NCBI GenBank assembly: GCA_947631645.1
Contig: CANRMD010000010.1
Location: forward strand, 1 to 48,279
Length of the DNA stretch: 48,279 nucleotides
Source of the DNA: Candidatus Gastranaerophilales bacterium
GTDB lineage: Bacteria > Cyanobacteriota > Vampirovibrionia > Gastranaerophilales > Gastranaerophilaceae
Direction: 5' to 3'
Shown: positions 1 to 48,279 of the stretch, piece by piece
Layout of the letters: the number at the start of each line of letters is the position of its first letter
Position numbering within the stretch: the first letter of the stretch is position 1
Notes under the pieces: model-generated
The model's input: only the letters and a program-made list of their open reading frames with translations
Told to the model about the DNA's origin: nothing
Database searches by the model: none
Program-made: the position numbers and the translations under genes

Positions 1-69
1 AAGAGGCGAAATTCCGCAGGGTGGAGCGAAGCGAACCCGAGGGAGCAGCAAGCCGACAAAATGTATTGA
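1..69 (+). other. GC-rich tail of an upstream element, possibly a truncated CDS end
   Basis: The first 57 bases are about 63% G+C, far above the rest of the window. One plus frame is open from base 1 to a TGA at 67-69 (22 residues, ending ADKMY), so this could be the 3' end of a gene that starts outside the window. It could equally be structured RNA or a repeat: GGGT (19-22) pairs with ACCC (35-38) around GCGAAGC (26-32), a sequence known to form a very stable mini-hairpin. I do not recognise a family. Confidence 0.3.
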
Positions 70-83
70 CTTTAATTATACAC

Positions 84-118
84 AGGAGGAGAACATTTAA
101 TGTTCTCCTCCTATTTTA
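84..118 (+). terminator. intrinsic terminator of the element upstream of position 69
   Basis: A perfect 13-bp stem, AGGAGGAGAACAT (84-96) with ATGTTCTCCTCCT (100-112), closes on a TTA loop and is followed by a T-rich stretch. It separates whatever ends at base 69 from the gene starting at 173. One arm contains AGGAGGAG, which is Shine-Dalgarno-like, but no start codon follows at a useful distance. Confidence 0.75.
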
Positions 119-158
119 TAAATACTCTGTTTAATAGATACAAAATCTTAGTAATTAT

Positions 159-172
159 TATAATATTGTTTT
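159..172 (+). promoter_or_regulatory. -10 box directly before the ATG at 173
   Basis: TATAAT lies at 159-164, eight bases before the ATG at 173. A start of transcription 6-8 bases downstream would fall on or next to the start codon. No Shine-Dalgarno sequence is visible, so a leaderless mRNA is likely. No good -35 hexamer is seen. Confidence 0.45.
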
Positions 173-2695
173 ATGATGTACAATTTTTTTAATGAAAAAT
201 TTTCTTCTTTAATAAACGGCACTGATATTAATTTCAGTGCTTTAGAAAAATATTTGGAAAATAAAGAAAAAGGTTTTATTTTAAAGCATAATGAAGATGC
301 GATTGGTAAAATAATTCAATTTTTAAATTCAAATGAAAAAGTTTTTCTTTTAAACGGTTTTATGGGCTCGGGTAAAACATACGTCGCGGATTGCATTTGT
401 GATTTTGTTTCGGATGATGTTTTGTTGTTTAAAACTTCATATCAGGAAGCTATAAATCTTGATGATATACTACTTTCTTTATTTAAAGATTTTTCTAAAT
501 ATCACTATCAGCATAAAATAGTAATTCCTAAAGTTGATTCAAATGTGTTTTCAGACAAAATTAATGCATATATAAAAGCTTGTAATGCTCCTATGATATT
601 TATTTTTGATTCATTTGAAATAAATATGCACTCAGAGGACAGCCAAAATGATATATTAGACTTTATAAATTACTTATCACGATTTGAAAAAATAAAAATA
701 TTAATTTGTTCAAGAACATTTAAACCGCAAGATTTAAACAGTTCAATTACATACATGCATTCATTATTGAGTTCTTTAATAAAAGAAGAAATGATTTCTT
801 ATTTTGAAAAAAATGAAATTACGGCTTCAGAAAACATTTTTGATGAAATATACAACGTAAGCCGAGGACATTTTCTATTAATAGAACTTTCAATCTTAAT
901 AATGAATATTTTTAATTTTTCATTAGAAGTATTTTATTCGGAATTTAAAAAATCAAATAAAAATTTTATAGAATTTTTGATTTCAAAAATATTATCCGTT
1001 TCAACTGAAAGATTTTTAAAGTTATTAATTTTTATGTCATTAGTAAGACACGGCGTAAGTATTGATTTTATTGTTAATCAAAAGCTTGCATCGGCGGATG
1101 ATGTGGACTTTTTAATGCAAAAATTGGTTGTATCCGAAAAATACGGTAATTATTATATAAAAGATTATATTAAGAAAGAATTTATAAAAACCGTAAATAT
1201 TGAAACCAGAATAAAAATGCACAAATATTTAAAGGAAGTATATGAAGCAGAGCTCCCGTTAAAACCATTTGAACGTCAGTTATTTTTATCAAGAATAACA
1301 ATGCGTCAGGAGATTGCACATCATATAGGTCTTATCGAACTTCTTTCCGCTCAAATTGATAAAACATCAGTTATGAGAACAAAAGATAATCAGGGTATTT
1401 CCTATTTAACATATGTTCGTGCAAGCGGAGTGAAAGTTGATGAAGAAAAAAATAATTCATCAAAACGATATGTTGATATTTTAAAATCGAAAGAAAAACA
1501 AAAGAAGACGGAATTATCAAAAGATGATATATTATTATTCGGTTCAGAGTCGAAAGATGCACTAAGTGAACATTTTCAATCAATATCAACGATGGTTGAT
1601 AATACCGGTGATGATATCGGAATAAATATTGACGGTAATTTAACGTCATCCGTTCCTGATTCTTTGAATGAATATCTTGAGATTGCTAAAAATTGTGAAA
1701 AGAATTTTAATTTCTCCGATGCAATATTATATTACAGAAGAGCTTTGACATATGATAAAGATGAAACATTTAAGCAAAAAGAACCGTTAATATATATAAA
1801 AATTGCTAACTGTTATAAAAAAATACAAGATATTGAACAGGCAGTGAATGTATATGAAAAGGTTTATCAACTATACTCTCAAACATCTCCCGATGAGGCG
1901 AATAAAGTTTTGATGCGAATTGCGAGAATGTATTCCGAGGTATATAAATATGATAAATCAAAAGAGTATTATAATCGAATATTAGCGGCATCAGGTCTGA
2001 CAAATGATTTAAAAGTAAAAGTATATTTAGATTTAGCCGATATAGAAAATAATGAAAATGCTCAAATGGCTGCAAAATATATACAAACTGCAATAACTAT
2101 TGCAGAGAAAGCGGTAAATTCGCAATTGCTTGCAGAATGTTATTTTAAATATGCACTGATGGCTGATTCTGCTGATAATATAGAATTGGCATTAAAATGT
2201 TATCAAAGAAGTATTCAAGTGTGTGCAGACCCTAATATCAATAAAAATTTATCTGAAGCTTATTCAAATCTTGCGGCAATATCTTTTGAAAATAAAAATA
2301 TAAACGCTGCAAAAATGTATTATGAACTTTCTATAGATGCAGATATAAAACAGAATAATTATGACGGGCTTTATTATTCTTATTCAAAATTATCTAAAAT
2401 ATATAAAGCCGAAAAATCAGATAAAGCCTTAACTTGTCTTATTAATGCTCTAAATTGTGCTAAAAAATTAGAAGATGCAGCTTTAGTTGTTGCATCTTAT
2501 ATAGAAATAGGTGATTATCACTTAGTAAAAAGTAATTTTAAAGAATCGGTAAAAGCTTATATTTTAGCAAGGACAATGGCTTTTGATGATGATGAAGAAA
2601 CAATTTCAAAAATTAAAAACAGACTCGTTAAAATAAAAATGGCTCTGGGAGATACTAAATATAACGACTTATTAAGTGAAATAAAGAAAAAATAA
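173..2695 (+). CDS. STAND-like P-loop NTPase with C-terminal TPR repeats
   Basis: This 840-residue protein has a Walker A motif GFMGSGKT at about residues 62-69, a Walker B-like strand MIFIFDSFE at about 141-149 and a sensor-like ILICSRT at about 177-183. This layout fits a NACHT/STAND-type ATPase. A charged low-complexity linker (about 420-490) leads to roughly eight tetratricopeptide-type helical repeats (about 500-835). STAND proteins are usually NTP-dependent switches in which repeats sense a partner and an extra domain gives the output; no effector or DNA-binding domain is evident here. The stop shares one base with the rsmG start (TAATG), so the two are probably cotranscribed. A second ATG at 176 is an equally possible start. 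The partner and function are unknown. Confidence 0.7.
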   Translation: MMYNFFNEKFSSLINGTDINFSALEKYLENKEKGFILKHNEDAIGKIIQFLNSNEKVFLLNGFMGSGKTYVADCICDFVSDDVLLFKTSYQEAINLDDILLSLFKDFSKYHYQHKIVIPKVDSNVFSDKINAYIKACNAPMIFIFDSFEINMHSEDSQNDILDFINYLSRFEKIKILICSRTFKPQDLNSSITYMHSLLSSLIKEEMISYFEKNEITASENIFDEIYNVSRGHFLLIELSILIMNIFNFSLEVFYSEFKKSNKNFIEFLISKILSVSTERFLKLLIFMSLVRHGVSIDFIVNQKLASADDVDFLMQKLVVSEKYGNYYIKDYIKKEFIKTVNIETRIKMHKYLKEVYEAELPLKPFERQLFLSRITMRQEIAHHIGLIELLSAQIDKTSVMRTKDNQGISYLTYVRASGVKVDEEKNNSSKRYVDILKSKEKQKKTELSKDDILLFGSESKDALSEHFQSISTMVDNTGDDIGINIDGNLTSSVPDSLNEYLEIAKNCEKNFNFSDAILYYRRALTYDKDETFKQKEPLIYIKIANCYKKIQDIEQAVNVYEKVYQLYSQTSPDEANKVLMRIARMYSEVYKYDKSKEYYNRILAASGLTNDLKVKVYLDLADIENNENAQMAAKYIQTAITIAEKAVNSQLLAECYFKYALMADSADNIELALKCYQRSIQVCADPNINKNLSEAYSNLAAISFENKNINAAKMYYELSIDADIKQNNYDGLYYSYSKLSKIYKAEKSDKALTCLINALNCAKKLEDAALVVASYIEIGDYHLVKSNFKESVKAYILARTMAFDDDEETISKIKNRLVKIKMALGDTKYNDLLSEIKKK

Positions 2696-3390
2696 TGAAT
2701 AATTTGTTTAAAAATTTAGATGTTGATTACGAGAGTAAAATGCAAGTATTTCAGCAATATGCTGAATTATTTTTTGAATATAATGCAAAAGTAAATTTAA
2801 TTGCTAAAAATGATGAACAATATTTAATAGAAAAACACGTATATGACAGCTTGGCAATAAATTTATTTTTAAAAAAACACGGTAATTTAAAAAATATATT
2901 GGATATAGGTACGGGCGGAGGCTTTCCGTCGCTGCCGATTGCAATATATTATCCTGAAATTAATGTTTGTGCAGTTGATTCAATAAATAAAAAAATAAAA
3001 TTTATAAATGAATGTGCGGAAAAATTAAATCTTAAGAACATACTTACTATTAACTCCAGAGCGGAAGATTTGCCTGAAAATATGAAAAATTCATTTGATA
3101 TGGTAACTTCAAGAGCAATGGCTCAATTAAGAGAAATTTTAGAGTATGCAATACCTTATGTCAAAACAGGCGGATATTTTATTGCATATAAATCATTAAA
3201 GGCAGAAGAAGAACTAAAACAAGCAGAAAATGCACTTAAAATTTTAAATACAGAGCTTGTTGAAAAAATAAAATATAATATTCCGTTGCAAGAACAACAA
3301 AAAAGAGTTCTTTTAATATTTAAAAAAATAAAACCGATAGAGCTTATTTACCCTCGTAAAAATGGTGTTGTTAAGAAAAAACCGTTATAG
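2695..3390 (+). CDS. rsmG: 16S rRNA (guanine527-N7)-methyltransferase RsmG
   Basis: RsmG (GidB) uses S-adenosylmethionine to methylate N7 of G527 in 16S rRNA, in the decoding region of the 30S subunit. At 231 residues it matches the family. The SAM-binding motif I, ILDIGTGGGFPSLP, lies at about 68-81, after the conserved N-terminal segment NAKVNLIAK (about 30-38). The later SRAMAQL segment and the C-terminal KKPL ending are also typical. It starts inside the stop codon of the NTPase-TPR gene, which points to translational coupling. Its 3' end overlaps the convergent bioD by six bases. Confidence 0.95.
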   Translation: MNNLFKNLDVDYESKMQVFQQYAELFFEYNAKVNLIAKNDEQYLIEKHVYDSLAINLFLKKHGNLKNILDIGTGGGFPSLPIAIYYPEINVCAVDSINKKIKFINECAEKLNLKNILTINSRAEDLPENMKNSFDMVTSRAMAQLREILEYAIPYVKTGGYFIAYKSLKAEEELKQAENALKILNTELVEKIKYNIPLQEQQKRVLLIFKKIKPIELIYPRKNGVVKKKPL

Positions 3391-4047
3391 AATATTTTTA
3401 AATTCTTCAATAATTGTGTTCTTGTCAGGGAACTTTAAATCTTTTACCATTCCGAGAATTTTTGTATCTGTATACATCTGAAGCTCTTTTATAAAATTAA
3501 GGCTTGCTAAATCGTTGGTTTCATTCGGAATTTTATTAATAATAATACCTTTAATATCAATATTGTTAGTTTTTGCATAATGAACAGTCAAAAGGGTGTG
3601 GTTTAATCGTCCTAAAAAAGGCACGGTTACTATAATAACAGGAATATCTAACGCTTTTATTAAATCGGCACAAAGCATATTATCGGTAGCAGGTGCTAAA
3701 ATACCTCCGGCACCTTCAACAAATGTAATATCATTTTGATTAGAAAATTCTTTAAAATCTGATTTTATTTTATTAATATCAATTTTAACACCTGCAAGCC
3801 TTGCGGCCAGTGCCGGAGAAACTTCACCCTCTAAAAGATATGAGCATTTTGTATTTATTTTTGACGATAATTCTTTAACTGCTTCTAAGTCGGGAGCTAA
3901 AAATTCACTGTTGCGTTTAATTGCACCCGATTGCAGAGGTTTATAAACACCCGCTCTTTTGCCCAAAGCTTCTTGAGCTAATGCTAAACCTTTTGTTATA
4001 AAGGTTTTACCTATATCAGTATCAATTCCCGTAATAAAATATTCCAT
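3385..4047 (-). CDS. bioD: ATP-dependent dethiobiotin synthetase BioD
   Basis: BioD carboxylates 7,8-diaminopelargonate with CO2 and ATP to close the ureido ring of dethiobiotin, the penultimate step of biotin synthesis. The 220-residue protein starts with the family P-loop GIDTDIGKT (residues 7-15) and carries the conserved VEGAGG motif near residue 114, then LGRLNHTLLT. It is the second gene of a bioA-bioD pair, six bases after bioA, with a GAGGAA ribosome binding site in the gap. bioB and bioF are not in the window. Confidence 0.95.
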   Translation of the reverse strand: MEYFITGIDTDIGKTFITKGLALAQEALGKRAGVYKPLQSGAIKRNSEFLAPDLEAVKELSSKINTKCSYLLEGEVSPALAARLAGVKIDINKIKSDFKEFSNQNDITFVEGAGGILAPATDNMLCADLIKALDIPVIIVTVPFLGRLNHTLLTVHYAKTNNIDIKGIIINKIPNETNDLASLNFIKELQMYTDTKILGMVKDLKFPDKNTIIEEFKNIL

Positions 4048-4053
4048 AAATAA

Positions 4054-5418
4054 TTATTCCTCATTCGGAAGTACTTTGTTTAAAGCTTTATATGCTATAT
4101 CCGTTAATTTCTCGATTTCTTTTTCGGTAATTATATATGGAGTTATAAAATATATACAATTCCACATAGGGCGGAGTATTGCACCGAGTTTTAACCCCTC
4201 AAGATAAATTTTCTTGCCTATTCCGTCTTCATAAGAAAAAGGCTCTTTTGTCTTTTTATCTTTAACCAGTTCAATCGCACATATCATACCTGTTTGACGA
4301 ATATCACCAACATTTTTGTGATTTCTGAATTTTTCAAGTTCCTTAGAAAATTTAGCAATTTTAGGTTTTAAATATTCTTCAATATTCATATCTTCCAATA
4401 TTTTAAGGTTTTCAAGAGCAACCGCAAGTGCCAGCGGATATGCGGTATAACTGTGCCCGTGGTAAAAAGTTTTATACCCGTCAGTATCATCATCATAAAA
4501 GGCATTAAAAATTTCATCTGTCGTAACGGTAACGGATAACGGCATATAACCTGCTGTAATTCCTTTTGCCGCACATATAATATCAGGAACAATCCCTGCG
4601 TGTTCATAGGCAAACAGTTTGCCTGTTCGGTAAAAGCCCATTGCAACTTCATCATCAATAAGCAAAATATTATATTTGTCACAAATTGCTCTTAATTTGG
4701 AAATATATTTAGGCGGATACATAATCATTCCGCCTGCTGCCTGAACTAACGGTTCAATTATAATACCGGCAATATTTTGTGCTTCTTCTTTTAATATATC
4801 CTCAACACTCTGCAAACACTCACAGTTACAAGTTTCTTTTTCGCATTTCATAGGACATCTGTAACAATACGGGCTTAATGCCTGCCTTATTTCAAATAAC
4901 AGCGGTTTATAAAGTTTATGATACATATCTATTCCGCCGACAGAAACTGCACCTAAAGTATCGCCGTGGTATGAATTTTTTAATGCAATAAATTTCTTTT
5001 TTTCGGGATGTCCTTTTAAAACCTGATATTGGTATGCCATTTTTAGAGCAACTTCAACAGCAGTGGAACCGTTATCGGAGAAAAAAACTTTTGTTAATTT
5101 ATTGTTCATCATTTTTACAAGCTTTTTAGAAAACTCAATAACGGGTCTATGTGTAAAGCCCGCAAAAATAACGTGTTCTATTTGTTTTGTTTGTTTATAT
5201 ATTGCTTTATTAATTTTGCGATTTGAATGTCCTAATGTATTTACCCACCAAGAAGATACCGCATCTATATATTTATTCCCGTCTATATCTTCTAAGTATA
5301 TTCCTTTCCCGCGTTTTATAACAATGGGCTTATTTTCTTCATTTTCAAGCGATTTCATTTGCGTAAAAGGACGCCATATATATTTTAAATCATCTTCGAT
5401 TAATTGCTTTTTATTCAT
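4054..5418 (-). CDS. bioA: adenosylmethionine-8-amino-7-oxononanoate aminotransferase BioA
   Basis: BioA transfers the amino group of S-adenosylmethionine to 8-amino-7-oxononanoate (KAPA) to give 7,8-diaminopelargonate. This 454-residue class III PLP aminotransferase has WRPFTQM (about 15-21), SSWWVNTLGH (about 55-64), IDDEVAMGF (254-262) and the PLP lysine K285 in AAKGITAG. Six cysteines fall within 17 residues (185, 188, 192, 197, 199, 201). Many BioA proteins have YCYRCP here, but such a dense cluster could bind a metal. It heads the bioA-bioD unit, with AGAGG before the ATG, and is divergent from the amino-sugar gene at 5511. Confidence 0.95.
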   Translation of the reverse strand: MNKKQLIEDDLKYIWRPFTQMKSLENEENKPIVIKRGKGIYLEDIDGNKYIDAVSSWWVNTLGHSNRKINKAIYKQTKQIEHVIFAGFTHRPVIEFSKKLVKMMNNKLTKVFFSDNGSTAVEVALKMAYQYQVLKGHPEKKKFIALKNSYHGDTLGAVSVGGIDMYHKLYKPLLFEIRQALSPYCYRCPMKCEKETCNCECLQSVEDILKEEAQNIAGIIIEPLVQAAGGMIMYPPKYISKLRAICDKYNILLIDDEVAMGFYRTGKLFAYEHAGIVPDIICAAKGITAGYMPLSVTVTTDEIFNAFYDDDTDGYKTFYHGHSYTAYPLALAVALENLKILEDMNIEEYLKPKIAKFSKELEKFRNHKNVGDIRQTGMICAIELVKDKKTKEPFSYEDGIGKKIYLEGLKLGAILRPMWNCIYFITPYIITEKEIEKLTDIAYKALNKVLPNEE

Positions 5419-5510
5419 TTCCGTATCCTCTGTCTTAAAATATTATATTACTAACATTATCTACGATACATATTTATGTTAAAATAAAACAAAAACAAAA
5501 AGGTAAAAAA

Positions 5511-5909
5511 ATGAATTATAAATTGATAAATATGAAAGTGTTCGGCGATGAAAGAGGTAAATTAATATCAATAGAGGGGAACAGAACAATTCCTTTTGAT
5601 ATAAAAAGAGTATATTGGATATTTGATACGGTGCCAAATCAAGACAGAGGAAAACACGCCCATAAAAATATGGAACAAATTATAGTTGCAATGGACGGTT
5701 CTTGTGATTTTATTCTTGACGACGGCAAGACAAGAGAAAAAGTTGTTTTAAACAGACCTGATATAGCTTTATATATAGGTAAAAATATGTGGAGAGAAAT
5801 GAAAAATTTTTCATACGGATGTAAACTTATGGTTTTAGCCTCTGATTATTATGATGAGAGTGAATATATAAGAAATTATGACGATTTTATCAAAGAACTA
5901 AATAAATAG
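5511..5909 (+). CDS. fdtA: dTDP-4-oxo-6-deoxyglucose 3,4-ketoisomerase (FdtA/QdtA-like cupin)
   Basis: FdtA-type enzymes shift the keto group of dTDP-4-keto-6-deoxyglucose from C4 to C3, committing it to 3-amino-3,6-dideoxyhexoses such as Fuc3N or Qui3N in surface glycans. The 132-residue single-domain cupin has RGKHAHK (about 47-53), the family histidine motif, preceded by RVYWIFD (about 32-38). The aminotransferase gene follows 14 bases later, as in known fdtA-fdtB and qdtA-qdtB pairs. The product configuration (galacto or gluco) cannot be read from the sequence. The rmlA and rmlB genes needed for the precursor are not in the window. Confidence 0.85.
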
Positions 5910-5923
5910 CTTTGAGGATTAAA

Positions 5924-7012
5924 ATGATTAAATTTTTAGATTTACAAAAAATTAATGAACGATATAGAGAAGAAATTGATTCCCGTATAAAAAAAATTTT
6001 GGATAAAGGCTGGTATATATTAGGCAATGAGGACAAAATTTTTGAAGAGAATTTTTCAAAATATTTGGGAGTTAAGCATTGTATAGGCTGTGCAAACGGA
6101 TTAGATGCTTTAAATTTAATAATAAGAGGATATGGTTTTTGTAATGGTGATGAAATAATAGTTCCCGCTAACACATATATAGCAACGATATTGGCAATAT
6201 CTGAAAACGGGTGTACTCCGGTTTTAGTAGAGCCTGATATAAATACGTATAACATTAATCCTGATTTAATAGAAGCTAAAATTACAAAAAAAACAAAAGC
6301 AATAATGGTTGTTCATTTATACGGTCAAGCCGTTCAAATGGAAAAAATATGGCAAATAGCAAAAAAATATAACTTGAAAGTGATAGAAGATTCAGCCCAA
6401 GCTCATGGGGCAATGTATAACGGAATAAAAACAGGTGCTTTAGGTGATGCTTCAGGGTTTTCGTTTTATCCCGGTAAAAATCTCGGGTGTATTGGCGATG
6501 GCGGTTGTGTGACAACTAATGATGATGTTCTTGCCGCAAAAGTTCGTGCTATAGCAAACTACGGTTCAGACTATAAATATCATCATATTTATAAAGGTGT
6601 AAATTCGCGGCTGGATGAAATTCAAGCTGCTGTTTTGGATATTAAATTGAAATATCTTGACTCGGACAATCAAAAACGCAGACAAATTGCAAAATTTTAT
6701 CGTGATAATATTAAAAATCCCCAAATTATTTTACCTAAAATTTATGATGAAAATGCCCACGTATGGCATGTTTTTGTTATAAGAACTCAAAACAGAGATA
6801 AACTGCAAAAATTTTTGGAAGAAAACGGAATTCAAACCAATATTCATTACCCGACTCCGCCTCATAGACAAGGAGCTTATAATGAGCTGGAAAATAAAGA
6901 ATTGCCTATCTCAGAACAAATTCATAAAGAAGTAATTTCAATTCCAATTTCACCTGTTATGACTGATGATGAAGTTAACAAGGTTGTTGAAGTTATTAAT
7001 AATTACGATTAA
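5924..7012 (+). CDS. fdtB: DegT/DnrJ/EryC1 sugar aminotransferase (FdtB/QdtB-like)
   Basis: This PLP enzyme should aminate C3 of the dTDP-3-keto-6-deoxyhexose made by the preceding cupin. It has 362 residues, counting from ATG 5924, which GAGG precedes by a normal distance; an upstream in-frame TTG at 5912 is less likely. Family marks are the FLDLQ opening, [22 protein letters not shown] and the PLP lysine K185 in YPGKNLG. The C-terminal [11 protein letters not shown] is also typical. No N-acetyl- or formyltransferase (FdtC/QdtC) follows, so the final acylation gene must lie elsewhere. The gene converges on the hypothetical at 7021 with only eight bases between the stops. Confidence 0.88.
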
Positions 7013-7020
7013 AAATAAAT

Positions 7021-7752
7021 TTATGAGTTTGTATCAAAATAACTGCCAATTAAACCGACTAATAATTCATGAGTTAAACCGGACAATAAATCAATATTAC
7101 CTTTTTCATCGTAGTATGTTATATTGCTTGTTTCTTTGGGTTTATCATCTTCACAAGAATCGTTCATTTCATAAGATATTTCTTTAACATAATATGAACC
7201 GTCTTTGTCATAATGAGTTATGTTAATTTCTGTTTTATATCCGGCTTCTGAATTTTTTGTTGTTTTTACTTCTGCTGCTTCTTCTAATTTGCCTTTATTA
7301 TATTTAGAAACAACATAGCTTCCGTCGTTTTTATAGTCTGTCTTTTTAGTAAGATTACCATTTTTGTCATATTCTTCAATTATTTTTTCAGGCACTTTTC
7401 CTGTTAATACATCACAAAGAGATTCCACAAAACCTACATTTTGTTCTTTTATTATTTTGAAACCTCCAAATAATTCGCTATTTTTTGTACAAGTAAAGTC
7501 CCCTTCTTCATAAGTTTTATCAAAAAGATATATGCTGCCGGTTGCGGGTTTTAATCCGGAGAATAATAGTGTATTTTCAACATTTGTGTCAACAATTTCT
7601 TTATACTTTTCATAATTGTTATTTTGTTGTTGTGGCTGTTGAGTTTCTTGGGTTTCTTGGGTTGTTGTATTTCCTCCTGATGTACCACCGTCAATTTTAG
7701 TAATACATATATTCGGACTGTTTGTAATTTGATTATTATTTAATATATTCAT
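7021..7752 (-). CDS. hypothetical protein with Gln/Asn/Thr-rich N-terminus and YwqK-like strand repeats
   Basis: I do not recognise this 243-residue protein. Residues 20-50 are rich in Gly, Thr, Gln and Asn. From about residue 120 it has repeats of the form YDKNGNLTKKTDY, YNKGKLEEAAEV, YDKDGSYYVKEI and YDEKGNIDLL, resembling the short beta-strand repeats of MORN/YwqK-type proteins. No signal peptide or membrane segment is seen. Its upstream region has a perfect 16-bp palindrome and a GTAAAGTTTTGTAA box, also found before the small gene at 33918. The small-gene-family look suggests a lineage-specific surface or secreted protein, but this is inference. Confidence 0.6.
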   Translation of the reverse strand: MNILNNNQITNSPNICITKIDGGTSGGNTTTQETQETQQPQQQNNNYEKYKEIVDTNVENTLLFSGLKPATGSIYLFDKTYEEGDFTCTKNSELFGGFKIIKEQNVGFVESLCDVLTGKVPEKIIEEYDKNGNLTKKTDYKNDGSYVVSKYNKGKLEEAAEVKTTKNSEAGYKTEINITHYDKDGSYYVKEISYEMNDSCEDDKPKETSNITYYDEKGNIDLLSGLTHELLVGLIGSYFDTNS

Positions 7753-7817
7753 AATTTACTCTTTCTTTGAATATCTCACTTACATATATATAAAGTTTTT
7801 TTTACTAATGATATTTA

Positions 7818-7849
7818 CAAAGTATATACTTTGAGTTACAAAACTTTAC
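7818..7849 (-). promoter_or_regulatory. 16-bp palindrome plus GTAAAGTTTTGTAA box upstream of the gene ending at 7752
   Basis: CAAAGTATATACTTTG at 7818-7833 is a perfect dyad. Two bases further upstream on the minus strand is GTAAAGTTTTGTAA (7836-7849). The same 14-mer and a 12-bp core of the palindrome occur in the same order before the microprotein at 33918. This looks like an operator or a specialised promoter element. Confidence 0.45.
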
Positions 7850-7942
7850 AAAAAACAAAATAAAATTATGTTTCTTATAACAATTAATTCGTGTGTTATA
7901 ATAAAAAAGCTTGATAATTCTGTAATTAAGAGAAAAATAAAA

Positions 7943-8308
7943 ATGAATTTTGAAAAAACGGCAATAGGTATTGATATAGAAGAAGTTAAACGGTTTGAAA
8001 ACAAAACAATAGATAACAGTTCTGATTTTTTAAAACGTATATATACTGTAAAAGAACTTGAATATTGTTTTTCTAAAAAAATAGCAGCTCAATCGTTATG
8101 TGCAAGATACTGTGCAAAAGAAGCTGTAGTTAAAGCATTATCTGATTTAAAAATAACGGATGTATATTATTCTGATATAGAAATTTTAAACACAAATAAA
8201 GGTGTTCCACAGGTAAAAATAAACAAATATCCGGATATAAAAGTAAAAGTATCGCTTTCGCATACTAAAAAATATGCATGTGCTAACGCTATTGTTTATT
8301 TACATTAG
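7943..8308 (+). CDS. acpS: holo-[acyl-carrier-protein] synthase AcpS
   Basis: AcpS transfers 4'-phosphopantetheine from coenzyme A to the serine of acyl carrier protein, activating it for fatty-acid synthesis. Counting from ATG 7943 gives 121 residues, the usual length; a longer frame from 7868 adds an unconserved tail. The Mg-binding motif GIDIEEVKRF lies near residues 8-17, and RYCAKEAVVKAL near 54-65 is the second family signature, followed by VSLSHTKKYA. The gene stands alone, between two minus-strand units. Confidence 0.92.
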   Translation: MNFEKTAIGIDIEEVKRFENKTIDNSSDFLKRIYTVKELEYCFSKKIAAQSLCARYCAKEAVVKALSDLKITDVYYSDIEILNTNKGVPQVKINKYPDIKVKVSLSHTKKYACANAIVYLH

Positions 8309-8343
8309 TCTTGAAAATATATTTGATAATATAAATTAATTGC

Positions 8344-9489
8344 TTAAATTGTTTCTAATAAATTTATAAGTTTGCCAATACGATCTTCCCATGTATTTGC
8401 TTGTGCTTCGGTGTTTAACAAATTTAGATAATCCAAATCAGACTTTAAGGAAAGTGCTTTATGTATAGCGTTTACAAACTCTTGTGGTGTATCAGCAATC
8501 AAACAAGACTTATAATTTTTGCATTCATTTATAGAGGTAGTAATTATAGGCTTTTGTAATGACATATACTCAAATAATTTCACCGGAGAGGTATTTGCAG
8601 TAATGAGATTTCTTTGGAAAGGAATAATAGCTATATCAAAAAAAATAGCATATTTTGGAATTTCCTGATATTTTATTTTAGGGATATAGGTTATGTTATC
8701 TATTTTAAACATATCCTCAACATTTTTACCGGCTTTAATACCAATGCAAACAAATTCAAACTCGGGGTGATATTTTGCAGTTTCAGAGAGTAACTCATAA
8801 TCAAACCACTCATCTACAATACATCCGTAATAACCAATAATGGGTTTTTGTTTTTCTAATATTTTAGCTATCGGTGGTGGAGGAATTTGTGGTTTTTCGA
8901 TTTTAAAGTCTTCAATATTTACCGCATTTTTTAACAAAATAATATTTTTATCCGAACCTCTGTATTTAACAGCCTCTTTGTATAAACCGTCAGCAGTTGC
9001 TGATATTATTATACGATTATTTGTACAAATTTTTATAAATTCTGCTTTTAATTCTTTTTTCATATTTGGAATTAAATCAAAATCATCTACATGTTCGTAA
9101 ACAACTTTATTGTTATTTTTAATTGCTATATTTAAATATTTGGAAATGTGTTTAAGTGTATAATGTGTACTTATAGATAGAATAATTTTGGGAACTTTTT
9201 TATCTGTAATTAATTTTTTCAAAAACTTATAAGGAACTAAATACAGATTATTTGAATATTGAAACATTCTGCTGACATTAATATCTGCTGCGACAACTAT
9301 ATATCCTCTCTCTATAAATTTATCAATCAAATGTTCACCTCTTTGTTGCATACTTGTTAACATTGAATAAGTGGATGCAAAAAGTATAATTGGTTTTTGG
9401 GTATCTTTTTGCAGAGATTTTAATTTTTTGAATGATAAATTTGACTTTTTAATATGATTTAATATATTTTGTATAAATTTAATTCTCAT
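8344..9489 (-). CDS. GT-B fold glycosyltransferase (GT4-like)
   Basis: This 381-residue protein looks like a glycosyltransferase acting on a surface polysaccharide, with two Rossmann-like halves. The first half has QQRGEHLIDKFIERGY (about 48-63). The second half carries IGYYGCIVDEWFDYELL, then SPVKLFEYMSLQKPII (about 310-325), the nucleotide-sugar binding region typical of GT4/TuaH-like enzymes. There is no membrane segment, so it is probably cytoplasmic and acts on a lipid-linked acceptor. It is the last gene of the eight-gene minus-strand operon, ten bases after the WavE-like gene. Donor and acceptor are unknown. Confidence 0.78.
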   Translation of the reverse strand: MRIKFIQNILNHIKKSNLSFKKLKSLQKDTQKPIILFASTYSMLTSMQQRGEHLIDKFIERGYIVVAADINVSRMFQYSNNLYLVPYKFLKKLITDKKVPKIILSISTHYTLKHISKYLNIAIKNNNKVVYEHVDDFDLIPNMKKELKAEFIKICTNNRIIISATADGLYKEAVKYRGSDKNIILLKNAVNIEDFKIEKPQIPPPPIAKILEKQKPIIGYYGCIVDEWFDYELLSETAKYHPEFEFVCIGIKAGKNVEDMFKIDNITYIPKIKYQEIPKYAIFFDIAIIPFQRNLITANTSPVKLFEYMSLQKPIITTSINECKNYKSCLIADTPQEFVNAIHKALSLKSDLDYLNLLNTEAQANTWEDRIGKLINLLETI

Positions 9490-9499
9490 TATTTTCTTT

Positions 9500-10480
9500 C
9501 TATTTTACTAAATCTTTAATATTTATAATAAGAAAATCTAAAAAATATAAAATATTAGATTTTGCAATATACTTAAAATAAAGTTTTAACCAATTTTTAT
9601 AATTCATAATATGGTGGCCTTTAAATTTTTTTACATTTAATCTTTCTAAAGAAGGCTTTAATGCAAAAACATTCCATTGATGTGCATTTATTCCAACAAA
9701 ATTATTAACGTAGCTTAAATCTGAATTTTTGATATTTTCATCAGAATTATCAGATAAATCTTGGAATTTAGACATTATATTCGGATATTTTTTGTTTAAA
9801 CATTCTTTCCATAAATGCATTTCAGGACAAAATCTGTAAATACTTCCTTGATAAATAATATATTGTTCGGCATTAACAGGATTATTTTTCAAAAACCAAT
9901 TTGCTTCTTCTTCGGATTGAAGAGGAATATCATATAAAAATTGCAAGTCGGAAGTTAAACCAAAAAATATAAAATCGCAAGGATGAAATGGTGTTCTATC
10001 AGAAAAACACTGGCAAAAAGATACAATTCTTTTTTTAAACACTTTCATTTCTTCTGTAGTATTTTTGTATTTGTCGAAGTATTTTAAGAACCCTGTACCT
10101 CTAATTTCAAAATCAGTACGAAGCTTTAAAGAATATGGAGTTTTTACTTTTTTTAGACCATTTATGGTTGAAATAATTTGCCTGTTAACATTGTTCAATA
10201 TAAGTGATTGAGGTTCTGTTTTTTGAGGATCTTGAACATATGTATAGCCGGGATCTTTATTTAAAACCAAAATATCATAATCTAATCCTTCAACATTACT
10301 TCCCTCCCAAGTGGAAAGAATAATTATAGACTCAGGTAAATATTTTCTGATACTTTTTAAACATCGAGAAGTATAATCTTTATCAATAGGTCCTTGAACT
10401 ACTACTGATATATCTTTATATGATATCATTTGATTATTGGATTTCATTTTTATAAAAACCGTTTTTTTTAATAATATCAT
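9500..10480 (-). CDS. WavE-family lipopolysaccharide/surface-glycan synthesis protein
   Basis: The sequence matches the WavE family first described in Vibrio LPS core clusters. It has the opening ISVVVQGPIDKDYTSRCL, then IILSTWEG, the block DPGYTYVQDPQKTEP and the conserved SLKLRTDFEI segment that probably contains the acidic metal/sugar-nucleotide site. It spans 326 residues. Neither the ATG at 10480 nor the ATG at 10447 has a good ribosome binding site, so the first dozen residues are uncertain. It lies in the polysaccharide operon between the cupin and the GT4-like enzyme. The transferred sugar is unknown. Confidence 0.75.
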   Translation of the reverse strand: MILLKKTVFIKMKSNNQMISYKDISVVVQGPIDKDYTSRCLKSIRKYLPESIIILSTWEGSNVEGLDYDILVLNKDPGYTYVQDPQKTEPQSLILNNVNRQIISTINGLKKVKTPYSLKLRTDFEIRGTGFLKYFDKYKNTTEEMKVFKKRIVSFCQCFSDRTPFHPCDFIFFGLTSDLQFLYDIPLQSEEEANWFLKNNPVNAEQYIIYQGSIYRFCPEMHLWKECLNKKYPNIMSKFQDLSDNSDENIKNSDLSYVNNFVGINAHQWNVFALKPSLERLNVKKFKGHHIMNYKNWLKLYFKYIAKSNILYFLDFLIINIKDLVK

Positions 10481-10507
10481 AACATTTTTCGGAATTCAAT
10501 TATAGTT

Positions 10508-10837
10508 TTAAATAGTATCTAAATATTTATCATTATTAGCCCCGGGATATTTAACAACTACATTTTGAGTTCCGTCTTCCAAACATTCAAAATCAGTTGA
10601 GTCATATGGTTCCATCACAATAATGTCACCTTTTTTATATTCAATCCCGTTCATTTTTACTCTGCCTTGAGTGATAACCGTTATTTCAGTTGCAATTTTA
10701 TGGTAGTGTCGATGTTCATAGTCGCCTTTATTATATTCTTTAACTGCAACTTCAACGTCATTTGTTTTTATTAAAGTTGGTTCAAAATTTCCTATAAACC
10801 AGCCCTTTATCATTTCTTCAAGTTTTGCGGTTTTCAT
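10508..10837 (-). CDS. small cupin-domain protein
   Basis: This 109-residue single-domain cupin has the two usual motifs: HRHYHKIATEITVITQGRV (about 43-61) and a second with GDIIVMEPYD (about 71-80). The histidines H43, H45 and the glutamate of TEIT could bind a metal. Small cupins in glycan loci can be sugar isomerases or epimerases or act as binding proteins; it lacks the RGxHAHK motif of FdtA, so a different role is likely. Only three bases separate it from the membrane-protein gene upstream, so the two are cotranscribed. The substrate is unknown. Confidence 0.75.
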   Translation of the reverse strand: MKTAKLEEMIKGWFIGNFEPTLIKTNDVEVAVKEYNKGDYEHRHYHKIATEITVITQGRVKMNGIEYKKGDIIVMEPYDSTDFECLEDGTQNVVVKYPGANNDKYLDTI

Positions 10838-10840
10838 TTA

Positions 10841-11788
10841 TTAAAGACTCCGTTTAAATTTAATTTTTATCCATAAAATAGTTAGTATTTTATGAGAATC
10901 TTTATTTTTTATCGAAAATATTTTTTGGACAATATTTTCCCAAAACCATTTGCATACTTTAATAATACCTATTTCAGCAAATAAATTTTTTTCTGTAGGA
11001 TTAACAATATTTAATATTTTGTTAGAAATATCAGTGAAATTACTGTGTACAAAATCTAAATATGCTTTATTGGAAATAGTATTTATATTTATATATTTTT
11101 GTTTTTCTTCAGGTGTTAAATTTTCCTCTATCTCAGAAATTGAGCTATTTTTATATTTCCTTATATAATAATTTAGGTTATCTATATAAGTTTTTTCCTG
11201 TTGCTTATTCCCTAATCTTTTTACATTATTTTCAAATAATGACCTCGCATCGGATATAATTTTTTTAATTGTTTCGGGGGAAAGTACAGAAAAACCTTTG
11301 CTCTCTGTTATTATAAGTTCATCAGATTCAATCAGGTTTTTTATAGAAGAAAATAATGTTTGTAAAATAAACACATTTATGTAATTAGGTTCTAAATAAA
11401 TTTTCTGATTGCCTTCTACTAAATCATAAAAATGGTTCCAATAATTAATTAGTTTTTGCAAATTATTTATTATGTCTTGCTTGCTACATTGGTAAATAAC
11501 ACCAAATTCAAAATTGTCAGCCTTTAACAATAAGGATAATGAGTTTTCCATTAAAAAAAATGATTTACTAAATTCTAACCAAAATTCATATTTTTTTTGA
11601 TGCAAAGCCTGTAATTTCTGATTTTTTGTATTCAATTTAAAAATTACAATAGGAATAATGATTGTTGCAAATACTGAGATAACGAGACTTAATAAATACA
11701 TAGTATCTTGTAAAGACCAAACTTTATTTGCTTCGTAAAAAAAATTTAAGATTACTTCTTGGTTAAGTATTTCATTAATATTATACAT
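10841..11788 (-). CDS. hypothetical membrane-anchored helical protein
   Basis: The 315-residue product has one clear membrane segment near residues 27-50 (LLSLVISVFATIIIPIVIF), then a long mostly helical, Lys/Glu/Asn-rich cytoplasmic part with no motif I know. Its position inside the polysaccharide operon (15 bases after the second nucleotidyltransferase and three before the cupin) suggests an envelope-linked role such as anchoring or regulation, but this rests on context only. It resembles the DUF-type single-pass proteins often scattered as accessory genes. It could be a late insertion into the operon. Confidence 0.6.
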   Translation of the reverse strand: MYNINEILNQEVILNFFYEANKVWSLQDTMYLLSLVISVFATIIIPIVIFKLNTKNQKLQALHQKKYEFWLEFSKSFFLMENSLSLLLKADNFEFGVIYQCSKQDIINNLQKLINYWNHFYDLVEGNQKIYLEPNYINVFILQTLFSSIKNLIESDELIITESKGFSVLSPETIKKIISDARSLFENNVKRLGNKQQEKTYIDNLNYYIRKYKNSSISEIEENLTPEEKQKYININTISNKAYLDFVHSNFTDISNKILNIVNPTEKNLFAEIGIIKVCKWFWENIVQKIFSIKNKDSHKILTILWIKIKFKRSL

Positions 11789-11803
11789 AATTACTCATAA
11801 TTC

Positions 11804-12535
11804 CTATAAAGATTTTAACCCTATATACTTATCTAAATCCTCGGGAGTTCCTATTCCATGCATTTCTGTTTTATTAATTGAATAAATACCGAATTTTTTG
11901 CCTTGCTTTATCGCATAATTATAAACAGGTGCTACATAAAATTCATTGTTTACTCTTTCATTTCTAACTATCATATCTATTGCATTTTGAACAAAATCGC
12001 AACCTTTTTTAAAATAATAAATACCGACCGTTGCATGCTCTGAAATTACTTCTTTTTCTCTAATCATTGTGATTAAACCGTTTTTGTCAAGCTTTGCATA
12101 AGACCATTTTTTATCATTATCTTCAAAACAAAGTACCGACCCGTCCAGTAAACGCTTTTCGCTGTCATCAATATAATCAGCTATATCCATATCAACAATT
12201 TGATCTGAATTTGCAATTAACAAAGCTGTATCATTATTGATTATACGATGAGCATGTAAAACAGTGCAAGCTGCACCTTCAGTCAATTTATCAATTAAAA
12301 CAAATTCAACATTATAATTGGCTTTAATCCAATTTACGGTATCTTGTTCATTTTCATAATGTTCAGCTCGAGCGAGCAAGATAAATTTTGCATTTTCCAT
12401 TTTTAAATTGTCCAATACATGGCAAATCATTGGTTTCCCTAAAACATCTATAAACGGTTTAGGCTTTTTATATCCAACTTTTGCAAACCTTGAACCGGCA
12501 CCTGCCATTGGAATAACAATATTTATCTTATTCAT
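11804..12535 (-). CDS. sugar-phosphate nucleotidyltransferase (copy B, canonical motif)
   Basis: A 243-residue NTP_transferase fold enzyme. MAGAGSRFAKVGYKKPKPFI (about 10-29) is the nucleotide-binding loop with its basic patch, and ANSDQIVDMD (about 120-129) is the metal/substrate strand. The ATG at 12535 is chosen because AGGAG lies eight bases upstream; it is one base beyond the stop of the preceding gene. It is similar along its length to that neighbour (shared segments such as GxDFV and YYFKKG versus YYKKG), so the pair arose by duplication. Together with a phosphatase and a GDPD-like enzyme it likely makes an activated polyol- or sugar-phosphate. Substrate unknown. Confidence 0.82.
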   Translation of the reverse strand: MNKINIVIPMAGAGSRFAKVGYKKPKPFIDVLGKPMICHVLDNLKMENAKFILLARAEHYENEQDTVNWIKANYNVEFVLIDKLTEGAACTVLHAHRIINNDTALLIANSDQIVDMDIADYIDDSEKRLLDGSVLCFEDNDKKWSYAKLDKNGLITMIREKEVISEHATVGIYYFKKGCDFVQNAIDMIVRNERVNNEFYVAPVYNYAIKQGKKFGIYSINKTEMHGIGTPEDLDKYIGLKSL

Positions 12536-12536
12536 T

Positions 12537-13259
12537 TTAATTGCTCCTGTGAGATAAGTAATTTTCGTACATTTGATAGGTTGAAAAAGATATATAATCT
12601 TTTTTTTGAATTTCATAAATGCCAATATTTTTTTGATTTAAAATCATTTCGTTAAAAGTAGAACTTATGTAATAAACTCCTTGTGTATTAGCATCTTTTT
12701 CGATAACGGAAAATGCTGCATTTACAAAATCAGAACCTTTTTTATAGTAGCAGCAGCCCGTTGATGCAATATCGGAAATTGGTCTTTTTTCGCTTGTTTG
12801 AATAACCAAGTTGTTTTCATCTAATAAAACGGAACTGTATTTCGGATTAATTGCTTTAATTGTAACTATTCCGCCATCTAAATCTCTATTTCTGAAATCA
12901 TTAATTGCAGGAGCAATATCTGTTTTTAAAAGTTGGTCTCCGTTTAAAATTAAGAGTTCTTCGTTGTTATTAATTTTATCAATTGCAAACAATGCTGTAC
13001 AAACTGCACCCTTTGTTTCACCTGCAACTTCTATTATATTGCAGGACGGACAAAGAATTTTTATAGTATCGCCTAAAAAATATTTTTCCTGATCTGATTT
13101 TCGAATTATACAAGAAATATTTTCTCCGACTGTTTCTAATGATTCAATAATTCTTTGAATTATCGGTTTGTGTTGGACTTCTATTAAATATTTCGGAAAA
13201 GAAAAGCCTTTTTCTTCATAGTCTTTAGCAGCACCTGCCATTAAAATTATAATATTCAT
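12537..13259 (-). CDS. sugar-phosphate nucleotidyltransferase paralogue (copy A, degenerate loop)
   Basis: This 240-residue NTP_transferase-fold protein opens MNIIILMAGAAKDYEEKGFS. The loop that in active pyrophosphorylases reads like GxGSR is here GAAKDY, although the following FPKYLIEV and LNGDQLL (near residue 100) are kept. It may use a different substrate or be a partner of copy B and not active by itself. Its ATG overlaps the stop of the HAD gene by four bases, and copy B starts one base after its stop, so translation of the three is coupled. Confidence 0.75.
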   Translation of the reverse strand: MNIIILMAGAAKDYEEKGFSFPKYLIEVQHKPIIQRIIESLETVGENISCIIRKSDQEKYFLGDTIKILCPSCNIIEVAGETKGAVCTALFAIDKINNNEELLILNGDQLLKTDIAPAINDFRNRDLDGGIVTIKAINPKYSSVLLDENNLVIQTSEKRPISDIASTGCCYYKKGSDFVNAAFSVIEKDANTQGVYYISSTFNEMILNQKNIGIYEIQKKDYISFSTYQMYENYLSHRSN

Positions 13260-13912
13260 TGTTTAATATCTCCTGTTATAAAAGGTGCATTTTCTATTTC
13301 TTTTATTCGTTTTTTGATATTTTGATAAGTTACTTCATAAACGGTTTCAACTTTTAAAAGATTTGCACCGCTTGCTAATGCTGCTTTAACACCATTTTGA
13401 TTGTCCTCTACAACAAGGCATTCTTCCGGTTTTAAACCAAACCTTTGTATTGCCGTTTGATAAATTTCAGGATCGGGCTTTGATTTTGTAACATCTTGGT
13501 TGGACAATGTAAAGTTGAGATATTTTTGTAAATCTGCTTTTTCCATCATCATATCGATAGTTACTCTAACAGAATTAGAAGCTAAAGCTAGTCCATAGCC
13601 TTCGGCTTTTAATTTAGCAAGGGCATATTGATGATTAAATAACGGTTTACATTTCATATAAACGTGTTCCATTGTGTATATTTGTTTCATATGATTAATA
13701 AAATTATGCAAGCCTTTTGGTAACCCTTTTTCCATAGAAAGCATTTCTAGTTTTTTTCTTGTTGGTAACCCATCAAACGTAACAAGGTGATCATATCTTG
13801 AAATTTTATATCCAAAAAGGTCTAAAGCTTGGTTTAATGCTTCATAATGCCAATCTTTAGCTTCAATTAAAACTCCATCCATATCAAAAATAACGGCTTT
13901 TATTTTACTCAT
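13256..13912 (-). CDS. HAD-superfamily phosphatase (beta-phosphoglucomutase/GPH-like)
   Basis: This 218-residue HAD protein has motif I DMDGVL (residues 10-15, nucleophile D10), motif II LASNS near residue 113, motif III lysine in KSKPDPEIY (about 144-152) and motif IV VVEDNQNGVKAA (about 166-177). The helical cap between motifs I and II places it with the phosphoglycolate phosphatase/beta-phosphoglucomutase subgroup. In glycan clusters such enzymes remove or move a phosphate on a sugar or polyol phosphate. It overlaps the GDPD-like gene by eight bases and copy A by four, so it is in the same translational unit. Confidence 0.85.
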   Translation of the reverse strand: MSKIKAVIFDMDGVLIEAKDWHYEALNQALDLFGYKISRYDHLVTFDGLPTRKKLEMLSMEKGLPKGLHNFINHMKQIYTMEHVYMKCKPLFNHQYALAKLKAEGYGLALASNSVRVTIDMMMEKADLQKYLNFTLSNQDVTKSKPDPEIYQTAIQRFGLKPEECLVVEDNQNGVKAALASGANLLKVETVYEVTYQNIKKRIKEIENAPFITGDIKQ

Positions 13913-14546
13913 TAAAATATTCCTCCGCTTCTTCAGGATAATCTGTGCATAACATTATTTTTGAAATATTCTTATATCGTTCCCACACTTTTTTATGTTC
14001 TCTTTTATGTAAATCAGGTGAGACGATACACACCTGTTTGTTCCGGTTTAGTATATCTCTAATTTCTTTTTCTCTAAACCAATCAGAATTAAAGCAATCA
14101 AGCCAAATGCCTTTTGCTTTTTCAAACATAATCGGTATGGGAACAATGTCACTTAATCCCGTAAACACATTTAAACCAACTTTATGTTGGACAACCATTT
14201 CCGGAATAGACATATCAAAAGTGAAATAATTCGTCTGATTATATTTTTCTAATAAACGTTTAATTTCTTCCGCTTGACCATCAGCTTTAATATTTAATGC
14301 CAAAGTTAAATTTCTTCCGTCTAAAAGTCGGAGTAATTCTTCAAAATGCATTTCATTACCTTTTGGCATATTATGTGAAATAACAATTTCACCTTTTATA
14401 TCTCTCAGGTCAGTCTCAATTCCAAAACCACAATCAAAAGCTCTTTCAAATGCCGCTTTTGTATTTTTTTCATTTTCAGTTTTCCAATAACCTCTATGTG
14501 CAAGTATTATCGTAGTTTTATAATTATTACAGAGGCTTTTATTCAT
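13905..14546 (-). CDS. glycerophosphodiester phosphodiesterase-like protein, first gene of polysaccharide operon
   Basis: The 213-residue TIM-barrel protein has the GDPD signature AHRGYW with catalytic histidine (about residues 17-22), the metal pair IETDL (about 43-47) and the second catalytic histidine in ISHN (about 54-57). Known GDPDs cleave glycerophosphodiesters to glycerol 3-phosphate. Here it may edit or make a glycerol-phosphate precursor or decoration, given the phosphatase and nucleotidyltransferases behind it. The start at 14546 is chosen over the ATG at 14552 because GGAGG sits seven bases before the former and one before the latter. A leader ORF with a G10 tract lies just upstream. 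Confidence 0.78.
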   Translation of the reverse strand: MNKSLCNNYKTTIILAHRGYWKTENEKNTKAAFERAFDCGFGIETDLRDIKGEIVISHNMPKGNEMHFEELLRLLDGRNLTLALNIKADGQAEEIKRLLEKYNQTNYFTFDMSIPEMVVQHKVGLNVFTGLSDIVPIPIMFEKAKGIWLDCFNSDWFREKEIRDILNRNKQVCIVSPDLHKREHKKVWERYKNISKIMLCTDYPEEAEEYFNE

Positions 14547-14576
14547 AAACATGCCTCCATATAATTGAAAAATTTT

Positions 14577-14627
14577 TTAGTCTGTCCCCCCCCCCGACAA
14601 TTTACAAATATCAGGTTTTTTGAACAT
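14577..14627 (-). CDS. 16-residue leader ORF containing a G10 homopolymer
   Basis: On the minus strand GGGAG (14640-14636) precedes ATG 14627 by eight bases, a strong ribosome binding site. The frame encodes MFKKPDICKLSGGGTD and stops at TAA 14579-14577. The three glycines come from ten G residues (14595-14586). With nine G the frame would run on to TGA 14545-14543, overlapping the GDPD ATG as ATGA; with eleven it would end at TAA a few bases inside that gene. A phase-variable, translationally coupled leader is a reasonable reading. The peptide itself is unrecognised. Confidence 0.45.
   Translation of the reverse strand: MFKKPDICKLSGGGTD
14586..14595. repeat. C10/G10 homopolymeric tract
   Basis: Ten consecutive C on the plus strand (G on the minus strand) is the only G/C run of this length in the window and very unlikely by chance in DNA this AT-rich. 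Such tracts slip during replication and drive on/off switching of surface-structure genes in, for example, Campylobacter. This one lies 40 bases before the first gene of the polysaccharide operon and inside a leader ORF. It could also mark a sequencing-length error. Confidence 0.85.
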
Positions 14628-14658
14628 CTTTTACACTCCCTAAAAATAAACTTACTTT

Positions 14659-14710
14659 ATTATATCTGTTCATATTTTAATATAAAATTTTAGAATTTAA
14701 AACAGATATA
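14659..14710 (-). promoter_or_regulatory. promoter of the polysaccharide operon within an inverted repeat
   Basis: On the minus strand TATAAT (14664-14659) lies about 32 bases before the leader ORF start. No good -35 box is visible. It overlaps one arm of an inverted repeat: TATATCTGTT (14661-14670) and AACAGATATA (14701-14710), 30 bases apart. The repeat covers the whole promoter and could be a two-half-site operator. Confidence 0.4.
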
Positions 14711-14753
14711 TATTATATTGTTATAATGATATAGTTTATTTTGTATGAAAAAA

Positions 14754-14827
<74 letters not shown>

Positions 14828-14925
14828 ATTTTTATTAAGTTTTCAAATTTCAAGTTTAAAAATAAATGTATGTTTTTAGTTTAAAAAACTCAGCATATTA
14901 CCCTTTAAGGGCTCTAATTGCTTTT

Positions 14926-14953
14926 ATAATACTACATAATTTTATATTATCAA
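14926..14953 (-). promoter_or_regulatory. sigma70-like promoter upstream of tRNA-Arg
   Basis: On the minus strand TTGATA (14953-14948) is followed after 16 bases by TATTAT (14931-14926). This is a good match to the -35/-10 consensus, with transcription expected to begin near 14919. The leader between it and the tRNA contains the small palindrome CCCTTAAAGGG (14900-14910). Confidence 0.5.
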
Positions 14954-14965
14954 GAAAAATTTTAT

Positions 14966-15038
14966 GCAAAAAAAAAGCTGCACTGCAGCTAATACTTAAT
15001 AATCTTGGGAGGAGATTTGGGGATTTGTTACAATTATA
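14966..15038 (-). ncRNA. candidate small RNA with anti-Shine-Dalgarno stretch and intrinsic terminator
   Basis: On the minus strand a -10 box TATAAT (15038-15033) would start a transcript near 15026. About 50 nt later comes a perfect hairpin, AGCTGC-AGT-GCAGCT (14990-14976), followed by nine T (14976-14968), a classic terminator. No gene lies between, and the upstream plus-strand gene is divergent. The 59-nt RNA would carry CUCCUCCC (15014-15007), complementary to Shine-Dalgarno sequences, in a single-stranded region. This suggests a translational repressor or sponge RNA; no -35 box is obvious. Confidence 0.4.
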
Positions 15039-15174
15039 ATAATTCACTTTTGTTAAAATGTTTATACCATGAAATATAATTTTAATAAAAATTTACATTC
15101 TATTGATTTTATTTTTAATTCTATATGGAAATAATTCTCTGTTTCTCATAAAATCATGTAGAGAGGTATTAATC

Positions 15175-16734
15175 ATGTTAAATAATATATATTTCATGCT
15201 TTTGTCTTTCTGTCTGGCATATGTATTAATATTTACGGTTTACTTTTGCGTAATCGTGTTTGCGGCAGTATTTAAAAGAAACAAAAGAAAAAAATATTCA
15301 TATGAAGAAAATTATAAAAATTTAATAGTTATTGTTTACTCACATAATAACGGGAAAACAATAGTAAACTTATTGGAGCAGTTAAACAAGCAGAATTATC
15401 CTAAAGAGAATTATCAAACTCATATAATATTAGATAATTGTACGGATGATTCATCAAACAAATTAGAGTTTGTCGGCGGGGCAAAATTATGGCGTTTAAA
15501 TGATGATGCACCTTTAGGCAGAGATAAAGCAATATCGTGGCTTTTGGAAAATCTGTTGTCTTTTAAAAAAGTTGATGCTTTTGTTTTTTTGAATGCAAAC
15601 AGATTAGTAAGACCTGACTTTTTAGATAATATAAATGATGCTTTAAATAATAATGATGTTCTTGTCGGAGATACGGAAATATTTATCGAAGATGCGGATT
15701 ATTATGAAAAAGTTTGGTCAAATGTTAATACATATAACTCTAATATTATGAAATTGGGACGTTCTAAGTTGGGACTTGCTGTTCCCATTGACTCTGATAT
15801 TACCGTAATCTCACGTGAAATTTTAGAAAAAGTTAAATGTATTGATTTCAAAGATGCAAATTCAGAGTTAAAATATTCATTTATGCTTACTAATATCAAT
15901 TGCATTCCTAAATTTGTTCCGCAAATTACCACTTATGTTTCAAGTATTGATTATGAATTAAGAAGACCTGATTTTAAGTTTAAAATGACTTTATTTTTTA
16001 ACTGTTTTAATTTAAAGGCCTTAAATAATTTTAAATTTGCTGAATTTTTGTTCTCTTTATTTAAGCCGAATCCTATTATTTTGATAGCTTTATTGGTATT
16101 AATAAGCACATATTCGTTTAATTATATATTTAATTTCCCTTGGGGAGTATTTTTAAGTTGTGTTTTGGCTGTAGCGTTCGGATTATCCATATATAAATCA
16201 AATTTATATATAAAATCTCTTTTTTATTTAATTGCTTGTCCTTTTTATACTCTTGCTGCACTTTTTACAAACACAAAGTTATACAAGAAAATTAATGAGT
16301 TAATAAATAAAGATAAAAATAAAGATACGGAAAAAATTACAATTCCTGTTTCAGTTACAAACGGCAGAAATGTTTTCCCATGCTATATGGACTTAATTTC
16401 CGAAGGCGGGTTTAAAAAAGCCGTATTCAGATACAAAAAGAAGAAACAATGCAGCGAGCAAAGCTATGTAAGAATGTGTGATGCAGTTAAAAATATTTCG
16501 GATATATTGGAACAACACGGGTTTAGATTAAAAATATGCCAAACTTGTGCATATTTTTCTCCCAAAATAGACGGAACTAATAATATGGTTAAAGGTTACT
16601 GTAATCAAAAGGCTGTAGAAGATAAAAACTGCTTGGACAACCCTGAAACTCTTATATGGTCTACATGTCAGTATTATATTCCTCAAGAAGTTAATAATGT
16701 AATTGACATTTCAAGTTATATTAAAAACAGATAA
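15175..16734 (+). CDS. membrane GT2-like glycosyltransferase with atypical DxD and C-terminal Cys-rich domain
   Basis: The 519-residue protein starts at ATG 15175 (AGAGAGG eight bases before). It has an N-terminal membrane segment (about 5-30), a GT2 domain beginning NLIVIVYSHNNG and HIILDNCTDDSS, and two or three membrane segments at about 290-380. At the place of the usual DxD metal motif it reads LNANR, so the sugar-nucleotide site is altered. The last 120 residues hold at least seven cysteines, including CQTC, KGYC and STCQYY, suggesting a zinc or Fe-S site. It may be an inactive or specialised transferase. It stands alone between the regulatory interval and a lineage-type hypothetical. 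Confidence 0.7.
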   Translation: MLNNIYFMLLSFCLAYVLIFTVYFCVIVFAAVFKRNKRKKYSYEENYKNLIVIVYSHNNGKTIVNLLEQLNKQNYPKENYQTHIILDNCTDDSSNKLEFVGGAKLWRLNDDAPLGRDKAISWLLENLLSFKKVDAFVFLNANRLVRPDFLDNINDALNNNDVLVGDTEIFIEDADYYEKVWSNVNTYNSNIMKLGRSKLGLAVPIDSDITVISREILEKVKCIDFKDANSELKYSFMLTNINCIPKFVPQITTYVSSIDYELRRPDFKFKMTLFFNCFNLKALNNFKFAEFLFSLFKPNPIILIALLVLISTYSFNYIFNFPWGVFLSCVLAVAFGLSIYKSNLYIKSLFYLIACPFYTLAALFTNTKLYKKINELINKDKNKDTEKITIPVSVTNGRNVFPCYMDLISEGGFKKAVFRYKKKKQCSEQSYVRMCDAVKNISDILEQHGFRLKICQTCAYFSPKIDGTNNMVKGYCNQKAVEDKNCLDNPETLIWSTCQYYIPQEVNNVIDISSYIKNR

Positions 16735-16828
16735 ATTGTTAAGAAATTTGAAGAAAATATTTCTAATTATTTAAGTTATTCTGACTTTTTGCCGATAAAT
16801 ATTAATGTAAAAGTTATGGAGAAAAAAA

Positions 16829-17602
16829 ATGGGTTTATCGTCATCACAGGGCAGATTATTAATGCTGACATCAAGATTGAATGATATTGAGTTGAGTGAA
16901 GTTATGATTGCTCAAAGACAGGCCCGACTTGCTTTTCAATCCGAAAAGGCTGCAAGTGAGTACAATGAGAAAATGAGCAATTATAAAATTCAAATCAAAC
17001 TTCCTGATTCTAATTCAGATTATGGATTTTCAAAACAAGAATTGGATTTTGATAATATGAGTTCGCTTGGATATCTTGTTACAAACGCAGAAAGACAAAT
17101 CTATTTGAAAAAAGATGAAAACGGTGAATGGATAATTCCAAAAGACTATTTAGGACAAGAAATATTACAAATTGATGAAAATACAGGTAAAGCCAGAGTG
17201 GTTTCAGGCAAAGACGAAAATGGCAAACCGATAGTGAGTGAAGATGAATATGAACTTGTTGACGGTACACAATATCTGTCTAATCCTAAAAAGCTTCAAC
17301 AATCAATTGTAAATGGTGTTTTATTTGTATTTAATACAAAAAGTTCAGTTGAAGGAATTTCCTTGGAACTTCTTTCTGCTAATACGGATATGGAATATGT
17401 ATTGGATACATCAGACGATGCTGAAGCTCAGAGTAAATATGATTATGAAACTGCAAGACTTTCAAGACAAGATAATCAATTGGATGTTGAAATGCAACAG
17501 TTGGAAACTCAACATAATGCTATTATTAAAGAATATGATTCAGTTAAACAAGTTATACAAAGTAATGTTGAAAGAACATTTAAACTCTTCTCAAATGGAT
17601 AA
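16829..17602 (+). CDS. hypothetical protein with MGLSSSQ N-terminus and coiled coil
   Basis: A 257-residue protein of unknown function. The N-terminal 60 residues (MGLSSSQGRLLMLTSRLNDIELSEV) are helical and look like those of a small-protein family I associate with Melainabacteria, where one protein follows the pattern of a self-assembling or secreted helical bundle; this association is from memory. A middle part (about 70-170) is acidic and beta-like, and the last 50 residues (QDNQLDVEMQQLETQHNAII) return to a coiled coil. No signal peptide. It has the same head-tail organisation as the coiled-coil gene at 28762. GGAG precedes the ATG. A strong terminator follows. Confidence 0.6.
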   Translation: MGLSSSQGRLLMLTSRLNDIELSEVMIAQRQARLAFQSEKAASEYNEKMSNYKIQIKLPDSNSDYGFSKQELDFDNMSSLGYLVTNAERQIYLKKDENGEWIIPKDYLGQEILQIDENTGKARVVSGKDENGKPIVSEDEYELVDGTQYLSNPKKLQQSIVNGVLFVFNTKSSVEGISLELLSANTDMEYVLDTSDDAEAQSKYDYETARLSRQDNQLDVEMQQLETQHNAIIKEYDSVKQVIQSNVERTFKLFSNG

Positions 17603-17621
17603 ACTATACTTTTACAAATTT

Positions 17622-17649
17622 AAGCGGATTTTTAATCCGCTTTTTTTTT
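17622..17649 (+). terminator. intrinsic terminator after the gene at 16829
   Basis: AAGCGGATT (17622-17630) and AATCCGCTT (17634-17642) form a nine-base stem on a TTT loop, followed by a run of T to 17649. It ends the transcript of the gene at 16829. Confidence 0.88.
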
Positions 17650-17749
17650 GTAAAAAAATGTTACTAATTTTTTTTATTAATAATATTTTTGGCAATTATT
17701 AATTTGGTTTGTTTTGAAATATAATGTAAAAGGAGTTATATTTATTTTC

Positions 17750-19903
17750 ATGAATACCGTTAGCAGCTATCCGAAAACATATAATATTTCAAATACAGGC
17801 ATAAATCAGCAAAAATTAAAAGCCTCTTTAGCTGAATCAAAGCAAGCTGTAAATGAAAATATTGAAAGTAATACAATGACAAAACTCCTGACAGGCGGAG
17901 CAGGTCAAGATAGTTCAAAATTTGATGCTTTGCTTTTAATTCCAATAATAAGTTTTATTGATAAAACCATAGATAGATTTATGGGCGGTTCGGAAGAAAA
18001 AAGCTTATTGAAAAAGGTTGCCAATATTGGTGATAAAATCTCAGATAAATTACACTTAGGTAGAGTTTTATCGGAAGAAAAAACTTCTAAAATCGGAAAT
18101 TTTATAAAAAATAACAGATTTACAAAATATTTTACAAGTGATTTTCAGGCAGTATCAAAATCACCTTTTGCACAAAGAAGTGCTTTATCTGAAACTTTAT
18201 CAAAAGAGCTTGATAGTCATGCACAAGAATTGTTAGCATCATTGACTTCCGCAAAATTAGACAGAGGTTTGGACCAAGTTGTTAAAGGTGTTACATCTTT
18301 ATCTGATGATACAGTTAAGTTAATAAAAAATTTAGGCCCGTTAAAGAAAGAATTAACTCCCGATTTTGCAAAGTCGGTTATTTCAAGTTTAGAAGAAGCA
18401 TTGCCTAAACTGGTTAATTCGGGTTATCAATTTTCACAGGCAGATATAAAAAGTATTTCCATATTAGAACAAGGAATAAATCAATTTTTACAAAACCCCG
18501 CTTCAGTTCCAAAGAGTGCTTTATCGGAAAGTATAGCATCAGTTTTATCGAAATACGGTCCGACTGTATTTAATGACAGAACTCTTCAATTTACTAATGA
18601 AACTTTAGAAACTTTTGCATCTGTTGCATCAAAAAATAATATTTCAACAAAACAAATAGTAGATGCCCTTGATGATTTAGCTAAAAACGGAATAGACTCA
18701 ACTGTTAAAACAGAAAAACTTTCTCAATTGAAAAATAAATTAAAAGCCGCAAAAGGTCAGATGGGAAATACTCTTTTAGGTAAAAAATTAGCTCAGGGTA
18801 CATTAAAAACAAAAGATATCATAACATATGGCGGCGGCTTAATAAGTTTATTCTTTACCGCTACTGCTATAACTCAAGCAATAAAAGCAGCAAAAGAAGC
18901 ACCTAAAGGTGAAAAGAAAAGCACCTTTATGCATGTTATATCTGAACAATATTTAGGCTTCATATTATTCGGTCCAAGTATTCAAATGCTTTATAAGGCA
19001 GGCGGTAATAAATACAGAGGTATGACCATTGAAGCAAGAGAAGCACTTAAAAATTTAATTAAAAATACAAATATTGATGAAACAATAACAAGAGAAGGTA
19101 TAAAAGTAGCAAAACTTCAAAGAGATTTATTATTAAAAGGTGTTGATAAAGACAAAGTAGCACAGCTTGCCGGTAAAGGTATAAAAGAAGCTAAAAACAT
19201 TGCTAAATCTTTAAAAGGAGAAGGTGCAAAACTTAAACTTTGGGAAAGACCTTTAAAATTTATGGGCAGAGTCCTTGATATGGGTTTGGATAAAATACAA
19301 AAACCTACTTTCATAAAATTAGGTACAAAACAAATAAAACTCCCGAAACCAACTTTAAAAGGTTTTGTTGGCGGTTTAGGTCGTGCCTTAATTATAATGA
19401 TGGTCATTCAACCTTTTATACAAAAACCGATTACAAAATTATGTCATAAGATATTTGGTGAGCCAAAAACATATTTGAAAAAACAACAAGAAGCAAGTAA
19501 TGCAAAAAATACTACAAAGCAAGCTATTTCACCAAGTAATATTGTGAATGAACAAGCTCAGCCTACTGAACATGTAATTCCGGTTAATAATAATTCTCAA
19601 CCTCAACAACAAAGAAAACAAAATGTTCCAAATAATTCGGAAACAAACTTAATAAAGAGATGGACGCAGGTTCCGTCAGCAGCAGCACCCGTTCAAAAAA
19701 AAGAAGCGGTAACTTCTCAAAATGAACCGGTTCCGGCATTAAACATATTTAAAAAAACTGATAAAAAAGCAGAAAAAAGATATATTCCTTCAACAGAACC
19801 TGTTGTTGTAAAAGATAATGAAGCTGAAATTATTGCTCAAGTTGAACCAACATTAAGACGCAGTCAAAAACTTATGCAGGAAGCTCAAAAACTTTTAAAT
19901 TAA
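17750..19903 (+). CDS. large hypothetical membrane-associated protein
   Basis: A 717-residue protein I cannot assign. It opens with a polar segment (NTVSSYPKTYNISNTGINQQ) and then a long helical region (about 50-360) of amphipathic repeats. Hydrophobic stretches near 365-390, 405-425 and 550-575 look like membrane segments. Residues from about 590 are Gln/Pro/Asn/Lys-rich and disordered. The start is unclear: AGGAG (17731-17735) is 14 bases before ATG 17750 but eight before an in-frame ATT at 17744, so an ATT start is possible. The xerC/D gene follows and its -35 box lies at the stop codon. Confidence 0.55.
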   Translation: MNTVSSYPKTYNISNTGINQQKLKASLAESKQAVNENIESNTMTKLLTGGAGQDSSKFDALLLIPIISFIDKTIDRFMGGSEEKSLLKKVANIGDKISDKLHLGRVLSEEKTSKIGNFIKNNRFTKYFTSDFQAVSKSPFAQRSALSETLSKELDSHAQELLASLTSAKLDRGLDQVVKGVTSLSDDTVKLIKNLGPLKKELTPDFAKSVISSLEEALPKLVNSGYQFSQADIKSISILEQGINQFLQNPASVPKSALSESIASVLSKYGPTVFNDRTLQFTNETLETFASVASKNNISTKQIVDALDDLAKNGIDSTVKTEKLSQLKNKLKAAKGQMGNTLLGKKLAQGTLKTKDIITYGGGLISLFFTATAITQAIKAAKEAPKGEKKSTFMHVISEQYLGFILFGPSIQMLYKAGGNKYRGMTIEAREALKNLIKNTNIDETITREGIKVAKLQRDLLLKGVDKDKVAQLAGKGIKEAKNIAKSLKGEGAKLKLWERPLKFMGRVLDMGLDKIQKPTFIKLGTKQIKLPKPTLKGFVGGLGRALIIMMVIQPFIQKPITKLCHKIFGEPKTYLKKQQEASNAKNTTKQAISPSNIVNEQAQPTEHVIPVNNNSQPQQQRKQNVPNNSETNLIKRWTQVPSAAAPVQKKEAVTSQNEPVPALNIFKKTDKKAEKRYIPSTEPVVVKDNEAEIIAQVEPTLRRSQKLMQEAQKLLN

Positions 19904-19934
19904 CATTTTTTTGTAAAAATGATAAAATTAAATT
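19900..19934 (+). promoter_or_regulatory. promoter giving a leaderless xerC/D transcript
   Basis: TTAACA (19900-19905), 17-bp spacer, TAAAAT (19923-19928), then exactly six bases to ATG 19935. No Shine-Dalgarno sequence precedes the ATG. The -35 box overlaps the stop codon of the upstream gene. Confidence 0.55.
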
Positions 19935-20801
19935 ATGTTAATTCATCTTATTTCAAGTTATTGTGAATATCTGGAAATAGAACGGGGCTTAGCTTATAAT
20001 ACAATTTTAGCTTATAGAAGTGATTTATATTCTTTAGTGAATTTCTTTCAAAGTATTCAGATTGACGATTATTTGCAAGTTCAGCGAATACATATTAATA
20101 TGTATATCAAAAATCTTTATGATAAAAAATATACACCAAGAAGTATTACAAGAGAAATTGCTTCCATAAAAGGTTTTTTTAAATGGTTGAGTTTAAATAA
20201 TTATATTATGCATAATCCCGCTTTAGCAATAGAACAGCCAAAACTTCCGAAACGACTTCCTAAAGTATTAACAATGAAAGAAATTACCCAATTGTTAGAT
20301 GAAAATATGACTGTTTTAGATAAGGCAGTATTGGAATTATTATATGCGGCAGGGCTTAGAGTATCAGAGCTAACTGACATACAGCTAAATAATATTGATT
20401 TAAATTCTAAATATATACGCTGTATCGGGAAAGGTTCTAAAGAAAGAATAGTTCCTATAGGGTCAAAAGCTTGCAGTGCAATAAAAAATTATTTTAAAGA
20501 GAGAGATTATATAATAAAAAAATATCAAATTTCAACTAAATACTGCTTTATTAAAGAAAACGGAAAAAAGTTGACCAGACAGGATGTTTATAACTTTATA
20601 AACTCAATAGGTAAAAATATAAATAAAGATATTTCCCCTCATACAATAAGGCATTCTTTTGCAACTCATCTGCTTGAAAACGGTGCTGATTTAAGGGTTG
20701 TACAAGAACTGCTCGGACATAGTGATGTTTCTACTACGCAATTATATACTCATATCAGCAAAAAACGGTTAAAAGATATTTATTTTTCGATTAACAAATG
20801 A
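19935..20801 (+). CDS. tyrosine recombinase XerC/XerD
   Basis: XerC/D recombinases resolve chromosome dimers at dif during division. The 288-residue protein has the N-terminal SAM-like DNA-binding domain (about 1-95) and a complete catalytic set: R142 (GLRVSEL), K167 (GKGSKER), H236 and R239 (HTIRH), H262 (LLGHSD) and nucleophile Y271 (TQLYTH). The length and the absence of phage or transposon genes nearby argue for a housekeeping Xer and against a mobile integrase. XerC and XerD cannot be told apart here. Transcription appears to start at the ATG. Confidence 0.9.
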
Positions 20802-20880
20802 TAATATTTTTTAACTTACTAGCAAAATTTTAATTTACTAACTTTTATATAATCAAAATAAATAATAGGTTGTTATATAA

Positions 20881-21321
20881 ATGCAAATTACGCCGATTAA
20901 TACAAATAATAAACATCAAAATTTTGCCGGATTGTGGGGAAGAACATCCCGCAGTACGGATTTTGATATGTCTTTAGGTGTTCCTAAAGTAGAGGATACT
21001 TATTATTATTATCCTTTTATTGATGAAACTGAAGAACAAATTCAAAATGTAAGAAAAGAAAATACTTTAGCTGATATAATTCAAGAAGACGGCTATGATA
21101 AATATATAGTCAGAGATTGCAAAATATGTACTAAATTACCTTTTAAAGAAGCTAATTATCTTGGGTATTTAGCTTGGACTCCGGATAAGAAATTAACTCA
21201 AAAAATAAAACTTGTCCACTATTCTGTTAAGGATAAATATACTACAAATGAGTATGGACTGTCTCAAGAAAACGCATTTAATGCTAAAGTAAGTGAAAAA
21301 TTATTAAGTTTGAAAGGTTAG
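20881..21321 (+). CDS. hypothetical protein with QNFAG N-terminal motif
   Basis: A 146-residue protein with no known domain. The opening MQITPINTNNKHQNFAGLWG resembles the short Asn-rich N-terminus ending in NFxG seen on many Gastranaerophilales proteins, from memory. The middle has YYYYP and two cysteines in RDCKICTK (about 80-87). The C-terminal part is polar. No signal peptide or membrane segment. A TATAAT-like box lies upstream, and its 3' end abuts the convergent nupC gene. It may be a lineage-specific small protein; function unknown. Confidence 0.55.
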   Translation: MQITPINTNNKHQNFAGLWGRTSRSTDFDMSLGVPKVEDTYYYYPFIDETEEQIQNVRKENTLADIIQEDGYDKYIVRDCKICTKLPFKEANYLGYLAWTPDKKLTQKIKLVHYSVKDKYTTNEYGLSQENAFNAKVSEKLLSLKG

Positions 21322-21322
21322 A

Positions 21323-22600
21323 TTATAATAATATAGCAGCCATACAAGCTGAAATGTAAGAAGTGAGTGTTCCTGCAATTAATGCACGAATACCCATTCT
21401 TGCAAGGTTTTTTCTTTGGTTTGGAGCGATTTCTCCGATACCTGAAATTTGTATCGCAACAGAAGTAAAATTAGCAAAGCCCGATAGAGCAAAGGTTGCT
21501 ATTATAAAGCTTTTTTCAGAAAGTACGCTTTTCATTGCCGCCAAATCAGTAAAAGCTATAGCTTCATTTAATACAAATTTTGTACCTAAAAGCGAACCGA
21601 CTTGTGTAACCTCATTTATCGGAATGCCAATTAAAAGGGCAAAAACAGAGAATAATTTACCGAATATCATTTTTATTGATAAATGTTCTATATCCATACC
21701 GATAAAGTTAAGATTAAGGTGAAGAGTATTATAAGCGAAGCTTCCGAATTTTCCGAGGAAAAAATCTATAAGAGCAATTAACGCAATTAAAGCTATAAGC
21801 ATAGCAATAACGTTAAGTCCGACTTTCATACCGTCAGAAGCTCCTTTAGAAATAGCATCAAGCACATTAACATCGGTTCTTCTGCGTTTTATTTTAAAAT
21901 CATTTTTGGTTTGAGGCTCCATAGTTTCAGGATAAATGATTTTCGCAACAACAAGAGCCCCGGGGGCTGCCATAATACAAGCGGCAAGCATATATTGAGG
22001 CGGTATCCCTATCCCTGCATATACGGCAATTAAACCTCCCGACAGGCATGCCATACTTCCTGTCATTGATGCTAATATTTCTGATCTTGTTAAATTCGGA
22101 AGATATGGTTTTATCATTATTTGTGCAACAACTTGGCCTACAAATGAACTTGCAACATTTGATAAGGCTTCTGCCCCCGATACATCCATTAATTTATTAA
22201 CAATTCTCCCGAAAAAGGCTACTACTCTTTGCATTATTCCGTAATAATAAAGGATATTTACAAGTATCATCATAAAGATTAATGCGGGGATTAAATTAAG
22301 GGCAAACATAAATGCTTTATCGCCGAATATTTCTTTTAAAATATCAGGACTGTTTGATAAAGGACCGAATACAAAATCAGCTCCGACTTTTGCAAAATCC
22401 AATATCTTCTCTACAAATCTGCCTATATACTCAAATAATAACTTCCCGGGTTCAAACTTTAATATAAATACTGCAAGAAAAAACTGTAAAGCTAATCCTA
22501 CACTAATTGTTTTATAATTTATCGCCTTTTTGTTATTAGACATAAAAAATGCTATTAAAAGCATTGCCACTATTCCGATAATTCCAAATAATATATTCAT
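21323..22600 (-). CDS. nupC: concentrative nucleoside transporter (CNT/NupC family)
   Basis: CNT transporters import nucleosides with H+ or Na+. The 425-residue protein has the ~10 hydrophobic segments of bacterial NupC and family blocks such as ALQFFLAVFILK (about 37-48), the gate region VGQVVAQIMIKPYL (about 155-168), GALVVAKIIYPETMEPQ (about 213-229) and the C-terminal ATFALSGFANFTSVAIQISGIG. AGGAATATTTAT before the ATG is the ribosome binding site. It stands alone, with the convergent gene at 20881 only one base away. Substrate range cannot be decided. Confidence 0.92.
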   Translation of the reverse strand: MNILFGIIGIVAMLLIAFFMSNNKKAINYKTISVGLALQFFLAVFILKFEPGKLLFEYIGRFVEKILDFAKVGADFVFGPLSNSPDILKEIFGDKAFMFALNLIPALIFMMILVNILYYYGIMQRVVAFFGRIVNKLMDVSGAEALSNVASSFVGQVVAQIMIKPYLPNLTRSEILASMTGSMACLSGGLIAVYAGIGIPPQYMLAACIMAAPGALVVAKIIYPETMEPQTKNDFKIKRRRTDVNVLDAISKGASDGMKVGLNVIAMLIALIALIALIDFFLGKFGSFAYNTLHLNLNFIGMDIEHLSIKMIFGKLFSVFALLIGIPINEVTQVGSLLGTKFVLNEAIAFTDLAAMKSVLSEKSFIIATFALSGFANFTSVAIQISGIGEIAPNQRKNLARMGIRALIAGTLTSYISACMAAILL

Positions 22601-22691
22601 ATAAATATTCCTAAATTCTTTTGTTTATTCAATAATACTATAAAATTGTAACAAAATGAATTTGTTTAAGTAAAAATGTAAATTACTATTG

Positions 22692-22703
22692 TAGAATAAG
22701 ATT
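22692..22703 (+). promoter_or_regulatory. -10 box six bases before ATG 22704
   Basis: TAGAAT at 22692-22697 is followed by six bases and then the ATG. No ribosome binding site is visible, so a leaderless mRNA is likely. The -35 region is not clear. Confidence 0.4.
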
Positions 22704-23852
22704 ATGAAAAAAATTATTGTTTTAATTGCATTGTTTTTGTTAGTTCCTACCTTCTCTTATTGTCAGGAGGCAACAGAAATTCAATTTATATATATTAACG
22801 GCTCAAACAATAATGATAAAAAAATGACTGATTGGTTTTTTGAGGGTGTACAGAAAATGCATCCTTATATGTATAGTACTTTTAATAATTCGGAATTTAT
22901 AAATCAAAAGTTTTTAGATAACGGAAAATATAAAATAACCCAAACACCGCAAGCATTTTTCTGGGGAGATAGAAGTAATCAGGAAATAAAAACATTAAAT
23001 TCGGATTTGAAATTGACAAAAATGTTTAGCCCAAAACTGGCTCAAACCGTAAGAAGTCTTTTGGCTCATTATCTTCATGATGCAATATGGGTTTCTCACT
23101 ATCGGAATATGCACCCTGTTATAGAAGATTTGCACAAGCAGGTTATGTTAAATTACAAAAATAATAAATCTGTTGTATTGTTCGGATACAGTGCGGGAGC
23201 TTTTGTTACTTATGAATATATGTTTAATAAATTGCCCGATATTGATATTGCTCAATTTATTGAAAAAACAAAACTTTCTGCAGAGTTTAAAACATTTGTA
23301 AAAGAAAACAAAAAACAAGATACTTGCATTGATGCACTTGTAGAATCGGGACTTGCCGTATATAGTGCCGACGGAAAGCTTGTTCCTAATATGAGTTTAG
23401 AAAATGCAAAAAATAATTATTTAAATATTGATAAATATACTTGTGAATACTGTATACCAGATGGAGCTTTAAAAGGAATTGTTAATTTTGCAAGCCCTCT
23501 GGTTTTATTTTATTCTGATATTTCAAATCCTGAATATCCTCTGACATATTTTAATAAGCTTTTATACAAATATATCTTGGAAAATGATATGTTTTGGCTC
23601 ACTGTTAACTATGCGGATGACCCGTTAGGATATCCTACTACAAGAAATCTTTCATATAAAGATTTAAAAGATAAGGTTGATATGGAAATATTGCCTAATG
23701 AAGGGTTTTTGTTCAGTAAATCTAATGTGAAGAGCAGAAGAACATTTATTGGGGCACACACTTCTTATTGGGATACTGCTAAGAAGTTCTCTAAAGCGGT
23801 TGTTGATGCTTATCAAGAGGGATATAATTTATATAATGACAATGACTTATAA
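22704..23852 (+). CDS. exported alpha/beta-hydrolase-like protein
   Basis: A 382-residue protein with a typical Sec signal peptide (residues 1-20, MKKIIVLIALFLLVPTFSYC, cleaved near YCQ). The mature part has GYSAGAFVTYEY (about 160-171), a GxSxG nucleophile elbow with S162 as candidate serine; the preceding VVLFG strand fits an alpha/beta hydrolase fold. A histidine near the C-terminus (GAHTSYWD, about 352-359) could be the catalytic base. It might be a periplasmic lipase or esterase, but no family is clear. A bidirectional terminator follows immediately. Confidence 0.65.
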   Translation: MKKIIVLIALFLLVPTFSYCQEATEIQFIYINGSNNNDKKMTDWFFEGVQKMHPYMYSTFNNSEFINQKFLDNGKYKITQTPQAFFWGDRSNQEIKTLNSDLKLTKMFSPKLAQTVRSLLAHYLHDAIWVSHYRNMHPVIEDLHKQVMLNYKNNKSVVLFGYSAGAFVTYEYMFNKLPDIDIAQFIEKTKLSAEFKTFVKENKKQDTCIDALVESGLAVYSADGKLVPNMSLENAKNNYLNIDKYTCEYCIPDGALKGIVNFASPLVLFYSDISNPEYPLTYFNKLLYKYILENDMFWLTVNYADDPLGYPTTRNLSYKDLKDKVDMEILPNEGFLFSKSNVKSRRTFIGAHTSYWDTAKKFSKAVVDAYQEGYNLYNDNDL

Positions 23853-23878
23853 AAAAAGAGGCTTTTGCCTCTTTTTTT
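23851..23878. terminator. bidirectional terminator between converging genes
   Basis: GAGGC (23858-23862) pairs with GCCTC (23867-23871) on a TTTT loop, flanked by seven A on the left and seven T on the right, so it can stop transcription from both sides. It serves the gene ending at 23852 and the minus-strand gene whose stop codon lies at 23877-23879. Confidence 0.85.
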
Positions 23879-24431
23879 ATTCTGCTTTAATCTTAGCTAT
23901 ATCATCATTATATTTTTTTATTGCATCATCTCGTTCTCTTGTGAGTTCTTCTATTTGCTTTGATAATGTGTGAATTCTGTCTTGTCTTTCTACATCGGTT
24001 ATAACAGTTGATTTTTCTGTTGCTTTAATTTTAGCTTTAGTATCTTTTATGCGGGAATTATAAGCTGATTTAAGTTCATTACGTTCATTTTTTAAGGTTT
24101 TAATCTTTGCATTTTTTTCTAAACCTTCTAATGTAACAGGTTTATTTGGATTTAGATTATCAATAATATCTTTTGTTCCGTCAACTGTTTTTTCGGTAAA
24201 CTTCTTAGTTGCTTTTACCGTTTTATTTGTAGCACTCTTAGTCGCTTTTACTGTCTTTTTTGTTGCACTTTTAGTTGCTTTAATTGTTTTATGAGTTGCA
24301 TTTTTTGTTGCATCTACAGCTTTTTTTGAAGCAGATGAAATATTATCCATAGCATCTGATGAAAAAACAGGTAATATTGTTAAATTAGAAAAAGCAATTA
24401 ATGCAGCAATGATAATAAAATTTTTTTTCAT
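23877..24431 (-). CDS. exported Lys/Thr-rich protein with 11-residue repeats
   Basis: This 184-residue protein has a signal peptide (about 1-24) and then five consecutive 11-residue units (residues 37-91): KAVDATKNATH, KTIKATKSATK, KTVKATKSATN, KTVKATKKFTE and KTVDGTKDIID. Eleven-residue repeats of this kind form amphipathic helices in LEA proteins, apolipoproteins and alpha-synuclein and can lie on membranes. The last 70 residues are a charged coiled coil. It has its own ribosome binding site (AGGAGAG) and is preceded by the terminator of the next gene. A membrane-surface or stress role is inference. Confidence 0.65.
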   Translation of the reverse strand: MKKNFIIIAALIAFSNLTILPVFSSDAMDNISSASKKAVDATKNATHKTIKATKSATKKTVKATKSATNKTVKATKKFTEKTVDGTKDIIDNLNPNKPVTLEGLEKNAKIKTLKNERNELKSAYNSRIKDTKAKIKATEKSTVITDVERQDRIHTLSKQIEELTRERDDAIKKYNDDIAKIKAE

Positions 24432-24454
24432 ATACCCAATCTCTCCTTTATTTG

Positions 24455-24489
24455 AAAAAAGAGAAGTGCTCTAAACTAAAGCACTTCTC
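24455..24489 (-). terminator. terminator of the coiled-coil secreted gene ending at 24500
   Basis: GAGAAGTGCT (24461-24470) and AGCACTTCTC (24480-24489) form a ten-base stem with a nine-base loop. Six A to the left (24455-24460) become the T tail on the minus strand. Confidence 0.85.
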
Positions 24490-24499
24490 GTATAACTAA

Positions 24500-24946
24500 C
24501 TAATTCTTAAAAGAATTTTTAAAAGAATTTATAGCATCTTGTCTTTGTTTTTGTTTAGCTTGAGCAGCCTTTTTGTTAGCGTCCTGTTTTGCTTGTAATT
24601 CAGCTTTTTTCTTTTCGATATCAGATTTTACTGAATTTTGTTTGTTTTGGATATCTGTTTTCTTTTTTTCAATGTCATTTTTTACAGCATCTTTTTTAGC
24701 TTGTAATTCTTTCTTTTGTGCTTCTTGTTTTGCTTTTGCTTCTTGTTGTCTTTGATTTTGCTTTGCAATTGCGTCATTTTTAGCTTTTTCAATTTCTTTA
24801 ACTTTTTTAGAAAGTGCAGATTCTTCTGCGTTTGTATTAACTTGAACGGTTGGTTTTGTAAAAGTTACGGTAGCAGCGTTAGAAGCAAGGGCATAAGATA
24901 AACTTATAATACCTACTAAAACCATAGTTAACATTGTTTTTTTCAT
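24500..24946 (-). CDS. exported Lys/Gln-rich coiled-coil protein
   Basis: A 148-residue protein counted from the ATG at 24946, which has AGGAGAAATT upstream; a longer frame from 24985 would overlap the preceding gene and is unlikely. A signal peptide (about 1-25, ends SNAATV) is followed by an uninterrupted charged helix rich in Lys, Gln, Ala and Glu (KDAVKNDIEKKKTDIQ and similar) to the end. It has the periodicity of a long coiled coil or single helix and no catalytic motif. It is the third gene of a minus-strand set with the genes at 24963 and 25311, 16 bases behind its neighbour. Confidence 0.65.
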   Translation of the reverse strand: MKKTMLTMVLVGIISLSYALASNAATVTFTKPTVQVNTNAEESALSKKVKEIEKAKNDAIAKQNQRQQEAKAKQEAQKKELQAKKDAVKNDIEKKKTDIQNKQNSVKSDIEKKKAELQAKQDANKKAAQAKQKQRQDAINSFKNSFKN

Positions 24947-24962
24947 AATTTCTCCTTTTTTA

Positions 24963-25301
24963 TTAGAATAATCTGTAACCGCCAAAGGTTACATAATTTC
25001 TGTTTTTATTTTGTTGTTTGTATTTTTCTAATTCGCTGGGTTTTTCAGCAAATCTGTTGTATTTTTCTTCTTCCTGTTGTACTTGTTGATTTGATGAGTT
25101 ACGGTTCATTGCTTTTCTTGTTCCGTTTTCCATCATTTCCGCGAGTTGAGAGTGTTTAACTTTAACTCCTCTTGAGGGTACAAACTTATCAACATTAACA
25201 TAATTACCATCATCATCAATAGCAATTTCAGCATTAACCCCGGCGGAAAAACCAAGGTATAATGCTGATAAAATTAAAAGTGCAAATAATTTTTTATTCA
25301 T
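24963..25301 (-). CDS. small exported hypothetical protein
   Basis: A 112-residue protein with a signal peptide (about 1-24, ending GVNAEI). The mature part starts with DDDGNYVNVDKFVP, then a Gln/Asn/Lys-rich helical part and the aromatic tail YVTFGGYRLF. The tail resembles a beta-strand that might insert in the outer membrane, but it is short. It is nine bases downstream of the TM protein at 25311, so cotranscribed. I do not recognise a family. Confidence 0.6.
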   Translation of the reverse strand: MNKKLFALLILSALYLGFSAGVNAEIAIDDDGNYVNVDKFVPSRGVKVKHSQLAEMMENGTRKAMNRNSSNQQVQQEEEKYNRFAEKPSELEKYKQQNKNRNYVTFGGYRLF

Positions 25302-25310
25302 TAAATAACC

Positions 25311-25901
25311 TTATTTTATATTTACATGAGCAAATTGGAACTGAGAAAGGAATCGTTTAACTTCAGTTGTTGAGTATTTTGCTTCTCTTTGATTACGTTC
25401 CTTATATACTCCCGGTTCTATATGAACAATATTAAAGTTTTTAACTCTAACCGGACCGGATACAATAGTAATTTTGTTAGCTCCAAAAACTTTAGGGTTA
25501 AAACTGCCGGGTAGGAATGCAAGTTTATTAACTCCTTCAGGTAATGTTTGATCTGAATATTTAACATTTTTTAAATATAAATCTTTAATTTTAAAAGTCT
25601 TTGTAAATAAAGCTGCAGGCGTTGTTGTTATTTGAATAAGTCTTGCATTAAAGCAATCTTGTTCATCTATATATTTTGATGACCAATTTTTTAAAGTAAT
25701 TATTGTATCAAAATTAGGTTTGATTTTATAATCCACTGTATCTACTGTTGTAACCAAGCTTGTGGCATCATAAACCTTTTGTTCAAATTGGTCTATATTG
25801 AATGATTTTGTAAGTATAGCCGGGAAAATACTGATAAATCCCGCATAAATTAATAAAAGTACTGCGACTACAATAAGTATAGCATTTTTATGTTGTGTCA
25901 T
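25311..25901 (-). CDS. AsmA-like membrane-anchored protein, short
   Basis: A 196-residue protein with one N-terminal membrane segment (about 7-32: ILIVVAVLLLIYAGFISIFP). The rest resembles the N-terminal part of AsmA/DUF748-type envelope proteins: the FNIDQFEQKVYDATSL block, the DYKIKPNFDTIITLKNWS segment and TFKIKDLYLKNVKY. AsmA-like proteins have the first domain after the TM helix and then a long repeat region; here only the first part is present, so it is a short form or a truncation. GGAAGG precedes the ATG. It heads a three-gene exported-protein operon. Confidence 0.55.
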   Translation of the reverse strand: MTQHKNAILIVVAVLLLIYAGFISIFPAILTKSFNIDQFEQKVYDATSLVTTVDTVDYKIKPNFDTIITLKNWSSKYIDEQDCFNARLIQITTTPAALFTKTFKIKDLYLKNVKYSDQTLPEGVNKLAFLPGSFNPKVFGANKITIVSGPVRVKNFNIVHIEPGVYKERNQREAKYSTTEVKRFLSQFQFAHVNIK

Positions 25902-26001
25902 AATATAACCTTCCTATTTCTGTATCTTTAACTATAATACCATATTGTTTAAAAAAATAACAGAATTTTTTAATTTTTTTTTCTTTACATAATTAAAAAA
26001 A

Positions 26002-26017
26002 TCAGTATTATATAACT
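26002..26017 (+). promoter_or_regulatory. promoter with -10 six bases before ATG 26018
   Basis: TATTAT at 26006-26011 is preceded, 16 bases upstream, by TTTACA (25984-25989), a good -35. Only six bases (26012-26017) separate the -10 from the ATG, and there is no Shine-Dalgarno sequence, so the mRNA is probably leaderless. Confidence 0.55.
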
Positions 26018-26608
26018 ATGAAAAAGATATATTTATTAATAATAATGTTTTTTATGGGAAGTTTTGCATTGGCATCAGATGAAGGCAGTGCAATAAAACA
26101 GACATGGGGTGAAAATGCCGAGATTTTTAATAAAGGTTTTGAAAATCAAAAAGCCGTATCTGATACGAAATTGCACAAGACAATAGAAATGCTAAAGGAG
26201 CGTTCGTTAAGTAAGAAACAAAAAAAAATAAGGGCAGAGGTTCAACCGCTTTCTCCGTCGGCAGATATGGAACATCTTAGTGAGTTTGCAAGATCTCAAT
26301 CGGCAGATGATGAGTTAAGTCAGACTCATACTGTTATGATACCTGTTGCGGCATATAGTGAAGACGGTATTTTTATACAGCCGGGATATTATAAACTTTC
26401 TTGCAGAAGAGTAGATAAAGATGAGTATGTTTTAGATTTATCACAAGGAAACAGAAGAGTTTTATCAGTTTCGGCAAAACAAACACAGCAAGATTTAGAA
26501 CAGGATACAATTACATTTTGTAATGCCCAAATCATAGATAACGGCAGAATTAGGCTTGTATACGGCAGTATTGATTTAAATCTTGTAGGGTATATTTATT
26601 TTAAATAA
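26018..26608 (+). CDS. exported hypothetical protein
   Basis: A 196-residue protein with a signal peptide (about 1-19, ALAS). A Lys/Ser-rich charged helical part (about 20-90) is followed by a beta-like domain with HTVMIPVAAYSEDG (about 104-117), GYYKLSCRRVDKDEYVLDLSQGN and VYGSIDLNLVGYIYFK at the C-terminus. Two cysteines (about 128 and 169) could form a disulfide. The function is unknown. The 3' end overlaps the convergent nifS by eight bases, so the two transcripts may interfere. Confidence 0.55.
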   Translation: MKKIYLLIIMFFMGSFALASDEGSAIKQTWGENAEIFNKGFENQKAVSDTKLHKTIEMLKERSLSKKQKKIRAEVQPLSPSADMEHLSEFARSQSADDELSQTHTVMIPVAAYSEDGIFIQPGYYKLSCRRVDKDEYVLDLSQGNRRVLSVSAKQTQQDLEQDTITFCNAQIIDNGRIRLVYGSIDLNLVGYIYFK

Positions 26609-27809
26609 TACCTTTTCTTTCTTTTAAATCATTTAATTCTTTTTGGAACGGTGAAATTTTAGTTAATTTATCCATAATTAACGGCATTTTAGCTAAGGTA
26701 TAGTCAATTTCATCTTCGGTGGTATATCTGCTCAGGCTAAATCTTATTGAGCCGTGTAATGCCGTAAAAGGAACGCCCATTGCTTTTAATACATGGCTCG
26801 GATCAAGACTTCCGGATGTACAAGCACTGCCTGAACTTGCACAAATTCCGTAATCATTCATATTTAAAAGAATGAGTTCTCCTTCTACGTATTCAAAACC
26901 TATATTGGTTGTATTTGGAACTCTTTTGTTAGAGCATGAATTTAGTCTTGCATTGTATATTTTTGATAAAAGCCCGGTTTCAAGTTTGTCACGAAGTCTT
27001 TTTACTTCCGTTGATTCATAATTTAATGAATCTTGAGCAAGTTCAGCGGCTTTTGCCATACCAATAATAAAAGGTACATTTTCGGTTCCGGCTCTTTTCC
27101 CGTTTTCCTGATGACCGCCTATCACAAGAGGTGTAATTAAAGTGGAAGATTTAACATATAAAGCCCCTATCCCTTTTGGAGCGTGAAATTTATGACCTGA
27201 TATCCCCATCATGTCAATTTGGGTGTTTTTAACATCAAGTTTTATTTTTCCTGCGGCTTGAACCCCGTCAACAAACATTTTTATCTTACTGTCAATTGAT
27301 TTAACTTTTTGTGCTATTTCTTCTACGGGGAATATGGTTCCTGTTTCATTGTTTGCATACATACACGATACAAGTGCGGTTTTATCGTTAATAGCATTGT
27401 ATAATTCATCTAAATTAAGTTCTCCTGCGGAATTAACGCCGATATAAGTAACTTTATATCCTTCTTTTTCAAGCTGCTTATGAAGATTAAGTACACAAGC
27501 GTGTTCAACCTTTGTTGTGATTAAATGATTTCTTGTTCTGTCGGCAGATAAAATACCTCTTATTGCCATATTTGCACTTTCACTGCCTGATGCGGTAAAA
27601 AATATTTCTTTTGAACTGTTTGCACCGAAGAAATCTTTTATTTGTTCTCTTGCCTCTTTAACGGCTTTAGAGTTCTTTCCCCCTAAATCATACATACTTG
27701 AGGGGTTGCCGTAATACTGTGAAAAATAAGGCATCATTGCTTCTACAACTTTTTCATCAACTTTTGTTGTTGCATTGTTGTCTAAATATATAAGTTTTGA
27801 TTCTGTCAT
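26601..27809 (-). CDS. nifS: cysteine desulfurase NifS/IscS
   Basis: Cysteine desulfurases take sulfur from L-cysteine as a protein persulfide and pass it to Fe-S scaffolds. The 402-residue class V PLP enzyme has LDNNATTKVD at the start (about 9-18), H103 (VEH), the PLP lysine K207 in SGHKFHAPKG and the catalytic cysteine C330 in SSGSACTSGS. The large insertion with SSG around the Cys loop is that of the group I (NifS/IscS) enzymes. It follows nifU with one base between, and they work as donor and scaffold. Assignment to NifS over IscS follows the NifU partner. Confidence 0.93.
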   Translation of the reverse strand: MTESKLIYLDNNATTKVDEKVVEAMMPYFSQYYGNPSSMYDLGGKNSKAVKEAREQIKDFFGANSSKEIFFTASGSESANMAIRGILSADRTRNHLITTKVEHACVLNLHKQLEKEGYKVTYIGVNSAGELNLDELYNAINDKTALVSCMYANNETGTIFPVEEIAQKVKSIDSKIKMFVDGVQAAGKIKLDVKNTQIDMMGISGHKFHAPKGIGALYVKSSTLITPLVIGGHQENGKRAGTENVPFIIGMAKAAELAQDSLNYESTEVKRLRDKLETGLLSKIYNARLNSCSNKRVPNTTNIGFEYVEGELILLNMNDYGICASSGSACTSGSLDPSHVLKAMGVPFTALHGSIRFSLSRYTTEDEIDYTLAKMPLIMDKLTKISPFQKELNDLKERKGII

Positions 27810-27810
27810 A

Positions 27811-28626
27811 TTACACCTGAACTATTTCTATACTATCATCCACATGTTGTTTTAAAGTAGCTTCAACAAAGTGTGTAAGCGTCAACTGCGATCTGTTGCA
27901 AACCTGACATTTCCCTGATAATTTAACCATAACTTTATTATCCTGAACATCAATAAGCTCAACATCACCGCCGTCTTTTCTAAGCTCGGGAGCGATATAT
28001 TGTTCAATGATATTATTAATTTTAATAATTAACTGTGTTTTAGTCAGTTTCTGTTCTTTTTTAACGGGAGAATTAATACTGTTAAGTATTTCCTGAATTT
28101 TACCCTGACACCTTCCGCAAGCTCCGCCTGCTTTAGTATAGTTTATAACATCTTCAAGAGTTTTAAGATTATTTGATTTTATTTCATTTTCTAAAAAGGC
28201 TTTACTTATATTGAAACAGTGGCATACAATATCTTCATCTTTATGAGAATTAACATCTTCCTTGTAATAATCTGCAATAGCAGCTTCAAGAGCTTCATGT
28301 CCCATAACGGAACAGTGCATTTTCTCGGGCGGCAGACCGCCTAAAGCATCAACTATTTGTTTGTTAGTAATTTTTCTGGCTTCATCAATGTGTTTACCGA
28401 TAACCATTTCCGTTAATATACTAGAACTTGCAACGGCACTTCCGCATCCGAATGTTTGGAATTTTGCATCCGTAATTATACCTTTATCGTTTACTTTTAA
28501 ATACAGTTTAAGCATATCTCCGCATGTTAAAGATCCCGCTTCCCCTATTGCATCGGCATTCTCTATTGAACCCACATTCCTTGGGTTCTTATAATGATCC
28601 ATAACTTTTTCCGTATAATCCCACAT
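27811..28626 (-). CDS. nifU: Fe-S cluster scaffold protein NifU (three domains)
   Basis: A 271-residue three-domain NifU. The N-terminal IscU-like scaffold domain carries C35 (LTCGD), C61 (GCGSA) and C105 (MHCSVMG). The central BFD-like [2Fe-2S] domain has C135, C137, C170 and C173 (CHC..CGRC). The C-terminal Nfu domain has CQVC (C240, C243). The ATG at 28626 begins with the conserved MWDYTEKVMDHYKNPRNVG; an upstream GTG at 28650 would add eight residues. It is followed by nifS. Full NifU outside diazotrophs occurs in Epsilonproteobacteria and cyanobacterial relatives; no nif structural genes are here. Confidence 0.94.
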   Translation of the reverse strand: MWDYTEKVMDHYKNPRNVGSIENADAIGEAGSLTCGDMLKLYLKVNDKGIITDAKFQTFGCGSAVASSSILTEMVIGKHIDEARKITNKQIVDALGGLPPEKMHCSVMGHEALEAAIADYYKEDVNSHKDEDIVCHCFNISKAFLENEIKSNNLKTLEDVINYTKAGGACGRCQGKIQEILNSINSPVKKEQKLTKTQLIIKINNIIEQYIAPELRKDGGDVELIDVQDNKVMVKLSGKCQVCNRSQLTLTHFVEATLKQHVDDSIEIVQV

Positions 28627-28687
28627 ATTCGTTACCTGTTCTTTCCTCACATATTATACTCTAAAAAAAATATTCAATATATAAGAT

Positions 28688-28718
28688 AAAAAAGACGGAA
28701 CATTTGTTCCGTCTTTTT
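28688..28718. terminator. bidirectional terminator downstream of the gene at 28762
   Basis: GACGGAACA (28694-28702) and TGTTCCGTC (28705-28713) form a nine-base stem on a two-base loop. The stem is flanked by A on the left and T on the right, so it works in both directions; on the minus strand it ends the transcript of the gene at 28762. Confidence 0.85.
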
Positions 28719-28761
28719 GGATACGAAAGTTTTATCAGAATGTGAATTAGGAAAATTTTTG

Positions 28762-29340
28762 TTAACCAAGACCTTGGAATTTCGGTACAGCTCTTTCGAT
28801 AGCTTTGCCTTCTGCTTGTTCCACAGCCTCTAATTGTTTTTGTGTAGAATCGACTAATGTATCCAGTCGTTTTACTTCTAATTCTATGGCGTTTTCTTTA
28901 ACACCAACTTCATATATTTTATTATTAATCTTACCGAGTTCGTTTTGTTGTTTATTTTTCATTTCTTCAATTTCTGCGTTTATTTTTTCACGGTCTATAT
29001 TGGTTCCGCGATCTAATAAATCTTGTGCTTCAGGCACAAATTCATCATAACATTTTTCAATTTCTTCATTTGGATCATGTGGCCTCCCTTTTGTGTCCAT
29101 TATCTTCCTATACCAATCTGCTTCAAAACCGCCTTCTTTTTCTGAGTGAGAGAGTAAATCATACATGTCTCCCAATTCGTAAGCTTGAGCTTCTTGTAAG
29201 CTTGATAATTGTCTTTGTAAACTTTGGCTCTGTGTTGCAAGAGCATTTTGTTCATTTGTTCTTTGTGTTTGCATTAACTGATAGGTGTTAAGCAAACTGT
29301 CTAACAAGACCTTTCTTTGTGCAAATAATGCGTAACCCAT
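28762..29340 (-). CDS. coiled-coil hypothetical protein, MGYALFAQ family
   Basis: A 192-residue protein from the ATG at 29340 (GGAAG upstream; a longer frame from 29382 lacks a site). It is almost wholly helical: a first coiled coil (about 5-60, MGYALFAQRKVLLDSLL and then QTQRTNEQNALATQSQSLQ), a middle part with aromatic residues (about 60-110) and a second coiled coil (about 115-185). There is no signal peptide. It resembles in organisation the gene at 16829. Upstream is an AAGTTTTGTAAAGTT box at 29481-29495. Function is unknown, but a secreted or cell-structure helical bundle is possible. Confidence 0.6.
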   Translation of the reverse strand: MGYALFAQRKVLLDSLLNTYQLMQTQRTNEQNALATQSQSLQRQLSSLQEAQAYELGDMYDLLSHSEKEGGFEADWYRKIMDTKGRPHDPNEEIEKCYDEFVPEAQDLLDRGTNIDREKINAEIEEMKNKQQNELGKINNKIYEVGVKENAIELEVKRLDTLVDSTQKQLEAVEQAEGKAIERAVPKFQGLG

Positions 29341-29527
29341 AATTTCACTTCCTTTTCTTCGTATCCATGCATGTAATTCCACAAACTATTACACATATAA
29401 CATTTTTATATTATGTTTATATATGAAATATATATATTAATTTTAAAACTCAATAACTACGCCTGTTTTGACGATTATTTAACTTTACAAAACTTAATAA
29501 ATATAATATGGAAATAGTAAAAATATA

Positions 29528-29539
29528 TATAATATTCTT
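29528..29539 (+). promoter_or_regulatory. -10 box six bases before ATG 29540
   Basis: TATAAT at 29528-29533 is followed by six bases and the ATG. No ribosome binding site precedes the ATG; this would give a leaderless mRNA. The -35 region is A-rich with no clear hexamer. Confidence 0.45.
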
Positions 29540-30118
29540 ATGTTTGATGAACTTAATGATATAAAACAAAAGTGTTTAAGCTGTCAAAAATGCTCGTTGG
29601 CAAAATCAAGAACCAATATTGTCTTTTCGTCGGGACTGCCAAATTCTAAACTTGTGCTTGTAGGAGAAGCTCCGGGGTACTGGGAAGATCAAAAGGGTGA
29701 ACCTTTTGTCGGCAAGGCCGGGCAATTATTGGATAAAATATTTGAGTGTGTGGGTTTATCAAGAGAAAAAGATGTATATATATGCAACACAATAAAGTGC
29801 AGACCGCCCGAAAACAGAGACCCTCTGCCCGAAGAAAAAGCTGCGTGCAAAGAATATCTCGACGCTCAGCTTGAAATATTAAAGCCTAAAATTATACTAA
29901 TATGCGGCAGAGTTGCTCTTAATACTTTCTTGCCCGATAAAGGCGGTATAACAAAAGTTCGCGGTCAATGGTTTGATGGCCCGTACGGTTCAAAGATGAT
30001 GCCGATTTTTCACCCGTCATATCTGCTGCGTAATGACTCAAGAGAAAAAGGCAGCCCAAAATGGCTTATGTGGCAAGATATTAAAGAAATTAAAAAAGCT
30101 TATGATGCTTTAAATTAG
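29540..30118 (+). CDS. family 4 uracil-DNA glycosylase (Fe-S)
   Basis: Removes uracil from DNA after cytosine deamination. At 192 residues it has the family 4 marks: VGEAPGYWEDQKGEPFVGKAG (about 41-60), NTIKCRPPENRDP (about 83-94) and the HPSYLLR catalytic loop near the C-terminus. The [4Fe-4S] ligands would be C15 and C18 (CQKC), then C87 and C103 with 15 residues between, as in known enzymes. It overlaps the end of the convergent glgA by nine bases. Transcription may start at the ATG. Confidence 0.93.
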   Translation: MFDELNDIKQKCLSCQKCSLAKSRTNIVFSSGLPNSKLVLVGEAPGYWEDQKGEPFVGKAGQLLDKIFECVGLSREKDVYICNTIKCRPPENRDPLPEEKAACKEYLDAQLEILKPKIILICGRVALNTFLPDKGGITKVRGQWFDGPYGSKMMPIFHPSYLLRNDSREKGSPKWLMWQDIKEIKKAYDALN

Positions 30119-31552
30119 AGATTTATATATTTCTTTATATTTTACTGCACTTTTACTCCAGGAAAAGTCAGCTTTCATTGCATTTTTTATAAGTTTTTGC
30201 CATTCTTTTTTGTTTTTATATGTATTAATTGCATATTGGATTGAGCCGAGCATTTCGTGAGCATTATAATTATAGAATTTAAACCCGTCAGCATCTTCAT
30301 TTGGATATGCATTTATTGTGTCATCAAGTCCTCCTGTTGCTCTTACTATCGGGATTGTACCGTATTTTAGTGCTATTAATTGAGATAATCCGCAGGGTTC
30401 AAATCTTGACGGCATAAGAAACATATCGGCACCTGCGTATATTTTGTTGCAAAGGTCTGCACGATACTCTATTCTTGCTCTTATATTCTTTGAGTTATAG
30501 CTTAACCATACAAAGAAATCTTCGTACCTTTTTTCGCCTGTTCCTAAAACAATAATATCTGCTTCAAGTTCTCTCAGTTCATTTTCTACGAACTTTAAAA
30601 GGTCTATTCCTTTTTGTTCTACTAATCTTGAAATTATTGCAATTAATGGTCTGTCTTTTTTATATTCAAGCCAGTAGTCTTTTAGAATATCTTGTTTACA
30701 TTTTTCTTTGTTTTTTATGCTTTTTATATCATAATTAAAATTTATATGTTTATCTGTTTTTGGGTTAAATTCTTCATAATCTATGCCGTTAAGTATACCT
30801 TCAAGTTTATATTGATTATTTCTTAAAGCCCAGTCCATACCTTCACCGTAGTCATAAGTCAATATTTCCTGAGCATATTTAGGAGATACTGCAATAATTT
30901 TATCGGAATAATTAATTGCACCTTTCATCCAAACAAGATTTCCCCAATGTTCAAGCCCGTCTTGGTGATAGGTTTCTTCTCTGGATATACCAGCAAAATC
31001 AAGCACTTCCGGGAAATATCTGCCTTGATAAGCTAAATTATGAATAGAAAATACCGTTTTTGCGTTCTTAAAAAATTCATCGTTTTTGTATGATGTTTTA
31101 ATCCATACGGGTATCATCGCCGTATGCCAATCATTGCAGTGAATTATATCCGGCTTAAAATTTAAGGCTCTGGCGTACTCTAAAACAGCTTTTGAAAAAC
31201 AAATAAATCTTTCCTGTTCATACCAGCTGTCAATTCCTTGAGGATATACGCAGTTAAAACAGGAATAAAATTTCGGATTATCTATAAAAAATACGTTAAT
31301 ATTTGTATTAGGAAGTTTACACATAGATAGTGTAAATACATATTCCGCATAACCAAATCTTAATTGAAGTCTTGAATTTTCAAGTTCTTTTATTCCGTAT
31401 TTTTCTTTATCAATACTGCCGATTAGAGGAGTAAATATTGCGATTTCGGTATCTTTATCCTGAATATACTTGGGCAGAGAACCCATAACATCAGCGAGTC
31501 CTCCGACTTTTGTGAACGGTGCCAATTCAAATGCCGCGTATAATATTTTCAT
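30110..31552 (-). CDS. glgA: glycogen/starch synthase GlgA
   Basis: GlgA transfers glucose from ADP-glucose to the non-reducing end of alpha-1,4-glucan. The 480-residue GT5 enzyme has the N-terminal ADP-glucose motif KVGGLADV (K15 onward), HCNDWHT near residue 139, and a C-terminal GT-B half with SRLVEQKGIDLL (about 310-321) and SRFEPCGLSQL (near 384-394), followed by ATGGLDDTI. It is the last gene of a TPR-ruvA-glgA transcription unit (ruvA ends 12 bases upstream). glgC and glgB are not in the window. Confidence 0.95.
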   Translation of the reverse strand: MKILYAAFELAPFTKVGGLADVMGSLPKYIQDKDTEIAIFTPLIGSIDKEKYGIKELENSRLQLRFGYAEYVFTLSMCKLPNTNINVFFIDNPKFYSCFNCVYPQGIDSWYEQERFICFSKAVLEYARALNFKPDIIHCNDWHTAMIPVWIKTSYKNDEFFKNAKTVFSIHNLAYQGRYFPEVLDFAGISREETYHQDGLEHWGNLVWMKGAINYSDKIIAVSPKYAQEILTYDYGEGMDWALRNNQYKLEGILNGIDYEEFNPKTDKHINFNYDIKSIKNKEKCKQDILKDYWLEYKKDRPLIAIISRLVEQKGIDLLKFVENELRELEADIIVLGTGEKRYEDFFVWLSYNSKNIRARIEYRADLCNKIYAGADMFLMPSRFEPCGLSQLIALKYGTIPIVRATGGLDDTINAYPNEDADGFKFYNYNAHEMLGSIQYAINTYKNKKEWQKLIKNAMKADFSWSKSAVKYKEIYKSLI

Positions 31553-31564
31553 AATATGCCTCTT

Positions 31565-32194
31565 TTATGCCAATCTTGATAAATATTCAAGTGAATACTT
31601 TAATATATCCTCTGTTTTTGTACAATCTTTTTTATAATTTAATACTTCTTTTATAGCACTTTTTGCTTCGTTTGCACTATAGCCTAACGAGACAAGAACA
31701 CTTTGAACTTCAATTACAACATCCTGATTAATATCTTTTGAAATCTCAATATCTGCTACGTCGACAGGAGTTATATTTGACCAGTTTATAAGCTTATCTT
31801 TTAATTCTAATATGATTTTTTGTGCTACTTTTGTCCCTACACCTTTTGCCCGTGAAAGTTCTTTAAAGTCTTCTCTAATCATAATATCAACAAGTTCTGC
31901 TATTGAAAATTCATCTAATATTAATAACGCAAGCTTTACCCCGATACCTGAAACACTTTGAAGAATATTAAAAATATCACGTTCTTCTTTTGTTATAAAA
32001 CCTGTTAAACTCATTGAGTCTTCTTTATGATTTAAAGAAACATATATTTTAACTTCTCCGTCTTCAAGTTTTTCTATGGTGCTTTTACCTGTATGAATTA
32101 AATATCCGATATTATTAACATCAACTACAATATGTGCTCCTAAATAAGAATTAATCTGCTTTGATACAAGATGCCCTTTTAAGTAATCGTACAT
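31565..32194 (-). CDS. ruvA: Holliday junction branch-migration protein RuvA
   Basis: RuvA binds four-way junctions and loads the RuvB helicase for branch migration. The 209-residue protein shows three domains: an N-terminal OB fold beginning MYDYLKGHLVSKQ (about 1-62), helix-hairpin-helix region IFNILQSVSGIGVKLALLIL (about 74-93) and second hairpin SRAKGVGTKVAQKIILELKD (about 113-132), and a C-terminal UBA-like domain (about 160-209) that contacts RuvB. Its ATG shares one base with the TPR gene stop, so it is coupled. ruvB and ruvC are not in the window. Confidence 0.93.
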   Translation of the reverse strand: MYDYLKGHLVSKQINSYLGAHIVVDVNNIGYLIHTGKSTIEKLEDGEVKIYVSLNHKEDSMSLTGFITKEERDIFNILQSVSGIGVKLALLILDEFSIAELVDIMIREDFKELSRAKGVGTKVAQKIILELKDKLINWSNITPVDVADIEISKDINQDVVIEVQSVLVSLGYSANEAKSAIKEVLNYKKDCTKTEDILKYSLEYLSRLA

Positions 32195-32772
32195 TATTCC
32201 GCCTTTAATTTATTATATGATTCAAGTGCTTTTTTCATTTCTTTATCATTATTTAATTTTTTGTATGATAACGCAAGATTGTAATAAAAATCAGCATTAT
32301 CGGGCTTTAATTTAATTGCCTTTTCAAATGAATTTTTAGCTTCTTTATAATCTTTTATCCCTAAGTATGCACAGCCTAAATTATAATAATAATAAGGAAA
32401 GTCTTTTTTATATTTAATGGCAAGCTTATATTCATTTATGGCACTGTTGTATTTTTCTTCCTGTAAATATATATTTGCTAAATTATAATGAGCTTTATCA
32501 AAATCAGGTTTTAACATTATTGATTTTTGAAGAAAATATACCGCATTTGTGTTGTTATTAAAATCTTGTGATATGTTGCCGAGTAAAAACCACAATTCGT
32601 AATCTCTTTCATCCTCGGTGATTTTAGAAATCATATTGTATGCTTCTTTTAAATCATTTGAATTATATACGGCAATTATTTCTTTTTTTTGCTCCTCAAA
32701 AGACTGTTTTGCAAAACATAAATTTGTATTTAATAAAAATATTAATAATAAATATATATATAATTTTTTCAT
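32194..32772 (-). CDS. exported TPR protein
   Basis: A 192-residue protein with a signal peptide (about 1-22, ending NLCFA). It carries about four TPR units: the clearest are AVYFLQKSIMLKPDFDKAHYNLANIYLQ, then AINEYKLAIKYKKDFPYYYYNLGCAY and AKNSFEKAIKLKPDNADFYYNLALSY. TPRs mediate protein-protein contacts; this one would act outside the cytoplasm. The ATG at 32772 is chosen because GGAG lies nine bases before it; the ATG at 32787 overlaps that site. It heads the TPR-ruvA-glgA set, whose grouping has no clear functional logic. Confidence 0.75.
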   Translation of the reverse strand: MKKLYIYLLLIFLLNTNLCFAKQSFEEQKKEIIAVYNSNDLKEAYNMISKITEDERDYELWFLLGNISQDFNNNTNAVYFLQKSIMLKPDFDKAHYNLANIYLQEEKYNSAINEYKLAIKYKKDFPYYYYNLGCAYLGIKDYKEAKNSFEKAIKLKPDNADFYYNLALSYKKLNNDKEMKKALESYNKLKAE

Positions 32773-32930
32773 AACTATCCACTCCATAAAATATTATAAA
32801 TTAATAACGAAAATCTTTCTATTTGAAAAAAAATTAATTGTAAATTTTTATAACAATTATAAAAATTTATTCAATAATTACTGAAAAAATAACTTTATTA
32901 TAATATAGGGCAAAAAATACTCAGGCAGAT

Positions 32931-33836
32931 ATGATTAGTTTAGACATTGATTTATCGTATTTAAGTAATTTCTTAAATATTGGTACCCAGGCTATACAGA
33001 GGTACCGTAATAATACGATTACTCAAATATTTGAAATAGAAGCAGCAAAAGGGAATACCCGTGCTGCCGAATATTTGTTTAAAATCACATCTGATCCCGA
33101 AGAATTAGCTAAGGTATTTCAGCTTGTAAACCCTAAAAACAGATATTTAATCTTAAAAAATATGAATGAAGAAGACCTTATGAAGGTCATGGAAAATCTT
33201 GAAACCGAACAGTTTATACTCGGTTTAAGTATGCTAAATCAAGAAGCCCTTGTTGATTTAATGATGTTTTTACCGCCTGAAAGTCTTGCCACTGTTGTTT
33301 TGGAAAAAATGGATTCAAATATGTTTATGAATCTTATTCCGGAGAAGTTTTTGGATGAGTTCTTATCGTCTGATAAAATAGACAGAAAATTAATGATGAA
33401 AGCAATGGAAGATATTGATGAAGAACAACTTCAAAAAATGATGGAAAATTATACCGGACAAACTTGTTATGATACAAGTGATACAATATTGCAGCAGATG
33501 TCACAACTGTCTGATGACAACTTTATGCGTGCTGTTACAAGTTTTGAAGCTGAAGGAAAAAAACAGTTAATATCAAATTTACTGCTTGAAAAACCTGATT
33601 TATTTGAAGAATTTTCGCCCGAAGCTATGACTCACCCCTTTAGAACGATGGAAAAAGAAGATATTCTTAAATCTTTGGCTGTTTTAGAACCTCAAGAATT
33701 TTTGCCGATGGTAGAAGAACTGCCTCAGGAAGTTATGGCGTTGATTGCTACACAAATCGACCCGAGAGTTTTTGCCCAAATTTTAACTTATGATTTCAAG
33801 AGTGTTATTCAACAATGCGGTATTGATTTTAAATAA
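32931..33836 (+). CDS. helical-repeat protein with MgtE-N/FliG-like units
   Basis: A 301-residue all-helical acidic protein of about 30-40-residue repeats: for example EEDLMKVMENLETEQFILGL, QEALVDLMMFLPPESLATVV and KMDSNMFMNLIPEKFLDEFL. The pattern of paired helices around leucine and proline (LPPESLATVV) resembles the MgtE N-terminal/FliG-type superhelix. No membrane segment follows, so it is not an Mg transporter itself. It could be a scaffold. A TATAAT box lies at 32899-32904. The function is unknown. Confidence 0.6.
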   Translation: MISLDIDLSYLSNFLNIGTQAIQRYRNNTITQIFEIEAAKGNTRAAEYLFKITSDPEELAKVFQLVNPKNRYLILKNMNEEDLMKVMENLETEQFILGLSMLNQEALVDLMMFLPPESLATVVLEKMDSNMFMNLIPEKFLDEFLSSDKIDRKLMMKAMEDIDEEQLQKMMENYTGQTCYDTSDTILQQMSQLSDDNFMRAVTSFEAEGKKQLISNLLLEKPDLFEEFSPEAMTHPFRTMEKEDILKSLAVLEPQEFLPMVEELPQEVMALIATQIDPRVFAQILTYDFKSVIQQCGIDFK

Positions 33837-33837
33837 T

Positions 33838-33893
33838 GTAAAGTTTTGTAAATAAATTTAATTGTTAAGCAATTTTAAGACAAGTATATACTT
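33838..33893 (+). promoter_or_regulatory. GTAAAGTTTTGTAA box and AAGTATATACTT palindrome before the microprotein
   Basis: GTAAAGTTTTGTAA (33838-33851) and the 12-bp dyad AAGTATATACTT (33882-33893) lie upstream of the small gene at 33918. The 14-mer is identical to the one at 7836-7849 and the dyad core is the same, in the same order and orientation relative to the gene, but with 30 bases between them instead of two. Confidence 0.45.
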
Positions 33894-33917
33894 TATATAT
33901 ATACGAGGATTAAAATT

Positions 33918-34076
33918 ATGCAATATCAATTTATAAACAATAATTCCGGCGAAATATACACAAAATCATCAATTCTGCTTAATGAAGACGAAAGAGCGGA
34001 AGAAAGATATAATTTCTGGAAGATGATGGATCTTATTGCATTGCAAAATATGTCGGTACATGGACGTAAACTTTAA
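33918..34076 (+). CDS. 52-residue microprotein
   Basis: A short frame of 53 codons starting at ATG 33918, with CGAGGAT (AGGA) at a good distance upstream, and ending TAA 34074-34076. The product, MQYQFINNNSGEIYTKSS then LNEDERAEERYNFWKMMD, is polar at the front and helical at the back. It overlaps by four bases the stop of the convergent lipoprotein gene (34073). A motif pair shared with the gene at 7752 lies upstream. No family is recognised; it may be a lineage-specific small protein. Confidence 0.55.
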   Translation: MQYQFINNNSGEIYTKSSILLNEDERAEERYNFWKMMDLIALQNMSVHGRKL

Positions 34077-34849
34077 TATAAATTCCATTTCTGTTTTAAT
34101 TCTTTAATCTTTCCGTTATTATGCAATCTTGTGATTACAACATCTATGTTGTCTTTTAATCTGTAATCATCATCTTTTTTTATGCCGACAGCATAATATT
34201 CTCTGGAAATTCTGTTTTTTAAAATTCTGAAATCATCATTGTTGATAATTAAACCTGCCAATATGGAATCATCAGAACTGAGAGCATCAGCTTTATTTTC
34301 TTTTAAAGCATTAAAAGCTTCATCATAATTTTTATATCCGATAATTTTAGCTGTAGGAATTATATTCCTTATATTTTTTTCTGAGTTAGAGCCAAGTACA
34401 ATAAGAGTTGTTTTATCTTTTAAATCGGCAAACGTGTATATATTGCTATTTTTTGGCACTAGTGCAGTCTGTCCGGCAATATAATAAGGTTTTGAAAAAT
34501 CAATTAAATATTGTCTTTGGGGTGTTATGGACATTGTTGCTACAACCATATCAACGGTTCCTGAAGTTATTGCTTCAATGCGGGTATTTGGTGTAACACT
34601 TACATATTGAATTTTTTGTTCACTTCCTAATATTTCTTTTGCTATTTCTTTTGCGATATCTATATCAAAACCTTCTTCTTCTCCTGTTTCATGATTAATA
34701 TAACCGAAAGGAGGTGAGTCTGTTTTTATTCCTACTATAATGTAATCGCGTTGAATTATTTGATCATAATGATTTTTTATTACTTCTTTTTTTGAACACC
34801 CCGTTAAAAACAGCAGAGAAAGTATTAATAAACATAATAATTTTTTCAT
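34073..34849 (-). CDS. amino-acid ABC transporter substrate-binding lipoprotein
   Basis: A 258-residue family 3 solute-binding protein (SBP_bac_3). The lipobox LFLTGC gives a lipidated C18. The mature part has YIVGIKTDSPPFGYIN, GFDIDIAKEIAKEI, the TSGTVDMVVATMSITPQR core (about 112-129) and FSKPYY, all typical of polar or acidic amino-acid binders. The membrane and ATPase genes of such a transporter are absent nearby, so it is either an orphan or works with a distant transporter. It is downstream of yihY, 9 bases on; AAGG precedes the ATG. Confidence 0.88.
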   Translation of the reverse strand: MKKLLCLLILSLLFLTGCSKKEVIKNHYDQIIQRDYIIVGIKTDSPPFGYINHETGEEEGFDIDIAKEIAKEILGSEQKIQYVSVTPNTRIEAITSGTVDMVVATMSITPQRQYLIDFSKPYYIAGQTALVPKNSNIYTFADLKDKTTLIVLGSNSEKNIRNIIPTAKIIGYKNYDEAFNALKENKADALSSDDSILAGLIINNDDFRILKNRISREYYAVGIKKDDDYRLKDNIDVVITRLHNNGKIKELKQKWNLY

Positions 34850-34858
34850 ATAATTACC

Positions 34859-35707
34859 TTATGTATTTTCTTCGTTCTTTTTTATTAATCTTGAATAACA
34901 TCTTGAATTTATTTCTCCGCCAACAAGAAGAATAAGCGAAGTATAATAAAGCCAAACCATAAGAATAGCAACGGCACCGATAGCTCCGTAAACCTTGTTA
35001 TAAGCATTTAAATTGCTTAAATATAGTGAAAAACACCACGAGCCCAACATCCAAAAGAAACTGAAAAACAAAGTTCCGGGCAATACACTTTTTAATTTGA
35101 TTTTATCATTTCCTTCGATTGCAGGCAGTATAAAATAGTTGCCGATAGAACAAAATGCAAGTGCAATATATGATACCGGCCATCTTATTATTGATATAAT
35201 ATCTATGGATAATTTTGATAAGGCTGTATAATCAATCATAAAGTTAAGAAAAACTTTGCCAAGAACTATCAAATTAACTGCAAGAAATAACATTAGTGAA
35301 TTGATAAAGACCATAAGGACGGAAAGTACTCTCGTATATATAAAGTTTCTTGTTTCTTCAATTGCATAGGCTCTGTTTAATCCCTTTATAATTGCCGCTA
35401 TTGCATTAGCAGCAAGTGCTATTGTTATAATGAGCCCGAAAATAGCAATTAGTTTCCCCTGTTTAAAAATCATAGCCTCATTAAGTGTATTTAAAATTAA
35501 TGAAGCAACATCTTTTGGTGCAATGTTAGTTAAAAAATTGAGGATTGGAGTTATAAGAGTTCTTTTACCCATCCAAGCAAATAAAGAAGTTAAAAATAAC
35601 AGGAACGGAAACAAGCCTAAAATAAACCAAAATGCCATTTCCGCGGCAACTCCGCAAAAATCTTGATCTATAATTTTCTTTATCAGAGTTTCTATATACT
35701 TTCTCAT
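34859..35707 (-). CDS. YihY/BrkB-family inner membrane protein
   Basis: A 282-residue protein with six predicted membrane segments. Family marks include AAEMAFWFILGLFPFLLFL (about 21-39), IIKGLNRAYAIEETRNFIYTR (about 107-127) and the late VYGAIGAVAILMVWLYYTSL segment with GGEIN (about 266-270). The molecular function of YihY/BrkB proteins is unsettled; they were once called RNase BN. It overlaps the DHH gene by four bases (ATGA), so translation is coupled. Confidence 0.88.
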   Translation of the reverse strand: MRKYIETLIKKIIDQDFCGVAAEMAFWFILGLFPFLLFLTSLFAWMGKRTLITPILNFLTNIAPKDVASLILNTLNEAMIFKQGKLIAIFGLIITIALAANAIAAIIKGLNRAYAIEETRNFIYTRVLSVLMVFINSLMLFLAVNLIVLGKVFLNFMIDYTALSKLSIDIISIIRWPVSYIALAFCSIGNYFILPAIEGNDKIKLKSVLPGTLFFSFFWMLGSWCFSLYLSNLNAYNKVYGAIGAVAILMVWLYYTSLILLVGGEINSRCYSRLIKKNEENT

Positions 35708-36675
35708 TCTATTTCGCTTTGGATTCTTTGTAACAGTTTATCATAAGCAATCGCAATAGGTTTTTTTATTGTACAGCCTGCTGCAAATGTATGTCCGCCG
35801 CCGCCAAAATCAATTACAATCGGAGTAACATCTACGGTTTTACTTCTAAGGCTGACTTTTGTATATCCGTCTTTTGTTTCTTTTAGTATAGCTGCTATTT
35901 CAACATTTTTTGAACTTCTTAATACCTCAACAATACCTTCTGTGTAGTCATCCGTAGCATTAAACTTGCTCATATCGCTTCTTGTAATTTTTGCAAAGGC
36001 GATTTTCCCGTTATTATAGAATACGGTATTAGATACAATATAAGCTTGAAATTGAACCATAGATTGCGGCTTTGTTTCATAACAGGATCTGAATTCAAAT
36101 GTTGGTGAAACCCCGAGTCTGACTAATTCTGCTGCAAGCATAAAGGTTTCGGGAGTCGTATTTTCATATTTAAAACCGCCCGTATCTGTTAAAAGTGAAG
36201 TATATATGCATCTTGCAACTTCTTTTGGAATTTCTAATTCCCATTCTTTAAATATTTTATATAAAATTACGCCTACACATGCCGCATTCCCGTCAATAAT
36301 GTTAATATCTCCGTAACCGTTATTTGTTTTGTGGTGGTCTATATTAATTTTAAAAGAAGCATTATCATATAGAACGGTTCCTGAAACCATTCTGTCTTTT
36401 GATGCAACATCTACCGCTATTGCTAAATCATATTTTTTATTTTTATCTATTGTTTGAACATCAATAAAACGGTTAAATTCGGGTAAATAAGAGTACAATG
36501 CGGGAAGCATTCCGACATATACAGAATCAACTTTTTTATTAAAATATTTTTCTATCATCAGGCTGATAGCAATATTTGAGCCTAATGTGTCTCCATCAGG
36601 GCTTACGTGTGAGAACACAATAATGCTTTGTGCCTGCTCAATTTTATTTTTTAACTCTAAAAAAAGATTATCCAT
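35704..36675 (-). CDS. nrnA: DHH-family phosphoesterase, NrnA-like
   Basis: A 323-residue member of the DHH/DHHA1 family, close to NrnA oligoribonuclease/pAp phosphatase, which degrades short RNA and 3'-phosphoadenosine 5'-phosphate. Motif I is FSHVSPDGDTLGSN (H23, D27, D29), motif III IDHHKTN (about 112-118), and the DHHA1 signature GGGHTFAAGC lies near the C-terminus. It is the first gene before yihY. A -10-like TATAAT occurs about 25 bases upstream. The exact substrate (pAp, nanoRNA or cyclic dinucleotide) cannot be decided. Confidence 0.88.
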   Translation of the reverse strand: MDNLFLELKNKIEQAQSIIVFSHVSPDGDTLGSNIAISLMIEKYFNKKVDSVYVGMLPALYSYLPEFNRFIDVQTIDKNKKYDLAIAVDVASKDRMVSGTVLYDNASFKINIDHHKTNNGYGDINIIDGNAACVGVILYKIFKEWELEIPKEVARCIYTSLLTDTGGFKYENTTPETFMLAAELVRLGVSPTFEFRSCYETKPQSMVQFQAYIVSNTVFYNNGKIAFAKITRSDMSKFNATDDYTEGIVEVLRSSKNVEIAAILKETKDGYTKVSLRSKTVDVTPIVIDFGGGGHTFAAGCTIKKPIAIAYDKLLQRIQSEIE

Positions 36676-36723
36676 ACTCTCTATATTCTACATGTATGAT
36701 TATACACTAAAAATAAGTTTATA

Positions 36724-37761
36724 CTATGGTTTTATTAAAACTTTAATTGCTTTTCCGTTCATATGCTTAATAAGAGCTTCTTCTGTTTTCTCAAGCGGCA
36801 TAGTTTCCGTTATTAATTTTTCAACGGGAAGATTTTCTTCATAAATCAACCTGAGAGCTTCTCTAAAAAATGTCGGAGTATGATGAAAAATGCTTAATAC
36901 TTTTATTTGGTCATAATGAAGTCTTGTTGTTTCAATAGAAAACCTTGTTCCTGATTTACATCCGCCAAAAAGATGTACTGTTCCGCCTCTTTTTACAAAA
37001 GTAAACATTCTTTCCCAAATTTCAGGCAAGCCAACACATTCTACGGCAACATCAAGCCCTTTTTTTTCGTCGGAAAAATCAATAAATATTTTTTCGGGGT
37101 TAGGATATTTAACTAAATCAATAATTTCATCAGCTTCTCCAAACTCTTTTGCCAGCTTTAGTTTTATAGGGTTTCTGCCGGCCGCTATAACTTTTGCCCC
37201 TTTCATTTTTGCAAGTTTAACAAACATTAAACCTATTGGTCCAAGACCTACAACGCCAACGGTCTGACCGGCTTTTATTCCTGTTTTTTCTATTCCATGA
37301 ACTACGTTTGCGAGAGGCTCGGCAAAAGCTGCCCTTTCAAAGCTTAAATCGTCGGGTAAGTGAAGTAAGTTTCTTTTTACAATGGCACTTGGAATATTTA
37401 TATATTCTGCGTAAGCCCCGTTTAAGAATTTTAAATTTTCACATAAGTTGTACTCTCCTCTTTTGCAGAAAAAACATTCACCGCATGGGGCTGAATTTGC
37501 GGCGACAACTCTGTCGCCGACTTTAAACCCGACTACGTTTTTGCCTACTTTTGTAATTATTCCGGAAAATTCGTGCCCAAAACCTGACGGCACTTTTTTT
37601 ATTAAAACAGGATGCCCTCTTCTGTATGTTTTAACGTCGGTTCCGCATGTTAAAGCCGCCATTATCTTAACTTGGACTTCACCATCTTTTGGGTTATTAA
37701 TGTTTACTTCTTCAAATTTTATGTTTTGAGGTGCATAAAATTGTACCGATTTCATTTTCAT
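36724..37761 (-). CDS. zinc-dependent medium-chain dehydrogenase (sorbitol-dehydrogenase-like), second of tandem pair
   Basis: A 345-residue MDR enzyme oxidising an alcohol or polyol with NAD(P). The catalytic zinc ligands are in LTCGTD (C39) and GHEFSG (H65-E66); the structural zinc site is CGECFFCKRGEYNLC (four Cys, about 95-109). The Rossmann motif is VGVVGLGPIG (about 168-177). Its start overlaps the stop of a second MDR gene by four bases. The two differ in sequence; they may act on one pathway, for example a polyol or aminocyclitol. The substrate is unknown. Confidence 0.88.
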   Translation of the reverse strand: MKMKSVQFYAPQNIKFEEVNINNPKDGEVQVKIMAALTCGTDVKTYRRGHPVLIKKVPSGFGHEFSGIITKVGKNVVGFKVGDRVVAANSAPCGECFFCKRGEYNLCENLKFLNGAYAEYINIPSAIVKRNLLHLPDDLSFERAAFAEPLANVVHGIEKTGIKAGQTVGVVGLGPIGLMFVKLAKMKGAKVIAAGRNPIKLKLAKEFGEADEIIDLVKYPNPEKIFIDFSDEKKGLDVAVECVGLPEIWERMFTFVKRGGTVHLFGGCKSGTRFSIETTRLHYDQIKVLSIFHHTPTFFREALRLIYEENLPVEKLITETMPLEKTEEALIKHMNGKAIKVLIKP

Positions 37762-38768
37762 AGTTTTATGTAAGCTTTCATAATTTTATTGGATAATGTA
37801 TCAGCCAGAGCATCATTAATACCTTCTATTGGATATATTGTTGATATACCGTTAACTTTTACGCTTCCGTCTTCAATCATTCTCATTGAATCTTCTAAAT
37901 CCATAGGTGAAGGCGAGTAACTTCCCATAATATTAAGTTCTCTGTAATATATATCATTATTTTTAAAACCTGCGTCACTTTTTACGCTTGAAAATACAAC
38001 AATATTTGCTCCGTCTCTTGCCGCTTTTACAACAAAGTTTGTGCATCTTGATGCACCGGCAGTTAAAAATATGTTATCAAATCCTATTTTTGTGAATTTT
38101 TGCATTTCGACTAACGCAGAATCTTCATCTTTTATGTGGAAAGATTTATCAAACCCGAAATTTTCCGATAAGCAGACTCTTTCATATAATAAATCACATC
38201 CGTATACTTGGTTCCCGAATGCTTTAATTGTTTGACCCATTAGTATTCCTATAGAACCCAATCCTACAATTAAACTTTTTGTGTTATCTCTTATTCCGGC
38301 ACGTCTTACCGCTCTGATACAGCATGCTAAAGGCTCTAAGAAAGAAGCTTCTACGTCGGTTAAGTTTAGATTTACTTCAAATACGGTATTGTGTAAATGT
38401 TCTTCCGAAACATATATATATTCGGCAAAACCTCCGGGGATAATGTTGGTTTCTTTAAAGTGACGGCACATTGAATAATGTTCACTCCAGCAATATTGAC
38501 AATTAAAGCAAGGAACGTGATGCCCTAATGCAATTTTATCTCCCACTTCAAAATTGGTATTAGAATTAATTTCAACAATTTCTCCGACTACTTCGTGTCC
38601 TAAAACATCTCCGTCTTTCGCAATACCTGTCTGTAGTTTAACAATATCACTTCCGCATAAACCGCAGCCTAATACTTTTACTATCGCACCTGTGCCGTAT
38701 TCATCAAGCATTGGTTTCGGTTTTATTGATATTATAAATTTGTTATTATCTACTACTGCAGCTTTCAT
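37758..38768 (-). CDS. zinc-dependent medium-chain dehydrogenase, first of tandem pair
   Basis: A 336-residue MDR protein. Catalytic zinc ligands are in CGLCGSD (about 36-42) and GHEVVGE (about 57-63); the structural site is CFNCQYCWSEHYSMC (about 88-102), and the coenzyme motif is IVGLGSIG (about 165-172). It precedes the other MDR gene with a four-base overlap, so the two are translated together. An AAGGAT site lies before the ATG. Tandem MDR pairs are usual in sugar-alcohol pathways, but no sugar kinase or transporter is adjacent. The substrate is unknown. Confidence 0.88.
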   Translation of the reverse strand: MKAAVVDNNKFIISIKPKPMLDEYGTGAIVKVLGCGLCGSDIVKLQTGIAKDGDVLGHEVVGEIVEINSNTNFEVGDKIALGHHVPCFNCQYCWSEHYSMCRHFKETNIIPGGFAEYIYVSEEHLHNTVFEVNLNLTDVEASFLEPLACCIRAVRRAGIRDNTKSLIVGLGSIGILMGQTIKAFGNQVYGCDLLYERVCLSENFGFDKSFHIKDEDSALVEMQKFTKIGFDNIFLTAGASRCTNFVVKAARDGANIVVFSSVKSDAGFKNNDIYYRELNIMGSYSPSPMDLEDSMRMIEDGSVKVNGISTIYPIEGINDALADTLSNKIMKAYIKL

Positions 38769-38802
38769 ATATTTATCCTTAAAATTCCCATGTCATTATA
38801 AT

Positions 38803-39537
38803 TTAAAATAAATTATTTTGCTTTAAAATTTTTAAATCAAATTCATTTAAATCGCTTTTTAGAAATTTTTCAAACAAATCGGGACGTTTATTTTTTGTAA
38901 CAATAAATTGTTGAAGTCTTCTGTATTCTTTTATTTTTTCATGGTTACCTGAAAGCAGAACATCAGGCACCTCTAACCCCTCATATACTCTTGGTTTTGT
39001 GTAGTGAGGATGTTCTAAAAGTCCGTCATAGTGAGAATCATATTCTTTTGAATCAATATCGCCAAGTACGCCTTCTTTTAATCTTATTACGCTGTCAATT
39101 ATACATAAAGCGGGAAGTTCGCCTCCCGTCATTACAAAATCACCGATTGATACTTCTTGAGCACCGGACAGTTGTTTAATGCGATCATCAAAACCCTCAT
39201 AATGCCCGCAAATTATTATTAATTGTTCTTGTTGTGCAAATTCTTTTGCCATATCCTGATTAAATACTTTACCTTGCGGTGACATTAGAATAGTTTTACT
39301 TTTTTCGCATTTATTTATTGATTTTAGTGCATCAAGGTAAGGCTGGCAGGCTAAAAGCATTCCCGCACCGCCTCCGTATGGAGTGTCATCAACTTTTTTG
39401 TGTTTATCAAGAGTGTAATCTCTCGGATTAACAGCGTTTATGCTTATTAATTTTTCTTGTAAAGCACGTTTTAATATGCTGTAATTACAGGCTTCCAGTA
39501 TCATTTCGGGGAATAAACTAAGTACGTCAAATCTCAA
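38803..39537 (-). CDS. trmD: tRNA (guanine37-N1)-methyltransferase TrmD
   Basis: TrmD methylates N1 of G37 next to the anticodon, preventing +1 frameshifts. The 244-residue SPOUT enzyme has the opening FDVLSLFPEM, DDTPYGGGAGM (about 51-61), ICGHYEGFDDR (about 108-118) and the SAM-binding knot IGDFVMTGGELPAL (about 131-144). It overlaps rimM by four bases (ATGA), the common rimM-trmD pairing, and rplS does not follow. Confidence 0.96.
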   Translation of the reverse strand: MRFDVLSLFPEMILEACNYSILKRALQEKLISINAVNPRDYTLDKHKKVDDTPYGGGAGMLLACQPYLDALKSINKCEKSKTILMSPQGKVFNQDMAKEFAQQEQLIIICGHYEGFDDRIKQLSGAQEVSIGDFVMTGGELPALCIIDSVIRLKEGVLGDIDSKEYDSHYDGLLEHPHYTKPRVYEGLEVPDVLLSGNHEKIKEYRRLQQFIVTKNKRPDLFEKFLKSDLNEFDLKILKQNNLF

Positions 39538-40049
39538 CTGATAAGCCCCTCTATATTATTAATAACAATTTTATGATTTTTTATATCAACAATCGGAACA
39601 AGTTCTTTCACAAAAGGGACAAGATGTTCTTTGTCGTTTGCATCTTTGACGGATAAAATGCTTCCGGCAAGATTTTCACCTATTGCACTTATAGTGCCGA
39701 GACAGCATCCGTCTTCATCATATACATCCATTCCTATTAAATCATTTATTAAATATTCGTCTTCAAAAAGATTTTTTTCTACCTCTTCTTTTGACAAATA
39801 AATATCGCAGCCTTTATATTCTTCAACATCATTAACCGTTTGAAATTCTTCAAATTTAACTATGGCAAAATGTTTATGAAATCTGACGGATTTTACATTT
39901 AATTGTTTAAATGTATTATCTTTTTTAACAAAAACAATACTCAAATTTTCAATTTGAGCCTCTTTGCCTTTTGTAAAGCCCAATTTGGCTTCACCTTTTA
40001 TTCCATGGAAATTAAGAATTTTGGCAATGGAAATTAAATCTTTATCCAT
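39534..40049 (-). CDS. rimM: 16S rRNA-processing protein RimM
   Basis: RimM helps mature the 30S head around S19. The 171-residue protein has the N-terminal beta-barrel with ILNFHGIKGEAKL (about 11-23) and VKFEEFQTVNDVEEYKGCDIY (about 68-88), and the C-terminal PRC-barrel with LIGMDVYDEDGCCLGTISAI (about 104-123) and VPFVKELVPIVDI (about 143-155). It lies two bases after the zinc-ribbon protein gene and overlaps trmD. The usual rpsP and KH-protein genes upstream are replaced by that zinc-ribbon gene. Confidence 0.95.
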   Translation of the reverse strand: MDKDLISIAKILNFHGIKGEAKLGFTKGKEAQIENLSIVFVKKDNTFKQLNVKSVRFHKHFAIVKFEEFQTVNDVEEYKGCDIYLSKEEVEKNLFEDEYLINDLIGMDVYDEDGCCLGTISAIGENLAGSILSVKDANDKEHLVPFVKELVPIVDIKNHKIVINNIEGLIS

Positions 40050-40051
40050 AA

Positions 40052-40906
40052 TTATTTATTCTTTTTATATTCTTCGGGAGCATCTTCTCTGTCTTGGTTC
40101 CATCTGTCTAAACCCATTTGTTTCCTGATTAAACCAATACCAACATGGACTCTCCATTCATCCATTCTTAATTGTGCCGCAATAATTTTATGGCATCCTA
40201 TAGGGGGCAGAGGCAGCAATGGTTCGTATAAATTTTTTATAGCAAACAATTGATCCGGAGAAACAGCCAGTTTTCGTTTCGGGAACGGCAGTTTTGGAAG
40301 CATTAATTTTTGTCTTACAAGATTAATACCGAAAAATACTTTTCTCGGTTCTAAACCTATTGCTTGCCCGATAATTTCATGAACATCAGGGTTTGGTAAA
40401 GGCAGAGCCTTTTTATATAAAATTTCAATTTGTTCAATTTGTTCTTTGCTGACAAGTAATTGTTTTTGTCTTTGCGGTTTCGGTCTGTTTCCGTTAGGAC
40501 GCGGACGAGAGTATCCTCCTTGTCTGTTATTGTTAAATCTTTGAGGTCTGTTAGTGCGGTTATCATACCTGTTATTATTATGGGGTCTTTGGTATCCGCC
40601 GTTTCTGTTATCTCTTTGTCTGTCATTTCTGTTATAATTTCCTTGAGGACGATTATATGAACCTCTTTCGTATCTTTCTTGAGGACGTTCATATATTCTT
40701 GGTTTTCTTTCTTCTTGAGCCTGCTCATTACCGAAAGAATATGAACTTCCGCCTTGTTCGGGAGTTTTTGTTGAAGCATTTGCCGCTTCTTGCGAAAGAC
40801 CTTCCGTATATTTTTTATCCGAATACAAACAATTAGGGCAAATTACCCTTTTCGGATTTTTTGTTTCAAACTCTGCTCCGCACTTAATACACTTATTTAC
40901 ATACAT
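40052..40906 (-). CDS. zinc-ribbon, Arg/Gly/Asn-rich protein with a tandem C-terminal repeat
   Basis: A 284-residue likely nucleic-acid-binding protein. It begins with a zinc ribbon, CIKC (6-9) and CPNC (22-25), then a disordered Arg/Gly/Asn/Tyr-rich stretch (about 45-145; RGG-like, typical of RNA binding). The C-terminal third has two copies of a ~60-residue unit: SKEQIEQIEILYKKALPLPNPDVHEIIG and SPDQLFAIKNLYEPLLPLPPIGCHKIIA, each followed by a VG/FGIxLxRxxM helix. It is cotranscribed with rimM-trmD, where rpsP or a KH protein often sits, so a ribosome or RNA role is reasonable. Confidence 0.65.
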   Translation of the reverse strand: MYVNKCIKCGAEFETKNPKRVICPNCLYSDKKYTEGLSQEAANASTKTPEQGGSSYSFGNEQAQEERKPRIYERPQERYERGSYNRPQGNYNRNDRQRDNRNGGYQRPHNNNRYDNRTNRPQRFNNNRQGGYSRPRPNGNRPKPQRQKQLLVSKEQIEQIEILYKKALPLPNPDVHEIIGQAIGLEPRKVFFGINLVRQKLMLPKLPFPKRKLAVSPDQLFAIKNLYEPLLPLPPIGCHKIIAAQLRMDEWRVHVGIGLIRKQMGLDRWNQDREDAPEEYKKNK

Positions 40907-41109
40907 TTTTAAAATGCCCCTTTATACTATAAAGCAATAGCTTTACTATTTCCTTATTCAGGAATTTTATTACCATGTTGATTAGAAAATTGCTCTACCA
41001 AGTTCATTATAGTGTTTTTTTTCAAATTTGTCATCTGCTTATATTAGTGAACCATAATTTCATTTTATACATAAATATGAAAGATTACAAGAGTATTACT
41101 TAATATAAA

Positions 41110-42147
41110 TTAACTAACTTTGTTAAATTTAGAACTTAATTGACCGCAAGCGGCATCAATATCAGCTCCGCGTTCAAGGCGTATTGTTACTTTTTTCCCC
41201 GATGCTTCAAGAATGTATTTAAATTTTTGTATTGCTTCTTTTGATGGTTTTTTAAAATCACTTTTCTCATTTTGATTGTATACGATTAAGTTAACGTTGC
41301 TTTTTAATTTTGAAATTGCGACTGCAAGTTCTTTCGCATCATTAACGGAATCATTTACATCTTTCATAAGGACATATTCAACTGTTACTCGTCTGCCTGT
41401 CATTTGGGTATAATCTTGCAAAGTTTTAATAAGTTCATCAAATTTGTACTTTTTAGCAACGGGCATTATTGTTTGTCTTTTTTCCTGATTTGGTGCATGC
41501 AAAGATATTGCAAGCGTTGATTGGAAATCAAGTTTTGCAAGTTCTTTTATCTGAGGGATTATTCCGCATGTTGAAACGGTAATTCTTCGAGCACCTACCT
41601 GAAATTGTTCTCTGAAAATTTTTATTGAGCCTATGAGATTATCAAAATTCAGTAAAGGTTCACCTTGCCCCATGTATACTATATTGGTGACTTTAAGACC
41701 TGTTTCAGACTGAATAAGAAAAATTTGTTGAATAATTTCTTCAATATCAATGTTGCGTTTAAAACCGAGTTTTGCTGTTGCACAAAAACTGCATCCCATG
41801 GGACATCCGACCTGAGTACTTATACAGGCTGTTAAATTAGCTCTGTTATCAAATCGCATTAATACAGCTTCTATTAAATTTCCGTCTTTTAATTCAAACA
41901 AAAATTTAATTGTTCCGTCTTTACTTATTTGTTTGTCTTTTACTGATATTGAGCATAAACTTGCTTTTTCATTAAGTAATTCTCTTGTACTTAACGGCAA
42001 GTCCGTCATATCGTTTATATCTTTTAATGTTTTTAAGTAAAGCCAGTTATAAACCTGTTTTGCACGAAATTTAGATTGATTATTATCAATCATAAATTTT
42101 TCTAATTCTTTTAAGTTTTTTCCGACAAGTATAAATTTTGTATCCAT
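41110..42147 (-). CDS. rlmN: dual-specificity 23S rRNA/tRNA adenine C2-methyltransferase RlmN
   Basis: RlmN is a radical-SAM enzyme that methylates C2 of A2503 in 23S rRNA and A37 in tRNAs. From ATG 42147 it has 345 residues; a longer frame adds an unconserved front end overlapping rpsF. The radical-SAM motif is CPMGCSFC (C115, C119, C122), preceded by C108 in ACIST, and a late cysteine in AACGQ is the second methyl-transfer cysteine. VYMGQGEPLLN and SLHAPN are also family blocks. It is divergent from rpsF. Confidence 0.95.
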   Translation of the reverse strand: MDTKFILVGKNLKELEKFMIDNNQSKFRAKQVYNWLYLKTLKDINDMTDLPLSTRELLNEKASLCSISVKDKQISKDGTIKFLFELKDGNLIEAVLMRFDNRANLTACISTQVGCPMGCSFCATAKLGFKRNIDIEEIIQQIFLIQSETGLKVTNIVYMGQGEPLLNFDNLIGSIKIFREQFQVGARRITVSTCGIIPQIKELAKLDFQSTLAISLHAPNQEKRQTIMPVAKKYKFDELIKTLQDYTQMTGRRVTVEYVLMKDVNDSVNDAKELAVAISKLKSNVNLIVYNQNEKSDFKKPSKEAIQKFKYILEASGKKVTIRLERGADIDAACGQLSSKFNKVS

Positions 42148-42235
42148 ATCGCAAATAATTTTAACATAAAATTTGTATTTAAAAATGTTCGTGTTAACAT
42201 GTAAGTTGAAATATATTAAGTCAAGGAGAAACAAA

Positions 42236-42532
42236 TTGAGAGCATACGAATTATTATCAATAATTAAACCAAATATTGATTCCGAAGAATTTGATAAACT
42301 TTGTTCTAAAATTGAAGAAACAATTACTTCATTAGACGGAAAAGTTACTTCAACAGACAAAATGGGCAGAAAAAAATTGTCATATGATATAAAAGATTAT
42401 CGTGACGGTTATTTTGTTGTTCATAATTTTGAAATGCAACCCGAACAAGTAGGCAAGTTTAACAGACAACTTAGATTAAATGAAAATATTTTAAGAATTA
42501 TGCTTCTTGAAACTACAGAAGTAAAAGCATAA
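42236..42532 (+). CDS. rpsF: 30S ribosomal protein S6
   Basis: S6 binds S18 in the 30S platform. The 98-residue protein, MRAYELLSIIKP then KLSYDIKDYRDGYFVVHNF, is full length. The start is TTG at 42236: AGGAG lies seven bases before it and no ATG is near at a suitable distance. Known S6 proteins begin with MRxYE, so TTG is right. It heads an rpsF-ssb-rpsR operon, the usual order in bacteria, ending at a terminator after rpsR. Confidence 0.95.
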   Translation: MRAYELLSIIKPNIDSEEFDKLCSKIEETITSLDGKVTSTDKMGRKKLSYDIKDYRDGYFVVHNFEMQPEQVGKFNRQLRLNENILRIMLLETTEVKA

Positions 42533-42547
42533 TAATCGGAGAAAAAG

Positions 42548-42943
42548 ATGTCATTAGCAAAAGCGGTATTATCAGGTACAGTATACAGAAATCCCGAGAA
42601 AAGATTTACGGGTAATAATATTCCCGTTACGTCTTTTACTCTAAATATTGATGATAAAGAACAATCTTTAATCAGAGTTATTGCACGCGGAAATAATGCC
42701 GAAGCTATTGAACAGGCAGTTACAAAAGGTGACAGAATCGTTGTTGAAGGAAGATTGCAAGTTTCTTCATTACAAACAGAAGACGGCACCGAAAAAAAAG
42801 TTATGGAACTTGATTTATCAAGTTTTGAAGTTTTATCTTCTTCTAATGGTGCTGCACCATCAAAATCTTCTGATGAGGTAGTTAAATTCTCGGAAGTTGA
42901 AATGGATGACGTATTAATAGGTGAAGAAGAAATACCGTTTTAA
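42548..42943 (+). CDS. ssb: single-stranded DNA-binding protein
   Basis: SSB coats single-stranded DNA in replication and repair. The 131-residue protein has an OB fold starting AKAVLSGTVYRNPEKRFT with TSFTLNID, the GDRIVVEGRLQVSS segment, a Ser/Ala linker and an acidic tail ending EEEIPF, which binds partner proteins. The order S6-SSB-S18 is standard. The spacing to rpsF is 15 bases with a GGAG site (42539). Confidence 0.94.
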   Translation: MSLAKAVLSGTVYRNPEKRFTGNNIPVTSFTLNIDDKEQSLIRVIARGNNAEAIEQAVTKGDRIVVEGRLQVSSLQTEDGTEKKVMELDLSSFEVLSSSNGAAPSKSSDEVVKFSEVEMDDVLIGEEEIPF

Positions 42944-42968
42944 GTATAAGATATAGAGGGAAATATAA

Positions 42969-43202
42969 ATGGCAAAAGAACAATTAGACAAGAAAAAACG
43001 TAAAAATTGCAGTTTCTGTGCGGATAAAATGGAAACTATTGATTACAAAGATGCACAAAAATTAAGAAAGTATTTAACGGAAGCAGGCAAAATTCTGCCC
43101 AGAAGAATAACCGGTACTTGTGCAGAACATCAAAGAAAGCTTGCTAAAGCAGTTAAAAAAGCAAGAGAAGCTTCTTTACTTTGTTACGTTTTTGAATCTT
43201 AA
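42969..43202 (+). CDS. rpsR: 30S ribosomal protein S18
   Basis: S18 pairs with S6 in the 30S platform. The 77-residue protein has CSFCADK (16-22) and C53 (TGTCAEH), giving a possible zinc site of the older C+ type, and the family blocks [19 protein letters not shown] and [31 protein letters not shown] precedes the ATG. It is the last gene of rpsF-ssb-rpsR and is followed by a terminator. Confidence 0.95.
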
Positions 43203-43221
43203 TTGATGTTTAAAATAGTAA

Positions 43222-43249
43222 AAGAGGACTGATTAAGTCCTCTTTTTTT
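43222..43249 (+). terminator. terminator after rpsR
   Basis: AAGAGGACT (43222-43230) and AGTCCTCTT (43236-43244) form a nine-base stem on a GATTA loop, with a T run to 43249. It also lies downstream of the convergent gene ending at 43261, but there is no A run for that direction beyond three bases. Confidence 0.88.
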
Positions 43250-43260
43250 ATTGTATAAAA

Positions 43261-43938
43261 TTAATCCTTTATTATGTGAACAGAGGATCTTGTTGCAATG
43301 TTCGGCGGGATATAAGGATATCTGTTATAGTAATTATTCCTGTAAAGATTAGGATTATATAAATGATTATGATTATGTAATCTGTTGTGGTAACGGGGAC
43401 TGTGTGAGTTTGAATTTAAAAACCCGTTATTATTGTTGTTAAACCGATTAAAAAATCTGTTAGTGTTATGGTACCTGTTGTGATAGGGGCAAAATTGATT
43501 AGGGTTATTCATAAAATTTAAAAACTCATTTCTGTACATGTTTCCCGAGTAGTCATATCCTGATGAATTCCAAGAAGGTGTAAACCCTGTCATTGATGCG
43601 GAGGTTGAAAACGGTTCTGTTATATTGTTCCAAAAACTCTTTATTTTGCTTGGTTTTTCTCCCGGATAGTAATTCTCGTAAGGCGAAATTATTCGGTTAT
43701 TGAGTGTGTTATCCGACATTTTAGATAGCATCGATAATCGTTCATTAAGGCTCCCCGTTTGTGACATTCCGAATATATCGGTTTCAAGTCTGTTTAACCT
43801 TTCCGACAAACTTTGATTTTCAAACGCTTCACCGTATCTTGCGTATTCCATTTTCGCCAAATCATCGGTTGAAAAACAAAAAACATAATTACAACCGACA
43901 AATAATAATATTAATGTGCTTAATAATTTTTGTATCAT
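43261..43938 (-). CDS. exported Asn/His/Tyr-rich hypothetical protein
   Basis: A 225-residue protein with a signal peptide (about 1-22). A first conserved-looking unit, EYARYGEAFENQSLSERLNRLE (about 31-52), resembles the short domain found in secreted cyanobacterial and Melainabacteria proteins (Y/F G x x F x N x xL x x R L x R L E), from memory. The second half is very rich in Asn, His, Arg and Tyr (HNRYHNTNRFFNRFNN and similar) with disordered character. AGGAGTG precedes the ATG. Function unknown; a matrix or metal-binding surface protein is possible. Confidence 0.55.
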   Translation of the reverse strand: MIQKLLSTLILLFVGCNYVFCFSTDDLAKMEYARYGEAFENQSLSERLNRLETDIFGMSQTGSLNERLSMLSKMSDNTLNNRIISPYENYYPGEKPSKIKSFWNNITEPFSTSASMTGFTPSWNSSGYDYSGNMYRNEFLNFMNNPNQFCPYHNRYHNTNRFFNRFNNNNNGFLNSNSHSPRYHNRLHNHNHLYNPNLYRNNYYNRYPYIPPNIATRSSVHIIKD

Positions 43939-44012
43939 AAATTCACTCCTGTTATTATATAGGAGTAAAATTAATATCTTATAAATAGCCTTAAGGATAT
44001 ATTTAAGACTAA

Positions 44013-44624
44013 TTATTCTAAGTTCTTTAAAATAAAAATAGTTTCGGTAACATAATTAAGAAGATTGTCTAATTTCGCTTGAAGATTTTCTTTTGTGTAA
44101 ATATTGCTTGGGGAAGAATAAGGAAAATATTTTTCGGTTGCAAGTCCTTGAGTACGAAAGTTAGCCGTTTCTCTTGCAAGAGCCGAAGCTTCTTGTATTC
44201 TTGTATAAGAAAGGTAATTACTTTCAGGTTTATCTTTATATTCAATCCTTATATATTCAACATTATCTATAAGATTACTTACAATAGCGTTGAATTTTTG
44301 TATATCATTATCGGTATTAAGACATTTTCTTAATTTCTCCAAAATTAAAATTACGTCGTTAACATCATTTAAATATTTTGTAGAACCGTCTTTTTTTATA
44401 ATAATATCGACATAAGAATCGTTATCTCTCGGTACGGGTTTTAATTCTTGTTCATTTTGTTTATCAAGCTCTTCAATGGAAAAAGGGGCGGAAGAATTTT
44501 CGCTGTGTTCTTTTTGAAGATATGAAAATTCCGCTTCAATATTGGGAAGTGTCCCCACATATCCGGCACCTGTAGTTAAAATGGTTGTAAATATCGTAAA
44601 TATTAATATCAATATCTTTTTCAT
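44013..44624 (-). CDS. exported hypothetical helical protein
   Basis: A 203-residue protein with a signal peptide (about 1-20). The mature part is mostly helical: a charged front (about 35-65, PNIEAEFSYLQKEH), IIIKKDGSTKYLNDVNDVILILEKLRK (about 74-100) and an end with EASALARETANF and LQAKLDNLLNYVTETIFILKN. I see no family. A -10 box TATAAT (44637-44632) lies seven bases before the ATG, which lacks a ribosome binding site. It lies between the gene at 43261 and the divergent fusion protein gene. Confidence 0.5.
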   Translation of the reverse strand: MKKILILIFTIFTTILTTGAGYVGTLPNIEAEFSYLQKEHSENSSAPFSIEELDKQNEQELKPVPRDNDSYVDIIIKKDGSTKYLNDVNDVILILEKLRKCLNTDNDIQKFNAIVSNLIDNVEYIRIEYKDKPESNYLSYTRIQEASALARETANFRTQGLATEKYFPYSSPSNIYTKENLQAKLDNLLNYVTETIFILKNLE

Positions 44625-44637
44625 ATCTTATATTATA
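44625..44637 (-). promoter_or_regulatory. -10 box seven bases before ATG 44624
   Basis: On the minus strand TATAAT (44637-44632) is followed by seven bases (44631-44625) and the ATG at 44624. No Shine-Dalgarno sequence is present. A leaderless mRNA is likely; -35 is not clear. Confidence 0.45.
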
Positions 44638-44751
44638 CTGATATTTTTGTTAAAGGGAATATAAATACAATTTATATTTAAATTAATTTGTAAAAAAATT
44701 CATTAAAAATTTAAACAATAGTATACTGTTTATAGAATTTGAGGTGGAATT

Positions 44752-47700
44752 ATGAATAGTTTTATAAAAAAGCTGGGGCCTGTTGCAAATATAGAATTTG
44801 ATAAATTATTTATCGGTCAGTTATTTTCGCATTTTTCTGATGCAATATTACAGTTTATTCTCATATCAATATTGATGGTATCATTACCGAGTGCCGGTAA
44901 AGCAATTGCGATGACTTTTTTTGTATTTTTGCTGCCCCAATTTTTATTCAGTCCTTTTACGGGGGCATTTTGCGATAAATTTTCAAGAAAAATAATTCTT
45001 TTCGCAAGTACATTATACAGGTGTTTGGTGTTATGTTTATTTATATATGTATATCATAAGCAAGGGGCATTATCTTTAAATATCGTCTATATAACGGCAT
45101 TTATGCTCGGATGCGGAAGTACGTTTTTCTACCCCGCAAAAATGTCGATACTCCCTAATGTTGTTGAGGGCTCGCAGTTAAAATTTGCAAATGCTCTTAA
45201 TTCTTCTATCGGTGCAATTGCTATATTATTCGGTGCTTTTATTGCTGATTTTATAATTAAGCAAACAAATAATCTGACTGCTTTATATGTTATTGCGGCA
45301 TTCTACTTTATTTCTTCTTTATTTTGTTTAAGTATAAGACCGAAATACAGCCAAAATGCGGCAAAAATGTCAAATAAAATTATAGAGGATATGAAAGTAG
45401 CCGTAAAATATATAAAAGGGCATAAAAGGGCTTTATATTTAGTAATTCTCTCTATTTGTATACAATTTATAGTAGCTGCATTTTCAAACAACTTAAATAC
45501 TCTTATAACCGATTATTACAAGCTTGAGTTTAGTGATTTAACATATCTTAGAACCATTTTGGGGGCGGGCATTATAATCGGTATGTTCGTTACCATATAT
45601 TTATCAAGAAAATTAAAACTTATACATATGTTTGCACTGGGCTTTATAATATTATGTATTACTTTATTTACTGCTAATTTCTGTAATTCTTTATCAATTG
45701 CTTGGAAGTGGTTAATTCCTATCGGCATTGCAGATGCAATGGTTGTTGTTATGCTGGATACGATTTTACAAAAGGTAACTCCCGACAGAGTTCGCGGTAA
45801 AATTTTCGGTTTAAATTTAACATTAAATACTCTCAGCTTTTTGATAGGTACTTTAGCCGTTATATATTCGACTAACTATATGCAGCCATTGACTACATTT
45901 AAAATTATTGCGGGGGCTTCTTTTATACTTGCTCTTTGCATATTGTTATTTGATAAATCATTCAGATATTTTCTGCTTAAAGCGACACTGGGGCAAATAT
46001 TTGTAATGCTGTTCAGATATAAAGTTGAGGGGATAGAAAACCTTCCTAAAAAAGGGAAAGTAATACTTGCGGGAAATCATACGGGGCATTTAGACCCATT
46101 CATATTACAAATGGCAACAAAAAGGAATTTGTGGTTTGTAACGGGGCCGGTTGCATTTACATTACCTGTTATTAAACATTTCTTGAAATATTATAACGTA
46201 CTTCCGTTAGAATTCGGTAAAGGGACACAAGCTTTAGATGCAGCTGTTACGCAATTAAATAAAGGTGAAGCGGTTGTTATATTTCCGGAGGGCAAATTTA
46301 CTCCCGACGGAAATCTTTGCAAATTCCATCGGGGTGTTGGAATTATGGCTAAACACGCTAATTGTCATATAGTTCCTTTTGCAATTAAAGGCGGGTTTGA
46401 AACATGGAATAAAAAAAGAAAACTTCCTAAATTTTTTAATACTATTGTTATTCAATTCGGACAGCCTATTACTGATTTGTCAAAGGAAGATAAAGATATA
46501 GCTCAGGAATTAAAATTGCGAGTCAATTTTATGAAACAAGCATTGGAAAGACGTGCTTTTTACAATATTTCAAAAGAAATGCATTCAAATTTTTTGGATT
46601 TAATGAGAGAAAAAGGGGATATTTATGCTTCTGTTAAAGCTCTTTCAATTAAAACAAAAGACGGTTATCAGGATTTATCATATATTGAGTTATCTCGTAT
46701 TTCAAAAAAGTTTGCAAATTATCTGATTGAAACAATCGGAATAAATAAAGGCGAAAGGATTGCAATTTTATCGGAGGCAAGACCTGAGTTTGCAATCGGG
46801 ATAATGGCATCAATACAAACAGGTGCAATTACTGTTCCTTTAGATGTAAAGTTGACTGTTAACGAGCATACAAGTATTTTATCGGATTGCAACCCGCGAA
46901 TTTTACTGTGTTCTTCGCATTATCTTGAACATGCAATTGAGGTAAAAAATAATGTTTCTTCAATTGAACATATATTTGTTTTGGATAAAGAAACTCAAAC
47001 TCAATATCCTAATGTTATAGATGTTGAAGCCGATGTTGAAAAAGATTTGGGCAGACCAAGAGCTCTTGATGAAACAGCTTTAATTGTTTATACATCAGGT
47101 ACAACAGGTAATCCTAAAGGGGTTATGATTAGTTTCGGTAATATTTATTCTCAATTTAAAGATTTTGAAAAAATATTTAAACTTTCTTCAAAAAATTCTT
47201 TATTGTCAATTTTACCTATAAATCATCTCTTAGAACTTACCGACGGATTTTTTACGATGCTTTATATGGGTGCAAAAGTTACTTATATAAGGAATTTAAC
47301 TCCGAAAGAATTAACTTTGACTATGAAAGAAAAAGAAATTACAAATATGATAGTGGTTCCTTTGGTTGCCAAAATGTTAAAAAACAGTATAGAAAAACAG
47401 ATACATAAACTTCCCGAAAAAGCTCAAAAATTATTTAATGTGATGTATAAACTGGCAAAATATTTCCCCGTAAGTGTAAGACGAATAATGTTTAAACAAA
47501 TAATAGATGAACTGGGAGGAAAATTTGAGTGTTTTATTTCAGGCGGTGCTCCGTTAGAAGATTCGGTTGCGGAATTTTTTAACAGAATAGGTATTCCCGT
47601 TTTTCAAGGTTACGGTTTAACGGAAACGAGTCCTACAATATCAACAAATTATTATGGAAAAAATAAAATTGGAACGGTAGGAAGACCGCTTCCATCCGTA

Positions 47701-48243
47701 AATGTCAAAGTGTCAGAATCGGGAGAACTTCTTGTATCGGGGCAGAATGTAATGCAAGGATATTGGGGTAAACCTGAAATGACGGCTGAAGTTATAGACG
47801 AAAACGGCTGGTTCCATACGGGAGATATCGGTGAAATTGATAAGGATGGTTTTATCAAAATTACCGGAAGAATTAAGAATATGATTGTGCTTGGCGGCGG
47901 AAAAAAGATTTTCCCCGAAGAAGTTGAAGCTGTACTTGAAAAATCAGATAAGATTAAAGAAGTATGTGTACTGTCTTTAAAAATAAAATCAGGAAATAAA
48001 GCGGGTACAGAGGAAGTAGGGGCTATAATTGTACCGACCGATGATATTGTTAATCTTGAAAATATTCAACAGGTTATTGAAGAAGAAGTAAAACAATTAT
48101 CATCACAAAACCTTGCCGCATATAAAACACCCACTCTTGTAGTTGTTAGAAAAGAAGACCTTCCAAAGACTTCTACAAGAAAAGTAAAAAGAAAAGATTT
48201 ACTTGAATGGTATGATAAATTAAATGAAAAGAACCTCTTATAA
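44752..48243 (+). CDS. LplT-like MFS / PlsC acyltransferase / acyl-ACP synthetase fusion (Aas-type)
   Basis: A 1163-residue three-part protein for salvage and re-acylation of lysophospholipids. Residues ~1-410 are a 12-segment MFS transporter like LplT, which flips lysophospholipid. Residues ~425-600 are a PlsC acyltransferase with H443-x4-D448 (NHTGHLD) and FPEG (511-514). Residues ~615-1160 are an AMP-forming acyl-ACP ligase with TSGTTGNPKG (about 781-790), GYGLTETSP (953 onward) and the HTGDIG hinge (about 1020). In E. coli LplT and Aas are separate; here they are one chain. GAGGTGG precedes the ATG. Its stop codon lies inside a terminator hairpin. Confidence 0.9.
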   Translation: MNSFIKKLGPVANIEFDKLFIGQLFSHFSDAILQFILISILMVSLPSAGKAIAMTFFVFLLPQFLFSPFTGAFCDKFSRKIILFASTLYRCLVLCLFIYVYHKQGALSLNIVYITAFMLGCGSTFFYPAKMSILPNVVEGSQLKFANALNSSIGAIAILFGAFIADFIIKQTNNLTALYVIAAFYFISSLFCLSIRPKYSQNAAKMSNKIIEDMKVAVKYIKGHKRALYLVILSICIQFIVAAFSNNLNTLITDYYKLEFSDLTYLRTILGAGIIIGMFVTIYLSRKLKLIHMFALGFIILCITLFTANFCNSLSIAWKWLIPIGIADAMVVVMLDTILQKVTPDRVRGKIFGLNLTLNTLSFLIGTLAVIYSTNYMQPLTTFKIIAGASFILALCILLFDKSFRYFLLKATLGQIFVMLFRYKVEGIENLPKKGKVILAGNHTGHLDPFILQMATKRNLWFVTGPVAFTLPVIKHFLKYYNVLPLEFGKGTQALDAAVTQLNKGEAVVIFPEGKFTPDGNLCKFHRGVGIMAKHANCHIVPFAIKGGFETWNKKRKLPKFFNTIVIQFGQPITDLSKEDKDIAQELKLRVNFMKQALERRAFYNISKEMHSNFLDLMREKGDIYASVKALSIKTKDGYQDLSYIELSRISKKFANYLIETIGINKGERIAILSEARPEFAIGIMASIQTGAITVPLDVKLTVNEHTSILSDCNPRILLCSSHYLEHAIEVKNNVSSIEHIFVLDKETQTQYPNVIDVEADVEKDLGRPRALDETALIVYTSGTTGNPKGVMISFGNIYSQFKDFEKIFKLSSKNSLLSILPINHLLELTDGFFTMLYMGAKVTYIRNLTPKELTLTMKEKEITNMIVVPLVAKMLKNSIEKQIHKLPEKAQKLFNVMYKLAKYFPVSVRRIMFKQIIDELGGKFECFISGGAPLEDSVAEFFNRIGIPVFQGYGLTETSPTISTNYYGKNKIGTVGRPLPSVNVKVSESGELLVSGQNVMQGYWGKPEMTAEVIDENGWFHTGDIGEIDKDGFIKITGRIKNMIVLGGGKKIFPEEVEAVLEKSDKIKEVCVLSLKIKSGNKAGTEEVGAIIVPTDDIVNLENIQQVIEEEVKQLSSQNLAAYKTPTLVVVRKEDLPKTSTRKVKRKDLLEWYDKLNEKNLL

Positions 48244-48258
48244 AGAGGTTCTTTTTTA
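48227..48258 (+). terminator. terminator overlapping the stop of the fusion gene
   Basis: GAACCTCTT (48231-48239) and AAGAGGTTC (48243-48251) form a nine-base stem on a three-base loop, then a T run to 48257. The TAA stop (48241-48243) is in the loop and stem, so the 3' UTR is minimal. Confidence 0.85.
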
Positions 48259-48279
48259 TTATCATATATAATTAAGCTT

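Follow-up and report, generated by a model that had tools for sequence, protein, structure and literature searches.

A poly-G leader cassette of Candidatus Gastranaerophilales as a probable translational phase switch, found ahead of a glycan-type operon

Poly-G/C contingency tracts usually frameshift the switched protein itself or alter its promoter, and in known phasevarions the repeats sit inside mod, hsdM, hsdS or type IIG genes. In the contingency loci of Campylobacter, Helicobacter and Neisseria, hypermutable G tracts of 7-13 bases occur many times per genome in surface and R-M genes; two reviews cover the mechanism (PMC11868660, PMC8355987). Slippage in homopolymers has also been described for R-M systems in PMC12707154, where hairpins that limit access to REase starts and a possible C-gene coupling are reported as well. 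In such start-site hairpin coupling, an upstream ORF that ends in ATGA or TAATG crosses a Shine-Dalgarno hairpin. In Helicobacter pylori tlpB-hp0102, a variable G tract lies in the 5' leader of a glycan gene and involves the small RNA RepG, and the authors of PMC8295292 argue against direct coupling. Within the open-access literature, Gastranaerophilales were not found together with phase variation or restriction-modification, and Melainabacteria, to which the order belongs, were found together with phase variation in a flagellin paper. Likewise, none of the matches listed from this literature for phase variation or slippage with coupling, a leader peptide, an upstream ORF or R-M holds the design described below, which is no proof of its absence.

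The window analysed here is a stretch of 48,279 nucleotides with a G+C content of 30%, and is contig 10 of the 1,868,227-base, 77-contig draft genome of a Candidatus Gastranaerophilales bacterium. The leader region on its minus strand contains the following elements.

14671..14705, minus strand: promoter-like block TTTAAA, 16 nt, TAAAAT, conserved in a 6-copy alignment
14636..14640, minus strand: leader Shine-Dalgarno GGGAG, read from the sequence; GGAG is kept across the 6-copy alignment
14577..14627, minus strand: leader ORF as assembled (G10), 16 codons, with the early stop TAA at 14579-14577 (sequence and frame table)
14586..14595, minus strand: G10 tract (sequence and shuffles)
14543..14545, minus strand: TGA, the leader stop at G9 or G12, in an ATGA overlap with the downstream start (frame table)
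14522..14566, minus strand: predicted hairpin with arms 14566-14553 and 14536-14522 and a bulge at 14528, the downstream Shine-Dalgarno (14558-14554) in the stem and the ATG in the loop

The first-pass annotation had described this leader and three of its reading frames, and read directly, base for base, its description holds: GGGAG 14640-14636 is followed after eight bases by ATG 14627-14625, and the frame runs through G10 (14595-14586) to TAA 14579-14577, which lies 30 bases ahead of ATG 14546-14544 of a GDPD-like gene and has its first base at -33. The frame table bears out the other two frames as well: with G9 (also with G12) the leader ends in a TGA at +1 of the GDPD-like start, giving the ATGA overlap, and with G11 (also with G8) it ends in a TAA at +5, just inside the gene. 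Each tract length class thereby has a distinct predicted outcome for downstream expression. The mechanical ORF list places the GDPD-like start six bases earlier, at ATG 14552; we take ATG 14546 as the start because GGAGG 14558-14554 is well spaced only for this codon.

The tract is far longer than expected by chance, a G10 being found in 0/100 dinucleotide shuffles of the window; the window itself has nine G/C runs of 5 bases and a single one of 10, with no run of 6-9. Of the 1548 ATGs in the window, its own start among them, 3 (41-nt tail) or 4 (50-nt tail) have the layout of an early stop, a start-overlapping stop and a stop just inside the gene, as do 1 or 2 of 74 control starts; considered by itself, a stop that overlaps the start in some open frame is common (19/74). 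On the shuffles and the control-start counts we rejected pure chance as the origin of tract and layout. A promoter consensus scan taken alone is at chance level (4 sites vs 2.8 +/- 1.4 in shuffles).

Eight copies of the cassette were found in seven Candidatus Gastranaerophilales-type genomes from three genera: the window copy, G019_C13, G019_C23, G026_C21, G231_C2, G182_C1, G021_C66 and G007_C89, with G007, G026 and G019 belonging to the genus of the window. They were gathered by a DNA search of 58 genomes, by pattern searches of 383 genomes of the order and of GTDB genomes, and by a sequence-only profile search of 383 genomes of the family, in collections that hold one genome per species. Among the 58 genomes, the leader part (query 1-184 or less) was found at 87-88% identity ahead of other genes twice in G019 and once in G026, and more weakly in G007, while the GDPD part was found elsewhere without the leader. 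The profile matched 79/383 genomes at E <= 0.01, the cassettes being the seven at E <= 5.5e-25 plus the copy in G021 (2.8e-8); the other profile-match loci inspected were taken as other poly-G leaders or chance and not as cassettes, and two of the 7 pattern places in the 383 order genomes (G133 and G116) were set aside by eye as unrelated. Viral contigs (0 stretches), phage records and plasmid records gave no cassette. The limits of homology are sharp: in G019_C13, G231 and G182 the shared stretch begins near -207 relative to the leader ATG and ends somewhere in +90 to +97, at the downstream start, and the window is 87.5% identical to G019_C23 and G026_C21 between -78 (position 14705, upstream of which no homology with other copies extends) and +111, its divergence from the nearest copies being 12-13%.

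The leader start and ribosome binding site singled out by the first-pass annotation are conserved, in that the start codon, the Shine-Dalgarno and the three-frame stop layout are present in all 7 readable copies; G007, whose contig ends just behind the leader, was omitted from the frame table. Conservation of the leader itself is confined to part of it: the tail layout is kept, but the residues before the tract are shifted by indels in the window, G021 and G007, and on these grounds we rejected the leader peptide as the effector. Of the three frames, the first terminates 33 or 42 nt short of the downstream ATG, the second overlaps this codon and the third runs on to stop 5 or 8 nt within the gene; each of the 6 readable copies with a tract has a phase whose overlapping stop reads ATGA or TAATG. 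The ATGA layout is found in G182 too, where the G tract is replaced by GTGGGCCCCC (L124, about 4075-4095) and the fixed frame reads through the downstream start. These 7 readable copies represent only two independent tail types, unrelated to each other: type a in the window, G019_C23 and G026, and type b in G019_C13, G231, G182 and G021. A search for further type b tails matched 4/383 genomes, all already known. As assembled, the window (G10) and G026 (G11) are in the early-stop phase, and G019_C23, G019_C13, G021 (G10 each) and G231 (G7) are in the overlap phase.

In the window, the end of the leader is predicted to fold over the downstream start (z -3.33 for 56 nt and -2.52 for 81 nt). GGAGGC would pair with GCCTCT of codons 4-6 as part of a longer stem, with the AUG in the loop at a predicted unpaired probability of 0.93 and next to a strong downstream Shine-Dalgarno. 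Opening the stretch from -14 to +2 is predicted to cost 11.7 kcal/mol, compared with a control mean of 5.1, and 2/74 control starts match this cost (74 being left after removal of six cassette starts from 80). Only the two longer leader frames cross this hairpin, and the early stop falls just before the stem; the reach of a stopped ribosome toward a stem is general knowledge. Type b tails are predicted to form stems of 14-16 pairs with GGAGG and AUG both inside (z -4.49 and -2.79). With the tract included, the folds of G019_C23 and G026 have z near 0 (L080 -0.10, L014 0.02) and the fold of G007 has -1.53; the minimum-energy folds of G019_C23 and G026 over a uniform span contain the same core hairpin as the window, and the outer stem has a mismatch in both. 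The opening cost is matched by 1 of the 74 controls for G019_C23, 1 for G026, 0 for G019_C13, 0 for G231 and 2 for G021, placing 6/7 copies within the top few per cent, the exception being G182 (7/74). Covariation adds no support for the structure: 129/500 shuffles were as good, 11/16 pairs being invariant and one showing a change on both sides.

The first-pass annotation suggested checking related genomes for differences in tract length, and these exist among the other copies. Cassette tracts have 7, 10 or 11 G, one copy lacking a tract, and the length differs between the orthologous loci G019_C23 (G10, overlap phase) and G026_C21 (G11, early stop), whose orthology rests on 95.8% identity over 2.4 kb and 99.5% over 3.0 kb. 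In the window's own genome (G000), a 4.1-kb segment present on C39 and C43 (L069/L070) at 98.9% identity has G9 in one and G11 in the other, the pair being either a duplicate or two assembled variants. This genome has 61 overlapping G9 matches, corresponding to 37 tracts of 9-11 G, and G10 or longer is present (presence only was scored) in 7/9 other genomes searched, including 4/4 of the same genus.

Other poly-G tracts stand in different contexts. By eye, poly-G in the window's genome lies directly before TATAAT-like hexamers, often as G9-G11 and then TAAAAGTGGTATAAT (L054, L055 with two tracts, L059, L061, L063, L068, L069 and L070), and judging by this arrangement these tracts are probable cases of promoter-spacer phase variation. 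A role as promoter spacer was rejected for the window tract, which, unlike them, is part of a leader ORF with its own Shine-Dalgarno and start codon ahead of the tract, the conserved promoter-like block lying about 80 nt further upstream. Short ORFs with G10-G12 are also seen ahead of or inside type IV prepilin-like genes in other members of the family; 23 of 26 profile-match loci examined have G9 or longer, and 14/23 have a downstream prepilin-type motif in some frame (L097, L098, L101, L102, L104, L107, L108, L110-L113, L115, L118 and L119). At several of these prepilin-type loci a CUCC stretch behind the tract is, by eye, complementary to GGAG before the leader start.

The genes behind the cassette differ between copies. 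The first-pass annotation had tied the leader to a surface-polysaccharide operon, but the leader is not specific to surface glycans: in six of the other seven copies the gene that follows is large, of methyltransferase or R-M type, and these genes belong to unrelated families; the seventh (G007) runs off its contig. The gene in G231 is of Eco57I type (PF07669 1.5e-44; PADLOC type IIG 7.3e-114); those in G019_C13 and G021 match N6_Mtase (1.8e-21 and 2.2e-27), their best PADLOC ranks being type IIG and type I methyltransferase, respectively. The G026_C21 and G182 genes have no Pfam or PADLOC match, are 24% alike over about 760 residues and contain NPPY and INPP, respectively, and the G019_C23 gene is an orthologue of the G026_C21 gene with an internal deletion; motif and similarity suggest that all three are likely methyltransferase-type. 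The deletion in G019_C23 (L121) is located about 0.9 kb past the leader ATG and seems to have short AAAAGA repeats on either side. Genes for IS1595-type (ISXO2-like) transposases lie near the units in G019_C13, G231 and G021 (L120:6625-7650, L123:8520-9491, L125:77-718), and the units at L120 and L123 have 96% identity downstream although their methyltransferase genes differ.

In the window, the gene behind the cassette is not of R-M type, and G000 gave 0 matches for a methyltransferase-type gene or remnant. Instead, the cassette is followed by the GDPD-like gene and the operon that it heads.

14753..14828, minus strand: tRNA-Arg(acg), adjoining the cassette, at the edge of a species-variable region
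13905..14546, minus strand: GDPD-like gene, first codons MNKSLCN, weak PDB matches to GDPDs
13256..13912, minus strand: HAD-type phosphatase gene (HAD_2 5.6e-35), 8-nt overlap with the GDPD-like gene
12537..13259, minus strand: sugar nucleotidyltransferase-type gene 1 (NTP_transferase 5.6e-06), 4-nt overlap
11804..12535, minus strand: sugar nucleotidyltransferase-type gene 2 (NTP_transferase 1.8e-14), start 1 nt past the previous stop
8344..11788, minus strand: rest of the operon, with a 315-aa ORF, a 109-aa ORF, a WavE-type gene (WavE 2.5e-48) and a group 1 glycosyltransferase (Glyco_trans_1_4 8.9e-08)

The 315-aa and 109-aa ORFs have no Pfam match. From the WavE, glycosyltransferase and nucleotidyltransferase genes, the product of the operon would be a surface glycan. 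The GDPD-like protein has no Pfam or NCBIfam match, and its name is a weak identity call from PDB matches of its N-terminal part to GDPDs (best E 0.0004). Its first codons, MNKSLCN, recur at the 5' end of the methyltransferase-type gene in G026 and G019, close relatives of the GDPD-like gene align from residue 8 or 14 only, and the sequence shared with the methyltransferase copies stops five or six bases beyond the hairpin's 3' arm. Judged by its sequence, the window copy is a cassette with the 5' end of a methyltransferase-type gene, fused to a glycan-type operon. The GDPD-like, HAD and two nucleotidyltransferase genes are kept together in G001, G011, G018 (with the second nucleotidyltransferase shortened) and G019, and in G019 a separate C10 tract on the gene strand (L128:7351-7360) splits the GDPD-like orthologue. 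Immediately ahead of its GDPD-like gene, G011 has a small gene of the phage-integrase family (L127:8786-9331). The tRNA-Arg(acg) is found at 22/30 fetched loci with the neighbouring glycosyltransferase gene, and beyond it, in the nine plus-strand-stored loci inspected, the genes mostly differ and include one phage integrase (L158:150-830). An exact second copy of the last 14 bases of the tested tRNA-side stretch was not found in the window, the only match being the tRNA itself.

Combining the frame table with the predicted folds and the comparison of copies, we suggest that the cassette probably serves phase variation by hairpin-gated translational coupling. In this model, ribosomes would start at the leader ATG 14627 and read through the G tract with one of three outcomes: (i) at G10 they would stop at TAA 14579-14577 before the hairpin, the downstream Shine-Dalgarno would stay paired and the operon would be off or low, (ii) at G9 or G12 they would cross the hairpin, end on the ATGA and re-initiate at the downstream start, turning expression on, and (iii) at G8 or G11 they would cross the hairpin and stop five bases inside the gene, opening the start perhaps less well. 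Slipped-strand changes of the tract would move cells between phases. Given that the first four operon genes overlap or abut, coupling or polarity would be expected to carry the effect through the front of the operon. The window is assembled in the early-stop (OFF) phase, off being the predicted effect. The earlier proposal that tract length gates ribosome access to the downstream start gains from the predicted hairpin, the layout in 7/7 readable copies, the length difference between orthologous loci and the C10 in the GDPD-like gene of G019, and we retain it as a prediction; of the phases assigned to tract lengths, the early stop at G10 and the overlap at G9 stand, whereas G11 probably also opens the start. 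Two further observations favour the model: the tail layout persists despite the indels before the tract, and G182 without its tract still reads through the start. Against it weigh the strong downstream Shine-Dalgarno, the unpaired AUG of the window, the unsupportive covariation, the tract-containing folds with z near 0, the controls that match the opening cost of G182, the frequency of overlapping stops as such and the presence of only two independent tail types. The usual cargo of the cassette in the group would be methyltransferase-type or R-M-type genes, and in the window recombination would have joined the cassette, intact through the hairpin's 3' arm and slightly beyond it, to the glycan-type operon. 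The anatomy, the shared layout and the length differences between copies are observed and the structure is predicted. Slippage in the population, coupling, the effect on the glycan and the direction of capture are those parts of the model that we infer.

Alternatively, RNA polymerase may slip on the G10 tract and create a mixture of frames in each cell, in which case the tract would set a level of expression and would not be a heritable switch. In other systems a run of ten identical bases suffices for transcript slippage, but the copies differ in tract length in the DNA, and we consider this explanation improbable. A similarly small chance is given to the tract acting as RNA and not through the frame, its length altering small-RNA binding or a ribosome standby site as in tlpB/RepG: the 5' leader is G-rich and PMC8295292 offers the precedent of a leader length that tunes an LPS gene, yet the start codon, Shine-Dalgarno and three-frame stop layout are kept in 7/7 readable copies, which speaks against this explanation.

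Rather than a switch, the window copy could be the non-functional relic of an R-M-type leader after a deletion, with the operon driven regardless by a captured promoter and the strong Shine-Dalgarno. That methyltransferase-type genes follow six of the other seven copies, and that the window copy has diverged by 12-13% from its nearest copies and stands in the early-stop phase, would suit a relic; however, two indels in the window still leave the overlap phase and an uninterrupted G10, the hairpin and the stop layout are intact, and the orthologous gene elsewhere has its own tract, and we regard a relic as unlikely. Homopolymers are error-prone in sequencing and the genome is a draft in 77 contigs, which raises the question of an artefact, with the tract miscounted or unrelated sequences joined at the GDPD-like start. 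No other copy found is identical to this cassette, which is therefore not a stray piece of one of them, the neighbouring glycosyltransferase and tRNA-Arg are common to the genus and seven other copies exist; we rate an artefact as very improbable.

Returning to hairpin-gated coupling as the preferred reading, we propose a wider scenario only tentatively and with less than even confidence. Ca. Gastranaerophilales may carry a transferable cassette, consisting of promoter, leader ORF, poly-G and start-site hairpin, that acts as a heritable three-phase translational switch for any gene behind it; it would have passed between R-M-type genes that are unrelated and been taken up by a surface-glycan operon, with one module varying phage defence and surface receptors. 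With the repeat in a separate leader, a gene can be switched without a change of its protein, and the position of the repeat outside the switched gene would explain how one short unit comes to stand before unrelated genes. Such a unit would be a simple, portable and testable genetic part, and would show a stock of G-tract switches, absent from the open-access literature searched, in a gut lineage beside Cyanobacteria.

The locus shares its kind of tract with the poly-G/C contingency loci, and differs from them in that the tract has a leader ORF to itself and would leave the switched protein unaltered. As in phasevarions, phase-variable control of methyltransferases and R-M systems is suggested by the other cassette copies, which precede type IIG and N6-adenine methyltransferase-type genes, but here the repeat is outside the gene. 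The upstream ORF is arranged as in start-site hairpin coupling, with the difference that a homopolymer makes it switchable, and the variable G tract in a 5' leader recalls tlpB-hp0102, where in contrast the repeat is the target of a small RNA with a graded effect. In phase variation by repeats as usually described, a gene is frameshifted or a promoter is retuned; here the repeat is borne by the leader.
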